A stretch of DNA of 64,000 nucleotides from Psychromonas sp. 14N.309.X.WAT.B.A12. GTDB lineage: Bacteria > Pseudomonadota > Gammaproteobacteria > Enterobacterales > Psychromonadaceae. Of this stretch, positions 1 through 64,000 are shown one piece after another. How positions within the stretch are numbered: position 1 is the stretch's first letter; every line of letters starts with the position of its first letter. Where the stretch lies: the NCBI RefSeq assembly GCF_030397575.1, contig NZ_JAPNXS010000012.1, positions 1-64,000 of the forward strand, given 5' to 3'. The position numbers and the translations under genes are program-made. Under the pieces are notes generated by a model, which had not been told where the DNA came from, made no database searches, and saw only the letters and a list, made by a program, of their open reading frames with translations.

Positions 1-150
1 TGTTATTCTGAATTAATGAATTAATTCGTGTGTCACTTCTATTGATGTTGCCTAACAAGTAGGACTTTGATTTTTTTGAAATCACATCAACAATAAGTGC
101 TCACACAGATTGTTTGATTAAATTGTTAAAGAGCGTGCCTTTCGGCTAGG
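1..150 (-). promoter_or_regulatory. rRNA operon leader with boxA antitermination site
   Basis: Read on the minus strand this is a typical gammaproteobacterial 16S leader. The boxA core GCTCTTTAACA lies at 134-124, followed by AATTTAATCAAACAATCTGT and GTGAGCAC, which closely match the Escherichia coli rrn leader downstream of P2. BoxA recruits the Nus antitermination complex. The leader runs off the left edge, so the 16S gene should begin shortly outside the window. No rRNA sequence is inside it. Confidence 0.9.
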
Positions 151-156
151 CGGCGT

Positions 157-184
157 ATATTACGCGCCTTTCGAACAATGTCAA
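157..184 (-). promoter_or_regulatory. rRNA operon promoter P2
   Basis: On the minus strand the -35 hexamer TTGACA (184-179) and -10 hexamer TAATAT (162-157) are separated by 16 bp and followed by a GC-rich discriminator. The position just upstream of boxA is that of rrn P2. Confidence 0.88.
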
Positions 185-293
185 CGTTAATTTTCAACTT
201 TATTTCGAAGCGAACTTCGAAGCGTTTACTGCGTTTATTTTATTCTCAAACTCGCTGGGTAACTTGCGTTCCGTCCCGTGTCTGTGGGTGCGC

Positions 294-321
294 ATTATAG
301 GGATTAAGATCTCATTGGCAA
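294..321 (-). promoter_or_regulatory. rRNA operon promoter P1
   Basis: On the minus strand TTGCCA (321-316) and TATAAT (299-294) are spaced by 16 bp, with a GCGC discriminator typical of stringently controlled rRNA promoters. It lies about 137 bp upstream of P2. The AT-rich tract at about 322-360 could serve as an UP element. Confidence 0.85.
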
Positions 322-538
322 GCGTTTTATTGTGTTTATTTGCAAAAAAGTGTCTGAGTGTTCAATTAAACAACAAAACGAGTGTATTTCATGCAAAAAA
401 CTATAATTTATGCTTCATATGGCGAGATTAATTGAATATTTCTGATCTTAAGATTTTAACTAATTAGTTAATAGAGACTAATAACGCTTGATATATTCAT
501 AAATAAGCATGATAAATAATATCTAAACCTATAAAAAT

Positions 539-568
539 ATGCCTTTCATACAAATGAAAGGCATTAAT
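539..568 (-). terminator. terminator of the alginate lyase gene
   Basis: A perfect 11-bp stem (539-549 with 554-564, loop of 4) lies 34 bp past the lyase stop. On the minus strand it is followed by ATTTTTATA. The rest of 322-597 shows no gene. Confidence 0.85.
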
Positions 569-597
569 AGTTATAAGCCTTAGTTTACTAACCTATT

Positions 598-1677
598 TTA
601 TTGGTCCAAAGTTAACTCATAAAAACTAACCTTCGCATAGTCACCGGCATCAATACCATTATTTGTACATTCAGAAGATCCAACATTACATTGGTTATAG
701 TTACCTGCTTTAAAGTACATCCAATCATTTGCATAACCTTCGTCATACTCATTACCTCGATAATGTGGTTTTGATAGATCTATTTGCGCTGTTTTAACTT
801 GTTCATTTGCTTCGCCGATGTTTTTGACAAATGTTAAATGCATAATGTTATTTTCTACATTCACATTATATGAAAAGACTTCACCTAGTTTGATTCCATC
901 TGTTGGATCTGCTGATCCATTACGTAAGTCATAAGCTCCAAATACATTGTGATAGATATCTTTGCGTTTAGAGTAGTTATCTCCGGTTGCATTTATTTCA
1001 TAACGCCAATACAGAGAACCGTATTGATGATTTGGTAGTTTACGATACACAATTTTTAATGGTTCGTTTTTTGAACCATGAATTTGACCTATTACCGTAG
1101 AGAAAGCCCCATTCTTTTCGGCATTACCACTGGTACTCACCCAATCTACTGATAAAGTTGCAGATAACTCACCGCCAATTGAGCCATAAGACGCGGCCTC
1201 TGGGTTAGCAGCTATTGCAAAATTGTTTTTTGGATCTTTATATGATTTGGCTAACATCGCACGTAATTCACTTCGAGCATTTTTACTGTTAGGTGTTGTC
1301 ATCGCTTTATTAGGAGTAGCAAAAACCATGGCACCTGTTGTTGCGTCTGTATAAAACCAATCTGGATGTATATATGGATTAGTGGTACTGCCCAATACTT
1401 GTGCAGAAATTTCCATTACTTTACCTGCACGGTTAGGCTTATCATCTTCCATTGGAATATTAATTTTCCATTTAGTCAGATCAAAGTTTTGAGATGGTGT
1501 TTTGTTAGGATCTAATTGAGCGATTAATGTCGCTGTATGTGCTGTCGCTGGTAAAGGTGTCGTTGCATTCGCAACTTTTCCTATTTCATAAGTCACTTGG
1601 TTATTTGACGTTGGTTCTGTATTTGTACAGCCCACCAGCAAAGTGGCAATAATCGCACTTAAATATACTTTTTTCAT
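598..1677 (-). CDS. PL7-family alginate lyase, lipoprotein
   Basis: A predicted outer-membrane or surface lipoprotein that cleaves alginate by beta-elimination. A lipoprotein signal peptide ends at LLVG-Cys17. A short Thr/Ser/Asn-rich linker leads into a single polysaccharide lyase family 7 (alginate_lyase2) domain from about residue 62 to the C-terminus. The three conserved PL7 strands are visible: RSEL at 135-138, QIH at 198-200 (a Q-I-H type lyase, often active on polyG or mixed blocks) and YFKAGNYNQ at 321-329. Four cysteines near the C-terminus may form disulfides. The length of 359 aa fits a one-domain enzyme. It stands alone, with its own terminator and no alginate transporter or oligoalginate lyase beside it. 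Family assignment is firm; block specificity cannot be told from sequence. Confidence 0.93.
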   Translation of the reverse strand: MKKVYLSAIIATLLVGCTNTEPTSNNQVTYEIGKVANATTPLPATAHTATLIAQLDPNKTPSQNFDLTKWKINIPMEDDKPNRAGKVMEISAQVLGSTTNPYIHPDWFYTDATTGAMVFATPNKAMTTPNSKNARSELRAMLAKSYKDPKNNFAIAANPEAASYGSIGGELSATLSVDWVSTSGNAEKNGAFSTVIGQIHGSKNEPLKIVYRKLPNHQYGSLYWRYEINATGDNYSKRKDIYHNVFGAYDLRNGSADPTDGIKLGEVFSYNVNVENNIMHLTFVKNIGEANEQVKTAQIDLSKPHYRGNEYDEGYANDWMYFKAGNYNQCNVGSSECTNNGIDAGDYAKVSFYELTLDQ

Positions 1678-1697
1678 TAGAGTACCTGCTTATCTAT

Positions 1698-1725
1698 ATT
1701 GATAATATTCATGGATAATATCAAT
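1698..1725. promoter_or_regulatory. inverted repeat upstream of alginate lyase
   Basis: ATTGATAATAT and ATAATATCAAT form arms matching at 10 of 11 positions around a 6-nt spacer, 21-48 bp before the lyase start. It could be a regulator site or a 5'-UTR hairpin. The rest of 1726-1937 is AT-rich and shows no gene. Confidence 0.35.
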
Positions 1726-1937
1726 CATAATAAGTCTCTGATTACAGGCTTAATATGATTGGTAAATAATTAACAGGGCCAATTTATAATAATATTGTAT
1801 TATTAATTGTGATCTTCTTGGAAGATATGCGAGACAAGTTGCTAAGCATATAAGTATGAAGTGATTTTTGTTAACTAAGTAGCATTTGCGTCAAACAGGG
1901 AAAAACTATCTATTAGTTTAATATTTTTAACAGGCAT

Positions 1938-1958
1938 TAAAAAAGGAGCCTAAGCTCC
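1938..1958 (-). terminator. ppnP terminator
   Basis: GGAGC (1945-1949) pairs with GCTCC (1954-1958) across a 4-nt loop. The minus strand continues with a run of six T residues. It lies 35 bp beyond the ppnP stop. Confidence 0.8.
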
Positions 1959-1992
1959 CTAATGTATTATTGCTCGTTTACCTTAGTAAACT

Positions 1993-2280
1993 TTATGCCT
2001 TGTATAAACAAAGGTAAGCAGTTTGTACAACGACTTTAACGTCAAAGCTTGAATTTGCTTCTACTTCAAATGTTTCACCAGCTTTATAAGTTTTCCATTC
2101 AGTTGTATCGACAAGGCGGACTGTGAGGCTACCACTAACTACTGTCATGTATTCATAAGCACTAGTACCGAATGTGTACTCACCAACTTCCATTACACCT
2201 ACTGTTGCAGGTAATGTTTCACTTTGGAATGCGATTGATTTAACGTTACCATCGAAATATTCATTTGCTTCAAAACTCAT
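1993..2280 (-). CDS. ppnP: pyrimidine/purine nucleoside phosphorylase PpnP
   Basis: A 95-aa protein of the DUF1255/YaiE family. It is a single cupin barrel that phosphorolyses several ribonucleosides to the free base and ribose 1-phosphate in nucleoside salvage. The whole length matches the family, including the N-terminal FEANEYFDGNVKSI segment, VGVMEVGEYTFGT, the central MTVVSGSLTVRL strand and the GETFEVEANSSFDVKV cupin signature. A GGG-type ribosome binding site precedes the ATG. It is monocistronic, with its own terminator. Cytoplasmic. The assignment is confident because the family is compact and well conserved. Confidence 0.93.
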   Translation of the reverse strand: MSFEANEYFDGNVKSIAFQSETLPATVGVMEVGEYTFGTSAYEYMTVVSGSLTVRLVDTTEWKTYKAGETFEVEANSSFDVKVVVQTAYLCLYKA

Positions 2281-2350
2281 TTTAATCCCTTCTTATTTCA
2301 TTTATTGGTGAATCATTGCGCACAGAGTATGGCGAAGCTACACCTAAAAC

Positions 2351-4261
2351 TCAACCCTCGAATTCAGATTGCAGGGTTTCAATCTGCTCCTGCACATCCA
2401 TCCAGAGCATTTCATTTTCTTCTAAAAGGTCTTTTACTTCGCCTTGTTCTTTTAATAAGTCAGTCAGCTTTTTTTTGTTTTCTTGCTCATATAGCTCACT
2501 TTCACTCAGCTGTTGTTCAATCTCAGTTAAACGTGCTGAAGCACTGTCCATGGCTTTTTCTGCTGTGTTTAATTGTTTTTTGAAAGGCGTTAGTTTTTTA
2601 CGAAATTCAGCTTCTAATCTTTTTTGATCTTTTCGGTTAGCACTCACTGACACTGCTTTGTCAGCACTTTGCTCTGCTTGCTTTTCTATGCGTTGCTGGT
2701 CAGATAACCATTGATGATAATCATCTAGGTCACCAGAAAACGGTTGCACTTTTTTGTCATGTACTAAGTAAAGGTCATCAATAGTAGTACGTAACAAATG
2801 GCGATCATGCGATACAACAACCATTGCTCCTTCAAATGCTTGTAATGCAACGGTTAAAGCGTGGCGCATTTCTAAATCTAAGTGGTTAGTTGGCTCATCG
2901 AGTAAAAGTAAGTTAGGTTTTTGCCATACTAACAATGCTAAGACTAAACGTGCTTTTTCCCCACCAGAAAATGGGGCAACAAGATCAAAAGCTTTATCGC
3001 CTTGAAAACCAAAGCTACCTAAAAAGTTACGCAGAGGTAACTCTTTTTCATCAGGCGCTAAACGTGCTAAATGTTGCATTGGACTTTCATCTAGATGTAA
3101 AAACTCTAATTGATGCTGAGCAAAGTAACCAACCTTTGCATTAGTGTTGATCTCTAATTTCCCTGATTTAGGCTTCATTTGATTAGAAAGCAATTTAATC
3201 AAAGTCGATTTACCAGCCCCATTACGTCCAAGTAAACCAATACGGCTACCAGGTACCAAGTTGAGCTCGATTTTATCTAAGATCAACAAATCATCATAAC
3301 CAGCACTAACTTGGTCTAGCGTTAATAAGGGCATAGGTAATGCTTCAGGTTCCCTAAATGAAAAGCTAAATTGGTTATCTACATGTGCAGGTAAGATCTG
3401 CTCCATCTTTTCAAGTGCTTTAATACGACTTTGCGCTTGTTTTGCTTTATTAGCTTTATAACGGAACCGATCAATATAGCTCTGCATATGATCCATTTGC
3501 GCCTGTTGCTTTTCATAGGAAGATTGTTGCTGTACTAGTTTTTCAGCACGTTGGCGTTCAAAGCTAGTGTAGTTACCTGTGTATTCGAATAATTTATTTT
3601 GTTCAATATGGATAATCTTATCAACAATGCTATCGATAAAGTCCCGATCATGGGAGATTAAGATCAAAGTGCCTTGATATTGATGTAACCATTTTTCTAA
3701 CCAAATGACCGCATCTAAGTCTAAATGGTTGGTAGGTTCATCGAGTAATAATAGGTCTGAAGGGCAAAGTAGTGCTTGTGCTAAGTTAAGACGCATACGC
3801 CATCCGCCCGAAAAATCGCTAACAGGGCGGCCTTGAGCTTGCTCGCTAAATCCTAGACCAGCTAATAATTCTGCAGCGCGAGATTCAATAGTATAACCAC
3901 CCGCATTATCTAATAGAATATGCATTTCTGCTATTTTTGTACCGTCATCAACTTCTTCAGCTTGCTTTAATTTAGCCTGTAACGCACGAAACTCATGGTC
4001 TCCGTCAATGACATATTGCAATGCATTCATATCTAACGCAGGTGTTTCCTGTGCAACACTTGCTAAACGCCAATGATGTGGAATCGTCAGCTCGCCTGCA
4101 TCAACTTGATGCTGTTGCTTAAGTAATGTAAAAAAACTAGATTTCCCACAACCGTTGGCCCCTACTAAACCGACTTTCTGTTTTGGGTTAATTGTTGCAC
4201 TGGCATTTTCCAGTAGAGGTTTTCCGCCGCGGATAAATTCGATATTAGATGCAACAATCAT
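2351..4261 (-). CDS. yheS: ABC-F family ATPase YheS
   Basis: A soluble ABC-F protein of 636 aa with two ATP-binding cassettes and no membrane segment. Members of this family bind the ribosomal E site and relieve stalled translation. Cassette 1 has Walker A GANGCGKSS (about 34-42), signature FSGGWRMRL and Walker B LLLLDEPTNHLD. A charged linker with the Y-Q-K-rich P-site tRNA interaction motif follows (about 235-300). Cassette 2 has GRNGAGKST, FSGGEKARL and LLLLDEPTNHLD. A C-terminal coiled coil (about 530-636) rich in Glu/Lys/Gln ends the protein. Length and architecture match E. coli YheS (637 aa). It lies divergently from yheV-slyD, a neighbourhood like that of enterobacteria, which supports YheS over Uup or EttA. 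Confidence 0.92.
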   Translation of the reverse strand: MIVASNIEFIRGGKPLLENASATINPKQKVGLVGANGCGKSSFFTLLKQQHQVDAGELTIPHHWRLASVAQETPALDMNALQYVIDGDHEFRALQAKLKQAEEVDDGTKIAEMHILLDNAGGYTIESRAAELLAGLGFSEQAQGRPVSDFSGGWRMRLNLAQALLCPSDLLLLDEPTNHLDLDAVIWLEKWLHQYQGTLILISHDRDFIDSIVDKIIHIEQNKLFEYTGNYTSFERQRAEKLVQQQSSYEKQQAQMDHMQSYIDRFRYKANKAKQAQSRIKALEKMEQILPAHVDNQFSFSFREPEALPMPLLTLDQVSAGYDDLLILDKIELNLVPGSRIGLLGRNGAGKSTLIKLLSNQMKPKSGKLEINTNAKVGYFAQHQLEFLHLDESPMQHLARLAPDEKELPLRNFLGSFGFQGDKAFDLVAPFSGGEKARLVLALLVWQKPNLLLLDEPTNHLDLEMRHALTVALQAFEGAMVVVSHDRHLLRTTIDDLYLVHDKKVQPFSGDLDDYHQWLSDQQRIEKQAEQSADKAVSVSANRKDQKRLEAEFRKKLTPFKKQLNTAEKAMDSASARLTEIEQQLSESELYEQENKKKLTDLLKEQGEVKDLLEENEMLWMDVQEQIETLQSEFEG

Positions 4262-4445
4262 AAATTCAGAGTCTCAATGTCAATCAGATAAAGTTAGAGC
4301 AAGATGATAACGAAATTTGTAATGTTCAGCCATAACTACTAGCCTTTACTTGATAATGCGTTGCTTCAAGTTATTTTAGCAAGCTTTGCATCTGCAACTA
4401 TCATCAGTATATGATGTCGTACTTTTTGTTAATTGTGATTGAACT

Positions 4446-4670
4446 ATGTCAGTATCTAAAAATAGAAAACGCTTCATCGCCGGAGCGGAATGCCCACAAT
4501 GTAAGACGATTGATAGTATTGCGTTGACATTAGAAAACGCAGTTGAGACATTAACGTGTGTTAGCTGTGGATACACACAAACGCAAACGCCTAACCAGGC
4601 TAAATCAGCAACACGTCAATTTGAACAAATAATTGGTGTTTTTGATCCATCTGAACCCGATAAAGAATAA
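4446..4670 (+). CDS. yheV: YheV family putative zinc-ribbon protein
   Basis: A 74-aa protein of the DUF2387/YheV family with unknown function. Two CxxC knuckles (CPQC at about 16-19 and CVSCGY at about 38-43) indicate a small zinc ribbon. The N-terminus is basic (KNRKRFIAGAECP). It lies 12 bp upstream of slyD on the same strand, as in many gammaproteobacteria, and probably shares its transcript. Cytoplasmic; no activity is known for the family. Confidence 0.85.
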   Translation: MSVSKNRKRFIAGAECPQCKTIDSIALTLENAVETLTCVSCGYTQTQTPNQAKSATRQFEQIIGVFDPSEPDKE

Positions 4671-4682
4671 AGAGAGAAAATA

Positions 4683-5195
4683 ATGAAGATTGAAAAGAAC
4701 TCAGTAGTTGCCATCCACTTTGGAGTAGCTGAAGTTGACGGTAATGCACTAGATAGCACTGAAAACGGAAGTCCTCTTGAGTTTATTCAAGGTGCACAAT
4801 ACTTAGTACCAGGCTTAGAAAAAGAGCTAGAAGGCAAAGAAGCCGGCTATAAGTTTGACGTAAAACTTGAAGCAGAAGATGCTTACGGTCCTTTCCAAGA
4901 AGCATTAGTACAAGAAGTACCACGCTCTTTATTTGAAGGTGTTGATGAAATTGAAGTAGGCATGTCATTCCAAGCTGAAACAGATCAAGGCCCACGTACA
5001 GTTGAAGTAACAGCAGTTACTGAAGAAAATGTAAGCATTGATGCAAACCACCCTCTAGCCGGTATGGCACTGCAATTTGTAGGTGAAGTAGTATCAGTTC
5101 GTGCAGCAACAGCTGAAGAATTATCTCACGGACATGTTCACAGCCCTAAACCAGAAAGTGATTGTTGTAGCAGCGGTAGTTGTCAAACTCACTAA
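4683..5195 (+). CDS. slyD: FKBP-type peptidyl-prolyl isomerase SlyD
   Basis: A cytoplasmic prolyl isomerase, chaperone and metal-binding protein of 170 aa. The FKBP domain is split by the insert-in-flap chaperone domain (about 70-125), with conserved segments NGSPLEFIQG, LVPGLEKELEGK and EDAYGPFQEALVQEVPR. The C-terminal tail holds only a few metal-binding residues (GHVHSP, CCSSGSC, final TH), so it is much shorter and less His-rich than the E. coli tail, as is common outside enterics. Nickel donation to hydrogenase is therefore less certain here. It is followed by a strong terminator. Confidence 0.93.
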   Translation: MKIEKNSVVAIHFGVAEVDGNALDSTENGSPLEFIQGAQYLVPGLEKELEGKEAGYKFDVKLEAEDAYGPFQEALVQEVPRSLFEGVDEIEVGMSFQAETDQGPRTVEVTAVTEENVSIDANHPLAGMALQFVGEVVSVRAATAEELSHGHVHSPKPESDCCSSGSCQTH

Positions 5196-5222
5196 GCAAA
5201 TAACACTTATCTGAGTTGATTG

Positions 5223-5258
5223 AGCGCCATAGTAATATAATTACTATGGCGCTTTTTT
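5223..5258 (+). terminator. slyD terminator
   Basis: A perfect 14-bp stem (5223-5236 with 5240-5253) with a 3-nt loop, followed directly by T residues. It lies 28 bp after slyD. Confidence 0.92.
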
Positions 5259-5287
5259 ATAGAGTGCTATATCTCTTCTAATAACAA

Positions 5288-5704
5288 CTAAACGTTGTAA
5301 CTCACTGATGGTTGTGGATAAGGCGACACAGCATTTTTATATTTAGCCTGTATAACCGAAATAACCTCATTAAAGTCAGAAATTCCTTTTAATTCAATAT
5401 CTAATGCTTCGAGCTCATGAGGAGAAAGCTTTAATTTTGCGGCAAAGAAAAAGTTACGTCGTTGTTGGGAGTGTGTTGATTGCTCTTGCTGCCGAGAACT
5501 ACCCTGCTTATTATCCTGAATAATCTCTCGAGATTGGTACGCTGTTTCTTCCCGCTCTTGTTCTCCACGTATTTTTGCATAAGCGTGAGCTTGTTCTGTT
5601 TTAGGAATTGCTGTTTGTAGAAGATTTTCGCGATGCAGACCTTCTGCAGCCTGAGGAAAAGGAGTTGCTATAACAGGAGGAAGCTGAACATTTACATTAA
5701 CCAT
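5288..5704 (-). CDS. conserved hypothetical protein, PPVI-x-TP N-terminus
   Basis: A 138-aa protein I do not recognise functionally. The N-terminus has a proline-rich LPPVIATPFPQA stretch. The middle (about 45-85) is Gln/Glu/Arg-rich and probably disordered. The C-terminal third (LKLSPHELEALDIELKGI) looks helical. No signal peptide or membrane segment is evident. Similar small proteins occur in Vibrionaceae-like genomes and some carry misleading protease names; I see no AAA or Lon motif, so that name should not be copied. It starts 11 bp after the stop of the next upstream gene, so the two form a transcription unit. A palindrome overlaps its start codon. Confidence 0.6.
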   Translation of the reverse strand: MVNVNVQLPPVIATPFPQAAEGLHRENLLQTAIPKTEQAHAYAKIRGEQEREETAYQSREIIQDNKQGSSRQQEQSTHSQQRRNFFFAAKLKLSPHELEALDIELKGISDFNEVISVIQAKYKNAVSPYPQPSVSYNV

Positions 5705-5712
5705 AATGGTTA
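5698..5712. repeat. palindrome over the start of the 138-aa gene
   Basis: TAACCATAATGGTTA is a perfect palindrome (7-bp arms, one central base) covering the start codon at 5704-5702. A second copy of the core, in the opposite orientation, lies at 6022-6035 before the neighbouring gene. Confidence 0.5.
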
Positions 5713-5715
5713 GCG

Positions 5716-5991
5716 TTAAACAGACACATCAATGAGTGAGCCAACCATGTCGTCTGCCGTAGTGATCACTTTAGCAGCTGATTGAGCTTGAATTTCCGCT
5801 AGCTTCATATTCACTAATTCAGTAGTTACCGGACCCGAAACATAACTATGCGCACTTGCCCCTTCTGGGTTTTGCGAAGTACTTTGATGGCTTGTTGTTT
5901 GCTTAGCAATACGATCACTGGATTCAGTTATTTGCAGCGACGCTTTATTTAAGCTATTCACACCTGAAGAAAATGCTGAATTTATTTCCAT
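5716..5991 (-). CDS. small protein resembling a flagellar rod/hook-type terminus
   Basis: A 91-aa protein without a firm family. The C-terminal half (VTTELVNMKLAEIQAQSAAKV and onward) resembles the terminal amphipathic helix of flagellar rod and hook proteins, in which an E-x-V-x-M/L segment is followed by a Gln/Ala-rich helix. The N-terminal MEINSAFSSGVNSLNKA also has an axial-protein feel. No other flagellar gene is nearby, so this is only a resemblance. It forms a unit with the 138-aa gene downstream (11-bp gap) and may be transcribed with bioH, which ends 69 bp upstream on the same strand. Confidence 0.55.
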   Translation of the reverse strand: MEINSAFSSGVNSLNKASLQITESSDRIAKQTTSHQSTSQNPEGASAHSYVSGPVTTELVNMKLAEIQAQSAAKVITTADDMVGSLIDVSV

Positions 5992-6021
5992 AGAGACCTC
6001 CCACTAAAATATACAATTACC

Positions 6022-6035
6022 AACCATTATGGTTA
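6022..6035. repeat. palindrome before the 91-aa gene
   Basis: AACCATTATGGTT at 6022-6034 is a perfect palindrome (6-bp arms, one central base), 31 bp upstream of the 91-aa gene. It shares AACCATTATGGTTA with the site at 5698-5712 in inverted orientation. Confidence 0.45.
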
Positions 6036-6060
6036 ATTTTTAAGCAAAAATAAAGTTTAT

Positions 6061-6861
6061 TCACTGTTTTTGAGAGCCAATGAACGATATTAAGACCTGA
6101 TGAAATAAGATAGGTTCACTAATGAATGGCGCATGTGAAGATTGTTGAAAAATAACCTGTTGATTAATCGACGATAACTCGGCTAATTTTTCTTTATTAA
6201 CCACAGACACTAAATTATCTTGCTCACCTAAAATGGTTAACGAAGGCATAGTCAATTGACTGAATTCCTGTCTCAGGTCCACTTCATCGAGCAGCACTAA
6301 TCCACCTAATAAAGCAGATGGCTTAGCTCCTATTTGCTCTGACATTAACTGTTTTATCGTTGCGATATCAGTTTTCACAGTATTACTGCCCATAGCGAGC
6401 GTAGACAAAAATCGATTTACTGTTTTTTGCGGCTGCTTCGTCACTCCAAGTTTAAAGGCACTAAACACCGACTTTTCAACCCCTTGCCATTGCCCTTCTT
6501 CAACAAACTTAAGTGCAGAACAAACCTGAATTAACTTTTCAACGCGCGCTGGATAATGATATGCGATATGAGTAGCAATTAATCCACCTAAAGACCAACC
6601 GCACCAAACAGCTTTTTCTGGTAAGTAAGCCAACAAGGTTTCGGCAATATTTTCTAAGGTATAAGCCTCTAACTCTGGCTCGCCAGCAAATCCTGGCAGG
6701 TTAACTAAATGCACACAATAATGCTCACTTAATTGCTTAACAACAGGCTCCCAAATAGTACTGTTCACACCCCATCCATGAATCAATACTAAATCTTTAC
6801 CTGTGCCAAAAGTTTGATAAGCAAAGGGGCCATTCTGTTTCATCTTCTGTTCTATACTCAC
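6061..6861 (-). CDS. bioH: pimeloyl-ACP methyl ester carboxylesterase BioH
   Basis: An alpha/beta hydrolase that demethylates pimeloyl-ACP methyl ester, ending the BioC-BioH pimelate module of biotin synthesis. The nucleophile elbow GWSLGG holds Ser90, the acid is probably Asp215 (LGEQDNLV) and the base His243 (SSHAPF). The oxyanion-hole segment LIHGWGVNS at about 26-34 is typical of BioH. At 266 aa it is close to the E. coli enzyme (256). It is divergent from comF with only 30 bp between start codons, as in enterobacteria, where bioH and comF/gntX face each other beside nfuA. No other biotin gene is in the window. Confidence 0.92.
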   Translation of the reverse strand: MSIEQKMKQNGPFAYQTFGTGKDLVLIHGWGVNSTIWEPVVKQLSEHYCVHLVNLPGFAGEPELEAYTLENIAETLLAYLPEKAVWCGWSLGGLIATHIAYHYPARVEKLIQVCSALKFVEEGQWQGVEKSVFSAFKLGVTKQPQKTVNRFLSTLAMGSNTVKTDIATIKQLMSEQIGAKPSALLGGLVLLDEVDLRQEFSQLTMPSLTILGEQDNLVSVVNKEKLAELSSINQQVIFQQSSHAPFISEPILFHQVLISFIGSQKQ

Positions 6862-6891
6862 TCTTACCTCGTTAATTTATAGGTACTTACT

Positions 6892-7647
6892 ATGCTATAT
6901 TTCCTAACTCGACTTATCAGCGAAAGCCAAGCTTTATTCTCCGCTTGTTTACCCAGTCATTGCCTTATGTGTGGTTTACACAGTGCAGACCAGTTGATTT
7001 GTCAGCATTGTAATCAAGCAATATTAACAGAGAGACCTTGTTGTTTACATTGTGGTTATGGTTTGGCACAAACACAAAATGTTTGCGGGGAATGTTTGAA
7101 GCACCCCTTTAAATTTAACCGGTTAGTTGCCGTTTCAGGTTATCAAGCGCCTTTTCCAGCGTTAATAAAGAAGCTCAAATACCAGCATCAACTAATATAT
7201 GGAGATTTATTAGGACTACTATTGGCCAATATAGTTAAACAGAGTTACAGCGAAGACCAACAAAAACAGATTGATTATATACTGCCCGTACCGCTGCATC
7301 CTAAAAAGCATCGAATTCGTGGTTTTAACCAAGCTCATTTAATCGCAGATGCACTTTTAAAGCAGCTTCCCCTGCGCGCTAAATTAGTAACTCCCATTGA
7401 CCGTAATAAAGCAACTACAGCGCAAGAGGGCTTAACCCGTAAACAACGTAACCTAAATCTAAGCAACGCCTTTTCAATGGCTGTTCCTACACTTAATTTA
7501 CAGGGAAAACATGTTGTTTTGATTGATGATGTAGTAACAACTGGGGCAACTATTAATAGTATTTGTGAGTGTTTACTTAGCGCAGGTGTCAAAAAAGTAG
7601 ACGTGTGGTGTATTAGTAGAACTGAATTGGGTGATCAAGCTAACTAG
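6892..7647 (+). CDS. comF: ComF family protein (GntX-like)
   Basis: A ComF/GntX family protein of 251 aa. The N-terminal 70 residues carry zinc-binding CxxC pairs (CLMCGL, CQHC, CLHCGY, CGEC). The rest is a phosphoribosyltransferase-like fold with the PRPP loop VVLIDDVVTTGAT at about 214-226. ComF proteins assist DNA uptake in competent bacteria; E. coli GntX is needed to use DNA as a carbon source. The role here is inferred from the family. It is divergent from bioH and 147 bp upstream of nfuA. Confidence 0.9.
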   Translation: MLYFLTRLISESQALFSACLPSHCLMCGLHSADQLICQHCNQAILTERPCCLHCGYGLAQTQNVCGECLKHPFKFNRLVAVSGYQAPFPALIKKLKYQHQLIYGDLLGLLLANIVKQSYSEDQQKQIDYILPVPLHPKKHRIRGFNQAHLIADALLKQLPLRAKLVTPIDRNKATTAQEGLTRKQRNLNLSNAFSMAVPTLNLQGKHVVLIDDVVTTGATINSICECLLSAGVKKVDVWCISRTELGDQAN

Positions 7648-7794
7648 CTATATGAATAGATTATCTTTGATAAAATAAGCATCATCGGTTCTATCATATA
7701 CTTATTATTTTTAGCAATTTTACTGTTTTCATTATTATTATAAGGAATTGTCGTTATAATGCCCAAGTAAATTACTCAAGCATAAAGGTTTAAC

Positions 7795-8376
7795 ATGATC
7801 GAAATTACTCCAGTTGCACAAGCACACTTTGCAAAATTACTAGCGCCGCAAAAAGAAGGCACTAACATCCGAGTGTTTGTTATCAACCCGGGCACACCAA
7901 AAGCAGAGTGTGGTGTATCTTACTGCCCACCAGAAGCAGTTGAAGAGAGCGATACACGTTTAAGCTTTGAAGGTTTTGATGCTTTAGTAGATGAAGTAAG
8001 CCTACCTTTCTTAGAAGATGCATTTGTTGATCTAGTAGAAGAAGATACTGGTACACAGTTAACGCTAAAAGCGCCAAATGCTAAAATGCGTAAAGTGAAA
8101 GACGATGCACCACTTATTGAACGTGTTGAATACGTTATTCAAGTGCAGATCAACCCACAACTTGCTAGTCACGGCGGTTTTATCAAGTTAATCGAAGTGA
8201 CTGAAGATCAAGTAGCTATCATCGAATTTGGTGGTGGTTGTAATGGTTGCTCACAAGTAGATTTAACATTAAAAGAAGGCATCGAGAAAGAGCTATTAGA
8301 AGAGTTCTCTGGCGAGCTAAATGCAGTGCGTGATGTCACAGAACATGCTCAAGGCGATCACTCTTTCTACAAGTAA
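7795..8376 (+). CDS. nfuA: Fe-S biogenesis protein NfuA
   Basis: A carrier of [4Fe-4S] clusters to apo-proteins under oxidative stress or iron limitation. Residues 1-95 form the degenerate A-type domain ([16 protein letters not shown]). Residues 105-193 form the Nfu domain with the cluster-binding pair in [11 protein letters not shown] at about 146-156. The length of 193 aa matches E. coli NfuA (191). It is encoded next to comF and bioH as in many gammaproteobacteria. Its stop lies 6 bp from the convergent yjeH stop, so no conventional terminator separates them. Confidence 0.96.
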
Positions 8377-8382
8377 CCCTGA

Positions 8383-9654
8383 TTAGCTAGCATTAATACG
8401 GTTATCTGAAGAATAGATAACCGTATAATAAACGCTTAAGGCAGCTACTAAGCACAACGCAAATAACATCTCCTTCCCCAAAGCAATAAACAATATTAAG
8501 CACGTCACACTTGCGATCATAGCTAAATACCTTGCTTTACCTGTTAATAACTTCACGCCAGCAATACCTGCAGCTAAATAAATTAAGATAAATAAACCAT
8601 TAGCATAAGCAATCAAGTTATCCACCGCTAACTGCATTGAATCTGCAACTAGCAACATACTTAAACAAAGAGCGACTGCAAAGCTTAATCCCCAATAAGC
8701 AACCTTATGTGAATTAATGCGTTGAAATGAACTGTGGATCTGTTGTTGTATAGCCATGCTCTGCAATAACCGAGAAAAACCTACAAAATATAAACTAATA
8801 GAAATAAAGCAGGTGCAAAAGCCCACTAAATTAACTAATAAATAACCTTTGCTCCCTAAGCTTGCCTCAACAAGGTGCACCACAGAGTTTAAGTTCTTCT
8901 CTTGATCACCATAAAACCCCATTTTTAAAAGGCTAATACTAATCAAGGCATACACCACTAGAGCAATAGTAATACCGATAAAAATAGTTAATGGGAAATC
9001 ACGTTCAGGATGCCTAAAATCATCGGCAATATGCGTAATAGCTTCTATTCCTAAAAAGCACCACAAAATAAAAGTTGCCGTTAGTGCGACTTTACTAACA
9101 CTAAATTCAGCAGTGGGTAAGGGTAAATTTTGTTGTAACTGCACATCTAAAGAGGCGAATAATAACGTACTGACAATTAGTACACTTAATACCGATTGAA
9201 TAATAGCAGCAGTCTTTAAGCCTAATAAGTTAATTACAAATACTAAACATAAAATACCAATGGCAATCATTAAGCGGTAATCAACTGCATCGCTCAGTAA
9301 ATGCATTTCAACTAAGGCATTTTGTAAGAAATTTGCCGCTGTAATGGTGATTACTGGCGTGCCTAAAGCAACTACCCAAATAAATAACCAACTCACTAAC
9401 CGTCCACTTCTTTCTCCAAACGCTTGCTGCACATAATATGCAGTGCCTCCGGCATGGGGATAAAACTTACCAAGCTGCGCAAAGGTAAAGACGATTGGAG
9501 CAATTAACACTCCCATAATCGCCCATGCTAATAATGACCAACTACCTGATACTTGTGAGGCAATAGCAGGAATAATAAAAACACCAGACCCCAGTAAAGC
9601 TGACACCAACATAGCAACACCTTGCATTACTGATAATTTTTCTGTTTTTGCCAT
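8383..9654 (-). CDS. yjeH: APC family amino-acid permease, YjeH-like exporter
   Basis: An inner-membrane APC-superfamily transporter of 423 aa with about 11-12 hydrophobic segments. The N-terminus (MQGVAMLVSALLGSGVFIIP) has the APC unwound-helix motif GSGVF/I. The sequence and length match the YjeH subgroup (E. coli 418 aa), which exports L-methionine and branched-chain amino acids. Substrate is inferred from the subgroup only. The gene is convergent with nfuA. A perfect hairpin lies inside its last codons (8397-8425). Confidence 0.8.
   Translation of the reverse strand: MAKTEKLSVMQGVAMLVSALLGSGVFIIPAIASQVSGSWSLLAWAIMGVLIAPIVFTFAQLGKFYPHAGGTAYYVQQAFGERSGRLVSWLFIWVVALGTPVITITAANFLQNALVEMHLLSDAVDYRLMIAIGILCLVFVINLLGLKTAAIIQSVLSVLIVSTLLFASLDVQLQQNLPLPTAEFSVSKVALTATFILWCFLGIEAITHIADDFRHPERDFPLTIFIGITIALVVYALISISLLKMGFYGDQEKNLNSVVHLVEASLGSKGYLLVNLVGFCTCFISISLYFVGFSRLLQSMAIQQQIHSSFQRINSHKVAYWGLSFAVALCLSMLLVADSMQLAVDNLIAYANGLFILIYLAAGIAGVKLLTGKARYLAMIASVTCLILFIALGKEMLFALCLVAALSVYYTVIYSSDNRINAS
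8397..8425. other. 11-bp hairpin inside the yjeH 3' end
   Basis: TACGGTTATCT (8397-8407) pairs perfectly with AGATAACCGTA (8415-8425) around a 7-nt loop. It lies 21 bp after the nfuA stop but within the coding end of yjeH. No T-run follows on the plus strand, so it may block antisense read-through or stabilise the nfuA 3' end rather than act as a classical terminator. Confidence 0.5.
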
Positions 9655-9862
9655 TATTAACTCATCCTAGTTACACATTACATTTTGCGCACCGTTATAA
9701 CCTAAGTAATAAGAAAGTTAAATAAAATAAAAATCAAAAGATAAAGCACTTAACATTTAAGATCACAAGATAACCTTCGACATTTCTTATGCTTAGCACA
9801 ATAATTTTGTAAAAAACGTGCTGTTTGTCAAAATAAAGCGAGCATTTAATACACAAATGCAG
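9655..9862. other. intergenic stretch upstream of yjeH and deaD
   Basis: AT-rich region between divergent genes. I see no ORF or clear RNA gene. A TTGTCA hexamer at 9825-9830 and TAGAAT at 9863-9868 are the best promoter-like elements toward deaD, but their spacing is not that of one promoter. Confidence 0.4.
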
Positions 9863-10061
9863 TAGAATGCGCCTCCCTCGCAAAATGATCCATCTAAAGC
9901 GAAGCAAAATATTCAGAGTAACACCTACTCCGCGATTGATTTCGCGAAAAGTTAATGGACCACGTTTAACAATATTAAGTTGTTAGGCTGATGTAGGTAT
10001 AGGCTGAATTTAACGCACATTCGAGCAATGTGCAGCATTTTATAAACTCAAGAGGCCACTT
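9863..10061 (+). promoter_or_regulatory. long structured 5' leader of deaD
   Basis: About 200 nt precede the deaD start after a TAGAAT element with a GC-rich discriminator. Pairable segments are nested: ACCTAC (9923-9928) with GTAGGT (9993-9998) encloses CGCG hairpin 9931-9946 and TAACAA/TTGTTA (9967-9972 with 9980-9985). A separate 7-bp hairpin GCACATT/AATGTGC (10015-10021 with 10027-10033) sits just before the ribosome binding site AGAGG. Cold-shock mRNAs including csdA in E. coli have long leaders of this kind. The transcription start is not proven. Confidence 0.5.
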
Positions 10062-11783
10062 ATGTCAGAGTCAGAAAACCAAGTAGCAGGACCATCTTTC
10101 CAAGATTTAAACTTACCAGAGTCAATCGTAAAAGTTGTTACTGAAATGGGTTACGAATCACCATCTCCAATTCAAGCACAAACTATCCCGCACCTATTAA
10201 ACGGTGAAGACGTATTAGGTCTTGCACAAACGGGTACAGGTAAAACGGCTGCATTCGCATTACCATTATTAGCTAATATTGATGTGTCTAAAAACCATCC
10301 ACAAGTATTGGTTTTAGCACCAACACGTGAATTAGCAATCCAAGTAGCAGAAGCATTCCAATCGTACTCACGTCATTTACGTGGCTTCCACGTAATGCCT
10401 ATCTACGGTGGTCAAAGCTACAATATTCAATTCAAACAATTAGCACGTGGACCACAAGTTGTTGTTGGTACACCTGGTCGTATCATGGACCACCTGAAAC
10501 GTAAGACGCTAGACCTTTCAAACTTGCAAGCATTAGTATTAGATGAAGCAGATGAAATGTTACGTATGGGTTTCATTGATGACGTAGAAACGATCATGAA
10601 AGAGATGCCAGAAAAGCGCCAAACTGCTCTTTTCTCAGCAACGATGCCAGATCAAATTAAACGCATTACTAAGCGTTACATGAATAACCCAACAGAAGTT
10701 AAGATTAAAGCTAAAACATCAACGGTTTCAAACATTGAACAAAAATGTTGGATCGTACGTGGTGTAAACAAGCTAGATGCATTAACACGTATGTTAGAAA
10801 CTGAAGAGTTTGATGGTGTAATCATCTTTGCTCGTACTAAAACAGCAACAGTTGAATTGGCAGAACGTTTAGAAGCTCGCGGTTACCGCAGTGCTGCACT
10901 AAACGGTGATATGAACCAACAAACACGTGAACGTGCAATTGCCCGCCTTAAATCAGGTAGCCTAGACATTCTAGTAGCGACTGATGTTGCGGCTCGTGGT
11001 CTTGATGTTGAGCGTATCAGCCTAGTAGTAAACTACGATATCCCGACTGATACTGAATCTTACGTTCACCGTATTGGTCGTACTGGTCGTGCTGGCCGTA
11101 CTGGTAAAGCTATCTTATTTGCTGCGCCACGTGAGCGCCGTTTATTGCAAGCAATTGAACGTGCAACTCGCCAACCAATTACTATCATGGACTTACCAAC
11201 ACGTGACGAGGTTACACAAACACGTATTGATAACTTCCAAAAGCAATTGTTCTCTGTATGTGAAAGTGAAGACTTAACATTCTTCCGTACATTGTTCGAA
11301 CAAATTCAAAATAACACTGAAATCGATGATTTAGATTTAGCTGCTGCATTATTATTAATGGCACAAAAAGAAAAACCATTACAACCAGTAGAAGAAAAAT
11401 TCGTTGAGCCACGTAGCAATGATCGTGAATTCTCTCGTGGCGATCGCCCTCGTCGTGATCGTAATGATCGTTCTCGTGGTGACCGTCCAGATCGCAACGA
11501 TCGTTCACGCAACGAAGACAAGCCACGTGGTCGTGGCCGCCCAACTGACGTTGAACTAGAAATGTTCCGTTTAGATGTAGGTCGTGAGCACGGTGTTCAA
11601 GTTAAAAACATCGTAGGTGCAATCGCAAATGAAGCCAACATCAACAGCCGTTTCATTGGTGATATCCGTCTAAACAACGATCACTCTACTATTGAATTAC
11701 CAAAAGGTATGCCAGCTGAAACACTAACGCATTTAAAAAATGTACAAGTGTGTAAACGCCCATTAAACCTTAAAAAATGCTAA
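10062..11783 (+). CDS. deaD: DEAD-box ATP-dependent RNA helicase DeaD (CsdA)
   Basis: An RNA helicase that unwinds duplexes in cold-stressed mRNA and during 50S assembly. RecA domain 1 carries the Q motif, AQTGTGKTA (about 55-63), PTRELAIQ, DEAD (about 166-169) and SAT. Domain 2 carries ARTKTAT, ATDVAARGLDV and HRIGRTGRAGRTG. A DeaD-type middle region follows, then an Arg/Asp/Gly-rich stretch (about 455-500) with repeated DRxDRN units, then a DbpA-like RNA-binding fold (about 500-570). At 573 aa it is slightly shorter than E. coli DeaD (629), mainly in the tail. A long leader and a strong terminator frame it as a single gene. Confidence 0.94.
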   Translation: MSESENQVAGPSFQDLNLPESIVKVVTEMGYESPSPIQAQTIPHLLNGEDVLGLAQTGTGKTAAFALPLLANIDVSKNHPQVLVLAPTRELAIQVAEAFQSYSRHLRGFHVMPIYGGQSYNIQFKQLARGPQVVVGTPGRIMDHLKRKTLDLSNLQALVLDEADEMLRMGFIDDVETIMKEMPEKRQTALFSATMPDQIKRITKRYMNNPTEVKIKAKTSTVSNIEQKCWIVRGVNKLDALTRMLETEEFDGVIIFARTKTATVELAERLEARGYRSAALNGDMNQQTRERAIARLKSGSLDILVATDVAARGLDVERISLVVNYDIPTDTESYVHRIGRTGRAGRTGKAILFAAPRERRLLQAIERATRQPITIMDLPTRDEVTQTRIDNFQKQLFSVCESEDLTFFRTLFEQIQNNTEIDDLDLAAALLLMAQKEKPLQPVEEKFVEPRSNDREFSRGDRPRRDRNDRSRGDRPDRNDRSRNEDKPRGRGRPTDVELEMFRLDVGREHGVQVKNIVGAIANEANINSRFIGDIRLNNDHSTIELPKGMPAETLTHLKNVQVCKRPLNLKKC

Positions 11784-11802
11784 TTTATTAAGCATTAACA
11801 AC

Positions 11803-11827
11803 AAGGAGGCCTAGGCCTCCTTTTTTG
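11803..11827 (+). terminator. deaD terminator
   Basis: AAGGAGGCC and GGCCTCCTT form a perfect palindromic stem (11803-11822) followed by a T-run. It lies 19 bp after the deaD stop. Confidence 0.92.
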
Positions 11828-11859
11828 TATCTAAAATTCGCTGTTCTAACTTTTAGACA

Positions 11860-11892
11860 ATAAAAAGGCCGAATATATAAATAACCGACCTT
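11860..11892 (-). terminator. glmU terminator
   Basis: AAGGCCGA (11865-11872) pairs with the segment ending at 11892 through 8 bp including two wobble pairs. The minus strand continues with TTTTTATTG. It lies 25 bp after the glmU stop. Confidence 0.75.
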
Positions 11893-11916
11893 CTTAAAAT
11901 TTCAATAAATTAAGGC

Positions 11917-13278
11917 TTACTTTTTCTTAACCGGACGTTTCCAACCGTTAATGTTTCGTTGCTTAGTACGTGCAACACATAGCGCATTATCAGGTACATC
12001 ATTTACTACTGTCGTACCCGCTCCAGTAGTCGCACCATTACCGATAGTTACTGGTGCAACGAGTTGGCAATCACTGCCCACAAACACATCATTGCCAATA
12101 ATGGTTTGATGCTTATTCGCACCATCATAATTACAGGTGATCACACCTGCACCAACATTAACACCACTGCCTACTTGGCTATCGCCAATGTAGCTTAGAT
12201 GCCCACACTTAGTGCCTTCACCTAATGACGATTTTTTCACTTCAACAAAGTTACCAATATGTACTTCGTTGGCAATCACCGTATCAGGACGGATCCGCGC
12301 AAATGGCCCAATAGACGCATGCTCACCAATGTTTGCACCTTCAATGATAGAGTTTGCTTTAATCTCGGTATGATCAGCAATCGAACAATTAGTTAAAATA
12401 CAACCAGCACCAATTTTGACGCCATAACCTAAGCTTACTTTACCTTCAATAATAACGTTGATATCAATATCGACGTCTTGACCACAGGTTAACTCTCCAC
12501 GTAAATCAAAACGACTTGGGTCACGTAACATCACACCACTCAGCAATAATTGATTAGCTTTGTCAGCTTGATATGCACGTTCTAAGTTAGCCAGTTGCAG
12601 GCGATTATTCACACCTTCTACCTCAAATGCATTTTCAGGTTGAACGGTTTCAATAGATAACCCTTCTTGATAAGCCATCTGAATAATATCCGTTAAATAA
12701 AACTCACCCGCCGCATTGTCATTTGATAAGGCAGGTAACCAGCGATTCAGAGCATCTGCATCTGCAACTAAAATACCAGTGTTAACTTCATTAATCGCTA
12801 ATTGCTCAGGGTTAGCATCTTTTTGCTCAACAATACCAACAACTTGACCATTATTGCGCTCGATACGACCATAACCAGTTGGGTCATCCATTTTGATAGT
12901 TAATAAACCAATACCACCTGTAGGCTGCACCGCGACTAATTTTGCTAGAGTCGTTTCTGATAATAACGGCACATCACCATAAACAATCAGAATTTTCTCA
13001 CCTGATTGGAAGTGTGGTTGCGCCATTTGCATTGCGTGCCCCGTTCCTAACTGTTCAGTTTGCTCAATCCAATTTAAGCGTGCATCTTGGATATTTTGTT
13101 TCATGATGTCGCCACCATGCCCATATATTAGGTGAATATTATCTGCGCCAATTCCTTTTACCGTATCAATAACATGTTGCACCATCGGCTTGTCAGCAAT
13201 TTTATGAAGTACTTTAGGTAGGAGAGAACACATGCGAGTGCCTTTGCCAGCAGCAAGAATAACAACACTTAACGACAT
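11917..13278 (-). CDS. glmU: bifunctional GlmU (GlcNAc-1-P uridyltransferase / GlcN-1-P acetyltransferase)
   Basis: Makes UDP-GlcNAc for peptidoglycan and LPS: acetyl-CoA-dependent acetylation of glucosamine 1-phosphate, then uridylyl transfer. The N-terminal Rossmann-like domain (1-228) begins [13 protein letters not shown] and has YGDVPLL and [12 protein letters not shown]. The C-terminal left-handed beta-helix (about 250-453) shows hexapeptide repeats and the acetyltransferase residues in [11 protein letters not shown] and NYDGANKH. The length of 453 aa matches E. coli GlmU (456). It is not next to the atp operon, its usual neighbour in enterics, and stands as a single gene. Confidence 0.97.
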
Positions 13279-13424
13279 AATAGAAACCTTAATATCAGAA
13301 TAATAAAAAAGTTTATTTTAACGGAGTTTTAGATAAGAACGTATAAGAAATGTAAAAGAGTAAAAAATAACCTGAAGTTCATTTGTTATTTTGTGCACTA
13401 CATGGCTTTAAAAAGCTTCAAATA

Positions 13425-13470
13425 ACAAAATCGCTCTATCACACACAGCAACAAGAGTAAAAGATAGAGC
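13425..13470 (-). terminator. terminator of the amino-acid ABC importer operon
   Basis: GCTCTATC (13433-13440) pairs with GATAGAGC (13463-13470) across a 22-nt loop, and the minus strand continues with GATTTTGTTATTTG. It lies 25 bp after the ATPase stop. Confidence 0.65.
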
Positions 13471-13494
13471 AGATAACGCAGAATGACTTATCAC

Positions 13495-14223
13495 TTATAA
13501 TATATTTGATAAGAATTTTTGTAATCGAGGATGATTAGCTACTGTACCAAAAATATTCTCAGGAATATCGTCAACCAAAAGTACCCCATCTTCCATAAAT
13601 AACACCCGATCAGCAACTTCATTAGCAAAACCCATTTCATGTGTTACGACAATCATAGTCATTCCCTCAGCGGCTAATGACTTCATGACATCTAACACTT
13701 CCCCGACCATTTCAGGATCAAGCGCTGACGTTGGTTCATCAAATAACATCATGTCCGGCTTCATTGCTAATGCTCTAGCAATCGCAACACGTTGTTGTTG
13801 ACCGCCCGATAGCTGCGCAGGATAGACGTCCATTTTTTCAGCTAATCCAACACGTTTTAATAAAGTTTGTGCTTCAGCATCTACTTCACTTTTAGGCAAT
13901 TTAGACACCTTAAGTGGCGCTAGCATGACATTTTCTTTTACCGTCAGATGTGGAAAAAGATTAAAAGATTGGAATACCATACCGACATTTTCACGCAGCT
14001 TATTAATGTTGGTACGCTCATCGTACATATTTACACCATCTACAATGATATCGCCATCGGTAATGGTTTCTAGTTGGTTTAAGGTTCTTAGGAATGTTGA
14101 TTTACCTGACCCAGATGGCCCGATAATCACCACCACTTCTCCACGTTTAATATTAGTGGTCACCTTTTTTAAAGCATGACAATTATTTGGATAAATTTTG
14201 TCGACATTAGCGGTAACCACCAT
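13495..14223 (-). CDS. polar amino-acid ABC transporter ATP-binding protein
   Basis: The ATPase of a three-gene amino-acid importer, GlnQ/HisP-like (polar amino-acid uptake, PAAT family). Walker A is GPSGSGKST, the signature is [15 protein letters not shown], Walker B is [12 protein letters not shown] and the H-loop is VVTHEMGF. I chose the start at 14223 ([11 protein letters not shown]) because AAAGGT precedes it with good spacing. The start at 14250 would add nine residues and overlap the permease stop. It is the last gene of the operon; the permease ends 19 bp upstream. Confidence 0.9.
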
Positions 14224-14242
14224 GTCATTACCTTTATATGCA

Positions 14243-15187
14243 TTAACCATTATTTGCTAACCTCTTTTCAATACGTTGTATAGCCCAAGATAAAGTTGAT
14301 GTTAACAATAGATATAAAGCCGCTACCGTAAACCACACTTCAAAAGTAGCAAAACTACCGCTGACGACTTCACGCCCAGCTTTCGTTAAATCGGTAATGG
14401 AAATCACCGACACTAATGAAGAATCTTTAATTAAATTAATCAGTTGGCTAGCCATTGGAGGCAGTGTACGTTTGAAAGCTTGTGGTAATATGACATACAT
14501 CATGGCCTTCGGATAAGTCATCCCTAACGAGCGCGCGGCTTCCATTTGCCCAGGTGAAATAGATTGAATACCAGAACGTAAAATTTCAGCCACATAAGCA
14601 CCAGTAAATACTGATAAGGCAACAATCCCGGCAGTAAAGCGCTCTAAATCAAATACTGTACCGAGAAAGAAATAAACAATAAAAATCTGCACTAATAACG
14701 GCGTACCGCGAATCACTTCAACGTATAATAGAGATAAATTTTTACTAAAAGGATTATTGGAGATACGCATTAATGCTGCCACTAACCCAATAAACAAAGA
14801 GAAAAACAATGAGATAACAGAGATTTCCAGAGTGGTTAACAAACCTTCGATTAACACCCCCATTCTAACGTTTTCTTGACGAGCTAATAGATCGCCTTCA
14901 AAAATGATATCCCCATCAGACACTAAAATAGTATCAGCATTATTGATAATTCGATCAGGGGCGCCATTATCATAGGTAATGGTCAAGCTATTGTTATTTA
15001 TGCTAGCGCTACCATCTCCTTGGGCAATAATATCAACGGGAGAAGTATCAACAATGTAAGGTAATACACGATGCCACTGCCAATTATAATTAATCGTTTG
15101 CGATGCTGAATAAATTCCAGCAGCAATACCCAAAATAGTAATAGCAAACAATATATGCCATTTAAGCCTGTGTGGTTGTTCTTTCAT
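14243..15187 (-). CDS. polar amino-acid ABC transporter permease
   Basis: A HisM/GlnP-type inner-membrane permease of about 314 aa. It has one N-terminal transmembrane segment, then an unusually long periplasmic stretch of roughly 80 residues (rich in Asn/Asp, with repeated ISxGD elements), then the BPD_transp_1 domain of five helices. The EAA loop is readable as [17 protein letters not shown]. The start at 15187 ([10 protein letters not shown]) follows AGGTGA at ideal spacing; a longer frame to 15244 lacks that support. A single permease gene implies a homodimeric channel. Substrate is not determined. Confidence 0.88.
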
Positions 15188-15320
15188 AAAGTCACCTGGA
15201 AAAAGGGAGGGTAAATCAGCGTTAATCGTGCTGATTTTTATCAACTACTTACTGATAATCTTGTTAACAATGAGACCTACTGTTACCTAACAAGTAAATC
15301 TCATTATGCTACAACGACAC

Positions 15321-16118
15321 TTATTTAACTTGGCTTAACCAAGCGTCACTGTTGAACCATTTATCGTAAATACGCTGGTAAGAACCATCACCTTTAGTTT
15401 GTTTTAAAAAGTTATTTAAAAAGTTCAGCATGTCAGGATCTCCCTGTTTTACTGCCCAACCTAATGGCTCATAAGTAAACGGTTCAAGAATTGCCGATGT
15501 TTTACCTTTAGTTTGTGCTGCATAGATAGAGATGAAAGGCATGTCGTAAACCATTGCATCAGCTTTACCATTTACCACTTCTAAAGCCGCATCTGTTTCT
15601 GTTTCAAATGCATTGTATTTTGCATTACGTAGCATCTTTTTAACTGACTCTTCTCCAGAGGTACCTAACTTACTTGCCACAATGTAATCAGCACTATTTA
15701 AGTCTTTATAACTTAAGATTTTCCCTTTATGTTTTGGGTTTAATAAAATCGCTTGGCCAACAGTAATATAAGGGTCAGCAAAGTTAACACGCATATTACG
15801 TTTAGCAGTGATTGTCATACCCGCCATAATTACATGACACTTATTAGTGAGAAGTGCCGGAATAATACCGTCCCACGCAGTATTAACTGGTACATATTTA
15901 ACGCCCATTTGCTTAGCCATTAATTTACCTAGGTCTACATCAAAGCCTATGTAGTTACCATTTTTTGCCTTCATTTCAAATGGCATATAACCCGCGTCAA
16001 AACAGGCTCTTAATTCTCCAGACTCGCTAATATCATCCAAGGTATTAGCCTGTGCAGTTCCCATAGATAGTGCTAATAAAGATGCAGCAGAAGCAAACGT
16101 AAACAATTTATTTTTCAT
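15321..16118 (-). CDS. polar amino-acid ABC transporter substrate-binding protein
   Basis: A periplasmic family 3 solute-binding protein. From the start at 16118 (MKNKLFTFASAASLLALSMG) it has a Sec signal peptide cut after TAQA. The mature protein begins NTLDDISESGELRAC and includes the family signature GFDVDLGKLMAKQMGV and the hinge region KLGTSGEESVKK. The upstream frame to 16256 encodes a hydrophobic stretch without a good ribosome binding site and is unlikely to be translated, whereas GAGGG precedes 16118. It is the first gene of the importer operon. Ligand is unknown; an acidic or neutral polar amino acid is likely. Confidence 0.9.
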   Translation of the reverse strand: MKNKLFTFASAASLLALSMGTAQANTLDDISESGELRACFDAGYMPFEMKAKNGNYIGFDVDLGKLMAKQMGVKYVPVNTAWDGIIPALLTNKCHVIMAGMTITAKRNMRVNFADPYITVGQAILLNPKHKGKILSYKDLNSADYIVASKLGTSGEESVKKMLRNAKYNAFETETDAALEVVNGKADAMVYDMPFISIYAAQTKGKTSAILEPFTYEPLGWAVKQGDPDMLNFLNNFLKQTKGDGSYQRIYDKWFNSDAWLSQVK

Positions 16119-16256
16119 ACTTGTAATTCCCTCTAGAGTGTCAATATTGTTCAATAGAATAGGCTTAAGGCCTGTATCGCATTTTGTAATAGGTACTCTT
16201 CGATACAGCAACAAGCTTGCCAAAAAAACAAGAGCCCCAAAGAAAGAAATAATCAA

Positions 16257-16715
16257 CTGAATATTGTATTAAAAGGAAATATAATTAGGAAAAAACATCA
16301 ATAAATAGACATAAATTAGCTTAAATACACAAAGCTTTTCTATATTAAATCGCCCTCTCTTAAAAAACGTTCAAAATATCGAACAATAATGTGGCAGGCG
16401 CACTTTAAAGGTGCAGACTTTTTCTTCAATTACATAAGCCACCTATATCTATTCAAGCGTACTTTACTCTTAAAAATAACTACCATCATAAAAACCATCA
16501 AGCATGCATTAATTATTGTCAGTCAGAATGATCTTCATTAAACAACAGGGCATATAAACTTATAGCAGTGACCAATTCGATAAATGAACATTACTCCTCA
16601 TAAGTCGACCTGCTTTGATATGCAATAAAGAAGCAGCTATAAAAATAATTATTACTGTAAAAGACTCCTACTTTTTTGCATAATCATTGAGACCAATGCA
16701 TTCACCTTCAAACTA
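16257..16715. other. divergent intergenic region, importer operon / nadE
   Basis: About 460 bp of AT-rich DNA. A small GTTC-N8-GAAC repeat lies near 16370, and GCACTTT/AAAGGTGC followed by ACTTTTTC near 16400 could be a weak terminator-like hairpin. I see no coding or RNA gene that I can support. Confidence 0.4.
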
Positions 16716-16727
16716 ATGGGCAACCTC

Positions 16728-17558
16728 ATGAAACAAACAATACTAAAAGAGATGTGTGTTGTAGCAGACATCAATGTAGAAAATGAAATTGAACGTCGCG
16801 TTAACTTTATTAAAAGCACCTTAAAAAAAGCCTATTGTAAAACACTGGTACTAGGCATCAGTGGCGGTGTTGATTCAAGTACTGCAGGTCGATTATGCCA
16901 ACTCGCTATAGACCAACTAAACCAACAAGAAAATACCAGCGATTATCAATTTGTTGCCGTTCGTTTACCTTACGCTGTCCAAAAAGATGAAGATGAAGCA
17001 CAACTTGCTGTGAGCTTTATTCAACCGACTAGCTGTGTCACAGTCAATGTTCAGTCTGGCGCAGACGGTATTCATGAAACGACAGTAGCCGCATTACAAA
17101 ATAGCCAAGTAAAACTTACTGATAATGCTAATTTTGACTTTGTTAAGGGCAATGTAAAAGCACGCATGCGCATGATTGCACAATATGAAATAGCAGGGTT
17201 AACTAATGGTTTAGTAGTCGGTACAGACCATAGTGCTGAAAATATTACAGGCTTCTACACCAAACATGGTGATGGCGCTTGTGATTTAGCTCCACTATTT
17301 GGTTTAAGTAAACGTCAAGTGCGAGCATTAGCAAGGCACTTGGGGGCACCAAGTTTGTTAGTTGAAAAAGCACCAACTGCTGACCTTGAAGAAAACCAAC
17401 CACAACTTGAAGATGAAGTAGCACTGGGTATGACTTATGATCAAATTGATGATTTCTTAGAAGGTAAAGACGTTGCCCCTGAAATAGAAGAGAAATTAAT
17501 TGCGATTTACCTTCGTACACAGCATAAACGTCAACCTATCCCAACTATTTACGATTAA
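16728..17558 (+). CDS. nadE: NH3-dependent NAD+ synthetase
   Basis: Converts deamido-NAD, ATP and ammonia to NAD+, the last step of NAD synthesis. The N-type ATP pyrophosphatase loop [10 protein letters not shown] lies at about 43-52. [19 protein letters not shown] and the downstream [14 protein letters not shown] segment are characteristic of the short, glutaminase-free NadE. From 16728 the protein has 276 aa, as in E. coli (275); an in-frame ATG at 16716 would add four residues and neither start has a strong ribosome binding site. It is separated from asd by an attenuator-like region. Confidence 0.95.
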
Positions 17559-17613
17559 CTCAGGCACTTTTAGCATAATACGCTAAAAAGACTATTTCCA
17601 AGTAACAATGACT

Positions 17614-17669
17614 TACCTTGATGGTTTAATAAAAATTAAGCAATCAAGGTAATTTTCTTGCTTTTTTTT
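17614..17669 (+). terminator. nadE terminator or asd-leader attenuator
   Basis: TACCTTGAT (17614-17622) pairs perfectly with ATCAAGGTA (17643-17651), followed by a T-rich tract to 17669. The overlapping TGATGGTTT (17619-17627) is also a perfect complement of AAACCATCA (17675-17683), and CCTTGAT recurs at 17693-17699. The stem is thus mutually exclusive with a downstream pairing. Confidence 0.65.
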
Positions 17670-17726
17670 CCTGCAAACCATCAAATCACTAGCCTTGATA
17701 ATGCCTCTAATGATAGATTCCCTATT

Positions 17727-17743
17727 CGATTAATGATTAATCG
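17727..17743. promoter_or_regulatory. perfect 17-nt palindrome upstream of asd
   Basis: CGATTAAT-G-ATTAATCG is a perfect inverted repeat with a one-base centre, 38 bp before the asd start. This suggests a dimeric regulator site, or a short hairpin in the leader. Confidence 0.45.
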
Positions 17744-17781
17744 TTCTATTTGAAACTATTAAATTTAAGGAAATATAGACC

Positions 17782-18894
17782 ATGAAAAAAGTGGGTTTAG
17801 TTGGTTGGCGCGGTATGGTTGGATCTGTTCTTATGCAAAGAATGCGTGAAGAGAATGATTTTGCAACGATTGAGCCAGTATTTTTCACCACCTCACAAGT
17901 TGGTCTTGCATCTCCTGAAGTTGGTAAACCAACTGACACTTTAAAAGATGCGTCTTCAATTGAAGCGCTGTCTGAAATGGATATTATTATTACCTGTCAA
18001 GGTGGTGATTACACTAACTCTGTTTACCCGGCACTACGTGAAAGTGGTTGGGATGGTTACTGGATTGATGCAGCTTCTTCATTACGCATGAAAGATGACA
18101 GCATCATCGTATTAGACCCAGTAAACAAAGATGTAATCCAACAAGGTTTAACTGATGGTATTAAAACTTACGTGGGCGGTAACTGTACCGTTTCACTAAT
18201 GTTATTAGCACTAGGTGGTTTATTTGAAGCAGACCTAATCGACTGGGTTGCACCACAAACTTACCAAGCGGCATCAGGTGCTGGTGCACGTAACATGCGT
18301 GAATTAATTAGCCAAATGGGTGCAATTGAAGCATCTGTAGCAGACAAACTTGCTGATCCAGCTTCTGCTATTTTAGAAATTGACCAACAAGTTGCAGACT
18401 TTATCCGTAGTGATGCATTACCAACAGAACAATTTGGAGCTCCATTAGCGGGCAGCTTAATCCCATGGATTGACGTGCCTATGCCTTCAGGTCAATCTAA
18501 AGAAGAGTGGAAAGCACAAGTTGAAGCGAACAAAATCCTAGGTACTAGCGACAAGCAAACACCTATCGATGGCTTATGTGTGCGTATCGGTGCAATGCGT
18601 TGTCATAGCCAAGCAATGACTATCAAATTGAAAAAAGATGTATCGGTTGAAGAGATTGAGAAAATCTTAGCGTCTCACAATGAGTGGGTTAAAGTGATTC
18701 CAAATGAACGTGAAGCAACAGTTTCTGAATTATCTCCAGCTAAAGTAACAGGCACATTAAGCATTCCTGTAGGTCGTATCCGCAAACTAGCAATGGGCCC
18801 TGAATACATCAGTGCATTTACTGTAGGCGACCAACTACTATGGGGTGCTGCAGAGCCACTTCGTCGTATGCTTAACATCTTACAAGAAGCTTAA
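17782..18894 (+). CDS. asd: aspartate-semialdehyde dehydrogenase
   Basis: Reduces L-aspartyl-4-phosphate to aspartate semialdehyde with NADPH, the branch point to lysine/diaminopimelate, methionine and threonine. The NADP loop [17 protein letters not shown] is at 5-21. The catalytic cysteine is in [15 protein letters not shown] at about 133-147. The Arg/His substrate residues lie in [13 protein letters not shown]. The 370-aa length and motifs match the E. coli/Vibrio class (367). It is monocistronic, with a leader that can form alternative stems and a strong terminator. Confidence 0.97.
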
Positions 18895-18927
18895 TCTAGG
18901 CTTTCCTACCTAGTTTTATTAAGTAAT

Positions 18928-18954
18928 AAAAAAGGCCTCATTGAGGCCTTTTTT
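18928..18954. terminator. bidirectional terminator between asd and gpsA
   Basis: A near-perfect 13-bp stem (18928-18940 with 18942-18954; GGCCTCA core) flanked by A-run and T-run. It serves the convergent asd and gpsA operons. Confidence 0.92.
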
Positions 18955-18991
18955 GTATCTGCTGACAGACTCGTCCTGAATAAGCTCGAAA

Positions 18992-19996
18992 TTATTCACC
19001 TCGTTTACTACGAGACAGTAAATCCATCGCAGCCACATTCACCGCTTTACCTTGATATAAAACGTAATAAATTTGCTCACAGATGGGCATTTCAATATTT
19101 ACCCGTTTTGCTAGGTTATATACTTCTTCGGTATTGCGGTAACCTTCAACCACTTGACCAATCTCAACCTGCGCTTCATCAATCCCTTTACCTTGGCCTA
19201 GGGCTAAGCCAAAACGACGATTACGTGATTGATTATCGGTACAAGTAAGGACGAGATCACCTAATCCAGCCATTCCCATAAAAGAAGACTCAGAAGCACC
19301 TAACGCCACACCTAAACGAGTTAACTCAGCTAAACCACGAGTAATTAAGGCAGTACGTGCATTGGCACCAAAACCCAAACCATCGGCTAAGCCTGCGCCA
19401 ATCGCAATCACATTTTTAACTGCACCGCCAAGTTGTACCGCAACAAAGTCTTCAGACACATAAGTTCTAAAGTTACTAATATTATGAAATAAATCAGCAA
19501 TATGTTGAGTAAAATCCCTGTCAGACCCAGCAACAGCAACAGCAGTAGGCAACCCTTTAGCCACTTCCATCGCAAAAGTAGGACCTGAAATAACAGCCAG
19601 CGGATAATCATCACCAACGATATCGCGAGCGACCTCTTGCAATAAACGACCTGTCTCAGCTTCTAGTCCTTTGGTTGCCCAAGCGATACGATGCTCAGCT
19701 CGAAGCAAGGGTTTAACCTGCGACAATACCAAACCAAATACATGGCTAGGCACTACTAATAAAATAGTGTCTGTTGCAGCAATACATTTTGCTAAATCAC
19801 TTTCAGGGTGCAGCCTACTAGGAAAGGTAACATTAGGCAGAAACGCCTTATTTTCACGATCAGTCTGTAAACGTTCAATATGCTCACTGTTGTGACCCCA
19901 AATTAAAGTGTCATGCCCATTACGAGCCAGTGATAAAGCCAATGCAGTACCATAAGAGCCTGCACCTAATACCGAAATAGTCGCTTTCTCAGCCAT
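18992..19996 (-). CDS. gpsA: glycerol-3-phosphate dehydrogenase [NAD(P)+]
   Basis: Reduces dihydroxyacetone phosphate to sn-glycerol 3-phosphate for phospholipid synthesis. The N-terminal Rossmann motif is [12 protein letters not shown] at 9-20. The catalytic Lys lies in [19 protein letters not shown], and RNRRFG and GQVVEGY follow. The length of 334 aa fits (E. coli 339). It is the last gene of yibN-grxC-secB-gpsA, the same order as in E. coli; cysE, which often follows, is absent here. Confidence 0.96.
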
Positions 19997-20031
19997 TAAT
20001 TACCTACCTAGAATAGTGTCAGCAGCCTGCA

Positions 20032-20493
20032 TTAAGAATTTAATGTTTCAGCTTCTGCTTGCTTACTTGCCATCGCTTGTTGGAATAAAGCATCAAAGTT
20101 AACTGGTGCTAAATTCAACTGTGGGAAAGTACCACGAGTAACCATGCTTGATACTGCTTCACGAGCATATGGGAATAAGATATTTGGACAGAATGCATTT
20201 AGACAATGTGCTAATTGAGCACCTTCAAGGTCAGATACAGAGAAAATACCTGCTTGTTGTACTTCACATAAGAACGCAACATCTTCTTCGACTTTTGCAG
20301 TCGCAGTCAGTGATAATGTTACTTCGTATACACCTTCTTCTAATTTCTTAGCCTGCGTATCGATATCCATTTTAACTTCTGGTGCCCACTCTTTTTTGAA
20401 GATTTCTGGTGAATTTGGACATTCAAATGAGATGTCTTTAACGTAAACACGTTGGATATTGAATTCTACTTGCTTGTCTTCTTGTTCTGGCAT
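20032..20493 (-). CDS. secB: protein-export chaperone SecB
   Basis: A cytoplasmic tetrameric chaperone that holds precursors unfolded and delivers them to SecA. The 153-aa sequence has the family segments [19 protein letters not shown] and VFLCE-like [12 protein letters not shown], then [15 protein letters not shown] and [17 protein letters not shown]. The acidic C-terminus required for SecA binding is short. It lies between grxC (40 bp upstream) and gpsA (35 bp downstream). Confidence 0.97.
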
Positions 20494-20533
20494 GATCTTC
20501 CCTTAATCTTTAATTAAATTATATTGTTATTGT

Positions 20534-20782
20534 TTAAGCTAATAATGCATCAAGCTTATCAGCACGCTCTAATGCATACAGTTCATCACAACCGCCGATT
20601 GGATTACCATCAATAATGATTTGTGGCACAGTGGTTCCACCAGTGATTTTAGTCATCTCTGGACGTAAAGAACGGTCAGAAACATCAATCTCTTGATATT
20701 CAGCTTGTTTACTATCCAATAATTGCTTTGCACGTTGGCAGTATGGGCAATATGGTGTTGTGTACATTGTAATAGCAGCCAT
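20534..20782 (-). CDS. grxC: glutaredoxin 3
   Basis: A GSH-dependent dithiol oxidoreductase of 82 aa. The active site CPYC is at 12-15 (TTPYCPYCQRAK). TVPQIIIDGNPIGGCDEL carries the cis-Pro and GSH-binding GGCD motif. Length and sequence match GrxC (83 aa in E. coli). It lies 8 bp downstream of the rhodanese gene and 40 bp upstream of secB, in the conserved operon. Confidence 0.96.
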   Translation of the reverse strand: MAAITMYTTPYCPYCQRAKQLLDSKQAEYQEIDVSDRSLRPEMTKITGGTTVPQIIIDGNPIGGCDELYALERADKLDALLA

Positions 20783-20790
20783 AAGTTCTG

Positions 20791-21219
20791 TTACCTTTTA
20801 GTTGTTGGTAAATTCGCAGCTGTCCAGCCACTCATTCCTGAAAATAGGTTATTTACTTGCTCAAAACCAGCTTTAGCTAGTTTATCGCCGGCACCAGAAG
20901 AGCGTGTTCCCGTTGCACATACCACTATAATGGGGGTCTGTTTGTTATTTTCAATAGCAGCAAACTTTCCTTCATTAATTTGTGACACAGTTATGTTTTT
21001 AGCATTCACGATATGACCTTTCTTAAACTCGTCTGCATTACGCACGTCAACGACGATTGCGTCTTGCTTGTTGATTAATAAAGTCGCTTGTTGTGGGTTA
21101 ACATTGTTAATCTTGCTTAATTTATTTTTGACTAAGCTATGAATTAACATAACGGCAATAACTACCCATGCTGCGGATAACATCGGGTTATTACTAATAA
21201 AATCAATATACTCTTGCAT
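20791..21219 (-). CDS. yibN: membrane-anchored rhodanese-like protein YibN
   Basis: A 142-aa protein with one N-terminal transmembrane helix (about 12-29) and a single cytoplasmic rhodanese domain (about 45-140). The active-site loop VVCATGTRSSGAG carries the catalytic Cys. Rhodanese domains transfer sulfane sulfur; YibN proteins have also been linked to membrane-protein insertion in E. coli. It is the first gene of the yibN-grxC-secB-gpsA operon and is divergent from gpmI. Confidence 0.93.
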   Translation of the reverse strand: MQEYIDFISNNPMLSAAWVVIAVMLIHSLVKNKLSKINNVNPQQATLLINKQDAIVVDVRNADEFKKGHIVNAKNITVSQINEGKFAAIENNKQTPIIVVCATGTRSSGAGDKLAKAGFEQVNNLFSGMSGWTAANLPTTKR

Positions 21220-21446
21220 AAGTTGTTTCTTCTTCTCTGTGGATAAATTCGCATCTGAGTATACCCTGTGAAAAACAGAATATCAGCCTTGAGATTTAGA
21301 ATAATAAATGAAAACGACTTTTTTAGGGCTATTTCGACTTGCTTTGATCTCACGTCGGGCTTTTTCAGTGACAAGACGCACAAATGTTGTAAAATCAAAG
21401 TGGAGATAATTTGGACATTATACCAGGACACAATAAGAGGTTTAAA

Positions 21447-22976
21447 ATGACAATGACTAAAAAACCACTAGTTTTATTAATTCTAGATGGCTGGGGAAAT
21501 CGCCCGGACACACCTGATAACGCAGTATCTAATGCTAAAACACCAGTACTAGACCAACTATGTAAAGACTACGCAAACGGTCTTATTTCTGCGTCAGGTA
21601 TGGACGTGGGTTTACCAGAGGGTCAAATGGGTAACTCTGAAGTTGGCCATACTAACATCGGTGCAGGTCGTACTGTTTACCAAAGCTTAACTAAAGTAAC
21701 CAAAGCAATTCAAGATGGCGACTTCTACGAGAACGCAGTTTTTGTAGCAGCAATTGATAAAGCCGTAGCGGCTGACAAAGCAGTACACATAATGGGTCTA
21801 GCATCACCAGGTGGTGTTCACTCACACGATGAGCATATCCTCGCAGCTATCGAACTAGCAGCAAAACGTGGTGCTACTAAGATTTTTGTTCACGCATTCT
21901 TAGATGGCCGTGATACACCACCACGTAGCGCGAAAGATACACTGTCTAAATACGAAGAAAAATACAAAGAGCTAGGTGTAGGCCGTACCGTTTCTTTAGT
22001 AGGTCGTTACTTTGCAATGGACCGTGACAATCGTTGGGATCGTGTTGAAGAAGCGTACAACGTATTAACCGCAGCAAAAGGCGCATACACAGCAGATAGC
22101 GCATTAGCAGGCCTTGAAGCCGCTTACGCACGTGATGAGAACGATGAATTCGTAAAAGCGACTGTTATCGGTGAAGCTGCACCAATGAACGAAGGCGATG
22201 CAGTATTATTCTTAAACTTCCGTGCTGACCGTGCACGTGAATTAACCTACACATTCACAGATGAAAACTTCAGTGGTTTTGAGCGCGCAGTTGTTCCGAA
22301 TATCCACTTTGCAACATTGACTGAATACGCTGCAGATATCAAAGCACCTGCGGCTTACCCAAGTGAATCACTAACTAATACACTGGGTGAATGGTTATCG
22401 AAGAAAGATAAAACACAACTACGTATTTCTGAAACAGAAAAATACGCACACGTGACTTTCTTCTTTAACGGCGGTGTTGAAGATGAGTTTGAAGGTGAAA
22501 AACGTTCACTAATCAGCTCTCCTGCGGTAGCAACTTATGATCTACAACCAGAAATGAGCTCAGCAGAACTAACTGAAAAACTAGTTGGCGCAATTAAGAG
22601 CAATGAATATGATGTGATCATTTGTAACTACCCGAATGGCGACATGGTAGGCCACACTGGTGTATTTGAAGCAGCAGTAAAAGCATGTGAAGCAGTTGAT
22701 ACATGTATTGGTGAAGTAGTAAGTGCATTACAAGAAGTGGGCGGTGAATGTCTCATCACAGCTGACCACGGTAATGCAGAGCAAATGATTGACCCTGATA
22801 CAGGTGGCATCCATACTGCTCATACTAACTTGCCAGTGCCATTTATCTACATGGGCCGTGAAGCGACTATCGCTGAAGGCGGACGTCTATGTGATATCGC
22901 ACCAACTATGTTATCGCTAATGGGATTAGAAACTCCAACAGAGATGACAGGACAACCAATTATTACTGTTAAGTAA
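21447..22976 (+). CDS. gpmI: 2,3-bisphosphoglycerate-independent phosphoglycerate mutase
   Basis: Interconverts 3- and 2-phosphoglycerate with two Mn ions and a phosphoserine intermediate. The N-terminal [11 protein letters not shown] holds the first metal Asp. The catalytic serine is in [17 protein letters not shown] at about 57-73. [19 protein letters not shown], and the C-terminal ADHGNAEQM and [11 protein letters not shown] complete the metal sites. I chose the ATG at 21447 because AAGAGG precedes it; the frame opens 12 codons earlier without such a site. The product of 509 aa fits (E. coli 514). envC and yibQ follow, as in enterics. Confidence 0.96.
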
Positions 22977-23202
22977 GCTTTGGTTATTGGGTACTCTACC
23001 TTTGAGTAGGGTATCCAACTCTCCTTTCTACTAATATCTGCATTTAATTTCATCTAATCTCTATAAATTAATTTCGATTCGCATACAATAAGCCGCCATC
23101 TCAATTATTTTTATCTAACTTTATTAACATTTGTAAGTCGTATTCATAATTGATATTTTTAAGAAATTCCCTATTCAAGTTATAAGGCCTAAAATCACAG
23201 TG

Positions 23203-24468
23203 ATGTTTAACTTATCTAACGACAGAAAACTAAGTTACTTAGCCTTCATCGCTTTTTTTATCACAGTCCTATTCAGCCAGACAGTTACTGCCGCTAACTT
23301 AAATACCATTCAACGCCAAATTAAAGAAAACCAACAAACTAAAGCACAACAAGAAAAACAACAAAAGCAGTTAGAAAATGAATTAGAGAAAAGCGAAAAG
23401 GCTGTCGCTAGCATCGCCTTAACCGCAAATCAAACCAAAACAGAAATTGAGCAACAACGCACCGCCTTGGTTAACTTACAAAAAGAGACGAAACAGCTCA
23501 ACGAAGATAAAGCCATTCAACAATCATTATTACAACAACAATTGGTCAGCGCTTATATGACCGGTGAAAATGACCTAGTAAAACTGATTTTGAATCAAGA
23601 GGACTTAAGCAAAGTCGTCCGCGCTAGAAGCTACTACAAGTATCTCAATGATGCTCGCTTGGAAAGCATTGAATCACTGCATGAGACAGAGCAAAAACTA
23701 CTTAAAAACCAAGAGTCTCAAACAAAAACATTAGCCTCGTTAGAAAAGCTTTACGAGCAACAAAAGCAGAGACAAGCTAGCCTGACAGCAGAAAAAAGTA
23801 AGCGAGACAAAGCTCTACAAGCATTAAGAAAAGATATTAACTATCAAAGTAACAAAATTGCAAAACTCAATAATTCAGAGAAAGCACTCCGCGCTCGTCT
23901 TAAAAAAGCAGCAGAAGAACGCAAGAGACAACAAATAGCAGCAGCTAAAATAGCGGCTGCAAAAGCTCTTAAAAATAAGAATATTGCCAAGGCGAAGGCA
24001 CAAGCTGAGGCTGAAGCCGCAACCCAAGCAACAGCAAATAACCAAGCAAATAGACAGACAAAAACCAACTCAAAATTAGCCAGCTTAAAAGGCAAACTGA
24101 AATGGCCAATTGAAGGTAAAGTACTACACCGTTTTGGTAGTGCACGTAGTAGCCAAGTGAAGTGGAAAGGTATTGCCATCGCCACTAATGAAGGTGAAAA
24201 AGTACGTGCGGTTGCAACAGGCAGAGTATTATTTGCCGGTTACTTTAAAGGTTATGGGATGGTGATAGCATTAGATCATAGTGATAACTACATTACTTTA
24301 TACGGCTACAACCAGACGCTTTTATACAAAGCAGGCGATGTCGTATTAGAAGGTGATGCTATTGCATTAGCAGGTCACAGTGGTGGCCAAGAGAGAAACA
24401 CATTGTATTTTGAATTAAGCCATAAAGGCACCGCGGAAGACCCATTACGTTGGTTATCAAGAAGATGA
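23203..24468 (+). CDS. envC: murein hydrolase activator EnvC
   Basis: A periplasmic activator of AmiA/AmiB amidases at the division septum, recruited by FtsEX. It has a signal peptide or anchor (about 8-30, ending VTAAN), a long coiled coil rich in Gln/Lys/Glu (about 32-230), an Ala/Lys/Gln-rich linker (about 235-290) and a LytM domain (about 300-421). The LytM metal site is degenerate (KGIAIA and FELSHKG replace the usual His motifs), as expected for EnvC rather than an active endopeptidase. GTG (23200) and ATG (23203) are adjacent possible starts. yibQ follows 4 bp after the stop. Confidence 0.92.
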   Translation: MFNLSNDRKLSYLAFIAFFITVLFSQTVTAANLNTIQRQIKENQQTKAQQEKQQKQLENELEKSEKAVASIALTANQTKTEIEQQRTALVNLQKETKQLNEDKAIQQSLLQQQLVSAYMTGENDLVKLILNQEDLSKVVRARSYYKYLNDARLESIESLHETEQKLLKNQESQTKTLASLEKLYEQQKQRQASLTAEKSKRDKALQALRKDINYQSNKIAKLNNSEKALRARLKKAAEERKRQQIAAAKIAAAKALKNKNIAKAKAQAEAEAATQATANNQANRQTKTNSKLASLKGKLKWPIEGKVLHRFGSARSSQVKWKGIAIATNEGEKVRAVATGRVLFAGYFKGYGMVIALDHSDNYITLYGYNQTLLYKAGDVVLEGDAIALAGHSGGQERNTLYFELSHKGTAEDPLRWLSRR

Positions 24469-24472
24469 TTAC

Positions 24473-25303
24473 GTGCTAACCCTATTAAAAAAACTCAGTA
24501 AGTTCGTGCTATATATTGGATTAATCTCCTACTCAACGAGTACCTTAGCAAGTAGTATCGGTAAAATAGCGATCATCATCGATGACATTGGCTATAATCG
24601 TCATAATCAAGCTTTCTTGAAATTGCCTAAGGCAATTACTTTTGCGATTCTTCCATTTACTCCCTACTCCACTAAAATCGCAAATTTGGCCCATCAACAA
24701 AGTCGTGAAGTACTGCTACATATTCCAATGCAAGCACATAGTCATAATCACCTCCTAGGCAAAGGTGCTTTAATGGAACAAATGACCAAACACAGCTTTC
24801 AACACACATTAAGCGGTGCACTAGATGATATTCCTTACGCCATAGGTGTAAACAATCACATGGGTAGTAAGCTCACAGAAGAAACTGTTCCAATGCAATG
24901 GACTATGGACCTATTGTCCCAGCACGGATTATTCTTTGTGGATAGCTTGACCAGTGCCAAGAGTGTTGCCGCTAAAACGGCTATTGCAGCAGGTTTACCC
25001 GCATTAAAAAGACACATATTTCTCGACAATGTACGCACACCAGAAGCGATGGATAAACAGTTTGATCAAGCCATTAAACATAGCTTAACAACACCCTATA
25101 CCATTTTAATTGGCCACCCTTATCCGGAAACCCTAAGCTACCTGTCACAACGTTTAGGCGCACCAAATAAAGACTTTCAACTAGTCAAACTCAGCCAGCT
25201 GATACCTGAAAAACAGCGTATGATGTTAGACCAGAAAAAAGTACAATATGATCATCAACACTTGCTTTACCCTGAAGTAATACCAATTATATTAAATAAG
25301 TGA
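24473..25303 (+). CDS. yibQ: divergent polysaccharide deacetylase family protein YibQ
   Basis: A periplasmic protein of the divergent polysaccharide deacetylase family (DUF610), 276 aa, with a signal peptide (about 1-25, ending TLASS). The NodB-like barrel shows IAIIIDDIGYNR, FAILPFTPY, LLHIPMQA and IGVNNHMGS, with the paired acidic residues and His-containing strands of the family. The start is a GTG 4 bp after the envC stop, so translation is likely coupled. Substrate is unknown; the tight link to envC suggests a cell-wall role. Confidence 0.85.
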   Translation: MLTLLKKLSKFVLYIGLISYSTSTLASSIGKIAIIIDDIGYNRHNQAFLKLPKAITFAILPFTPYSTKIANLAHQQSREVLLHIPMQAHSHNHLLGKGALMEQMTKHSFQHTLSGALDDIPYAIGVNNHMGSKLTEETVPMQWTMDLLSQHGLFFVDSLTSAKSVAAKTAIAAGLPALKRHIFLDNVRTPEAMDKQFDQAIKHSLTTPYTILIGHPYPETLSYLSQRLGAPNKDFQLVKLSQLIPEKQRMMLDQKKVQYDHQHLLYPEVIPIILNK

Positions 25304-25515
25304 TCTAGATTTTGCGTAGGAAAAATGGCTTAGTGAAAGGCGTAAATTAAACCTTTCGAAGATTAACGCCAGACGTTAACTTCTTTAATGGTTATTCTCT
25401 TTACGAAATTTACAACGAAGAAATAAAATTTTTAACAAGCAAAATAGAGCAGTTAATAAGTATGATTGGTATAAACCCCCTAAAAATACAATAAATATAT
25501 AATAGTGAGCACTGT

Positions 25516-25941
25516 ATGCGATTATCCGTTTTTATTGCTGATACTTTATCAACGCAACTAGTCATCGATTTACAAAAAATTTACGGCAATTACTTGCCAG
25601 CCACCTCATTAACCACTGAAGCGATCACCGAGCAATTAAATGACTCAACGTCTCGCTTATTTTTAACTATGTTTAATGAGCGCCATATTGGTGGAGTTAA
25701 AGTACAAATTACAGGAACAACAGCCACCCTATCTCAATTACAAATTAGAGATCTGACACGCCGCCGTGGTGTAGGTAAAAACCTATTAACACAAGTTGAA
25801 AAACAGCTAAAAGCAGAAGGTGTGGCACAAGTTGAATACGCGTTAACAGAAGTTGATGAATCAGCATTATTAGCAATCCAAGCTTTTCTTGTGAATAGTG
25901 ATTATCAAGTAAATGATGGGATAGCTATTAAAGCGATCTAA
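25516..25941 (+). CDS. panM: PanD maturation factor PanM (PanZ), GNAT fold
   Basis: A GNAT-fold protein that binds pro-PanD and triggers its autocleavage, and inhibits mature PanD when acetyl-CoA is bound, thereby regulating beta-alanine and pantothenate synthesis. DLTRRRGVGKNLL at about 79-91 matches the acetyl-CoA loop of E. coli PanM (EVTRRRGVGQYLL). The N-terminal DLQKIYGNYLPAT also aligns with PanM. The C-terminal half is more divergent and somewhat longer (141 vs 127 aa). panD is not in the window. Monocistronic with a bidirectional terminator. Confidence 0.8.
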   Translation: MRLSVFIADTLSTQLVIDLQKIYGNYLPATSLTTEAITEQLNDSTSRLFLTMFNERHIGGVKVQITGTTATLSQLQIRDLTRRRGVGKNLLTQVEKQLKAEGVAQVEYALTEVDESALLAIQAFLVNSDYQVNDGIAIKAI

Positions 25942-25982
25942 ACTTAATTTGTGAGCCTTTAATTAATGCTATTTCAAATACA

Positions 25983-26008
25983 AAAAAACACACCTAGGTG
26001 TGTTTTTT
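25983..26008. terminator. bidirectional terminator between panM and the DUF4136 lipoprotein
   Basis: A perfect 26-nt palindrome with core CACACCTAGGTGTG flanked by six A and six T residues. It serves both convergent genes. Confidence 0.9.
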
Positions 26009-26030
26009 ATCAAAATTAAGAAGCTTTTAA

Positions 26031-26621
26031 TTAACGCCCCGCTTCAGGAAAATCACCCAGCATCATACTTAAGATATACTGCATTTGAGTGCCTTTATTT
26101 ATCGCTTTATCGCGCTCTAATTGAGTAAAGCCTTTAAGTGCAGCTCTCCAATAAATTTTCTTGCCTCGATTATCCAAAGCACTCAACATAAATGCTCCTT
26201 TTTTATAGCGAGGGTCTAAGCCTTTTTCCCGCACGGTACCAGGCACCAAGCCAAAACGTTGCTCCACTTGGTTATTGGCAACCACATCATCAGCCGCAAA
26301 TAAAAAGCCAATCACCATTTCAGCTTGATCAGGGTTATCCACTAATTGATACCCTTTAGTACGCATATACTGTTCTATTTGCTGACGTATATACGGTGTT
26401 AACACCAACATAGTCGCTTCTTCTTTGGCTAACACAAAGTTGTAATCATCATCCCAACTGTAAGTCGTAAAGGAAGGAAGCACTTTACTCGGTTTACCGC
26501 TACTTACTAAGGTTAGAGGTTCAGGTTCGCTAACCTTTGCCTCTTTTACCACAGGTGTACTAGAACAACCCACTAAAACTAGTTGTACAGCCACTAACAG
26601 AAATAATAAACGCTTCTTCAT
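26031..26621 (-). CDS. DUF4136 domain lipoprotein
   Basis: A 196-aa predicted lipoprotein with lipobox LVLVG-Cys19. The mature part starts with a short Ser/Pro/Glu-rich linker and continues with a DUF4136 domain: FTTYSW near residue 53, then a helix with IRQQIEQYMRTKGY and the QAEMVIGFLFAAD strand. The C-terminal segment VNK-like AINKGTQMQYIL is typical of the family. Function is unknown. It lies 9 bp after dusA on the same strand and is probably cotranscribed. Confidence 0.8.
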   Translation of the reverse strand: MKKRLLFLLVAVQLVLVGCSSTPVVKEAKVSEPEPLTLVSSGKPSKVLPSFTTYSWDDDYNFVLAKEEATMLVLTPYIRQQIEQYMRTKGYQLVDNPDQAEMVIGFLFAADDVVANNQVEQRFGLVPGTVREKGLDPRYKKGAFMLSALDNRGKKIYWRAALKGFTQLERDKAINKGTQMQYILSMMLGDFPEAGR

Positions 26622-26630
26622 CTTACTTCC

Positions 26631-27605
26631 TTACTCTTCGTGAACGAATGACGCGGCTTTTTGCATCACTTCAATACCAGAACCTGGAATATGGCCATTT
26701 TCACTTAAATGGCGTCGCCACGCACGCGCACCAGGTAAACCTTGAAATAACCCCAACATATGACGAGCAATACGATTTAAATGTACGCCTTGCGCCAACT
26801 GCCCTTCAATATAAGGATACATTTTTTCTAAAACTTCAAAACGTGTCAACGGCACTTTATCACAACCAAATAACTGCTGGTCAACCTTACTTAGAATATA
26901 AGGGTTAGCATAAACCTCACGCCCTAACATTACACCATCAAGGTGTTGCAGATGAGTTTGACAGTCTTCTAAGGTTTTAATTCCTCCATTAATCGCAATG
27001 GTTAACTCTGGAAAATCACGCTTTAATTGGTAAACACGCTCATAATCCAGTGGTGGAATATCACGATTTTGTTTTGGACTTAAGCCGCTCAACCACGCTT
27101 TACGTGCATGTACAATAAATGTGTCACAGCCCTGCGCTTTCACTTTTTCAACAAAGTCACATAAAAACTCATAAGAATCTAAATCATCGATACCAATACG
27201 GGTTTTAACCGTAACAGGTAAATCACAGGCATCACGCATCGCCTTAACTGCATCTCCGACCAATGCACCTTCTGCCATTAAGCAAGCACCAAAGCGACCA
27301 TTTTGCACTCGGTCAGAAGGGCAACCGACGTTTAAATTAATCTCATCAAAACCGCGTTCAGCCCCAGCTTTAGCAGCTTGTGCTAAATCTAATGGCGCAG
27401 AACCACCTAATTGTAACGCTACTGGATGTTCCGCAGCATCTCTTTGTAAGTAATCGCCCTTACCGTATAAAATCGCCCCCGTAGTCACCATCTCGGTATA
27501 TAGAAGCGTGTTTTTACTCATTAAACGATGGAAGTAACGGCAGTATTGATCAGTCCAATCAAGCATCGGAGCAATAGAAAAGCGGTTTGTAGGGAAATTT
27601 TGCAT
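26631..27605 (-). CDS. dusA: tRNA-dihydrouridine(20/20a) synthase DusA
   Basis: Flavin-dependent reduction of U20/U20a in the tRNA D-loop using NADPH. TIM-barrel start [19 protein letters not shown]; catalytic cysteine in FGACLM, preceded by [13 protein letters not shown]; phosphate and FMN sites in [15 protein letters not shown] and [13 protein letters not shown]. The C-terminal helical tRNA-binding domain includes [21 protein letters not shown], which separates DusA from DusB/DusC. The length of 324 aa fits. The DUF4136 lipoprotein follows by 9 bp. Confidence 0.96.
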
Positions 27606-28082
27606 AAAACACCAAGATTAAAATGAAAGACGATCAATAAGCCAAATCAGAGTGTTATATCATTCACATTAAAGAAGTGATTGCTACTAACCTGCAACTG
27701 GCATTAAAAGAATAATTATAACAGAAAACCATTGCTTAAAAACGCCATTTAATCCTTGTGTAAAAGCAGAGGTTTAATACTGAACATTACTATCACAGCC
27801 TTTTACCTTTCATCCAAACACAGTCTAGGGACCAAAATCACACTTTTATATGCGTAAAAGTGTATCAAATTACATTTTTCTTCATCTAGGTGGGGCAACA
27901 GAATGGGGTTAAAGAGTAATGAAGAGAGCAAGTGGAGATGCCGTCTGTAAAAACTAGATAAAACTTCCTAGTTTTCTATAAACCGAAATCAGTCACCTTG
28001 TTATTCAGAGCAATTAGGTTTGAAGCGAATGTAAACATGCGATTATAAGCCATACTAGTACTTAGCTAAACACTCTTTAGTA
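27606..28082. other. intergenic region upstream of dusA
   Basis: About 480 bp without a supportable gene. It contains a 9-bp inverted repeat ACACTTTTA/TAAAAGTGT (27840-27848 with 27855-27863, 6-nt spacer) that could be an operator. No RNA gene was recognised. Confidence 0.5.
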
Positions 28083-28121
28083 AAAATAAAAAACGCCCTT
28101 GTACTTAGTACAAGGGCGTTT
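28083..28121 (-). terminator. BCCT gene terminator
   Basis: A perfect 15-bp stem (28091-28105 with 28107-28121) with a GC-rich ACGCCCTTGTAC core, followed on the minus strand by TTTTTTATTTTTA. It lies 46 bp past the stop. Confidence 0.92.
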
Positions 28122-28166
28122 CAATAGACATTAAATAGTTACTCTATTAATGAATAACCACCTTGG

Positions 28167-29753
28167 TTATTTAACTGGCTTTTCAACTTCAGTTAACATG
28201 CCTTTCATTAAGCTTACACAACCAATCAGTAGGATTACTGTAAACGGTAGTGCTGCAATGATAGTGATAGATTGCAGTGCTTGGATAGATTGTGTACCAC
28301 CGATCCATAGCATCACCATCGCAATTAAACCTGAAATAATGGCCCATACTATTTTTTGCTTCATTGGCACTTCTAATTTACCACCAGCTGTCATGCTATC
28401 AATAACGATAGATCCAGAATCTAGAGTGGTTACGAAGAACACGACAATCAGTACAACAGCAATAACAGATAAGATGTCACCAATCGGGTAAGCATCTAAC
28501 ATGTAGAATAAGCTTAGTGACACATCTGTAATGCCTTGCTCTGCCCCTAGTAAACCGACCTTATCGATAATTTGATCAATGGCTACGCCACCAAATACTG
28601 ACATCCACAATGTAGTGACAACTGTAGGGATGACGAGTACACAAACCAAGAATTCACGGATAGTACGCCCTTTAGAAATACGTGCTACAAACATACCAAA
28701 GAACGGTGCGTATGCTACCCACCATGCCCAATAGAACACAGTCCAACCATGTAACCATGAGGTATCATCACGACCTGACGCTTGGCTTAATGGAACGATA
28801 TTTTTCACGTAACCAACCACTGCTGTTACTAGTGAATCAAGTACAGTAGTGAAGTTTAATACAGCGATTAAACCTAGGAAGATAAAAGCAATCACCATGT
28901 TAATGTTACTTAACAGCTTAACTCCGCCGTCCATCCCACGAGTCACCGATAAAATCGCTAAGCCCATGATCAATACAATAATAAACTGTTGTAGATATAA
29001 GCTATTTTCAAAACCAAATACATGGCTGATGCCACTCGCAGCTTGTGAACCACCTAAACCTAACGAGGTTGCTAGACCAAACAAGGTTACTAATACCGTC
29101 AGTACATCAATCACATCGCCCATCCAACCCCATACTCTATCGCCTAAAATAGGGTAGAACACAGAACGCATCGATAGTGGTAAACCTTTGTTATACACAA
29201 AATAAGCAAGGCATAATGCCGTCATGCCGTAGATTGCCCAAGCATGTAATCCCCAATGAAACGCCGTTGCGCCTAATGCAAGTTCACGACCTTCAGGCGT
29301 GAAAGGTGCAGCATTCAATGGTGTTCCATACCAGTTTGTATAGAAAGCCGTTGGTTCTGCTACCCCCCAGAAAATTAAACCAATGCCCATACCGGCAGCA
29401 AATAACATTGCAATCCATGAAGTGGTTGAATAATCCGTTGTCGCTTTATCTCCACCTAAGCGAATTTTACCTAAAGGGGAGAATGCGATGCCTACTGCAA
29501 ATAACAGTAAAATATTTGCTCCCCACATAAATAGGAAGTCGAAATTAGATAAAACAGCGCCTTTAATTGAGTCAATTGCAGCTTTTGCATCTGCTGGCTC
29601 TAACATTAATAGGGTAACGATAAAAAGAATTGATAAAGCTACTGAAGCAGTAAAAACGGTGTTGTGGACATCAAAGCCCCACTTATTAATATTGTCTTGG
29701 CCTACTTGATAATCAGTAGATTCTATACTGTATTTTTTAGATTTAAATTTCAT
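28167..29753 (-). CDS. BCCT family betaine/carnitine/choline transporter
   Basis: A sodium- or proton-coupled inner-membrane carrier of quaternary ammonium compounds, 528 aa, about 12 transmembrane segments. The family motif GMGIGLIFWGVAEP occurs near residues 120-133, with the aromatic cage segment WWVAYAPFFGMFVARISKGRT at about 330-350. The C-terminal tail is short, so osmotic activation of the BetP kind is less likely than substrate uptake for catabolism. It neighbours folD and the dimethylglycine catabolic cluster, which suggests glycine betaine or dimethylglycine as substrate. The exact substrate is an inference. Confidence 0.9.
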   Translation of the reverse strand: MKFKSKKYSIESTDYQVGQDNINKWGFDVHNTVFTASVALSILFIVTLLMLEPADAKAAIDSIKGAVLSNFDFLFMWGANILLLFAVGIAFSPLGKIRLGGDKATTDYSTTSWIAMLFAAGMGIGLIFWGVAEPTAFYTNWYGTPLNAAPFTPEGRELALGATAFHWGLHAWAIYGMTALCLAYFVYNKGLPLSMRSVFYPILGDRVWGWMGDVIDVLTVLVTLFGLATSLGLGGSQAASGISHVFGFENSLYLQQFIIVLIMGLAILSVTRGMDGGVKLLSNINMVIAFIFLGLIAVLNFTTVLDSLVTAVVGYVKNIVPLSQASGRDDTSWLHGWTVFYWAWWVAYAPFFGMFVARISKGRTIREFLVCVLVIPTVVTTLWMSVFGGVAIDQIIDKVGLLGAEQGITDVSLSLFYMLDAYPIGDILSVIAVVLIVVFFVTTLDSGSIVIDSMTAGGKLEVPMKQKIVWAIISGLIAMVMLWIGGTQSIQALQSITIIAALPFTVILLIGCVSLMKGMLTEVEKPVK

Positions 29754-30150
29754 AACTTCTGATATTTACCTACCCACATTAGTAAATAGAAACATCAGCT
29801 CCATATTAAATTAATACTTAAATTAGTTATTACGTACCACAAAGAGTGGTAACCAATCACTGTCGTTTTTTATTTTTAGACTATTATGCTTAATAATAAG
29901 CGCAGTATTCTAACATAAAAACTATTTGCACAACCGACTATCACAACATACTGATTTAATAGTAAATATACTCTTCTACCCCCAAATACCTGACCATTCT
30001 TAGCGCATCCCTGAGTTAAAATTACTGCTGAAACCCCTTTTATTGTTACATATAGGTAAAAATGAATTGCAAATCAGTAGCATTATCTTTTTTTTAAAAA
30101 AACATATACTAAATTTTAATTGATTATAAAACCAACAATAAGGAATAAAT
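29754..30150. other. divergent intergenic region, BCCT gene / folD
   Basis: About 400 bp of AT-rich DNA. TACCAC-N5-GTGGTA (29835-29851) is an inverted repeat about 82-98 bp before the BCCT start and may be an operator. AAGGA precedes folD as ribosome binding site. No gene is supported inside. Confidence 0.45.
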
Positions 30151-30993
30151 ATGACAGCAAAGTATATTGATGGAAAACTTATTTCCAAAACCGTTCGCTC
30201 TGAAGTTGCAGCATTAGTTAAAACACGTGCAGACAATGGTTTATCGATTCCGGGCTTGGCTGTTGTGTTAGTTGGACAAGATCCTGCTTCTCAGGTTTAT
30301 GTAAATAGTAAACGTAAAGCCTGTGAAGAAGTGGGTTTTACTTCTAAATCATACGATTTACCAGAAACCACCAGCGAAGCAGATTTATTATCGTTAGTTG
30401 ATGCACTAAATGATGATCCACAGATCAATGGTATTTTGGTGCAATTGCCGTTACCCGAAGGTATCGACACCACTAAAGTCATTGAACGTATTAAACCTGA
30501 AAAAGACGTTGATGGTTTTCATCCATACAATGTCGGTCGTCTTTGCCAGCGTATTCCAACATTACGCTCTTGCACGCCAAAAGGAGTGATGACGCTAATG
30601 GAGCGTTATGGTATTTCATTAAAAGGAAAACATGCGGTGATTGTTGGCGCGTCAAATATTGTCGGTCGCCCAATGAACATGGAGTTGCTACTAGCAGGTT
30701 GCACCACAACAGTTTGTCACCGATTTACCCAAAACTTACAAGGTTTTGTAGAGCAAGCAGATATTTTAGTCGTCGCAGTGGGTAAACCAGGTTTTATCTC
30801 AGGAGGTTGGATTAAACAAGGAGCCGTTGTGATCGATGTGGGTATCAACCGTTTGCCATCAGGTAAGTTAGTAGGAGATGTAGAGTTCGATATTGCAGAG
30901 CAAAGAGCGAGCTTTATTACACCCGTACCCGGTGGTGTTGGTCCAATGACAGTGGCAACTTTAATTGAAAATACTCTATTGGCTTGCCAATAA
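30151..30993 (+). CDS. folD: bifunctional methylene-THF dehydrogenase / cyclohydrolase FolD
   Basis: Interconverts 5,10-methylene-THF and 10-formyl-THF. The substrate-site segment [14 protein letters not shown] carries the conserved Tyr and catalytic Lys; QLPLPEGID and DKDVDGF-like [15 protein letters not shown] follow. The NADP site is [14 protein letters not shown], with the C-terminal signature [14 protein letters not shown]. 280 aa is standard. It stands directly before the regulator and dimethylglycine cluster, where its activity would oxidise methyl-derived methylene-THF. It is also a housekeeping gene in most bacteria, so the positional link alone does not prove dedication. Confidence 0.96.
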
Positions 30994-31006
30994 CCCCTTA
31001 TTATTC

Positions 31007-31041
31007 AAACCATCAAGTCAAAAATATTAACTTGATGGTTT
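31007..31041. terminator. bidirectional terminator between folD and the LacI-family gene
   Basis: AAACCATCAAGT (31007-31018) pairs perfectly with ACTTGATGGTTT (31030-31041), loop of 11. Short T-rich sequence follows on the plus strand. Confidence 0.8.
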
Positions 31042-31065
31042 TACTACCACTAACAATCAATAGGG

Positions 31066-32100
31066 TTAAGATTTAGGTGGCGGCGCGCAAGACTCTCTCA
31101 CCACTAACTCTGTTGTTAACGGTTGAGGCAAGGGAATATCTTCTCCATTTAATCGAGAAACTAAGTATTTAGCAGCAAGCATCCCCATCTGTTCCTGCGG
31201 CGTTCTAATAGTCGTTAACCTAGGAGTAATATTGGAGGCTAATGCCATGTCATCAAAACCAACGATCGACACTTCTTCTGGCACTTTAACCCCCATACTT
31301 TTCGCTTCAAAAATCACACCATAAGCAAAAGGTTCTGATCCACAGATAATGGCAGTAGGTTTATTAGCACGTGACATTAATAAACGAAAAGCTTCACGCC
31401 CCTCTTCAATGCCAAATTTAGCTTGTAATAAATAGTCATCAGATAAAGTCAGGTTTTCTTTTTCCAGTGTAGCTCTTACCCCTAACAAACGATTTAAAGC
31501 TCGATCATTATGCTCAGTGAAACCTGAAATCATCGCAAATTTAGTATGCCCAAGGTGTAATAAGTAACGAGTAAGATCCGCTGCGGCGGCTTGATTATTA
31601 AATCCAATACAAGGGTGTTCTCGATTTTCATCCACAGCCCAAGTCAATACATAAGGAATGTCTTTTGCCTTGAGTAAATCATAAAGACTTTTATCTCGAG
31701 ATTGACCAACTAATATCAACGCATCCATTCCATGCGAGACCATTTGCGTAATATGCTCATACTCTTTTTCTGGATTGTAGTTATTAGATGCCAACATCAT
31801 ATTGTAACCAGCAGTAGAAATTTGGTTTTGAAACACCTCTATAGTGCGGCCAAACAAGCTACTATCCAAAGAGGGAATCACTGCCCCTATCATTCTTGAA
31901 CGCTTCGACGCTAATGTGCGCGCTGCGGCATGTGGAACATAATTCAACTGTTTAATAGCCGCATCTATTTTTTGTTTAGTTCGGTCACTCACCACTGCGG
32001 GATCATTCAAATAACGCGACACAGTCACTGACGCAACACCCGCTGCAATTGCGACATCTTTCATAGTCGGATCACCCATCAAATTGCTATGCGCTTTCAT
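31066..32100 (-). CDS. LacI/GalR family transcriptional regulator
   Basis: A 344-aa repressor. The helix-turn-helix is at about 13-35 (MKDVAIAAGVASVTVSRYLND) and the hinge helix at about 55-65 (AARTLASKRSRMIG). A periplasmic-binding-protein-like effector domain fills the rest, with GFDDMALASNITPRLTTIR near residue 280 as family signature. GAGGA precedes the ATG at 32100. It is divergent from the dimethylglycine cluster, whose promoter region holds a cre-like LacI-type operator, so it is the likely regulator. The effector is unknown; dimethylglycine, betaine or a folate-linked metabolite would fit the context. Confidence 0.92.
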   Translation of the reverse strand: MKAHSNLMGDPTMKDVAIAAGVASVTVSRYLNDPAVVSDRTKQKIDAAIKQLNYVPHAAARTLASKRSRMIGAVIPSLDSSLFGRTIEVFQNQISTAGYNMMLASNNYNPEKEYEHITQMVSHGMDALILVGQSRDKSLYDLLKAKDIPYVLTWAVDENREHPCIGFNNQAAAADLTRYLLHLGHTKFAMISGFTEHNDRALNRLLGVRATLEKENLTLSDDYLLQAKFGIEEGREAFRLLMSRANKPTAIICGSEPFAYGVIFEAKSMGVKVPEEVSIVGFDDMALASNITPRLTTIRTPQEQMGMLAAKYLVSRLNGEDIPLPQPLTTELVVRESCAPPPKS

Positions 32101-32293
32101 ATCATCCTCAATATTTTTTTATGGCTAACCAACAACATGTGACAAGGTCGAAATAATAAGTCACAGCCTAACGCTCCCCGGCGCCATGCCTTGTTGTTGT
32201 TCAACAACGTAAACTAATTATATCACAAAATAAGCAAGCACTATTTTTATCATAACCCCCTATATATCTAATGTTAAAGAGATAGCCTCATTA

Positions 32294-32342
32294 TTGATCA
32301 TGGTCAATCATGGAGCGTTTTTTGGTCAAAACGTCACCAAAA
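32294..32342. promoter_or_regulatory. two operator-like inverted repeats between the LacI gene and the DMG cluster
   Basis: TTGATCATGGTCAA (32294-32307) is a palindrome with one mismatch. Adjacent TTTTGGT and ACCAAAA (32320-32326 with 32336-32342) are perfect 7-bp arms. Both lie in the 490-bp divergent region and could control the regulator gene, the catabolic cluster or both. Confidence 0.4.
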
Positions 32343-32481
32343 CTGTGCGTAACGGATCATTTATGTGATTTTATTCTTTATTTTTTTAAACTCACTTATC
32401 AGCTTAAGCTCATGTAAATCGGGCTTTAAAAATATTTTATCAATGAATTTAAAAAATCGGCACCAAGCTTGCAAAACACTA

Positions 32482-32500
32482 AAAATGGAAGCGCATTCAT
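32482..32500. promoter_or_regulatory. LacI-type operator upstream of the DMG cluster
   Basis: AAAATGGAAGCGCATTCAT contains TGGAAGCGCATTCA, matching 12 of 14 positions of the cre-type LacI/GalR consensus TGAAAGCGCTTTCA with a central CG. It lies about 92 bp before the first gene's ATG. The same 19 nt recur inside etfA at 39962-39980. Confidence 0.6.
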
Positions 32501-32591
32501 TTTGATTTTAATTAAGCTGAATCATCGTATTTGCCATGAACCTTACAAACAGAAACAAGAAAATTGATACCCATACTTTAGGAGAGTGTTT

Positions 32592-35021
32592 ATGAAATCG
32601 CATTACAAAGTTATCGTTATTGGTGGTGGTATTGGAGGATGTAGTACGCTTTATCATCTAACCCAAGAAGGATGTACAGATGTAGCCTTAATTGAACGTA
32701 ATGAATTAACATCAGGAACCACGTGGCATTCAGCAGCTCAAGTAACAAACTTTGGTGCAACACAGACGATGGTTGGCCTAAAAAGCCACAGTATTCAGCT
32801 TTATAAAAAACTAGCAGCCGATCCAGAGAACCCAATTAACTACCATCATGCATCAGGTGGTATTCGCCTAGCATCGACTCAAGAACACCTTGATGGTTAC
32901 AACCACTTCATTTCCCTAGCTAAAGGCATGGGTGTTGATTTTGAATTATTGAGCCCTGTTGAATGTGCCAAACGTCACCCATTAATCGAAACACATGAAT
33001 TAGTTGGTGGACTTTGGGATCCGCTAGATGGTGATATCGATCCAGCACAATTAACTCAAGCATTAGCACGTGAAGCGCGTAAGGCAGGTGCTGAAATATT
33101 CCGCCATAACCCGGTAGAAGATATTCACCAAAAAGAAGATGGTACTTGGGTGCTGCAAACTAAAAATGGCGAAGTAAGCTGTGACAAACTAGTTAATGCC
33201 GGTGGTTACCGTGTTAACGAGCTAGGTAAAATGTTAGGTATTGAGTACCCCGTTATCTCAATGGAACACATGTACTTCTTAACGGAGGCTATTCCAGAAA
33301 TTGAAGCGTTCGGTAAGCGTGTCCCGCTACTTCGTGACCCACTAGATGACTTCTACAGCCGTCAAGAGAAGAACGGTTTATTAGTAGGTATTTATGAACA
33401 ACGCTGTAAAACATGGGGGATGGATGGTATTGACCCTAACTTCGTAAATGCACTTTGTCCTGATGACTTAGACCGTTGTTTAGATAACATGGAACGTGTA
33501 TTTGAACGTATGCCATGTTTAGAAAGAACTGGTATCCACAGTATTGTAAATGGCCCAATCACTTACTCTGCAGATGGTAATCCTCTGGTTGGTAAAACAC
33601 CTGGTTTTGATAACCTTTACTCAATCATCGGCTTACGTGCTGGTTTAGGTGAAGGTGGTGGTCACGGTAAAATCCTAGCTGAAATCATCGTGCACGGTGA
33701 ATCTGAATGGGATACATGGTGTATTGACCCAGCTCGATTTACATCACATGCCAACACTGAGTTTACTGCTTTAAAATCTATTGAAGATTACCAAAACGAA
33801 TTTCGCTTCCACATGCCACATGAAGCACGTCCAGCCGGTCGTTTAGCTAAAACAACACCTATTTATACAACACTAAAAATGCAACACGCTGAATTTGGTG
33901 TAGTGAATGGTTGGGAGCGTGCGATGTTCTTTAAACCTGATGCAGATTACAAATTTGAACATAGCTTCCGGTTTACTGACACAGACAAGAAAATCGTGGC
34001 GAAAGAAGTGAAAGGTGTCACTGAAAACGTCGGTATCATGGAAGTAAATGGTTTCAATCGCTTTGAAATTAAAGGCCCTAAAGCAGCGGAATGGTTAGAC
34101 AGCCTAATGTGTTCAAATATTCCCAAAACGGTAGGTCGTATCGGTCTTTGTTACTTTTTAACTGAAAAAGGTAACGTATTAGGTGAAGCAACGATTGCCA
34201 AGCTATCTGAAGATACTTTCTGGTATGGCTCTGCAGCCGCTGCCGAATACAAAGATATGGACTGGTTACGTTCACACCTACCTGACGAAGGTGTTGAAAT
34301 CACTTCATTAACTAACACTCACACTATTCTATCGGTAACAGGTCCTAAATCACGTGACTTAATCGCTAGTTTATCTCCTCGTACAGATTGGTCTAACGAA
34401 GCTTTCCCATGGTTAACCACTAAATCGGTATACATAGGTCATGCACAAGCACAAGCACTGCGCGTGAGCTTCAGTGGTGAATTAGGTTGGGAGCTACATG
34501 TTCCAAACGAGCAATTACTACTAGCACATACACTATTAACTGAAGCAGGTGTTGACTACGGCCTTATTCCATTCGGTTCAATGGCACTAGAATCTATGCG
34601 TCTTGAGAAGGGCTACCGTCATTGGAAAGCCGATTTAATCACCGAATTTGACCCATTTGAAAGTGCACTAGATCGCTTCACTAAAATCAATAAAGAAGCA
34701 AACTTCCCAGGTAAAGCGGCACTACTTGCTAAGCAAGGCCAACCGATGCGTAAAAAGTTTGTAACCATCACTGTTGATTGTGATATCGCAGCGGCACACC
34801 CTGGTGACTCTATCTGTGTTGATGGAAAAGTAGTCGGTACCGTGACATCTGCTGCTTATGGTTACCGTGTAGAAAAGAACATTGTACTTGGCTTTATTGA
34901 CCCAGCTTATGCGGATGAAGGAAGCGAAGTAGATGTAGAAATCATAGGGACACCTTACCCAGCTGTTGTAGTGAGTGATTGTCTTTACGATCCAAAGAAC
35001 GAAAAAGTGAGAAGTAAATAA
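32592..35021 (+). CDS. dimethylglycine/sarcosine dehydrogenase-like flavoprotein with GcvT domain
   Basis: A FAD-dependent amine dehydrogenase of about 809 aa that oxidatively demethylates an N-methyl glycine and passes the methylene group to tetrahydrofolate. The N-terminal DAO domain has VIGGGIGGCSTLYHL (FAD) and SGTTWHSAAQV, in which the His is the usual covalent FAD site of DMGDH/SARDH. A FAO_M linker region follows at about 375-435, then a GcvT folate-binding domain (about 440-720) and its C-terminal barrel. I chose the ATG at 32592 because AGGAGAG precedes it; a GTG six bases earlier is possible. It leads the proXVW-etfBA-etfQO-purU cluster, so ETF is the expected electron acceptor. Dimethylglycine versus sarcosine cannot be decided from sequence. 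Confidence 0.88.
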   Translation: MKSHYKVIVIGGGIGGCSTLYHLTQEGCTDVALIERNELTSGTTWHSAAQVTNFGATQTMVGLKSHSIQLYKKLAADPENPINYHHASGGIRLASTQEHLDGYNHFISLAKGMGVDFELLSPVECAKRHPLIETHELVGGLWDPLDGDIDPAQLTQALAREARKAGAEIFRHNPVEDIHQKEDGTWVLQTKNGEVSCDKLVNAGGYRVNELGKMLGIEYPVISMEHMYFLTEAIPEIEAFGKRVPLLRDPLDDFYSRQEKNGLLVGIYEQRCKTWGMDGIDPNFVNALCPDDLDRCLDNMERVFERMPCLERTGIHSIVNGPITYSADGNPLVGKTPGFDNLYSIIGLRAGLGEGGGHGKILAEIIVHGESEWDTWCIDPARFTSHANTEFTALKSIEDYQNEFRFHMPHEARPAGRLAKTTPIYTTLKMQHAEFGVVNGWERAMFFKPDADYKFEHSFRFTDTDKKIVAKEVKGVTENVGIMEVNGFNRFEIKGPKAAEWLDSLMCSNIPKTVGRIGLCYFLTEKGNVLGEATIAKLSEDTFWYGSAAAAEYKDMDWLRSHLPDEGVEITSLTNTHTILSVTGPKSRDLIASLSPRTDWSNEAFPWLTTKSVYIGHAQAQALRVSFSGELGWELHVPNEQLLLAHTLLTEAGVDYGLIPFGSMALESMRLEKGYRHWKADLITEFDPFESALDRFTKINKEANFPGKAALLAKQGQPMRKKFVTITVDCDIAAAHPGDSICVDGKVVGTVTSAAYGYRVEKNIVLGFIDPAYADEGSEVDVEIIGTPYPAVVVSDCLYDPKNEKVRSK

Positions 35022-35051
35022 CTTAAATCAAACTATAACATGGAGAGTAAT

Positions 35052-36005
35052 ATGAAAAGGGTAACAAAATTATGCTTAGCAATATCACTAGGTTTAACGG
35101 GCGTTTCAGCACAATCAGCTGACCTTGTTTTAGGGGTGCCAAGTTGGCCATCAGCTGGGGTTACTTCGAATGTAATTAAAATCGTACTGGAAGAAAACTT
35201 AGGCTTAGATGTCGGTATGCAAAGCGGTACCAACCCCATTATTTGGGAAGCAATGGACCGAGGTTCAATGCAACTTCATCCTGAAGTTTGGTTACCCAAT
35301 CAACAAAATCTCTACCAGAAGTATGTGGTTGAAAACGGCACTGTTGTGAAAAATCAACATAGTGTTGAAGCTAAACAAGGGCTGTGTATTACTAAGGAGA
35401 TGTCAGATAAATACGATATTAAATCGATTTACGATCTGACTGATCCTGATAAATCAGCCTTATTAGATAGCGATGGCGATGGTGAAGGTGAGATTTGGGC
35501 TGGTGAACCTGGTGCAGCTTCAACTACTGTCGAAATAATCCGCGCTAAAAGCTATGGCTATGACCAAACTATTAAGTTAGTACAAGTGGATATTCCTGTT
35601 AACTTTGCTTCACTTGATGCAGCAGTGAAAGCCAAGAAACCTTATGTTTTCTCTTGTTACACACCACACTATGTCTTTGCTTTGTATGACATTGTGTTCT
35701 TAACAGAGCCAAAACATAACGACGCGACATGGAAAACAATCCAACCAACAAACGATCCAGATTGGTTAGCAAAATCCAATGCTGACTCAGGATGGCCAGT
35801 CACTTATGTGCAAATGCACTATGCAAAATCATTAGAAAAAGATCAGCCAGAAGCAGCTGAAATCTTGAAAAACTTCTCAATCACCTCTGACATTATGAGC
35901 GAATGGAGTTTTTCGGTGGTTGTTGGGAAAAAGTCACCAGCTAATGTTGCTGCAGAATGGGTCAAGAATAATCAAGATATCGTCAACACTTGGTTGGGCC
36001 TATAA
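35052..36005 (+). CDS. ProX/OpuAC-type substrate-binding protein for a betaine-like ligand
   Basis: A periplasmic binding protein of the glycine betaine/proline ABC family, about 317 aa. The start at 35052 follows GGAG and yields a clean Sec signal peptide (MKRVTKLCLAISLGLTGVSA, cut near AQSA). Mature features include VLGVPSWPSAGV, the aromatic-rich WEAMDRGSMQLHPEVWLP and WAGEPGAAST segments. The high Trp content fits a cation-pi cage for methylated amines. It is 30 bp after the dehydrogenase gene, so glycine betaine, dimethylglycine or sarcosine is the likely ligand. An ATG at 35040 is an alternative start. Confidence 0.88.
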   Translation: MKRVTKLCLAISLGLTGVSAQSADLVLGVPSWPSAGVTSNVIKIVLEENLGLDVGMQSGTNPIIWEAMDRGSMQLHPEVWLPNQQNLYQKYVVENGTVVKNQHSVEAKQGLCITKEMSDKYDIKSIYDLTDPDKSALLDSDGDGEGEIWAGEPGAASTTVEIIRAKSYGYDQTIKLVQVDIPVNFASLDAAVKAKKPYVFSCYTPHYVFALYDIVFLTEPKHNDATWKTIQPTNDPDWLAKSNADSGWPVTYVQMHYAKSLEKDQPEAAEILKNFSITSDIMSEWSFSVVVGKKSPANVAAEWVKNNQDIVNTWLGL

Positions 36006-36021
36006 CACCGAGTTGAACAAT

Positions 36022-36059
36022 GAGCTTCCCTTGCCTTTTTACCAGGAAAGGGAGTGCTC
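36022..36059 (+). other. intercistronic stem-loop between the binding protein and ATPase genes
   Basis: GAGCTTCCCTT (36022-36032) and AAGGGAGTGCTC (36048-36059) form an imperfect stem with an AT-rich loop, without a following T-run. Such structures after binding-protein genes often stabilise the upstream mRNA and give excess binding protein. Confidence 0.5.
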
Positions 36060-36104
36060 GAATGATTCATATTTCTAAAACCTTAACAATAGGTACGGCT
36101 TAGT

Positions 36105-37151
36105 ATGACAACAGATGTAATTCAATTAGAAAATGTATGGAAAATATTTGGTGATAGAGCCGAAGAAGCAATGGAAGCAGTCAAAAGTGAAGGCTTAGAT
36201 AAAGCCACTGTCCTTGAACGATTTGGTTGTGTAGTCGGTATTGCAGATGTTTCATTCAAAGTAGCTCGTAGTGAGATTTTTTGCATTATGGGGCTTTCAG
36301 GTAGTGGCAAGTCCACACTTATCCGCCACCTTAACCGCTTAATTGAACCTTCAGCAGGTCTGGTTAAAGTACTCGACCAAGATATGTCTGCATTATCACC
36401 TAATGCACTACGAGAAACTCGTGCTAAAGATATAGGTATGGTATTTCAGCACATGGCCTTATTACCACACCGTACGGTTGCTGATAACGTAGCATTTCCG
36501 TTGGAAGTACAAGGGTTGCCTAAAGCACAACGTTGGGAAACCTCATTACACGCTTTATCACTGGTTAACTTAACCGGTTATGAATATCGACTGCCTCATC
36601 AACTATCCGGTGGTATGCAGCAACGTGTTGGTTTAGCCCGAGCACTAGCTAGCGACCCAGAAGTGTTATTGATGGATGAACCCTTTAGTGCACTCGACCC
36701 ATTAATCCGCCATGAATTACAAAACCAATTCGTACAACTAACTAAAAACTTACAAAAAACCACCGTATTCATTACCCATGATTTAGACGAAGCGATCCGC
36801 ATTGGTGACCGTATTGCCATCATGAAAGATGGATGCTTGATTCAAATAGGCACACCAGAAGAGATTGTGATGCAACCTGCAGACGAATATGTCGCAGACT
36901 TTGTAAAAGGCATCTCTAACCTCAAATTAATCAATGCTCATTCCATTATGCTAGCGATTAACGATACGACATTACCTAGTTCCATTGATAAAACAGCCGC
37001 ACTGCGTGCAGATGAAAATACTAGCCTAGAAGCATTAATCGACCTCTCTGTCACCACTACATTACCTATCATAGTTACTAATGATACGGGTCAAGATATA
37101 GGTGTGATCAGCAAAGATACCCTGCTTAAAGGCATTAAGGGAGAAGAATAA
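36105..37151 (+). CDS. ProV/OpuAA-type ABC transporter ATP-binding protein
   Basis: ATPase of a quaternary-amine importer, 348 aa. Walker A MGLSGSGKST (about 62-71), Q-loop GMVFQHMALLPHRTV, signature LSGGMQQRVGLARAL, Walker B VLLMDEPFSALD and H-loop FITHDLDEA. After the ATPase core (about 270) there is a short C-terminal region that could be a reduced CBS-like sensor. The N-terminus contains the ProV-type extension before the first strand. It ends 1 bp before the permease gene, so the two are coupled. Confidence 0.92.
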   Translation: MTTDVIQLENVWKIFGDRAEEAMEAVKSEGLDKATVLERFGCVVGIADVSFKVARSEIFCIMGLSGSGKSTLIRHLNRLIEPSAGLVKVLDQDMSALSPNALRETRAKDIGMVFQHMALLPHRTVADNVAFPLEVQGLPKAQRWETSLHALSLVNLTGYEYRLPHQLSGGMQQRVGLARALASDPEVLLMDEPFSALDPLIRHELQNQFVQLTKNLQKTTVFITHDLDEAIRIGDRIAIMKDGCLIQIGTPEEIVMQPADEYVADFVKGISNLKLINAHSIMLAINDTTLPSSIDKTAALRADENTSLEALIDLSVTTTLPIIVTNDTGQDIGVISKDTLLKGIKGEE

Positions 37152-37152
37152 T

Positions 37153-38682
37153 ATGAATACTCAACAAACAGCTTCGCTTAACCAAGTCGATTATACGCAA
37201 CCCATTAAACACTTTACTCAACGTCAAAGTAGTTATTATCAAGGGCACTTTACTAAGATTCAAACAGACACTCGTTTGCATATCTCTTTTAACTTTTTTG
37301 CCGCTTTATTTGGACCGCTATGGGCAGCTTCACGCAGTGTGTGGGGATTCTTTTGGGTGAGTGCGATTGCTATTTTAATCTCATCCATTTTACTTGGCCA
37401 AGGCCTCTGGGGCGAAGCGGGAGGCGGTAAACTTGCTCAAGCAGACCGTTTGTTTGCTAAGTCTCAAGAGATGGCCACCAAAGGACAAGCCGCACTAAAC
37501 AATGGAGAAGCCAACGCTAACGCTTTTTTTCGTAACTCCGATAATCTAAGAAGAGCCGCAGAAAAAGCAGTACTCGCTGCTGAAGAGAATGCCAAAGGCG
37601 CTAGTCAAAACGCTATCTATGGAGGCTTACTACTATTTGTTGTCTTCCTTATCCAAGGTTTTACTGCCAATGCTGTTTACGAGAAACAATATTGCCGCTG
37701 GCGACAAGACTCTGCGGTAGGTAGCGGCTTCCATAGCAAAGCACTATTATGTGGTATCGCTATTCTTGCCTTTATTTACCCATTAACGCTGTATCGTTTT
37801 ATTTCAGCAGAGCAAATCAGCTGGTTAGTGGAGTTTCCTTCGGATAAAGCAATTTTCAACACCACAGCCAATTGGCTTAATTCGATGTTTGACTTCCTAG
37901 CACTTAATGGTGCGAATTTCTTTGATGCTATTACACAACTGATTAACCTCTTTTTAGATGTAATTGAAACTGTGTTAGTAGGGACACCCTGGCCTGTGAT
38001 CATGATGCTAATAGTATTTATGTCATGGCGTATATCTGGGATAAAAGCTGCTTTCTATACCGCTATTGCTCTATCTTACTTAGCGTTTTTTGGTTACTGG
38101 GAAAAGAGTATGGCGACCATCTCTTTATTAGGTGCTGCTGCGGTGATTTGTGTTGTTGTTGGTGTGCCACTCGGAGTGTTGTGTGCCAAAAACAAAACTA
38201 TCGATTCAATTACTAAACCTGCACTGGATTTCATGCAAACCATGCCGGCCTTTGTTTACCTGATTCCGATCATTGCATTCTTCGGAACAGGCAAACCACC
38301 GGGAGTGTTAGCGACCATTATTTTCGGTATGCCACCAGTAGTACGTTTAACGACATTAGGTATCCAACAAGTTCCCGCCTCGATTGTTGAGGGTGCATTA
38401 GCCTTTGGTTGTTCACGTAAAAAGTTATTACTGGATGTCGAACTACCATTAGCAAAATCAAGTATTTTGGCTGGTATTAACCAAACTATTTTAATGTGTT
38501 TATCAATGGTGGTTATCGCCTCATTGATCGGTGCAGAAGGCTTAGGGACAGATGTCCTACAAGCATTACAGTTTGCAGCAAAAGGACAAGGTTTATTAGC
38601 GGGTTTAGCGATTCTATTTTGCGCGATTATGATTGACCGTATCATTCAGGGTCTATTTAAACCCAAGGAAAAAACAGAATAA
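37153..38682 (+). CDS. ProW-type ABC permease fused to an N-terminal DUF2628-like membrane region
   Basis: A 509-aa permease. The C-terminal 200 residues are a normal ProW/OpuAB channel domain: LDFMQTMPAFVYLIPIIAFFG and the EAA-type loop GALAFGCSRKKLLLDVELP are readable. The first 220 residues are extra. They hold a DUF2628-like stretch (FNFFAALFGPLWAASRSVWG, two hydrophobic helices), an Ala/Glu/Asn-rich helical segment (about 90-150, possibly a coiled coil) and further helices with CRWRQD. The extension could be a regulatory or scaffolding module for the transporter; its function is unknown. Sequence continuity and the single frame argue against a sequencing artefact. Confidence 0.85.
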   Translation: MNTQQTASLNQVDYTQPIKHFTQRQSSYYQGHFTKIQTDTRLHISFNFFAALFGPLWAASRSVWGFFWVSAIAILISSILLGQGLWGEAGGGKLAQADRLFAKSQEMATKGQAALNNGEANANAFFRNSDNLRRAAEKAVLAAEENAKGASQNAIYGGLLLFVVFLIQGFTANAVYEKQYCRWRQDSAVGSGFHSKALLCGIAILAFIYPLTLYRFISAEQISWLVEFPSDKAIFNTTANWLNSMFDFLALNGANFFDAITQLINLFLDVIETVLVGTPWPVIMMLIVFMSWRISGIKAAFYTAIALSYLAFFGYWEKSMATISLLGAAAVICVVVGVPLGVLCAKNKTIDSITKPALDFMQTMPAFVYLIPIIAFFGTGKPPGVLATIIFGMPPVVRLTTLGIQQVPASIVEGALAFGCSRKKLLLDVELPLAKSSILAGINQTILMCLSMVVIASLIGAEGLGTDVLQALQFAAKGQGLLAGLAILFCAIMIDRIIQGLFKPKEKTE

Positions 38683-38743
38683 CCAGTAATAAAAATTACT
38701 ACATTTTAATTAGCACTTATGCACAACAGATAGAAGGTAAGTT

Positions 38744-39493
38744 ATGAAAATATTAATTATGGTAAAACGAGTAACCGATCCAAACGTCACTATTAGACCT
38801 AATATGGATAGTAGTAATGTTGACCTAACTAACGTAAAAATGGCAATGAACCCTTTCTGTGAAATTGCTACAGAAGAAGCAATTCGCTTAAAAGAAGCAG
38901 GAATTGCTTCGGAAGTTATCGTTCTGTCTATTGGGGATAAGCAATCTCAAGATCAAATCAGAACATCCTTAGCAATGGGTGCTGACCGAGGCATTTTAAT
39001 TGAAACTGACGCAACGTTAGAGCCACTTAATATCGCTAAGCTAGCAGCTAAAGTTATTGAAGAAGAAGAGATTGATCTCGTGTTACTGGGTAAACAATCC
39101 AGTGATAAAGACAACAACCAAACAGGACAAATGCTAGCTGCAATCAAAGATTGGGGACAAGCAACCTTCGCCTCTAAATTATACATTAGCAATGAAAAAG
39201 CGACCGTAACACGTGAAGTTGATACCGGCTTACAAACTATCGAGCTGACTTTACCTGCCATTGTGACCTGTGACTTACGCTTAAACACACCTCGCTTTGC
39301 TTCTTTACCTAATATTATGAAAGCAAAACGTAAACCATTAGTGATTAAGCCTATTGAAGAGTTTGGCCTAGATTTAACACCGCGCTTTAAAATGTTAAAT
39401 GTAGAGTCTCCACAAGTACGCGAAGCTGGCGATATTTTAGGCTCTGTTGATGAGCTACTTGAGAAACTAAAAACAACAGAAGGAGTACTATAA
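38744..39493 (+). CDS. etfB: electron transfer flavoprotein beta subunit
   Basis: The AMP-binding beta subunit of the ETF heterodimer, 249 aa. It begins MKILIMVKRVTDPNV and has the ETF_beta signature: LKEAGIASEVIVLSIGD, LAMGADRGILIE and LLGKQSSDKDNNQTGQMLA. With etfA (TAATG overlap) and etfQO it forms the electron path from the N-demethylating dehydrogenase to quinone. Group I ETF, not the bifurcating type by context (no acyl-CoA or flavodoxin-linked partner is nearby). Confidence 0.95.
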   Translation: MKILIMVKRVTDPNVTIRPNMDSSNVDLTNVKMAMNPFCEIATEEAIRLKEAGIASEVIVLSIGDKQSQDQIRTSLAMGADRGILIETDATLEPLNIAKLAAKVIEEEEIDLVLLGKQSSDKDNNQTGQMLAAIKDWGQATFASKLYISNEKATVTREVDTGLQTIELTLPAIVTCDLRLNTPRFASLPNIMKAKRKPLVIKPIEEFGLDLTPRFKMLNVESPQVREAGDILGSVDELLEKLKTTEGVL

Positions 39494-40419
39494 TGACTAT
39501 TTTAATTATCGCAGAGCACGACAACAGCAGTCTAAAAGAGATCACTCTGAATACGATCACAGCCGCAACACAGATTGGTGGTGATATCGACCTATTAATC
39601 GCGGGCGAAGATTGTGCGGCAGCGGCAGAAGCAGCCGCTAAAATCAGTGGCGTAACACGTGTTTTAGTAGCAGACCAAGCTTGTTATAACGGCCAGTTAG
39701 CTGAAAATATGGCGGCACTCATTATGTCAATGGCCAGCAACTATAGTCATATACTTGCGCCTTCAACTGCGAATGGTAAAAACGTATTACCGCGCGTAGC
39801 AGCAAAACTCGATGTCTCTGTTTTATCGGATATCATTTCCGTTGAAAGTCCAGATACCTTCAAGCGCTCTATTTATGCCGGTAATATCATTGCTACTTTA
39901 CAATCTCTTGATCCAATTAAACTACTCACTGTACGCGGTACTTCATTTTCTCCTGCAGAACAAAATGGAAGCGCATTCATAAAGGTAGTAGATGGTGCCT
40001 TTGATGAAGCATTATCACTGTTTATTAACAACGACTCTGTGGTGAATGAACGCCCAGAATTAACCTCTGCCAAAATCGTTATTTCTGGTGGTCGTGGTAT
40101 GCAAAACGGTGAGAACTTCTCGATGTTAGAAAAGGTGGCTGACAAGGTCGGTGCAGCCGTAGGTGCAACACGCGCAGCGGTGGATGCAGGCTTTGTACCG
40201 AATGATATGCAAGTGGGTCAAACCGGTAAAATTGTTGCCCCTGATTTATATATTGCTGTTGGTATCTCTGGTGCAATTCAACATTTAGCAGGGATGAAGG
40301 AGTCTAAGGTGATTGTTGCTATCAATAAAGATCCTGAAGCACCTATTTTCCAAGTAGCTGATTATGGGATTGTGTCTGATCTATTCGACACATTACCAGA
40401 ACTAGAAAATGCCCTATAA
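39493..40419 (+). CDS. etfA: electron transfer flavoprotein alpha subunit
   Basis: FAD-binding ETF alpha subunit, 308 aa. The N-terminal alpha/beta domain leads to the C-terminal FAD domain with VISGGRGMQNGENFSML, VGATRAAVDAGFVP, QVGQTGKIVAPDLYIAVGISGAIQH and NKDPEAPIFQVADYG. The start ATG shares one base with the etfB stop codon. A LacI-type operator sequence identical to the one in the promoter region lies inside this gene at 39962-39980, encoding Q-N-G-S-A-F. Confidence 0.96.
   Translation: MTILIIAEHDNSSLKEITLNTITAATQIGGDIDLLIAGEDCAAAAEAAAKISGVTRVLVADQACYNGQLAENMAALIMSMASNYSHILAPSTANGKNVLPRVAAKLDVSVLSDIISVESPDTFKRSIYAGNIIATLQSLDPIKLLTVRGTSFSPAEQNGSAFIKVVDGAFDEALSLFINNDSVVNERPELTSAKIVISGGRGMQNGENFSMLEKVADKVGAAVGATRAAVDAGFVPNDMQVGQTGKIVAPDLYIAVGISGAIQHLAGMKESKVIVAINKDPEAPIFQVADYGIVSDLFDTLPELENAL
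39962..39980. promoter_or_regulatory. internal LacI-type operator copy within etfA
   Basis: AAAATGGAAGCGCATTCAT, identical over 19 nt to the sequence at 32482-32500 upstream of the cluster. Lac-type regulators commonly use a secondary operator inside a downstream gene for looping or roadblocking. Confidence 0.5.
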
Positions 40420-40464
40420 GCGTTAACTATATATCTATTAATTATTAAATAAAGGAGACCAACA

Positions 40465-42117
40465 ATGCGTGAATCAATGGAATTTGATGTCGTTATCGTT
40501 GGTGCAGGACCGGCAGGTCTCTCTACGGCCTGTCGATTAATGCAACAATCACAGAAAGAAGAGCGTGAATTAACCGTCTGCGTCATTGAAAAAGGCTCAG
40601 AAGTGGGCGCACATATCTTTTCTGGGGCTGTATTTGAAACACGAGCATTAGATGAGATATTTCCAGATTGGAAAGAGCGTGGTGCCCCACTCAATACACC
40701 TGTGACGAGTGATGAAATTTACCTATTAAAGAATGCTGAAAAGGCACAAAAGCTACCAAATAGTTTAGTGCCTAAAACCATGCATAACGAAGGTAACTAC
40801 ATTATCAGTGTAGGCAACCTATGCCGTTGGTTAGCAGAACAAGCAGAAGAGCTAGGTGTTGAAGTATTCCCAGGTTTCCCAGCTGCTGAAATATTATATG
40901 GCGATGATGGTGAAGTAAAAGGTGTTATCACTGGAGATATGGGCATTGATGCCAAAGGTGAGCAAAAAGCCGATTACATGCCAGGCATGGAGTTACATGG
41001 TAAATACACTATTTTCTCGGAAGGGTGTCGTGGTCATTTAGGTAAACAACTGATCAATAAATATCAGCTTGATAGCGAGTCTGATACACAGCATTACGGT
41101 ATTGGTCTTAAAGAGCTGTGGGAAATTGAGCCAAGTAAGCATAAACCAGGATTAGTAGTACATGGTGCAGGTTGGCCATTAACTAAAGAAACTAGTGGCG
41201 GCTCTTTCCTTTATCACGCAGAAAATAACCAAGTGATGGTTGGGATTGTGATTGATTTAAGTTATTCAAATCCTTTCATCAGCCCTTTTGATGAACTGCA
41301 GCGTATGAAGCATCACCCTATTTTTAAAGACACATTAGAAGGTGGTACTCGTATCTCCTACGGTGCACGTGCTATTGCAAAAGGTGGGTTAAATTCTTTA
41401 CCTAAAATGCACTTTCCAGGTGGGTTATTAATAGGTTGTGATGCTGGCACCTTAAATTTTGCCAAGATAAAAGGCACACATACAGCAATGAAGAGCGGCA
41501 TCTTAGCAGCAGAAAGTATTTTTACCGCAATCAGCAGTGAAATAACTGTTAGCAATGAGTTAAGTTCATTTACCGAGGCCTTTAAAACCTCTTGGTTACA
41601 TGAAGAGTTACACCAAACACGTAACTTTGGACCTGCAATGCATAAGTTTGGTACTTACATGGGCGGTGCATTCAATTATTTAGATCAAAACTGGTTCAAA
41701 GGAAAACTACCTTTTACTCTACATGATACTAAACCTGACCACGAACAACTTAAGCCTGCAGCAGAGTGTACTGATATTGCTTACCCTAAACCTGATAACA
41801 AAATCAGCTTTGATAAGCTTTCTTCGGTGTTTATATCCAATACCAACCATGAAGAAGATCAGCCCTGCCATCTCAAGTTAAAGAGTGAAGTAATTCCTGT
41901 AGAAAAGAACCTTGCATTATTTGCTGGTCCAGAAGCACGTTTTTGTCCTGCAGGTGTTTATGAGTTTGTTGAAAACCCAGAAAACCAACAACAGCAATTA
42001 CAAATCAATGCACAGAACTGTTTGCACTGTAAAACATGCGATATCAAAGACCCAACTCAAAATATTACTTGGCAAGTTCCTGAAGGATTAGGAGGCCCTA
42101 GTTACCCGAATATGTAG
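40465..42117 (+). CDS. electron transfer flavoprotein-ubiquinone oxidoreductase
   Basis: Membrane-associated ETF:Q oxidoreductase, 550 aa. The FAD motif VIVGAGPAGLSTACRL is at about 8-23. The middle has the ETF-QO ubiquinone-binding region with GGLNSLPKMHFPGGLLIGC. The C-terminal 4Fe-4S ligands include CPAGVYEF and the cluster motif CLHCKTCDIKDP at about 522-533. AAGGAGA precedes the ATG. Passes ETF electrons to the quinone pool. Its presence in the cluster with etfBA makes the pathway independent of a housekeeping ETF. Confidence 0.95.
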   Translation: MRESMEFDVVIVGAGPAGLSTACRLMQQSQKEERELTVCVIEKGSEVGAHIFSGAVFETRALDEIFPDWKERGAPLNTPVTSDEIYLLKNAEKAQKLPNSLVPKTMHNEGNYIISVGNLCRWLAEQAEELGVEVFPGFPAAEILYGDDGEVKGVITGDMGIDAKGEQKADYMPGMELHGKYTIFSEGCRGHLGKQLINKYQLDSESDTQHYGIGLKELWEIEPSKHKPGLVVHGAGWPLTKETSGGSFLYHAENNQVMVGIVIDLSYSNPFISPFDELQRMKHHPIFKDTLEGGTRISYGARAIAKGGLNSLPKMHFPGGLLIGCDAGTLNFAKIKGTHTAMKSGILAAESIFTAISSEITVSNELSSFTEAFKTSWLHEELHQTRNFGPAMHKFGTYMGGAFNYLDQNWFKGKLPFTLHDTKPDHEQLKPAAECTDIAYPKPDNKISFDKLSSVFISNTNHEEDQPCHLKLKSEVIPVEKNLALFAGPEARFCPAGVYEFVENPENQQQQLQINAQNCLHCKTCDIKDPTQNITWQVPEGLGGPSYPNM

Positions 42118-42216
42118 TGTGAATTAATCGGCAGTGAACCAGATCAAAACATGTTTCATCGCCATCAACTAATAGCGTAACGCTTCTATTGAAGCTCAAT
42201 ATATAAGGCATGAACA

Positions 42217-43083
42217 ATGGCAACTGAAAAACCAAAAGAGTTTATTTTTACTGCGACTTGCACAGCAAGCAGCAACATAGTGGCATCGGTCACGTCGTTT
42301 TTATCAGAACGTGGCTGTTATTTAAGTGAGTTATCTCAATTTGATGACCCTACAACTAAACGCTTTTTCATGCGTACCGTAGGGTATATTGAATCAGGCG
42401 ATCACACCTTTGAAGATCTCAGCAAAGAGTTTCCAGAAGTTGCCGAAAAATTCGATATGGATTGGAAACTAGAGCCTGCCGATAAACCGTGTAAAGTACT
42501 ATTAATGGTGAGTAAATTCGACCATTGTTTAGCCGACCTTTTATACCGCTTACACAAAGGTGAAATCAATATGGAAGTGACAGCAATTGTCTCTAACCAT
42601 AAAGATTTACGGCCTATGGCAGAGCGTGAAGGGATCCGTTTTATCTACTTACCTGTAACCAAGGACAACAAACCAGAACAAGAAAAAGCGTTGATGGAAA
42701 TTGTTGAAGAAACGGGCACAGAGCTAGTAGTATTAGCACGTTATATGCAAATTTTATCCAATGAACTCTGTGATCAATTAGCTGGCCGAGCGATTAATAT
42801 TCACCACTCTTTCTTACCTGGTTTTAAAGGTGGGAAACCTTATCATCAAGCACATGAACGCGGTGTGAAACTGATTGGTGCAACAGCTCACTATGTGACT
42901 TCTGACCTTGATGAAGGCCCTATTATCGAACAATCAGTACAAAATGTTGACCACACCTTTTCACCAGAATCACTAGTCGCTGTTGGTCGTACAACTGAAA
43001 CTGTAGCCTTAGCAAAAGCGGTGAAGCTGCACACTCAAAGTCGTACTTTCGTATACGGTAATAAAACAGTTATTTTCCGTTAA
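42217..43083 (+). CDS. purU: formyltetrahydrofolate deformylase
   Basis: Hydrolyses 10-formyl-THF to THF and formate. The N-terminal ACT domain (about 8-85) matches PurU, followed by a formyl-transferase-like domain with INIHHSFLPGFKGGKPYHQA (the catalytic His pair), and the conserved Asp in TSDLDEGPIIEQ. 288 aa is typical. It ends the dimethylglycine-type cluster, where it would regenerate THF by releasing the oxidised methyl carbon as formate. A purely purine-related role would not predict this location. Confidence 0.95.
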   Translation: MATEKPKEFIFTATCTASSNIVASVTSFLSERGCYLSELSQFDDPTTKRFFMRTVGYIESGDHTFEDLSKEFPEVAEKFDMDWKLEPADKPCKVLLMVSKFDHCLADLLYRLHKGEINMEVTAIVSNHKDLRPMAEREGIRFIYLPVTKDNKPEQEKALMEIVEETGTELVVLARYMQILSNELCDQLAGRAINIHHSFLPGFKGGKPYHQAHERGVKLIGATAHYVTSDLDEGPIIEQSVQNVDHTFSPESLVAVGRTTETVALAKAVKLHTQSRTFVYGNKTVIFR

Positions 43084-43095
43084 AACTTCTTAACC

Positions 43096-43137
43096 ATCGG
43101 TGTTATTACTCGTACTCTAGACATTAATAACACCGAT
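43096..43137. terminator. terminator after purU
   Basis: ATCGGTGTTATTA (43096-43108) pairs perfectly with TAATAACACCGAT (43125-43137); TTTCGTTT follows on the plus strand. It separates the cluster from the convergent acetoacetate decarboxylase gene. Confidence 0.8.
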
Positions 43138-43173
43138 TTTCGTTTCAAATAACTACATTTAACTCGATAGTAT

Positions 43174-43917
43174 TTAATAGTCAATTTGATAATCAACAAC
43201 CACTTCACCCCAACTTAACGTGAGGTCAGCGATAATATGGTGCGCACTAAGCACTTTCTTCACAGGTAACTCTGCCATTGGTGCTAAGGCATGATTAAAC
43301 AACTCTAACGCACCTGGCCCTGACCATGCCTCTTTCACGATAACATCTTGCATATGATACTTAACTAATTGCGTAATCAGCGGAGTGTTATCTACATTAG
43401 GAATAATTTTTAATAGGTAACCCGGCTCAGTTTCCATGCTCTGTTTTACTTGTTCAAGATCCATGGCATGCCATTTGTAGGGCATAGTCGCTCTGGCTAT
43501 TTCACATTTGCCAAAAAATACTCGTCCTAAAACACAGTCTGAATCGTACAATAACTCTGGTTGTGCATACTTTTTAGGAAAGCCCCAAATTTCACGACCC
43601 GCAGCAATAGCTGGGAAGTTATTTAAATACATTTGATGAACATACTGTCCTGGTTGCCCGTTTAAGGTAACAGGAATAATCTGACCAGACTCTGTGAATG
43701 AGCCAAACCCTCTAAAGTCTTCCATCTTAATCACTTCAAACTTAACGATCGGCTGGTCGAATTTCAAAGGCTCAGGTACAACGCCATCCAATGCACTGCG
43801 GTCGGTTTCATAAGTCACAATAAAGAACTCCCTATTGATACATCGTACTTTATCTGGTCCTACTGTTGGCGCTGTAGCGGGCATCGAGGTAAGTTGTTTA
43901 ATTTTATCAAAATTCAT
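43174..43917 (-). CDS. adc: acetoacetate decarboxylase
   Basis: Decarboxylates acetoacetate to acetone and CO2 via a Schiff base on an active-site lysine. The diagnostic Lys pair appears in GREIWGFPKK, with Lys115 and Lys116 at the same numbering as the Clostridium enzyme; Lys116 lowers the pKa of Lys115. The upstream region PVTLNGQPGQYVHQMYLNN and the C-terminal beta cone fit the family. 247 aa. Its promoter shares a composite motif with that of the aminotransferase-BKACE pair, whose known by-product is acetoacetate. It is convergent with purU. Some ADC-superfamily proteins have other substrates, but the Lys pair favours real decarboxylase activity. Confidence 0.9.
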   Translation of the reverse strand: MNFDKIKQLTSMPATAPTVGPDKVRCINREFFIVTYETDRSALDGVVPEPLKFDQPIVKFEVIKMEDFRGFGSFTESGQIIPVTLNGQPGQYVHQMYLNNFPAIAAGREIWGFPKKYAQPELLYDSDCVLGRVFFGKCEIARATMPYKWHAMDLEQVKQSMETEPGYLLKIIPNVDNTPLITQLVKYHMQDVIVKEAWSGPGALELFNHALAPMAELPVKKVLSAHHIIADLTLSWGEVVVDYQIDY

Positions 43918-43959
43918 TGTTTTTTCGGCCTGTCTTAGTATCGAAAATAAAGGTGTATT

Positions 43960-44007
43960 GTTATGTGTTTAATCTAGGCTGACAAAGGAATTAAAAGACA
44001 GGGGTAT
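43960..44007 (-). promoter_or_regulatory. adc promoter with shared composite motif (copy A)
   Basis: The plus strand reads ACAAAGGAATTAAAA (43982-43996), five variable bases, then GGGTAT (44002-44007). The same arrangement occurs at 51698-51723, at the same distance (64 nt) from its start codon. On the minus strand CATAAC (43965-43960) could be a -10 element with a 17-bp spacer to CCTTTG. The poor -35 suggests activator dependence. Confidence 0.6.
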
Positions 44008-44021
44008 AACTTTATGGAATG

Positions 44022-44057
44022 CAAAAAAATACCGCGTTTACAGAGTAAACGCGGTAT
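44022..44057 (-). terminator. terminator of the TRAP permease gene
   Basis: ATACCGCGTTTA (44029-44040) pairs perfectly with TAAACGCGGTAT (44046-44057) around a 5-nt loop. The minus strand continues with a run of T residues. It follows 21 bp after the TRAP permease stop. Confidence 0.92.
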
Positions 44058-44078
44058 TAAATTAGGAACACTTAAAGG

Positions 44079-46916
44079 TTAAGCATTTACTGTTTGTGTG
44101 TTGTCTGAATGCGCCTCAGCGGCATCATTGATGTCACGACGTTTACGTTGTAATCTCATGATAATAAACAATAATAATAGCGCTGGTACATAGAACCATT
44201 GTTTAGCAGGGCGCACTACTGGCACACCTACATCGACAATAATTTGGTCAAAATCAAAGCCGACTTTTTCAGCAGTACTATCAAAACCAATACCATCAAC
44301 CATGATTGAACCATCTTCCTGTGGAAGTAGCTCTAAACCATAGTTTTCTAGACGCTCTTGGCCTGTTTCACCTTCACCAACCAGCATTAACATGGTCAGT
44401 GTCACTGGGTCACCCACATCATTTTGGCCGTTAACTAATACACGTAACTCAGTCCCCGGATCAACCTCTTCCATCACATTGACTAACTCAGTACCAGCAC
44501 GCTCATCATAAGGAGGGATCACATAGTCCATCCAGAAACCTGGACGGAATAACGTGAATGCAATAATCAATAGTGCAAATGATTCCCACAGTTTTGATTT
44601 AGCGATAAAGTAACCTTGTGTACCTGCGGTAAATATCAACATCGCCATGGTGGCGGTAATAAATATCGCTATCCCTTCTAAGAAGGTCACATCCATTAAC
44701 AATAAATCGGTGTTAAAGATGAATAGGAATGGCAATAAAGCGGTACGCAATGAGTAGAAGAAGGCAACAAAACCAGTCTTAATTGGATCCCCCCCCGATA
44801 CCGCTGCCGCCGCAAAGGATGCTAAGCCTACCGGAGGTGTTACATCAGCCATGATCCCGAAATAAAACACAAACATGTGTACTGCAATCAGTGGCACGAT
44901 CAACCCATTTTGTTGGCCTAAACTAACAATCACAGGTGCTAATAAAGACGATACAACAATATAGTTTGCGGTAGTCGGTAAGCCCATACCTAGAATAAGG
45001 CTGAGAATACCTGTCCAAACTAAGATCAACATGATCTGTCCCATGGACAAGAATTCAACCAAGGCAGCCAGTTTTAAACCAATACCCGTTTGTGATACCG
45101 CACCAACAATAATACCGGCAGCAGCTGTTGCGATAGCAATACCGATCATATTTCTTGCACCAGTGATCATACCGTCAATCAACTCACTAAAGCCTTGTTT
45201 TACCATACCTGATGTTGATTTTTTACGGAAGAAAGCAAATAGGTGACGTTGTGTTAATAGAATGAAAATCATCAGAGAAGTAGCATAGAATGCAGATAAC
45301 CCTGGTGATTTACGTTCGATCATTAGGCACCAAATTAATACCACAACAGGCAATAAGAAGTGCAATCCAGACTTCACCGTTGGGCCTGTCTCAGGCAAGC
45401 TAAGTACTGGCGAATTAGGATCGTCCATAACTAAATCAGGGTAAGCGGAGCTGATTTTTACCAATACAACATAGGTTATTGCAACTAATGCAGCCACTAC
45501 CCAGAATAGTAAATCAGGAGCAACAAAAGACTTCAACAAGCTAACTACAAAGAACAAACCAAAGGCACCAATGACTAAGTTACCTAATACAATTGCACCG
45601 GTAGAAATAGTGTTAGCTAACTTATCTTCACTGGCCTTTGCTTTGAGCTTTTTAAATACTAGGTACTGAATAGCAATAACCGCTAATACTAAACCTAAAC
45701 GAGCTTCAGTCGTTGCTAATGCCTCATACAACTCAGATAAGTAAAAAGCACCACCAGCTAATGCAATGATAGGTAACAGTGTCATTGCCCAAGAGATTAA
45801 TACGTCTTTAGCCGTTTTAACTTCACCTTCACGTGTTAAACCTTTCATATTTAACTTCATCGCTTCTAAATGCACGATATAAACCAATGCAATATAAGAG
45901 ATGATAGCCGGTAAGAAAGCATGTTTTACTACGTCAAAGTAAGGAATATTCACATATTCCACCATTAAGAACGCCGCCGCTCCCATTACTGGAGGCATGA
46001 TTTGACCATTAACCGATGAAGCAACTTCTACAGCGCCAGCCTTTTCAGAAGAGAAACCAACACGTTTCATCATCGGAATTGTAAAGGTACCTGTGGTTAC
46101 TACGTTAGCAATCGAAGAACCAGAAATAAGCCCAGTCATACCCGATGCAACTACTGCTGCTTTTGCAGGACCACCACGTAGATGGCCCATTAAAGAGAAA
46201 GCAACTTTAATGAAGTAGTTACCTGCGCCCGCACGATCTAATAACGCACCAAACAGTACAAATAAGAATACAAGGTCCGTTGATACCCCTAGCGCAATAC
46301 CAAATACGCCTTCAGAAAATAGCCATTGATGGTCCATAACACCACCAAATGTTGAACCTTTCCAAGCAATCAACTCAGGTGCATAAGGCCCTAAGAAGGT
46401 ATAACCTAAGAAAATCATAGCAACCACCATCAATGGTGGACCTAAGGCACGTCTAGTGGCTTCTAGTAAAGTCAGCATTCCCACAATAGCCACACCGATA
46501 TCCACAGGATTAGGCGCACTTGGGCGGTCGCTTAAGCGAATGCCAAAAATACTATCCACTAACATGGAATCAGCAATAAATGGATACAAAGCACAAAGGC
46601 TGGCAATGATCGCTAATCCCCAATCAGCCATTGGTACTTTGCTGCGTGAAGAAGCTTTAAAAGCTGGATAAGCAAGGAAGGCTAAGAAGATAGCAAACCC
46701 TAAATGGATTGATCTTGCTTCCCCACTTGAGAATACACCCCAACCAAATAAGAAAGGCAGAGGAGATGCGATCCAAACTTGGAATATAGACCAAGTTAAC
46801 GCCACACCCGCCATCAATTTAACTATCTTTTGATTGGTTGGATTTCTTCCTCCGGTATCGGTGGAAGCGACGAGATCTTGTAATTCCTCATCATTCATTA
46901 GTGTTTTTTCAGTCAT
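44079..46916 (-). CDS. TRAP transporter fused permease (DctQM) with DUF3394 tail
   Basis: A TRAP 4TM/12TM fusion permease of about 945 aa, the type that pairs with TAXI binding proteins. Many hydrophobic helices span the whole length, with DctM family segments such as SGSSIANVVTTGTFTIP, GQIMPPVMGAAAFLM and LGMGLPTTANYIV. A soluble DUF3394-like region (about 795-905) and a final transmembrane helix with RLQRKRRD end the protein. I chose the start at 46916 (MTEKTLMNDEELQD) because AGGAAA precedes it; a frame start at 46946 uses TTG. It is downstream of the TAXI binding-protein gene, from which it is separated by a terminator and a long inverted repeat. Substrate is unknown; organic acids, sialate-like or zwitterionic compounds occur in the family. 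Confidence 0.92.
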   Translation of the reverse strand: MTEKTLMNDEELQDLVASTDTGGRNPTNQKIVKLMAGVALTWSIFQVWIASPLPFLFGWGVFSSGEARSIHLGFAIFLAFLAYPAFKASSRSKVPMADWGLAIIASLCALYPFIADSMLVDSIFGIRLSDRPSAPNPVDIGVAIVGMLTLLEATRRALGPPLMVVAMIFLGYTFLGPYAPELIAWKGSTFGGVMDHQWLFSEGVFGIALGVSTDLVFLFVLFGALLDRAGAGNYFIKVAFSLMGHLRGGPAKAAVVASGMTGLISGSSIANVVTTGTFTIPMMKRVGFSSEKAGAVEVASSVNGQIMPPVMGAAAFLMVEYVNIPYFDVVKHAFLPAIISYIALVYIVHLEAMKLNMKGLTREGEVKTAKDVLISWAMTLLPIIALAGGAFYLSELYEALATTEARLGLVLAVIAIQYLVFKKLKAKASEDKLANTISTGAIVLGNLVIGAFGLFFVVSLLKSFVAPDLLFWVVAALVAITYVVLVKISSAYPDLVMDDPNSPVLSLPETGPTVKSGLHFLLPVVVLIWCLMIERKSPGLSAFYATSLMIFILLTQRHLFAFFRKKSTSGMVKQGFSELIDGMITGARNMIGIAIATAAAGIIVGAVSQTGIGLKLAALVEFLSMGQIMLILVWTGILSLILGMGLPTTANYIVVSSLLAPVIVSLGQQNGLIVPLIAVHMFVFYFGIMADVTPPVGLASFAAAAVSGGDPIKTGFVAFFYSLRTALLPFLFIFNTDLLLMDVTFLEGIAIFITATMAMLIFTAGTQGYFIAKSKLWESFALLIIAFTLFRPGFWMDYVIPPYDERAGTELVNVMEEVDPGTELRVLVNGQNDVGDPVTLTMLMLVGEGETGQERLENYGLELLPQEDGSIMVDGIGFDSTAEKVGFDFDQIIVDVGVPVVRPAKQWFYVPALLLLFIIMRLQRKRRDINDAAEAHSDNTQTVNA

Positions 46917-47052
46917 CAGAAAATTTCCTATTGATACGCATGACAATGCGATCTTGTGTTACTAGAGATCATTCTAAAAATGCGTAATTGATGCTTTAGA
47001 TTATCTATATTGATATCCACTATAATCGGTAAAACTACACCGCTTACAGTTG

Positions 47053-47126
47053 AGATATACCGAAATTACTTATTGAATTGCAATCACTTTTTTAGTTTAT
47101 TGATAGTAAGTAGTTTTGGTATATCT
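47053..47126. repeat. 20-bp inverted repeat between TAXI and TRAP permease genes
   Basis: Arms AGATATACCGAAATTACTTA (47053-47072) and TAAGTAGTTTTGGTATATCT (47107-47126) match at 18 of 20 positions across 34 nt. It lies just downstream of a terminator on the minus strand and before the permease promoter region. It could be a regulator site pair or a long hairpin. Confidence 0.6.
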
Positions 47127-47135
47127 GCTTTTTTA

Positions 47136-47168
47136 AAAACAAAAAAGCGGAAGTATAACTACTCCCGC
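47136..47168 (-). terminator. terminator after the TAXI binding-protein gene
   Basis: GCGGAAGT (47147-47154) and ACTCCCGC (47161-47168) form an 8-bp stem with one wobble pair. The minus strand continues with six T residues. It lies 21 bp after the stop, so the permease is at least partly uncoupled from binding-protein expression. Confidence 0.8.
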
Positions 47169-47189
47169 TCTATTTAGCTAAGGGTTAGA

Positions 47190-48155
47190 TTACATCCAAC
47201 CTTTTTCTTTGTAGTAACGAATCGCGCCTTCATGAAGTGGAGCAGATAGATTTTTAGTGATCATATCGCTTTCTTTCAGGTTAGCAAATGCAGGGTGCAT
47301 CTTCTTGAAACGTTTAAAGTTTTCAAATACAGCTTTCACCATTTGGTAAACTGTTTCTGAATCTGTTTTAGTTGAGCTAACAAACGTAGCCGCTACACCA
47401 AATGTTGCTGTATCAGTGTCAGTACCTTTGTACATGCCTGCTGGAATACTTGTCATTGCGTAGTATGGATTATCAGACGCTAACTTTTGAGCAACGTCAT
47501 TATCAACAGGTACCAATACTGCATCACAAGAAGTGGTTGCTTCTTTGATTGAACCATTCGGATGACCAGCAACGAACACGATTGCATCGACTTTACCGTC
47601 ACATAGTGCAGCCGCTTGCTCTGAAGATTTAAGTTCAGACGCAACAGCGAAATCACTCATTTCCCAGCCCATTTTGCTCATCAATACTTCCATCGTACCG
47701 CGTTGGCCTGAACCTGGGTTACCTACGTTTACTTTTTTGCCCTTTAGATCGTCAAAGCTTTTAATACCGGCATCTGCACGAGCAACCACTGTGAACGGTT
47801 CTGCATATACAGAGAATACAGAGCGTAATTCTTTAAATGCACCTGCAGGGAATTGCTCTGGCGCAGTACCGTTGTATGCATGGAACTGCCAATCTGATTG
47901 AGCAACACCCATATCAAGATCGCCAGATTTTAGACCGTTAATGTTAGTTACTGAACCACCTGTTTTGTGAGTACAGTTAATTTCGTGCTCAGCTGTACCA
48001 CGGTTTACTAGACGACAAATAGCACCACCTACTTGATAATAAACACCCGTTTGACCACCAGTACCAATTACTACGTGTTTAGTTTCTGCAATTGCAGAAC
48101 TTGCCATGAATGTTGCGCCTACAGCCGCTGCCATTGCTAATTTTTTTAAAAACAT
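47190..48155 (-). CDS. TAXI-family TRAP solute-binding protein
   Basis: A periplasmic TAXI binding protein of about 321 aa. From 48155 (MFLKKLAMAAAVGATFMASSAIA) it has a signal peptide cut after AIA. The TAXI signature GTGGQTGVYYQVGGAICRLVN follows at the mature N-terminus. Other typical parts are FDDLKGKKVNVGNPGSGQRG and FVAGHPNGSIKEAT. AAGGAAG precedes the ATG; the upstream frame to 48209 encodes a basic peptide without ribosome binding site support. It is divergent from a LysR gene. The ligand is unknown; a beta-amino acid or zwitterion is a testable idea from the neighbouring catabolic genes. Confidence 0.9.
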   Translation of the reverse strand: MFLKKLAMAAAVGATFMASSAIAETKHVVIGTGGQTGVYYQVGGAICRLVNRGTAEHEINCTHKTGGSVTNINGLKSGDLDMGVAQSDWQFHAYNGTAPEQFPAGAFKELRSVFSVYAEPFTVVARADAGIKSFDDLKGKKVNVGNPGSGQRGTMEVLMSKMGWEMSDFAVASELKSSEQAAALCDGKVDAIVFVAGHPNGSIKEATTSCDAVLVPVDNDVAQKLASDNPYYAMTSIPAGMYKGTDTDTATFGVAATFVSSTKTDSETVYQMVKAVFENFKRFKKMHPAFANLKESDMITKNLSAPLHEGAIRYYKEKGWM

Positions 48156-48209
48156 ATTTAACTTCCTTTTAGATTTATTTCGGTGGTACTTTCCTATATA
48201 GACAAGCAA

Positions 48210-48546
48210 GAATCAAGCCTATAGAGGAAAATATGTGGACTCTCAAGTCCTTACAGAAAGGGCTGTATTAAACTCAAACACATTGCTTATTAAACAACCA
48301 CTTACATGTTCTTTTTTGGTGCGTTAATTTTATTTTCGCACCATTTTAGAGCTAACTGCCTGCCACTTTTATTTTGGTTTTGCGATGCACCAATCATGTT
48401 TATGAATACTTACTTTATAATGGTGATGATTTATGGCCTTTATCGCTTTAAATTCATACAGGTAATACTGAAACAAACTACAAATTACTTGCTTAAATAA
48501 TGCTGAAAAGCTTAACTATAACCTCAACTAATTTAGGAGAAACTCC
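48210..48546. other. divergent region between TAXI gene and LysR gene
   Basis: About 340 bp with control elements but no supportable gene. TTTCCTATA and TATAGAGGAAA form imperfect arms near 48190-48230; TGGTGCG (48317-48323) pairs with CGCACCA (48337-48343). One or both could be LysR sites. A 64-codon ORF at 48306-48500 is rejected. Confidence 0.4.
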
Positions 48547-49452
48547 GTGCTTAATGAAACCACTTTACCCTCAATAAAAGCATTACGTACTTTTGTGGCG
48601 GTGGCCGATAACATGAGTTTTTCAAAAGCAGCACAAGCGCTTTTTGTTAGCCAAGGCGCAGTGAGTAAAAATATCTCCTCCTTAGAAAAACAACTTGGGC
48701 AACCGCTATTCAATCGACGTTTAAACGGCATTGAATTAACCAGTGCAGGTGAACAATATCTACCTAAAATCATTGAAGCACTGGAAATTATTCAATATAC
48801 GACTGAAAGCTTAGTTTTGATCGATCAAGTGGAAGAAGTTTTATCATTAAATGTCACTCCTTCTTTTGCTAGCTTATGGTTAATTCCACATATACAACAA
48901 TTTTATGATCTCAATAAAAATATTCGCGTCAGAATAAAAACCGGTGATGGCATTATCAAAAAGACCAATGGAGAAAGTGATATCGCCATTCGTTGTTTAT
49001 CGGTGTCGGCTCATTATGAAAATGCCACACTATTAAGAAGAGAAAAGCTAGTGTTAGTCGCTTCACCTCAATTGTTGGCTAGTAACCCCATTAATACAAT
49101 ACAAGATGTGCAGCACTTTGATGCTATTTTCCATATCACTCGACCACGTTTATGGGAGCAATTTAAGAAACAAAATCAGTTAACCTTTAGCAGTAATTAT
49201 AGTTGTACTGGCTTTGAACATTTTTACATGTCTTTAGAAGCGGCAAAAGGCGGATTAGGATTAGCACTTTTGCCTGACTTTATGGTGCATAAATCTTTAG
49301 TGAGTGGTGAACTCATTAACCCACTTAATATCAGTATGGATACGGATTATGCTTATTATGCTTTTATACCAAGCTACCGACTCTCCTCTCGAAAGATTTA
49401 TGAGTTTAAACAATGGATCACCGCCAATTTAGGTCAAAATATCGATTTATAA
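48547..49452 (+). CDS. LysR family transcriptional regulator
   Basis: A 301-aa LTTR. The HTH is at about 8-66 (IKALRTFVAVADNMSFSKAAQALFVSQGAVSKNISSLE region), followed by a substrate-binding domain with GLALLPDFMV near residue 240, as in GcvA-like regulators. The start is a GTG preceded by AGGAGA; there is no better in-frame ATG. It lies between the TAXI-TRAP genes and the BKACE-aminotransferase pair, so it is the best candidate activator for the shared motif at 43982 and 51698. Confidence 0.9.
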   Translation: MLNETTLPSIKALRTFVAVADNMSFSKAAQALFVSQGAVSKNISSLEKQLGQPLFNRRLNGIELTSAGEQYLPKIIEALEIIQYTTESLVLIDQVEEVLSLNVTPSFASLWLIPHIQQFYDLNKNIRVRIKTGDGIIKKTNGESDIAIRCLSVSAHYENATLLRREKLVLVASPQLLASNPINTIQDVQHFDAIFHITRPRLWEQFKKQNQLTFSSNYSCTGFEHFYMSLEAAKGGLGLALLPDFMVHKSLVSGELINPLNISMDTDYAYYAFIPSYRLSSRKIYEFKQWITANLGQNIDL

Positions 49453-49465
49453 TCCCATTAACTTA

Positions 49466-50302
49466 TTATTGAGAGCGCAAAATTTGACGAAAACTATCAG
49501 CGTTATGCAAGTCGATATTTAATAAGCTACTCACTACCTTAATATCGATAATTTGTTGTGCATTACTGTCGGCAATCTCACCTTTACTATTGAAATGATT
49601 ATTTTCAAAACCGACACGAACATCCCCCCCCATCAACATGGCACTGACCAAGCATTGTTGCTCTTCAGGACCAAATGCACAGGTTGCCCAGCGCGTTTTT
49701 ACTGTTAATAATTGCTCGTTCAGAAAAGGTGCAAGATCAGTAGCTGAAGAACGTAATTGCTTATGATAACGTCCCAACACTAATAAAATATGGTGGTTTT
49801 TACTGGGCAGAACCCCTTGTTTGATCAATGAAAAATAGCGTTGTACATCTTCTACCGAGTACAGAATATATTGAGCAATGATGCCACTCTCTTCTACCCA
49901 ATGAAAAAACTGCTGCGCAACCGACAAATATGAGTCATTGGGAATTAACTCTTTCAGAGCAAAGGAGGCAGCTTCGGGTAGCGTCTCTTTGATTAACAAC
50001 ATTTGTTGTTCTGGTTGATATTGCCCAACCGCTTCAGTGGTTAATTGTACAATAATCGACTCACCAACAGCTTGCTTAACCGCTGTTAAGGTCTTGATAT
50101 TGTCATTTATCTCTAAAGAATGCAGGCCATTTTTATCACGCGCATGTAGATGCACCATGGCAGCACCGGCATCGCGACAAGCAATGACATCCTGTACAAT
50201 TTGCTCGACTGTGATAGGTACTGCAGGATGATCTTGCCGCGTTTTACGTGCGCCATTGGGCGCAACAATAATCGCAGCTTTATGCACTTGTTCAATGATC
50301 AT
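49466..50302 (-). CDS. BKACE-family beta-keto acid cleavage enzyme
   Basis: A zinc-dependent TIM-barrel enzyme of the DUF849/BKACE family (278 aa). The general reaction is beta-keto acid plus acetyl-CoA to acyl-CoA plus acetoacetate. Recognisable segments are IIVAPNGARKTRQDHPAVPIT, the metal-binding AAMVHLHARDKNG (HxH) and VQLTTEAVGQY. RVGFENNHF near residue 235 is characteristic. The start at 50302 overlaps the aminotransferase stop in an ATGA, so translation is coupled; an upstream ATG at 50311 is less likely. The neighbouring aminotransferase suggests the keto acid comes from a beta-amino acid. Family members differ widely in side chain, so the substrate is not assignable by sequence. Confidence 0.88.
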   Translation of the reverse strand: MIIEQVHKAAIIVAPNGARKTRQDHPAVPITVEQIVQDVIACRDAGAAMVHLHARDKNGLHSLEINDNIKTLTAVKQAVGESIIVQLTTEAVGQYQPEQQMLLIKETLPEAASFALKELIPNDSYLSVAQQFFHWVEESGIIAQYILYSVEDVQRYFSLIKQGVLPSKNHHILLVLGRYHKQLRSSATDLAPFLNEQLLTVKTRWATCAFGPEEQQCLVSAMLMGGDVRVGFENNHFNSKGEIADSNAQQIIDIKVVSSLLNIDLHNADSFRQILRSQ

Positions 50303-51633
50303 AATGCCCAACCTTGTGCTGCTTCGATCAGCGCTGCTTTCAATTTGCTCACCAACTCATCAAGCTGTTCATCATTAATGATAAATGGCGGAGCTAATAG
50401 AATATGGTGCCCTGCACGGCCATTAATGGTACCAGCCATTGGGTAACACATTAACCCGTGTTTCATGGCCAACTTCTTCACTACTTTATTCGCTTCAGTG
50501 GTTGCAGGTAATGGCATCTTGCTCTGTTTATCGGCCACCAGCTCAATACCAATAAATAGCCCTCGCCCTCTTATGTCGCCAACATAAGATAAAGACAGCA
50601 AAGCTTCTTTTAACTTAGCGCGTAGTTTTTTACCTTGCTCCTGTACTTTATCTAACAAGCTTTCCGACACTATGGTCTGTATTGTTGCTAATGCAGCGGC
50701 ACAAGCAACAGGATGTGCCATAAACGTATGCCCATGCTGAAAAAATCCACTACCATTGGCAATGGCGTCGTAAATTTTGCTACTGATCACCACACCACCA
50801 ATAGGCTGATAGCCTGCTCCTAAACCTTTTGCAACGGTCACTAAATCAGGGACAATGTTATCTTGTTCAAAAGCATAAAAGGTACCTGTTCGACCAATAC
50901 CACACATTACTTCATCAAGTATAAGCAGCACATCGTATTTATCACAAATTTCCCGGATACGTTGAAAGTACCCTTCCGTTGCAGGTAATGCACCAGCTGT
51001 CGCCCCCACTACTGGTTCAGCAACAAAAGCCATTACATTCTCAGCACCAAGATTTAATATTTCAGTTTCTAACTCATTTGCAACACGCAAAGAGTAATCT
51101 AACTCAGATTCATTGGCTTGTTGGTCACGGTATGCATAACAAGGTGCGATATGTTTTACTTCTGAAAGTAATGGAGTAAATTTCTCTCTGCGCCATTCGT
51201 TTCCACCCACGGCTAAAGCACCTAAGGTATTACCATGATAGCTTTGACGTCTAGCAATAAACTGCGTTTTACTCGGCTTACCAATTTCCACAAAATACTG
51301 ACGAGCCATTTTTAACGCTGACTCAACAGCTTCGGATCCACCACTAACAAAGTAAACATGGTTTAACGGCTCTGGTGCTAAATCGGTTAACAGTTTAGCT
51401 AAATCTTCACTTGGTTGATTGGTAAAAAAACCTGTATGAGCAAAAGGAATAGATTCAACCTGTTCAATCATTGCTTGTTTTACTGCAGCATGGCTATGCC
51501 CTAAGTTTGAAACTGCAGCCCCTCCACAACCATCTAAATACTGCTTGCCCTGTTGGTCGAATAAGTAAATACCATTACCACCAGTAACGATTGGAAGTTC
51601 AGAGTGACAGTGGCGATGCAGAATGTGCGTCAT
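50299..51633 (-). CDS. class III PLP-dependent aminotransferase
   Basis: An omega- or beta-amino acid aminotransferase of 444 aa. PLP features are the YHGNTLGALAVGG segment, the Asp of LILDEVMCGIGRTG and the Schiff-base Lys of VTVAKGLGAGYQPIGG. The large-domain C-terminus ends GRAGHHILLAPPFIINDEQLDEL. AAAGG precedes the ATG. It is cotranscribed with, and overlaps by four bases, the BKACE gene. The logical role is to convert a beta-amino acid to its beta-keto acid for BKACE. Class III enzymes of this subgroup accept many amines (beta-alanine, taurine, omega-amino acids), so the substrate is open. Confidence 0.88.
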   Translation of the reverse strand: MTHILHRHCHSELPIVTGGNGIYLFDQQGKQYLDGCGGAAVSNLGHSHAAVKQAMIEQVESIPFAHTGFFTNQPSEDLAKLLTDLAPEPLNHVYFVSGGSEAVESALKMARQYFVEIGKPSKTQFIARRQSYHGNTLGALAVGGNEWRREKFTPLLSEVKHIAPCYAYRDQQANESELDYSLRVANELETEILNLGAENVMAFVAEPVVGATAGALPATEGYFQRIREICDKYDVLLILDEVMCGIGRTGTFYAFEQDNIVPDLVTVAKGLGAGYQPIGGVVISSKIYDAIANGSGFFQHGHTFMAHPVACAAALATIQTIVSESLLDKVQEQGKKLRAKLKEALLSLSYVGDIRGRGLFIGIELVADKQSKMPLPATTEANKVVKKLAMKHGLMCYPMAGTINGRAGHHILLAPPFIINDEQLDELVSKLKAALIEAAQGWAL

Positions 51634-51675
51634 GTAGCTAACCTTTTATAAAATATCAATTAAGAAAGCCTGATA

Positions 51676-51723
51676 ATTATATTTTTTAGGTTGCTTTACA
51701 AAGGAATTAAAATCCACGGGTAT
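51676..51723 (-). promoter_or_regulatory. aminotransferase-BKACE promoter with shared composite motif (copy B)
   Basis: ACAAAGGAATTAAAA (51698-51712), five variable bases, then GGGTAT (51718-51723) repeat the arrangement seen upstream of adc. On the minus strand TATAAT (51681-51676) sits 17 bp from CCTTTG, a poor -35, as expected for an activator-dependent promoter. The motif lies 64 nt from the start codon, exactly as in copy A. Confidence 0.65.
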
Positions 51724-52150
51724 GAAAAACAGGAATAATGCTTAAGCGAGCTGGGCTCAGCTCCACATGTTAGTCGATAATATGTGTTTTACGTTTTAGA
51801 CATAAAAATATGATAAAACTGCAATAAAACTACAACAATCGCTTGTAATCATGCTCCCCAATATTTTTGTCTTCACTGTCATTATTTAAATAAGCCCCTA
51901 CTGGGTAGAAGAATGAATGCAATAGTTATATTTTAAAAAAATGTTATTTGTGACCTCTGATTGATTAACAATTAAACAAGCGATCAGGTCAATAAATAGT
52001 CATTTAGAGTTAAAAATATACATTTTTTTAAAAAAATTGATGCATATTTCACAAAGTGAAGGTAATTTAAATAACAGGTTGACTGGATGGTCAACTAAAT
52101 GGAATGAATATTAACAATATACTTACATTAAATTTACTAGGGAAAGAGCA
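51724..52150. other. intergenic region before the nucleotidase gene
   Basis: About 430 bp, AT-rich. GTTGAC-N6-GTCAAC (52078-52095) is a perfect inverted repeat 56 bp before the ATG and could be an operator. A single CTGTCAT half-site at 51877-51883 is not a Pho box. No gene is supported. Confidence 0.45.
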
Positions 52151-54220
52151 ATGCAACAGCCATATTTTAAGAAACGTTACCTATCACAAATTGTTACCTC
52201 TGTTTTAATCGCTGCATCACTCACAGCTTGTAATACCGATAGTAGTGATGATGAGCAAACTACTGATACCACAAATTATACGTTACAACTATTACATATG
52301 GCCGATATGGATGGCTCAAACGCGACAGCGCTAGACAACGCTGGTAACTTTGCAAGTAACGTGGATGCATTACGCGACCAATACCCAGATAACACGCTAT
52401 TTTTAAGCTCAGGCGATAACTATATCCCTGGTGTACGTTATGTAGCAGGTAGTGATGAGTCAATGACCAATGTTGACGGCATCAACGTACCGGGTAATGG
52501 TAGAGCTGATATCGCAATGGTTAATGCAATGGGCTTACAAGCTTCAGCTGTAGGTAACCATGACCTAGATGGCGGTACTGAAGAATTTGCGTCAATTATT
52601 GCCGTAGATGACTCTTACCCTGGGGCACAATTTCCATACCTAAGCTCAAACATGATTTTTGCTGACGATGAAAATACTGCACCATTAGTCGTTGAAGATG
52701 GTTTAATCGCAAGTGAAATTCCTAACAGCTTAGCGTCATATACGATTATCGAAGTGGATGGTGAACAAATCGGTATTGTTGGTGCTACAACACCAACAAA
52801 TGAAATTATTACCGATACCGGTGATATTACGGTTCTTCCTGCGAGTGACGATACAGCTGATCTTGCGGTATTAATACAAGCAAAAGTGGATGAACTAACC
52901 GCACTGGGTATTAACAAAGTTATTCTACTAGCACACATGCAAAGTATCTCTATCGAAGAAGAGCTAGCAACGCTACTAACTGACGTCGATATCATTGTCG
53001 CAGGTGGTTCAAATACACTACTTGCCGATAGTACAGACCGTTTATGGGATGGTGATACCGCTGCTGGAGAATACCCTGAGTTATTTGAAGATGCCGACGG
53101 TAACGATGTAGCCTTAGTGAATGTTGATGGTGACTACAAATACCTAGGTCGCTTAGTGGTTGAGTTTGATGATAATGGCAACATTATCGTAGATTCAATT
53201 GATGAAGATGTTAGTGGTTCATACATTAGTGATGAAACAATGGTGACGTCATTATCTGGTGAAGCAAATACAGATGTTGATAACATTGTTGATGCAGTGA
53301 ATGACGTGATTATTGAATCTGAAAGTAATATTGTAGGTCATACTGACGTATTCATAAATGGTCTTCGTGCCTCGGTTCGCTCTGAAGAAACTAACCTAGG
53401 TAATCTAACCGCTGAAGCTAATCTTTGGTATGCAAACCTCATTGACGGTATCGATACGCAAATTTCTATCAAAAATGGTGGTGGTATTCGTGCCGAGATT
53501 GGTTACGCAGCTTACCCTGCAGGTTCAACAAGCGCTGAAGATCTAGAGTATTACCCGCCAGCTGCTTACCCTAACGCAGGTAAAGAAGAAGGTGATATTT
53601 CACAATACGATTTACAAACAGCTTTATCATTCAACAATGATTTAACAGTATTAGATCTAACCGCAGCACAGTTAAAAGAGATTGCAGAACATGCTGTATC
53701 TGATGTTACTGGTGGTCGTTTTCCACAAATCTCTGGTATGTCTTTAACCTACGATGAAACACAAACTGCACGTGAATTTAGTACGGTTACTGATGATGAT
53801 GGTGTAACAACCTTAACGCAAACGGTTGAAGGTGAGCGTATTCAAGAGCTAGCTGTTGATACTAACGGTGATGGTGAATATAACTACACTGTGGTTTCTG
53901 GTGGTGAGTTAGTAGATGAAGATAGTATGACATTCTCAGTAATGACACTTACTTACATCGCAGAAGGTGGTGATGGTTACCCATTCCCATGTACAGCAGC
54001 AGGCGCAGATTGTAGTGAGTTAAATACAGATCTTAGTGACATCATGACAACTGAAGATCCAGGTAACTCAAGCTTTGCAGATACAGGTACAGAGCAAGAT
54101 GCACTAGCTGAATACTTATTATACCTATATCCAGATGCTGATAATGCATACAACGAAGCTGATAGTATTGCAGATGAAACAGTGACTGATGAACGCATTA
54201 TTCGTAGTGAATCACTATAA
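52151..54220 (+). CDS. secreted metallophosphatase/5'-nucleotidase lipoprotein
   Basis: A 689-aa lipoprotein with a signal ending at SLTA-Cys. It has an N-terminal calcineurin-like metallophosphoesterase domain (about 45-340) and a C-terminal 5'-nucleotidase domain (about 385-640). Metal motifs include SSGDNYIPG, GNHDLDGG and LLAHMQS. The first motif is LLHMADMDGS, with Asp-x-Asp in place of the usual Asp-x-His of UshA; a subfamily with D-x-E/D is known to me. KNGGGIRAEIG and FNNDLTVLDLTAAQLKEI mark the C-terminal domain. It is very acidic, typical of marine secreted proteins. Probably releases phosphate and nucleosides from extracellular nucleotides. Its gene is a single unit with a strong terminator. 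Confidence 0.88.
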   Translation: MQQPYFKKRYLSQIVTSVLIAASLTACNTDSSDDEQTTDTTNYTLQLLHMADMDGSNATALDNAGNFASNVDALRDQYPDNTLFLSSGDNYIPGVRYVAGSDESMTNVDGINVPGNGRADIAMVNAMGLQASAVGNHDLDGGTEEFASIIAVDDSYPGAQFPYLSSNMIFADDENTAPLVVEDGLIASEIPNSLASYTIIEVDGEQIGIVGATTPTNEIITDTGDITVLPASDDTADLAVLIQAKVDELTALGINKVILLAHMQSISIEEELATLLTDVDIIVAGGSNTLLADSTDRLWDGDTAAGEYPELFEDADGNDVALVNVDGDYKYLGRLVVEFDDNGNIIVDSIDEDVSGSYISDETMVTSLSGEANTDVDNIVDAVNDVIIESESNIVGHTDVFINGLRASVRSEETNLGNLTAEANLWYANLIDGIDTQISIKNGGGIRAEIGYAAYPAGSTSAEDLEYYPPAAYPNAGKEEGDISQYDLQTALSFNNDLTVLDLTAAQLKEIAEHAVSDVTGGRFPQISGMSLTYDETQTAREFSTVTDDDGVTTLTQTVEGERIQELAVDTNGDGEYNYTVVSGGELVDEDSMTFSVMTLTYIAEGGDGYPFPCTAAGADCSELNTDLSDIMTTEDPGNSSFADTGTEQDALAEYLLYLYPDADNAYNEADSIADETVTDERIIRSESL

Positions 54221-54247
54221 GTAATAGTTAACTAATCACACATTAAC

Positions 54248-54275
54248 AAACCGCCTAGAACAGGCGGTTTTTTTA
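54248..54275 (+). terminator. nucleotidase gene terminator
   Basis: AAACCGCCT (54248-54256) pairs with AGGCGGTTT (54262-54270), loop of 5, followed by a T-run. It lies 28 bp after the stop and also separates the convergent dsdA gene. Confidence 0.92.
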
Positions 54276-54284
54276 TATCTAAAA

Positions 54285-55616
54285 TTAGCTAATGGCTTTA
54301 TTCAGATAGGATTTCATCTCTTGAGGGGGCACCATACTGCCGCCAGTGGCCCATATTAAATGCGTTGCATTGGCCATTTTATGCTTATCTAAGTTTAATC
54401 TTTGTAAATACTCAATGTTTGCAGACACTATCATCGGACCAATCACACCCGCGACCGCTGAAGGCTCTAGTTGTAAACCTTCTAAACGATCCATCTTTTC
54501 TAGGTAGTTATACATAGTTTGATCGGACAAAGTGTAATAGCCATCTATTAACCCCTGCATTGAACGTCCAACAAAACCAGATGCACGCCCTACAGCTAAA
54601 CCATCGGCAGCGGTTATATTATCAATACCAATATCTTGCACCGAGATTTGATCATGCAACCCAGTATACACTCCTAATAACATACAAGGAGAATGTGTCG
54701 GCTCTGCAAAAATACAATGTACATGCTCCCCAAAAGCAACCTTTAACCCAAATGCAACACCGCCCGGCCCACCACCAACACCACAAGGTAGATAAACAAA
54801 CAATGGGTGGTCTTGATCGACTTTAACTCCCAACTCAATAAACTGTTGCAATAAACGCTGACCTGCAACCGAGTAACCTAAAAACAATGTTTGCGAATTT
54901 TCATCGTCGATAAAGAAACAACTAGCATCCTGCTCAGCTTCTTTTCTCCCCTGCGCCACCGCAACACCATAATCTTGCTCATACTCGACAACATTAACAC
55001 CATGCGCTCGTAACTTGTCTTTTTTCCATTGCCGTGCATCAGCAGACATATGAACAGAAACAGAGAAACCTAACTTAGCACTAATAATGCCAATGGATAC
55101 CCCTAAATTACCAGTGGAGCCAACAGCAATGCGGTATTGGCTAAAGAACTGCTGAAAGGATTCAGAATACAACTTTCCATAATCATCCCCCTCTTCTAAC
55201 AACCCTGCTTGTATCGCTAGTTTTTCAGCATGAGTTAAAACTTCATAGATACCACCACGTGCTTTAATAGAGCCTGCAATAGGTAAGTGACTATCCTTCT
55301 TCAACATCAATCGTCCAGATAAAGATTGTCCATAATCAAGCTGTAATTGCTTCTTCATCTTTGCGATTTCAACCACTTCAGATTCAATAATGCCGTTGCT
55401 TTTTACTGTATCAGGAAAAGCTTGCGTCAAATAAGGTGCAAATCTTGTGAGTCGCTCACTGGCTTCCTGTATATCTTGCTTACCTAGACCAACTTGCTTT
55501 ATTCCTTGTTCAACTGAGGTAATTTTAGGGTTGAACCAACTAGTTGGTTGTAATGCTATTAGCATTTTTAATAGAGGATAGTTATCAATCAAGTTATCTA
55601 TATTCAATTTATTCAC
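54285..55616 (-). CDS. dsdA: D-serine ammonia-lyase
   Basis: A PLP-dependent enzyme that converts D-serine to pyruvate and ammonia. 443 aa, as in E. coli DsdA (442). The Schiff-base Lys is in [13 protein letters not shown], preceded by [13 protein letters not shown]. Further signatures are [13 protein letters not shown], the phosphate-binding [17 protein letters not shown] and [10 protein letters not shown]. No dsdC or dsdX is adjacent, so it depends on another regulator and carrier. Detoxifies or consumes D-serine. Confidence 0.95.
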
Positions 55617-55783
55617 TGTGAGCCTTAAACATAACTAATTTATATGAGCAATTAATGAGGGTTAAAAGCTGTTTTTGAACGTCTTTACTTTTAGATGCTA
55701 GACATCAACATCATGACTGATTAATAAAAAGCTGCAATCTAATTAAAGACTAGCGCTTTTTTGTAGCGATGTTGAAGATTTAT

Positions 55784-56317
55784 CTAAATGTGGCAATAGC
55801 AGCCGCTAGTATCATTAACAATCAAACTTGAACTATAACCTTTTGCATAATTACCTAATACCGTTTCCACGTAACCATTAGAAGCGCTACATGCTAAACC
55901 AGCAGAATAAGGGCCAAAATAAAGTAAATTTCGCTGGTTATTAGTAATTAAAATGGCAGGAGTGGAAGGAACTAATGCCGCTAATTTTTCTGAGACAACC
56001 ACATTAATAACCTTAAAACCTTCAATAGCAGCTCGTTGATTAATTTCACCTTTATGATTATCGCTATATTGAGTGCATGAACAACCTTGGCTAGTGAAGT
56101 GAACAATTGTATCGCTTAAATCACGTCCTTTTAGCTGCTCTATCTCGCTTATTTTCTGCATTAATGAAATGGGATCTGCATCCGTTAGCTTCTGTTGGGG
56201 ATCAAAGTCAGCTAAACGACCACTAATAAAATAGATAGCTGCAGCAATAGTTAAAACTAACCATATACCGCAGATAATGTAGTGAGTCGCTGTAACCTTA
56301 CTATTTGAAGCGTGCAA
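55784..56317 (-). CDS. DUF6436 domain protein, membrane-anchored, Cys-rich
   Basis: A 177-aa protein with an N-terminal transmembrane helix (about 13-30) and a probably periplasmic remainder with a thioredoxin-like outline. Cysteines occur as GCSCTQY near 79-82 and GCYCHI at the C-terminus. I assign it to DUF6436 from memory of Vibrio/Shewanella-type sequences; function is unknown. The start overlaps the end of the upstream chemoreceptor gene by 17 bp, so the two are translationally linked. Confidence 0.7.
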
Positions 56318-57776
56318 TGTTTGACTCTAATAATAAAACAGATTGAGAAATCTTAGCGGCTTCTTGCGCTAAGATTTCCACTTTGGCTGTATCACCTTTA
56401 CTCAGTAGACTTACTCTTTCGGTACTCTGGGCAATATCGTTAGTTGCCACTGATTGCTCCTCTACTGCCGCAGCCACTGAATCTGCAATATCACTAGATA
56501 ATGAGGCTAAGTCTGTAGCATGAGCAATCTTATTATTAGCTTTGGCTGCTACTTCAATCACTAACTCTACAGCACTAAGACATTGAGCCATTGATTGTGT
56601 CGATGATTGTGAGTGGTTTACTAACTTAGACAAAGTTTCATTTACTCTGGTTGTACTATCTTTTGTGCGATTTGCTAATGCTCTGACCTCATCAGCAACG
56701 ACAGCAAACCCTCTCCCCTGTTCACCCGCTCGAGCAGCTTCTATTGCTGCATTTAAAGCGAGTAAGTTCGTTTGATCAGCGATACCAGTAATCTCAGACA
56801 AGACATTAGCAATCACATCACTTGAATTAGCCAACGCAGTGATTTCTACGCTAGTTTTATTAAGTGAGTCAGTGAGTTCGCTATTTTTAACATTAATCTC
56901 TTCGATGTGTTGATTTGCAGCTTGTGCAGATTCAGAGACTTCTTTCATTTGAGTACTTAATTGTGATGCATCCTGTGCAATTGATCCGACCGTCACAGCC
57001 ATCTCTTCTACAGAAGAAGCAATATTCTCAGTTTCGGCTTGCCTATTAGTAGCAGAAATTTCGAGTTCCGTTTTCGCAGATGTTAAATTGTTTGAGTTAA
57101 CAATAAATTCATTGGCCTGAGTTTTTACGCTGCTTACTACGTTATCAAGTACTGATAAAAGATCGTTAAATCCGCCTAAAATATTATTGCCACGACTATC
57201 TGTGCGTACTTTTAAATCAAGTGATTGATCATTCATGGTTAACAGCTGAGTTACCCTTGCTAGCTCAACCCCTACTCGACTATCATCATATAATACTTTG
57301 GCAATATAGCCTGCAATAATAGCTTCAATTACCGCATAAACGGCATGAATGATCACCGTCGAAAAAAACAATCTATCTTGGTCAAAAATGTATATATTGG
57401 CACCGTTAACTTGCATAAAGTAAAATGATAAATGATGTACTGCGACTAATAAGGTAGCTGAAATAAAGACTTTCCAATCACTAAAAATAATCAATATTGC
57501 CATTAAGATAAAAATCTCAAAATGTACTTCAATCAAGCCATTCATTTGATGAATATGCAAACAAGCAAAAACCATCGCAGCTAAAGCAGAAACGTGCTTA
57601 GTTAATGCAGCATCTGGAATACTTTTACATAGCCATAATGGTACCAACATAGCAGGCAAACCTATTAATATAGCCTCTAAGTAAGTCCCATATATAAAAG
57701 CCATTGCAATGGATTCAATGAATAATAATATCAAAATTCTTGAAAAAACTTGGTTTACTCTATTTACTTTATTCAT
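56301..57776 (-). CDS. methyl-accepting chemotaxis protein with membrane N-terminus
   Basis: A 491-aa chemoreceptor. The first 175 residues form about five or six transmembrane helices with very short loops and no periplasmic ligand domain, in the manner of MASE-type sensors. The signalling domain (about 215-491) carries the hairpin tip [20 protein letters not shown] and [15 protein letters not shown]. Gln/Glu pairs in the flanks are candidate methylation sites. No HAMP motif is obvious. No C-terminal CheR-binding pentapeptide is seen (ends NIARFK). The signal is unknown; a membrane or redox-related input would fit the topology. Confidence 0.9.
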
Positions 57777-57983
57777 TGTTTTACCTTACTTATATCGATC
57801 TATTTTTATAATTTTTATTATGGTGAAAAAGAGCGGAACCATACGGGAAAAAATGAGGTATAGATCATTTAAGTGCAAAAAATCACCTTGTTTTGATGAA
57901 ATTTACCACAAAAGAATACCTATTTATAATTACTTTATAATAAGTAAAGGTGAAAATAGAGAGGCTGAGCACAGAAAGGTCAA

Positions 57984-58011
57984 AAAAACCCACCAAGAGT
58001 GGTGGGTTTTT
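57984..58011. terminator. terminator after the ethanolamine permease gene
   Basis: AAAAACCCACCA (57984-57995) pairs perfectly with TGGTGGGTTTTT (58000-58011), loop AGAG. T-rich on both strands. It lies 25 bp past the permease stop. The stretch 57777-57983, upstream of the chemoreceptor, holds no supported gene. Confidence 0.9.
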
Positions 58012-58035
58012 AATATTAAAGCAATATGAGGAACA

Positions 58036-59427
58036 TTAACTAGCTATTAATTCATCTTCAGCTTGTGATAACAGCGCGAACTCTTCTTCTGCTGATTTAG
58101 CCACTAAGTTATTTCGACCAATGAATGTGTAATAAAGCATACCAATCACAAATAATACTAGCGTGAAATAGAAGGCTCTTACATCGTAAGCATAAACACC
58201 AGTTAATGCGACTAGTGATAATACAAACGAGATGCCTGACGTTACCACACCACCAGGTGTTTTATATGGACGAGCTAAACCAGGTTGGTTGATACGCAAT
58301 AAAATGTGGCTACCTGACATCATTGCATAGGAAACCGTTGCACCAACAACCGCCATTGAAAGCATTAAGTCACCTTCACCTGTTAACGATAATAAGAATC
58401 CTAAAATACCAGGGAAAATAAGTGAGCGGACAGGCACTTTACGTTTACTAGTTAATGATAGACTTTGTGGTAAGTAACCAGCACGAGAAAGTGCAAAGAC
58501 TAAACGACTATAACCGTAGATAATTGAGAAGAATGAAGCAATCAAACCCGCTAAACCTAATACATTTACCATAGTTGCAATATTTGGGTTACCTGTCATT
58601 TTTAACGCATCAACTAACGGTACTGCGCTACCAGCAGTCACTTGTGCACCAGCAGCACCAGCCACTAATACTACGACTAATATTGCAGTGAATAATAAGA
58701 AGATCATCGCTGCGATAATCCCTTTCGGTACATCTTTCGCTGGATCTTTTGCTTCTTCAGCAGCTAATGGTACACCTTCCACAGCAAGAAATAACCACAT
58801 AGCAAACGGTAATGCAGCCCAAACACCGTAATACCCCATTGGTAGGAAGTCAGTCCCGCCAATTAATGGTTCAATATCAAATAAGTTATCAACATTGAAT
58901 TCAGGTAATAACACCACACCAGTGGCAATAATCGCTAATACTGCTAACGCACTGATCACCATCATCACTTTTAACGCTTCACCAGCCCCAAAGATATGGA
59001 TACCGATAAATACTAAATAGAACAATGCGTAAACAATCGGCCCGTCAAAACCTAATAACTCGTTTACCGATGATCCGATAAAAATAACAATTGCAGCAGG
59101 TGCAAGTGTATATTCAATCAAAACAGCTAACCCGGTAAGGTAACCACCAGCAGGCCCCATTGCTTGGCGTGCAAAACTATAACCACCACCTGCAGCAGGT
59201 ATCGCAGCAGACATTTCAGCCAAAGATAACACCAGCGTTAAATACATCACGCCCATTAATACCGCAGCAATAACAAAACCGCCCCATCCCGCTTGCGCTA
59301 TACCAAAGTTCCACCCAGCAAAGTCCCCTGAGATAACATATGAAATCCCCAGACCAGCAAGCAAAATCCAACCGGCTGCTCCCTTTTTCAATTGCCTTTG
59401 AGCTAGGTATTCTTGATTAGTAGACAT
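58036..59427 (-). CDS. ethanolamine permease (Eat-type APC transporter)
   Basis: An APC-superfamily inner-membrane carrier of 463 aa, about 12 transmembrane helices. The N-terminal YVISGDFAGWNFGIAQAGWGG and AAIPAAGGGYSFARQAMGPAGGYLTG match ethanolamine permeases of the Eat family. It is the third gene of eutB-eutC-permease and has its own ribosome binding site (AAGGGA). Imports ethanolamine for the ammonia-lyase. The neighbours support the assignment. Confidence 0.88.
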   Translation of the reverse strand: MSTNQEYLAQRQLKKGAAGWILLAGLGISYVISGDFAGWNFGIAQAGWGGFVIAAVLMGVMYLTLVLSLAEMSAAIPAAGGGYSFARQAMGPAGGYLTGLAVLIEYTLAPAAIVIFIGSSVNELLGFDGPIVYALFYLVFIGIHIFGAGEALKVMMVISALAVLAIIATGVVLLPEFNVDNLFDIEPLIGGTDFLPMGYYGVWAALPFAMWLFLAVEGVPLAAEEAKDPAKDVPKGIIAAMIFLLFTAILVVVLVAGAAGAQVTAGSAVPLVDALKMTGNPNIATMVNVLGLAGLIASFFSIIYGYSRLVFALSRAGYLPQSLSLTSKRKVPVRSLIFPGILGFLLSLTGEGDLMLSMAVVGATVSYAMMSGSHILLRINQPGLARPYKTPGGVVTSGISFVLSLVALTGVYAYDVRAFYFTLVLFVIGMLYYTFIGRNNLVAKSAEEEFALLSQAEDELIAS

Positions 59428-59514
59428 AGTAGTTCCCTTCTTATAGTAATTAAGTTGTTGTTAATTGATTATTATTTATTTTTATAAATGATTGTTTTTA
59501 TTATCTTTATCGTT

Positions 59515-60366
59515 TTATGACAAATTGGTTAAACTAAAATGCTGTGTGTGCTCTGTTTCTAACAATGAATCTTCAGATCGATCTTTTAAATTCACTCCCG
59601 TTAAAGACAGGCGACGTGATTCATTAAGTAAATAGATACTCTTATGCACAGCAGCCTGATATTTCAGCCCTTCAGGCCGTATATTAGAAATGCAATTACG
59701 CATTGAATCTTCCATGCCTCGTTGTGCTCCCCAAGTTAAGTACAACCCCATACTGTCAGGTGAACTTAATCCAGGGCGCTCACCAATCAGCAACACCACT
59801 TGTTTGGCATTCAACGCTTCACATACATCATCTCCCACTGCAACTCTCCCTTGTTGCACCACACAGATAGGAGCAATTTTCAGCTGTTTAGGAAATTCTT
59901 CTTGTAAGCGGCTAATGAACAATTCAACAAAAGTTTTGGCATGATGACTAATTGCATAGGAAGAAAGCCCATCAGCAAGCACAAACACTAGGTCATATGC
60001 TTCACCATTCAAGGCTTCTAAGCGTTCAATTGAAGGTCTATCTAACTGACGACCTAGATCAGGGCGTTGAAGGTATTCCATACGATCAGTTGCTTTGCTA
60101 TGTAAGCGTTGTATTGGTAAGTAAGGGCTCAGTACTTGTGATTGTTCAAATTGCTCTGATAATTTATCCACATCAAGCGGTACATGAACGGCATCAATTG
60201 CTTGTGCATGAGAAAGTTGAAAACGTAATAGCTCAGAGGTTGGTAAACTAGTACCTGCGCGCCCTAAACCAATACGAGCGTCGGTGAATTGACGTAATTT
60301 AGCCCAAGGGTCTTGGTGTACGCTATGGGGCTGTTTTACCTGCTCTGTTGAATTAGGTTTGCTCAT
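59515..60366 (-). CDS. eutC: ethanolamine ammonia-lyase small subunit
   Basis: The small subunit of the adenosylcobalamin-dependent ethanolamine ammonia-lyase. 283 aa. Family parts: FTDARIGLGRAGTSLPT, the SHAQAIDAVHVPLD segment, VFVLADGLSSYAISHH and GERPGLSSPDSMGLYLTW. Together with EutB it contributes to the B12 site. The start overlaps the eutB stop in ATGA, so translation is coupled. No shell protein or EutA reactivase is nearby. Confidence 0.95.
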   Translation of the reverse strand: MSKPNSTEQVKQPHSVHQDPWAKLRQFTDARIGLGRAGTSLPTSELLRFQLSHAQAIDAVHVPLDVDKLSEQFEQSQVLSPYLPIQRLHSKATDRMEYLQRPDLGRQLDRPSIERLEALNGEAYDLVFVLADGLSSYAISHHAKTFVELFISRLQEEFPKQLKIAPICVVQQGRVAVGDDVCEALNAKQVVLLIGERPGLSSPDSMGLYLTWGAQRGMEDSMRNCISNIRPEGLKYQAAVHKSIYLLNESRRLSLTGVNLKDRSEDSLLETEHTQHFSLTNLS

Positions 60367-61763
60367 GACAACTCCTTAATCAGGTTCAGTGGTTTTGCAA
60401 AGCTATCTGGCAACGTAGAGCTTAGCTGAGTAGCATTATTTTCAGGCGAGATTTGCATCTTTTTAAGCCACAGATCAAACTCAGGTGCTGGGCGTAAGCC
60501 TAATGCTTGGCGGGCATACAAGGCATCATGAAAAGAGGTCGTCTGGTAGTTCAACATAATGTCATCAGAGCCAGGGATGCCCATAATGAAAGAACATTCA
60601 GCAACGCCTAATAAGGTCAATAAATTGTCCATATCATTTTGGTCTGCATAAGCATGATTGGTATAACAGATATCACACCCCATCGGTAAACCTAATAGTT
60701 TTCCGCAAAAATGGTCTTCCAATCCTGCACGGATAATCTGCTTACCATCGAACAAGTATTCAGGGCCAATAAAACCAACCACTGTATTAACTAATAATGG
60801 CTTAAATTTACGCGCAACTGCATAAGCGCGAGTTTCACAGGTTTGCTGATCGACACCATGATGACCATTTGCAGACAACGCACTACCTTGCCCAGTCTCA
60901 AAATACATCACGTTATCACCTACAGTGCCGCGCTTGAGTTCTAGTGCTGCTTGATGCGCTTCATCTAACACATTGAGATTAACACCAAAGCCTTGATTGG
61001 TTGCTTCAGTGCCACCAATTGATTGGAAAACCAGATCAACAGGTGCACCTAGCTCGATTGCTTCGATAGTATTCGTAACATGCGTTAATACACAGGACTG
61101 TGTTGGGATCTCATAATGTTGAATAACATCATCCATTAGCTTCATTAGCTTCACCGCCTGTGAAACACTATCGGTCGCTGGATTAATGCCTAATACAGCA
61201 TCACCATTACCGTACATCAAACCATCAAAAATAGTCGCTGCAATACCACTTACATCATCAGTGGGGTGATTAGGTTGTAAACGTGTAGACAGATGACCAG
61301 GCAAGCCAATGGTATTTCTAAATTTAGTAATGATATTGCATTTTTTCGCCACCAAAATTAGATCTTGATTACGCATTATTTTACTTACCGCAGCGACCAT
61401 TTCAGGGGTTAAACCAGCGCGGATACGGGTAAAGTCAATTTCAGTTGTCGTTTCTTGCAATAACCAATTCCGAAAGTCACCTACTGTGAGGTGTGATATT
61501 TCAGAAAAAGCCGCAGCATCATGCTCATCGATAATTAATCGGGTTATTTCATCTTTTTCATAAGGGATAAGCGTTTCTTGAAGAAATGTTTTTAATGGTA
61601 ACTCAGCCAATAACATTTGTGCGACAGCACGCTGCTCTGCAGAAAGCGCTGCTACTCCAGCCAATTGGTCACCAGATCGCATTGGAGAAGCTTTAGCCAT
61701 TAAATCTGCTAAACTCTCAAATTGATAAAGGTGACTACCAAGCTGATAGCGATAATTAGACAT
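60363..61763 (-). CDS. eutB: ethanolamine ammonia-lyase large subunit
   Basis: The catalytic TIM-barrel subunit; splits ethanolamine to acetaldehyde and ammonia through a radical mechanism. 466 aa (E. coli 453). Conserved parts: NTIGLPGHLSTRLQPNHPTD, DAVLGINPATDSV, VFQSIGGTEATNQGFGVN, YFETGQGSALSANGHHGVD and GPEYLFDGKQI. GAGG precedes the ATG. It is the first gene of the set; a divergent AraC-type regulator begins 172 bp away. Confidence 0.96.
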   Translation of the reverse strand: MSNYRYQLGSHLYQFESLADLMAKASPMRSGDQLAGVAALSAEQRAVAQMLLAELPLKTFLQETLIPYEKDEITRLIIDEHDAAAFSEISHLTVGDFRNWLLQETTTEIDFTRIRAGLTPEMVAAVSKIMRNQDLILVAKKCNIITKFRNTIGLPGHLSTRLQPNHPTDDVSGIAATIFDGLMYGNGDAVLGINPATDSVSQAVKLMKLMDDVIQHYEIPTQSCVLTHVTNTIEAIELGAPVDLVFQSIGGTEATNQGFGVNLNVLDEAHQAALELKRGTVGDNVMYFETGQGSALSANGHHGVDQQTCETRAYAVARKFKPLLVNTVVGFIGPEYLFDGKQIIRAGLEDHFCGKLLGLPMGCDICYTNHAYADQNDMDNLLTLLGVAECSFIMGIPGSDDIMLNYQTTSFHDALYARQALGLRPAPEFDLWLKKMQISPENNATQLSSTLPDSFAKPLNLIKELS

Positions 61764-61935
61764 TTCTAGTACCTCAAAATAAAATTAGGCGCGAACTTTG
61801 CGCTCAATATAAACAGGTAACTGCGAAGAGTGTTCCAATTAAATAACGCAATTGCGCAACAATAAAAGTTGTTTAAAAACAAATAATTGAAATAATTATG
61901 CATCAAATTAATGCACTGTAATAGGAGGCGGTAAA

Positions 61936-62982
61936 ATGGCAAATTCAAAGCAGCACCAAGTTAATACTTCCGTTGCACTAGAGCGGTGCAAATCCTTTAC
62001 TTTTGATGTTAACCAACAAGCTGAAAGCTTACGACAATGGGAACAACGCTATAATCAGCATAGCAATGGTATATTTAGTGGTTATTTAGATGAGTTGAAG
62101 TTACAAGGCATTCATTTTTTTGAAGAGTTTACTAACCGTACCTTACAACAGCAGTGCTGTGTTAAGCATGATAATTTATGGTTAGGATTTTCTTTACAAA
62201 CACAGCGCCCTAAAATCAATAACAGTGACGTATTAGCAGGGCAAATAATGACTCGCCCTTCAGGGATTGAATTTGAGTTAATTACCCCACCTGATTTCCA
62301 TATTTATGGGTTGGTGATCAATAAGCATAGCTTAGACACTGAGATGATTGGGGCAGATTACGATCTTTGGCAAAATAAAAGTACACACTTACAAGTATCC
62401 AAGCCTACGTCTTATGTTAGTTATGAACTAGCCAAATTAATCAGCTTGTTATTAGGTAATAGCAATTCCCCTATGGGGAGCACTCACTTACTTAAAGATT
62501 CAGATCCTTTAAGATTAAATCATTTAACACCTTTGATCTCTTCAAAAGTGGCAGATCTCTTAATGCAAACAGAATATCAGCATCATAATCTCAGCGTGTC
62601 TCAGCAAACCACACAACGAGTGATCACTGATATCACTGAGTATATTCAAGAAACAGGTAACTACCCTCTTACCATTACTGAATTATGCCAAATCAGCAAT
62701 ATCAGTCGCCGAGCGTTACAATACTGTTTTGAACAGGGCCTTGGTATCTCCCCCATTCAATACATAAGGGATTGTCGTTTAAACGAGATAAGAAGAATTT
62801 TATTAAGTGAAGATAACCAGCATAGTATTACAGACCTTGCGTTGAACTTTGGTTTTTTCCATATCAGTACTTTTAATGCTTATTACAAAGGATTATTTGG
62901 AGAAACCCCAACACAAACAATCCAACGTGCAAGCCATTACCACCACCCCGTGATTAGCCAAACACCACCGATAGTATTATAA
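61936..62982 (+). CDS. AraC family regulator of ethanolamine genes (EutR-like)
   Basis: A 348-aa regulator with an N-terminal effector region and a C-terminal double-HTH AraC domain (about 240-335): ITELCQISNISRRALQYCFEQG and LALNFGFFHISTFNAYYKGLFGETP. Length and layout match EutR (350 aa). AGGAGG precedes the ATG. Divergent from eutBC-permease, so it very probably activates them in response to ethanolamine and B12. The 172-bp divergent region has TTGCGCAATTGCG on the minus strand and AACAA-N6-TTGTT as candidate sites. Confidence 0.85.
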   Translation: MANSKQHQVNTSVALERCKSFTFDVNQQAESLRQWEQRYNQHSNGIFSGYLDELKLQGIHFFEEFTNRTLQQQCCVKHDNLWLGFSLQTQRPKINNSDVLAGQIMTRPSGIEFELITPPDFHIYGLVINKHSLDTEMIGADYDLWQNKSTHLQVSKPTSYVSYELAKLISLLLGNSNSPMGSTHLLKDSDPLRLNHLTPLISSKVADLLMQTEYQHHNLSVSQQTTQRVITDITEYIQETGNYPLTITELCQISNISRRALQYCFEQGLGISPIQYIRDCRLNEIRRILLSEDNQHSITDLALNFGFFHISTFNAYYKGLFGETPTQTIQRASHYHHPVISQTPPIVL

Positions 62983-63064
62983 ATAAAGCCTAAGCACTTC
63001 ATTCTTAAAAAGATAAGTAGGTCAATTAACATTCGAATTGAGTACTTTAATCTGCCAACGCTAT

Positions 63065-63077
63065 GTTATTATAATGA
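63065..63077 (+). promoter_or_regulatory. zur promoter -10 with possible Zur site
   Basis: TATAAT (63070-63075) is a consensus -10 thirty bases before the zur start. It is embedded in GTTATTATAATGAC, an imperfect palindrome resembling part of a Zur box, which would allow autorepression. No good -35 element is seen. Confidence 0.35.
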
Positions 63078-63104
63078 CTAATTTTATTGATAGAAGTAGT
63101 TATT

Positions 63105-63536
63105 ATGTCTCATCCTTTGCTCGCTCGTGCCATCGAAATTTGTAAATCGAACAATGTACGCTTTACCCCTGTTCGCCAACAAGTATTTACTTTAATGGCA
63201 GAGCACCAAGGGGCTATTAGCGCCTACGAATTATTAGAGCAGCTACAAAAAACCGACAGTAAAGCAAAGCCACCCACAATTTATCGTGCACTAGAGTTTT
63301 TATTAGAGAACCATTTTATCCATCGAATTGAATCTTTGAATGCTTATTTGATGTGTTGTCACCTAGGTTGCGAACATCCAATGCAGTTATTGATTTGTGA
63401 TAAATGTAAATGCGTGATTGAATTGAGCGATCCAATTATTGATGACGCATTCTCAAGTAAAGCATCGCAATTTGGATTTAATATCACTAATAAAGTATTA
63501 GAAGCGCACGGTGTATGTGAGCGTTGTATCTCATAA
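63105..63536 (+). CDS. zur: zinc uptake regulator Zur (Fur family)
   Basis: Represses zinc uptake genes when zinc is replete. Winged helix in the N-terminal part (VRFTPVRQQVFTLMAEHQG, PPTIYRALEFLLENHFIHRIE), then a dimer domain with the zinc ligands in CCHLGCEHPMQLLICDKCKC and the C-terminal EAHGVCERC. I chose the ATG at 63105 (143 aa); a TTG at 63087 would add six residues. Zur is preferred over Fur because of the CCHLGCEH segment, the Cys-rich motif and the short C-terminus. Its target operons are outside the window. Confidence 0.88.
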   Translation: MSHPLLARAIEICKSNNVRFTPVRQQVFTLMAEHQGAISAYELLEQLQKTDSKAKPPTIYRALEFLLENHFIHRIESLNAYLMCCHLGCEHPMQLLICDKCKCVIELSDPIIDDAFSSKASQFGFNITNKVLEAHGVCERCIS

Positions 63537-63539
63537 AGC

Positions 63540-63573
63540 AAAAAACCCTCAATATACGGATACATATTGAGGG
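63540..63573 (-). terminator. polA terminator
   Basis: CCCTCAATAT (63546-63555) pairs perfectly with ATATTGAGGG (63564-63573). On the minus strand the stem is followed by six T residues, so it terminates polA rather than zur. It lies about 94 bp past the polA stop. Confidence 0.8.
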
Positions 63574-63666
63574 AAACAGGGAAGACTTTATAAAATCGCT
63601 ATCTTCATTAATTAGTCATGACAATTTATAATTAGTTCATAAATTATGCAAAGCTAATTTGTTTGT

Positions 63667-64000
63667 TTAATGAGCTTCATCCCAATTATCACCAACATCA
63701 GCATCGGCAATCAGTGGTACATCTAACTTAGCTGCATTAGCCATAATTGTTTGAATCTCTTTTGTATAAGATTCTACAGACTCTTCTTTAATCGCAAAGA
63801 CTAATTCATCGTGTACTTGCATCAGAATTTGCACGCTGCCTTGTGGCTTCTGTTTTACCCACTCTGCCATGTCGATCATCGCTTTTTTGATGATATCGGC
63901 AGCCGTTCCCTGCATCGGTGCATTAATCGCCGCACGTTCAGCTGCTTTCTTTAGCATACCGTTTTTAGCATTGATATTAGGCAACTGTAATCGACGACCA
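63667..64000 (-). CDS. polA: DNA polymerase I, C-terminal fragment (cut by window edge)
   Basis: The last 111 or so residues of Pol I, open at the right edge. GRRLQLPNINAKNG, RAAINAPMQGTAADIIKKAM and the catalytic palm motif QVHDELVF (motif C) are readable, followed by the family end DVGDNWDEAH. Motif C has the metal-binding Asp. The rest of the gene (5'-nuclease, 3'-5' exonuclease, palm and fingers) lies outside. Confidence 0.96.
   Translation of the reverse strand, partial: GRRLQLPNINAKNGMLKKAAERAAINAPMQGTAADIIKKAMIDMAEWVKQKPQGSVQILMQVHDELVFAIKEESVESYTKEIQTIMANAAKLDVPLIADADVGDNWDEAH

Follow-up and report, generated by a model that had tools for sequence, protein, structure and literature searches.

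What metabolic role an aminotransferase, a DUF849-family enzyme and an acetoacetate decarboxylase could share is the question raised by a 64,000-nucleotide stretch of Psychromonas sp. 14N.309.X.WAT.B.A12 (contig NZ_JAPNXS010000012.1, positions 1 to 64,000), here called the window. Our literature search found no described function for the operon formed by the aminotransferase (AT) and DUF849 genes, nor any paper on a marine turnover route for an acidic beta-amino acid. We give a probability of roughly one half to the reading that the locus is a regulon serving the breakdown of an acidic amino acid, which is probably a dicarboxylic beta-amino acid, and that acetoacetate formed in this way would be turned into acetone by the acetoacetate decarboxylase (ADC) in this strain.

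Genes of the locus and conservation of the AT-DUF849 pair

Profile matches placed every gene where the preliminary description had put it, including the TAXI-type TRAP importer and the LysR gene that separate the AT-DUF849 pair from ADC. The class III aminotransferase (50299-51633, reverse strand) belongs to the PRK07483 family (744 bits against a cut-off of 485), a model that names no substrate-specific activity. It is followed on the same strand by a DUF849/BKACE-family enzyme of a non-canonical subfamily (49466-50311; PF05853, 202.8 bits against a cut-off of 24.8). The two genes overlap by ATGA, as had been described; the start codon of the DUF849 gene is probably the ATG at 50302, because this in-frame ATG (50302-50300) overlaps the AT stop codon TGA (50301-50299). 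The LysR-type regulator (48547-49452, forward strand) came nearest to GcvA, with a score below the cut-off of the GcvA model. On the reverse strand follow a TAXI solute-binding protein (47190-48209; TIGR02122, 340.9 bits; nearest solved chain 8s4j), whose true start is probably an ATG near 48155 that would give it a signal peptide, and a TAXI-type TRAP fused permease with a DUF3394 domain (44079-46946; TIGR02123, 657.2 bits; PF06808, PF11874).

The last gene of the set, also on the reverse strand, encodes ADC (43174-43917; NCBIfam PRK02265, 338.1 bits against a cut-off of 150; PF06314, 237.3 bits). The Lys115-Lys116 pair noted earlier aligned with the solved chain 3bh2, which we take to be the acetoacetate decarboxylase of Clostridium acetobutylicum, as did Arg29 and Glu76. 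Lys115 is presumably the Schiff-base residue, and Arg29, Glu76 and Lys116 are presumably functional residues. An intrinsic-terminator-like hairpin (44028-44058, reverse strand; -19.1 kcal/mol, z -5.4) followed by a T run lies directly after the TRAP gene and upstream of ADC, a position from which we infer that ADC is probably a transcription unit of its own.

AT and DUF849 genes were adjacent in 73 of the best 80 loci listed by the subfamily scan, several of them from close relatives, with AT directly upstream and the genes mostly overlapping; the remaining seven gave no AT match in tblastn. The pair was often accompanied by a TAXI binding protein and a LysR gene, with LysR matches at 35% identity or more in 50 of the best 80 listed loci. 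A different arrangement was seen in Sneathiella (L105), where the DUF849 gene stands beside DctP, DctM and a thiolase and the fetched 20-kb locus holds no AT. Two other neighbors were considered as parts of the system and rejected: only four genomes, all Psychromonas, have dsdA adjoining AT or one gene away, and a betaine cluster (etfA, ETF-QO and purU) was seen beside the locus only in one genome (G015, locus L026).

The DUF849 enzyme and the imported substrate

The predicted model of the DUF849 protein (pLDDT 91.2) found its best fold match in Kce (2y7e/2y7d/2y7f; 26-27% identity, TM about 0.8), and the protein scored far below the cut-offs of the NCBIfam equivalogs for specific BKACE enzymes. 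With Kce and other BKACE enzymes it shares the TIM barrel, the Zn ligands His46, His48 and Glu230 and also Tyr145, all kept in 80 of the best 80 listed relatives, as well as Arg226, likewise kept in the subfamily. The label of a canonical BKACE enzyme, however, had to be given up. The proposed catalytic-base Glu (Glu143 of Kce, equated with E171 of BKACE15 via Tyr173 = Tyr145) is replaced by Ile, and Asp231, beside the Zn ligand Glu230, by Asn, in 80 of the best 80 listed relatives; we take Asp231 to be a functionally relevant residue of BKACE enzymes. Glu93 and Glu121 are a further difference, being invariant in the subfamily alignments, with Gly at the position of Glu93 in the solved chains whose alignments span that stretch. 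Finally, Kce Glu14, which presumably binds the amino group of the substrate, aligns with Arg22 of our protein, an Arg present in 74 of the best 80 relatives, invariant in a 22-row alignment and kept in at least 90% of a 34-row alignment. In BKACE15, E171 is the proposed catalytic base, and the change E171L abolished activity (PMC11961710). With Ile in place of this Glu and Asn in place of Asp231, the chemistry of the DUF849 enzyme may be non-canonical.

These substitutions, together with the retained Zn ligands, Arg226 and Tyr145 and the invariant acids Glu93 and Glu121, would also suit an enzyme that is not a BKACE, namely a metal-dependent decarboxylase forming acetoacetate and CO2 from 3-oxoglutarate, or some other acyl-CoA-independent cleavage. 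ADC or a CoA-transferase would still be the sink, and the acetoacetate gene context would be the same as for our main reading. On the other hand, the conserved Tyr145 is lost in the non-BKACE protein BsfD, and 3-oxoglutarate decarboxylates spontaneously, which makes an enzyme for this step less needed. Bastard et al. reportedly defined the DUF849 groups G1-G7 in their 2014 BKACE paper. Groups G6 (decarboxylation) and G7, neither of them BKACE, are on record (PMC4922564), and BsfD shows that a DUF849 protein is capable of non-BKACE chemistry (PMC12871164). We regard this alternative as unlikely, if still worth serious attention, and keep to an acetyl-CoA-dependent exchange as the simplest reading.

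The importer was compared with the L-glutamate transporter VcGluP-VcGluQM (PMC11574862). The two are alike in the fused permease and in four residues of VcGluP that contact the amino group and the carboxylate (Y45, S75, Q93 and E125), kept in all 50 pair-linked TAXI proteins. They differ in the carboxylate pocket, where two members of the water network are changed, S40 to Gly in 50/50 and D157 to Gln in 49/50 of these proteins, whereas 28 of 28 VcGluP orthologs keep both. Further changes relative to VcGluP in the window's protein are H123 to Tyr, Y200 to Phe and M201 to Val. At a Ralstonia locus, a glutamate/aspartate-type binding protein follows the DUF849 gene in place of the TAXI protein; the one protein scanned, from a cluster spanning 8 loci, scored 372.4 bits, just below the cut-off of 375. 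The TAXI pocket and the Ralstonia protein together favor an acidic amino acid as the imported substrate, and beta-glutamate is our best guess. Of the import of beta-glutamate or another beta-amino acid suggested earlier, it is the acidic character that found support.

The same two lines of evidence indicate a dicarboxylic amino acid, and Arg22, at the position of the amino-group Glu of Kce, suits a carboxylate. It is thus improbable that the AT instead makes malonate semialdehyde from beta-alanine, or another keto acid, for conversion by the DUF849 enzyme into acetoacetate and formyl-CoA or another acyl-CoA, even if beta-alanine transaminase and BKACE15, combined artificially in E. coli, carry out just this conversion (PMC11961710). 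Among the neighboring genes inspected, none for formyl-CoA was noticed.

The shared promoter motif and the likely fate of acetoacetate

The promoter motif described earlier as near-identical in front of both transcription units was found again by a genome motif search. Across the 3.77-Mb genome, ACAAAGGAATTAAAANNCANGGGTAT has just two exact copies, one at 43982-44007 before ADC and the other at 51698-51723 before the AT-DUF849 operon, both on the reverse strand, and the gap to the start codon is 64 bases in both cases. One additional site appeared at 3 mismatches, and a reversed-pattern control gave 0 sites. In the general form ATACCC-N14-[CG]TTTG, with at most one mismatch, the motif stands upstream of AT in 31 of the 77 related loci, 26 times without any mismatch, the other 46 upstream regions being without it. 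The same search in 200 shuffles gave a mean of 0.21 and a maximum of 2, a comparison that is not independent, since the form was picked after inspecting those same regions. Genome G015 keeps the motif before both AT and ADC, the ADC copy differing once in the core. That the motif is common to both genes in the window genome and in G015 supports the view that the AT-DUF849 operon and ADC form one regulon, and the LysR protein presumably binds the motif.

ADC itself is rare. Of the 24 genus genomes, 2 carry it, as do 2 of 42 further genomes with the DUF849 subfamily (drawn from 43 of the best 80 listed loci, L043 being left out), in the latter two outside the fetched loci. With counts this low, a regular association of ADC with the pair was rejected, so that of the co-occurrence of BKACE, AT and ADC proposed before, only the first two hold together. 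The commoner partner is a CoA-transferase. An acetoacetate-type CoA-transferase (TIGR02428, a model that spans other 3-oxoacid CoA-transferases too) or ADC was present in all 7 pair-bearing genomes of the genus and in none of the other 17 (Fisher test over 24 genomes, kinship ignored: 5e-5 for the CoA-transferase alone, 3e-6 for either sink). Among these genomes, G003 and G012 share 97-99% identity in their ato proteins, the DUF849 protein of the pair-bearing G021 is just 42% identical, and 3 of the 17 pair-less genomes are less than 90% complete. In a sample of 196 Vibrio genomes, a CoA-transferase above the cut-off was found in 25 of the 53 that carry the subfamily versus 18 of the 143 that do not (p 8e-7, kinship again ignored), and 8 of these 18 carry another DUF849 protein. 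As the remaining 28 of the 53 have no TIGR02428 CoA-transferase over the cut-off, acetoacetate must be handled otherwise in them or not be made. Physical linkage was also observed: in three Vibrio genomes the CoA-transferase lies within the locus, once with a thiolase. Locus L127 is a contiguous AT-DUF849-atoD-atoA operon, in L128 thiolase-atoD-atoA adjoins AT-DUF849-TAXI, and in L126/L033 atoDA stands beside the AT-DUF849 locus. The phyletic pattern in the genus and the CoA-transferase and thiolase genes of some Vibrio loci support acetoacetate as the product and ADC as its sink, as had been proposed.

The window genome gave no match to TIGR02428, the one CoA-transferase family searched. HMG-CoA lyase was over its cut-off of 246 bits in 0 of the 24 genus genomes, the window genome included, as against 3 of 14 controls; weaker matches in 23 of the 24, of at most 74 bits, are taken for related enzymes. 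Leucine breakdown is therefore an unlikely source of acetoacetate. Nothing exceeded the cut-off for acetoacetyl-CoA synthetase (TIGR01217) in the 24 genus genomes or the 14 controls, and in the search for acetone carboxylase (PF08882) the control was without any match. Because the window genome shows neither a TIGR02428 CoA-transferase nor an HMG-CoA lyase over the cut-off, acetone is the likely end product in this strain. A dedicated sink would be reasonable, since acetoacetate inhibits a BKACE with an IC50 of 1.45 mM (PMC11961710).

ADC could instead have an unrelated role, for example in a pH or solvent response, with a promoter shared by chance or through recent duplication and an AT-DUF849 pair that makes no acetoacetate. 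Its confinement to two genus genomes would fit, and the gene-context evidence is correlative. However, a motif exact only twice genome-wide, its identical spacing, its retention before both genes in G015 and the CoA-transferase linked to the pair elsewhere make this quite improbable.

Proposed pathway and comparison with known systems

The substrate and all the reactions that we infer for the regulon can be set out as follows. The TAXI-TRAP system would bring the acidic amino acid into the cell; this is probably a dicarboxylic beta-amino acid, for example beta-glutamate. The AT would pass the amino group to a keto acid, leaving a beta-keto acid, which in the case of beta-glutamate is 3-oxoglutarate. 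From this, the DUF849 enzyme would yield acetoacetate, most simply by acetyl-CoA-dependent BKACE exchange in a rearranged active site (3-oxoglutarate + acetyl-CoA → malonyl-CoA + acetoacetate). In many relatives, a CoA-transferase would then activate acetoacetate and a thiolase split the product, and in the window strain ADC, under the same operator, would turn it into acetone and CO2. That the AT acts downstream of the DUF849 enzyme, with a beta-aminoacyl-CoA as its substrate, is very improbable. The model for such an order would be Kat, the class III AT in a lysine fermentation variant with Kce and AtoDA, an enzyme that accepts only CoA-type thioesters (PMC3149608), but substrate uptake here suits an acidic and not a basic amino acid, and among the neighbors of the pair no genes of lysine fermentation were noticed.

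A more specific version of the main reading is tentative. It would make the locus a beta-glutamate osmolyte regulon of marine Gammaproteobacteria, with a Glu-less DUF849 enzyme that has moved its acid-base function (to Glu93/Glu121) or is an acyl-CoA-independent decarboxylase, and with acetone formed where ADC has replaced the CoA-transferase. If the proposed pathway is true, a role would be given to an operon widespread in Vibrio, Photobacterium, Psychromonas and Oceanospirillales, and the DUF849 family would come to include members that lack the accepted catalytic base. It would also provide a candidate marine turnover route for an acidic beta-amino acid and identify genes through which marine bacteria produce acetone.

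Among known systems, the synthetic CORE-cycle, where beta-alanine:pyruvate transaminase feeds BKACE15 to give acetoacetate (PMC11961710), has the same order of transaminase and BKACE as proposed here. Unlike the window's locus, this module is man-made and uses a canonical BKACE, beta-alanine and a CoA-transferase with a thiolase, and as described in the available part of that source it comes without ADC, TRAP importer or regulon. In relatives of the window strain, the acetoacetate-handling role is filled by ato genes (atoDA, thiolase and atoE), for which ADC would stand in here. This ADC resembles the C. acetobutylicum type in its full-length family match and in Lys115, Lys116, Glu76 and Arg29, but its motif connects it with an operon for amino acid catabolism and not with solvent formation.

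Conservation of the aminotransferase and DUF849 gene pair

The preliminary description had placed six genes of a candidate beta-amino acid degradation system here, and all were found where it had put them with strong family matches: the acetoacetate decarboxylase (ADC, 43174-43917, minus strand), the fused TRAP permease (44079-46946, minus), the TAXI binding protein (47190-48209, minus), the LysR regulator (48547-49452, plus), the DUF849/BKACE-family enzyme (49466-50311, minus) and the class III aminotransferase (50299-51633, minus). The ATGA overlap was read directly from the sequence, the aminotransferase stop codon sharing bases with the in-frame ATG of the DUF849 gene. A hairpin and T run close the TRAP unit ahead of ADC.

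A DUF849 protein was present in 10 of 60 genomes (the window genome, which is counted, and 59 relatives) and in 7 of the 24 Psychromonas genomes, the G021 copy being merely 42% identical; the aminotransferase gene adjoined it in all seven. The gene order aminotransferase-DUF849-LysR-TAXI-TRAP was retained in three Psychromonas genomes (G015, G020 and G009) and rearranged in G012, and in G003 the stretch seen held aminotransferase-DUF849-LysR only. Scanning the named genomes for a sequence pattern gave at least 562 confirmed DUF849 relatives; among the best 80 loci, the aminotransferase was immediately upstream of DUF849 on the same strand, usually overlapping, in 73, while 48 held a TAXI gene, 16 a TRAP permease and 50 a gene matching LysR at 35% identity or more. 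The main hosts of these 80 loci were Vibrio, Photobacterium, Grimontia, Enterovibrio, Marinobacterium, Psychromonas and Ralstonia.

Of the 48 TAXI-bearing loci, 32 gave no hit to the TRAP permease of the window, 3 of these 32 reaching a contig end soon after. In many of loci L031-L102 such a binding protein is encoded 3' of DUF849, and a common permease encoded elsewhere, such as VcGluQM, may serve these proteins. In a Sneathiella sedimenti locus (L105, 8495-14204), which has no aminotransferase, a DUF849 gene of this subfamily is accompanied by the TRAP genes DctP and DctM and by a divergent thiolase; the keto acid itself, or some other dicarboxylate, may be what is imported there. DUF849 matches with one internal stop occurred in six genomes (TAG in G070, G244, G252 and G270, TAA in G117, TGA in G197); the G117 match probably extends beyond the real gene, since an intact 284-aa ORF exists there.

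Near the pair, dsdA (D-serine ammonia-lyase, 54285-55616, minus) adjoins the aminotransferase or sits one gene off in four Psychromonas genomes. The segment 32586-43083 (plus) resembles a glycine betaine breakdown cluster, with a betaine/choline-type ABC transporter, PurU, one protein that resembles sarcosine oxidase alpha and GcvT weakly, with scores below cut-off, and EtfBA and ETF-QO, these last assigned by direct reading of the sequences. EutBC (ethanolamine ammonia-lyase), an ethanolamine permease and an EutR-like regulator (match below cut-off) lie at 58036-62982. Given the betaine cluster, dsdA and eutBC close by, the window has the appearance of a genomic island devoted to nitrogenous solutes.

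A DUF849 enzyme with altered catalytic residues

The enzyme had been described as an ordinary BKACE, which was too strong a claim. In its subfamily (the best 80 of at least 562 relatives), the zinc ligands, Arg226 and Tyr145 of the reference enzyme Kce are retained, and Glu143 is replaced by Ile and Asp231 by Asn in 80 of 80. Local alignment shows Arg for Glu14 in 74 of 80, and a separate alignment shows it in 22 of 22 rows. Kce Tyr145 equals Tyr173 of BKACE15 (excerpt of PMC12871164), so that Glu143 equals E171, the proposed catalytic base, whose E171L variant is inactive (excerpt of PMC11961710). A confidently predicted model (pLDDT 91.2), for which Kce is the best fold match, places Ile149 on strand 145-150, directly ahead of Tyr151. 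Glu93 and Glu121, invariant among the aligned subfamily members, could replace the lost catalytic Glu. The window enzyme is therefore a member of the DUF849 family that lacks one of the features by which the canonical BKACE reaction is defined, although it may work like a BKACE all the same.

Proposed acetoacetate disposal and a shared upstream motif

The proposed scheme, in which the aminotransferase forms a beta-keto acid, BKACE releases acetoacetate and ADC converts it to acetone and CO2, was right in outline as to acetoacetate disposal. A CoA-transferase or ADC was present in 7 of 7 Psychromonas genomes with the pair vs 0 of 17 without (Fisher 3e-6, ancestry uncorrected; 3 of the 17 are <90% complete). 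The TIGR02428 CoA-transferase scored over cut-off in 6 of the 24, every one with the pair; the window genome, the sole pair-bearing one with none over cut-off, has ADC. Acetoacetate inhibits BKACE15 with an IC50 of 1.45 mM (excerpt of PMC11961710), and a dedicated sink would therefore have a reason. ADC as a fixed component was overstated, as it occurs in only two of the 24 genomes (the window's and G015), and among the best 80 loci only in L026 of G015, with a CoA-transferase only in L033. Searches of open PubMed Central papers brought up no published combination of a BKACE and ADC. Leucine is an unlikely acetoacetate source in the genus, since a profile search found HMG-CoA lyase over cut-off in none of the 24 genomes.

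The CoA-transferase genes are grouped with thiolase and atoE in G003, G009, G012 and G020; those of G015 have no thiolase in the stretch seen. Among 196 Vibrio genomes (the genus of G063, which carries L034; subfamily called at >200 bits), the subfamily occurred in 53 and a CoA-transferase over cut-off in 43, 25 with both and 18 with CoA-transferase alone (p 8e-7). However, 28 of the 53 had no CoA-transferase over cut-off, which speaks against a simple rule, and it was present in 8 of 10 genomes whose sole DUF849 protein is of another kind. Physical linkage to the pair was found in three genomes of this sample, as aminotransferase-DUF849-atoD-atoA (L127), thiolase-atoD-atoA adjoining aminotransferase-DUF849-TAXI (L128) and atoDA adjoining the same trio (L126, the same place as L033). 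A thiolase homolog about 4 kb upstream of the aminotransferase in 12 Grimontia and Enterovibrio loci (L065, L067, L069-L071, L074, L075, L077, L079, L089, L091 and L102; locus positions about 3.1-4.4 kb) may be plain synteny.

The regulatory part of the scheme also stood in outline, aminotransferase and ADC sharing a near-identical upstream motif with exactly two copies genome-wide, each 64 bases from the start codon. The pattern ATACCC-N14-[CG]TTTG, derived from the same upstream sequences on which it was counted, preceded the aminotransferase in 31 of 77 loci when one mismatch was allowed (26 exact), many of the 31 being from close species and so fewer than 31 independent cases; the 77 are those of 84 loci with an aminotransferase match and at least 150 bases 5' of it. 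When two-base blocks were shuffled 200 times, the count averaged 0.21 and never exceeded 2, and reversed sequences gave 1. The motif also precedes ADC in both the window and G015. We infer that the LysR protein encoded nearby binds this motif, and ADC would have been recruited into its regulon.

The binding protein and candidate substrates

The solved chain nearest to the window's TAXI protein is 8s4j, which we take to be the L-glutamate binder VcGluP because 8S4J is named once in an excerpt of PMC11574862 and all 13 published contact residues match the chain at one constant offset. A TAXI gene is present in 50 of 82 loci, and all 50 of these pair-linked proteins retain Y45, S75, Q93 and E125; Gly replaces S40 throughout, Gln replaces D157 in 49, and Thr, Val or Ala takes the place of M201. 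L-glutamate itself is a possible substrate by analogy, as a Cereibacter sphaeroides TAXI system likewise serves it (excerpt of PMC12632250). In a Ralstonia locus, the product of the gene 3' of DUF849 is a binding protein of the glutamate/aspartate type (372.4 bits to PRK10797 vs a cut-off of 375). Beta-glutamate would be a candidate joining these binding-protein facts with a beta-keto-acid enzyme; searches of open PubMed Central papers gave nothing relevant on a route of this kind for its breakdown.

In VcGluP, D157 and S40 position waters round the ligand carboxylates (excerpt of PMC11574862), and with both changed, an amino dicarboxylate of altered geometry would fit as the ligand. Unlike the pair-linked proteins, VcGluP orthologs of at least 70% identity retain S40 and D157 in 28 of 28 cases (28 of 30 fetched loci).
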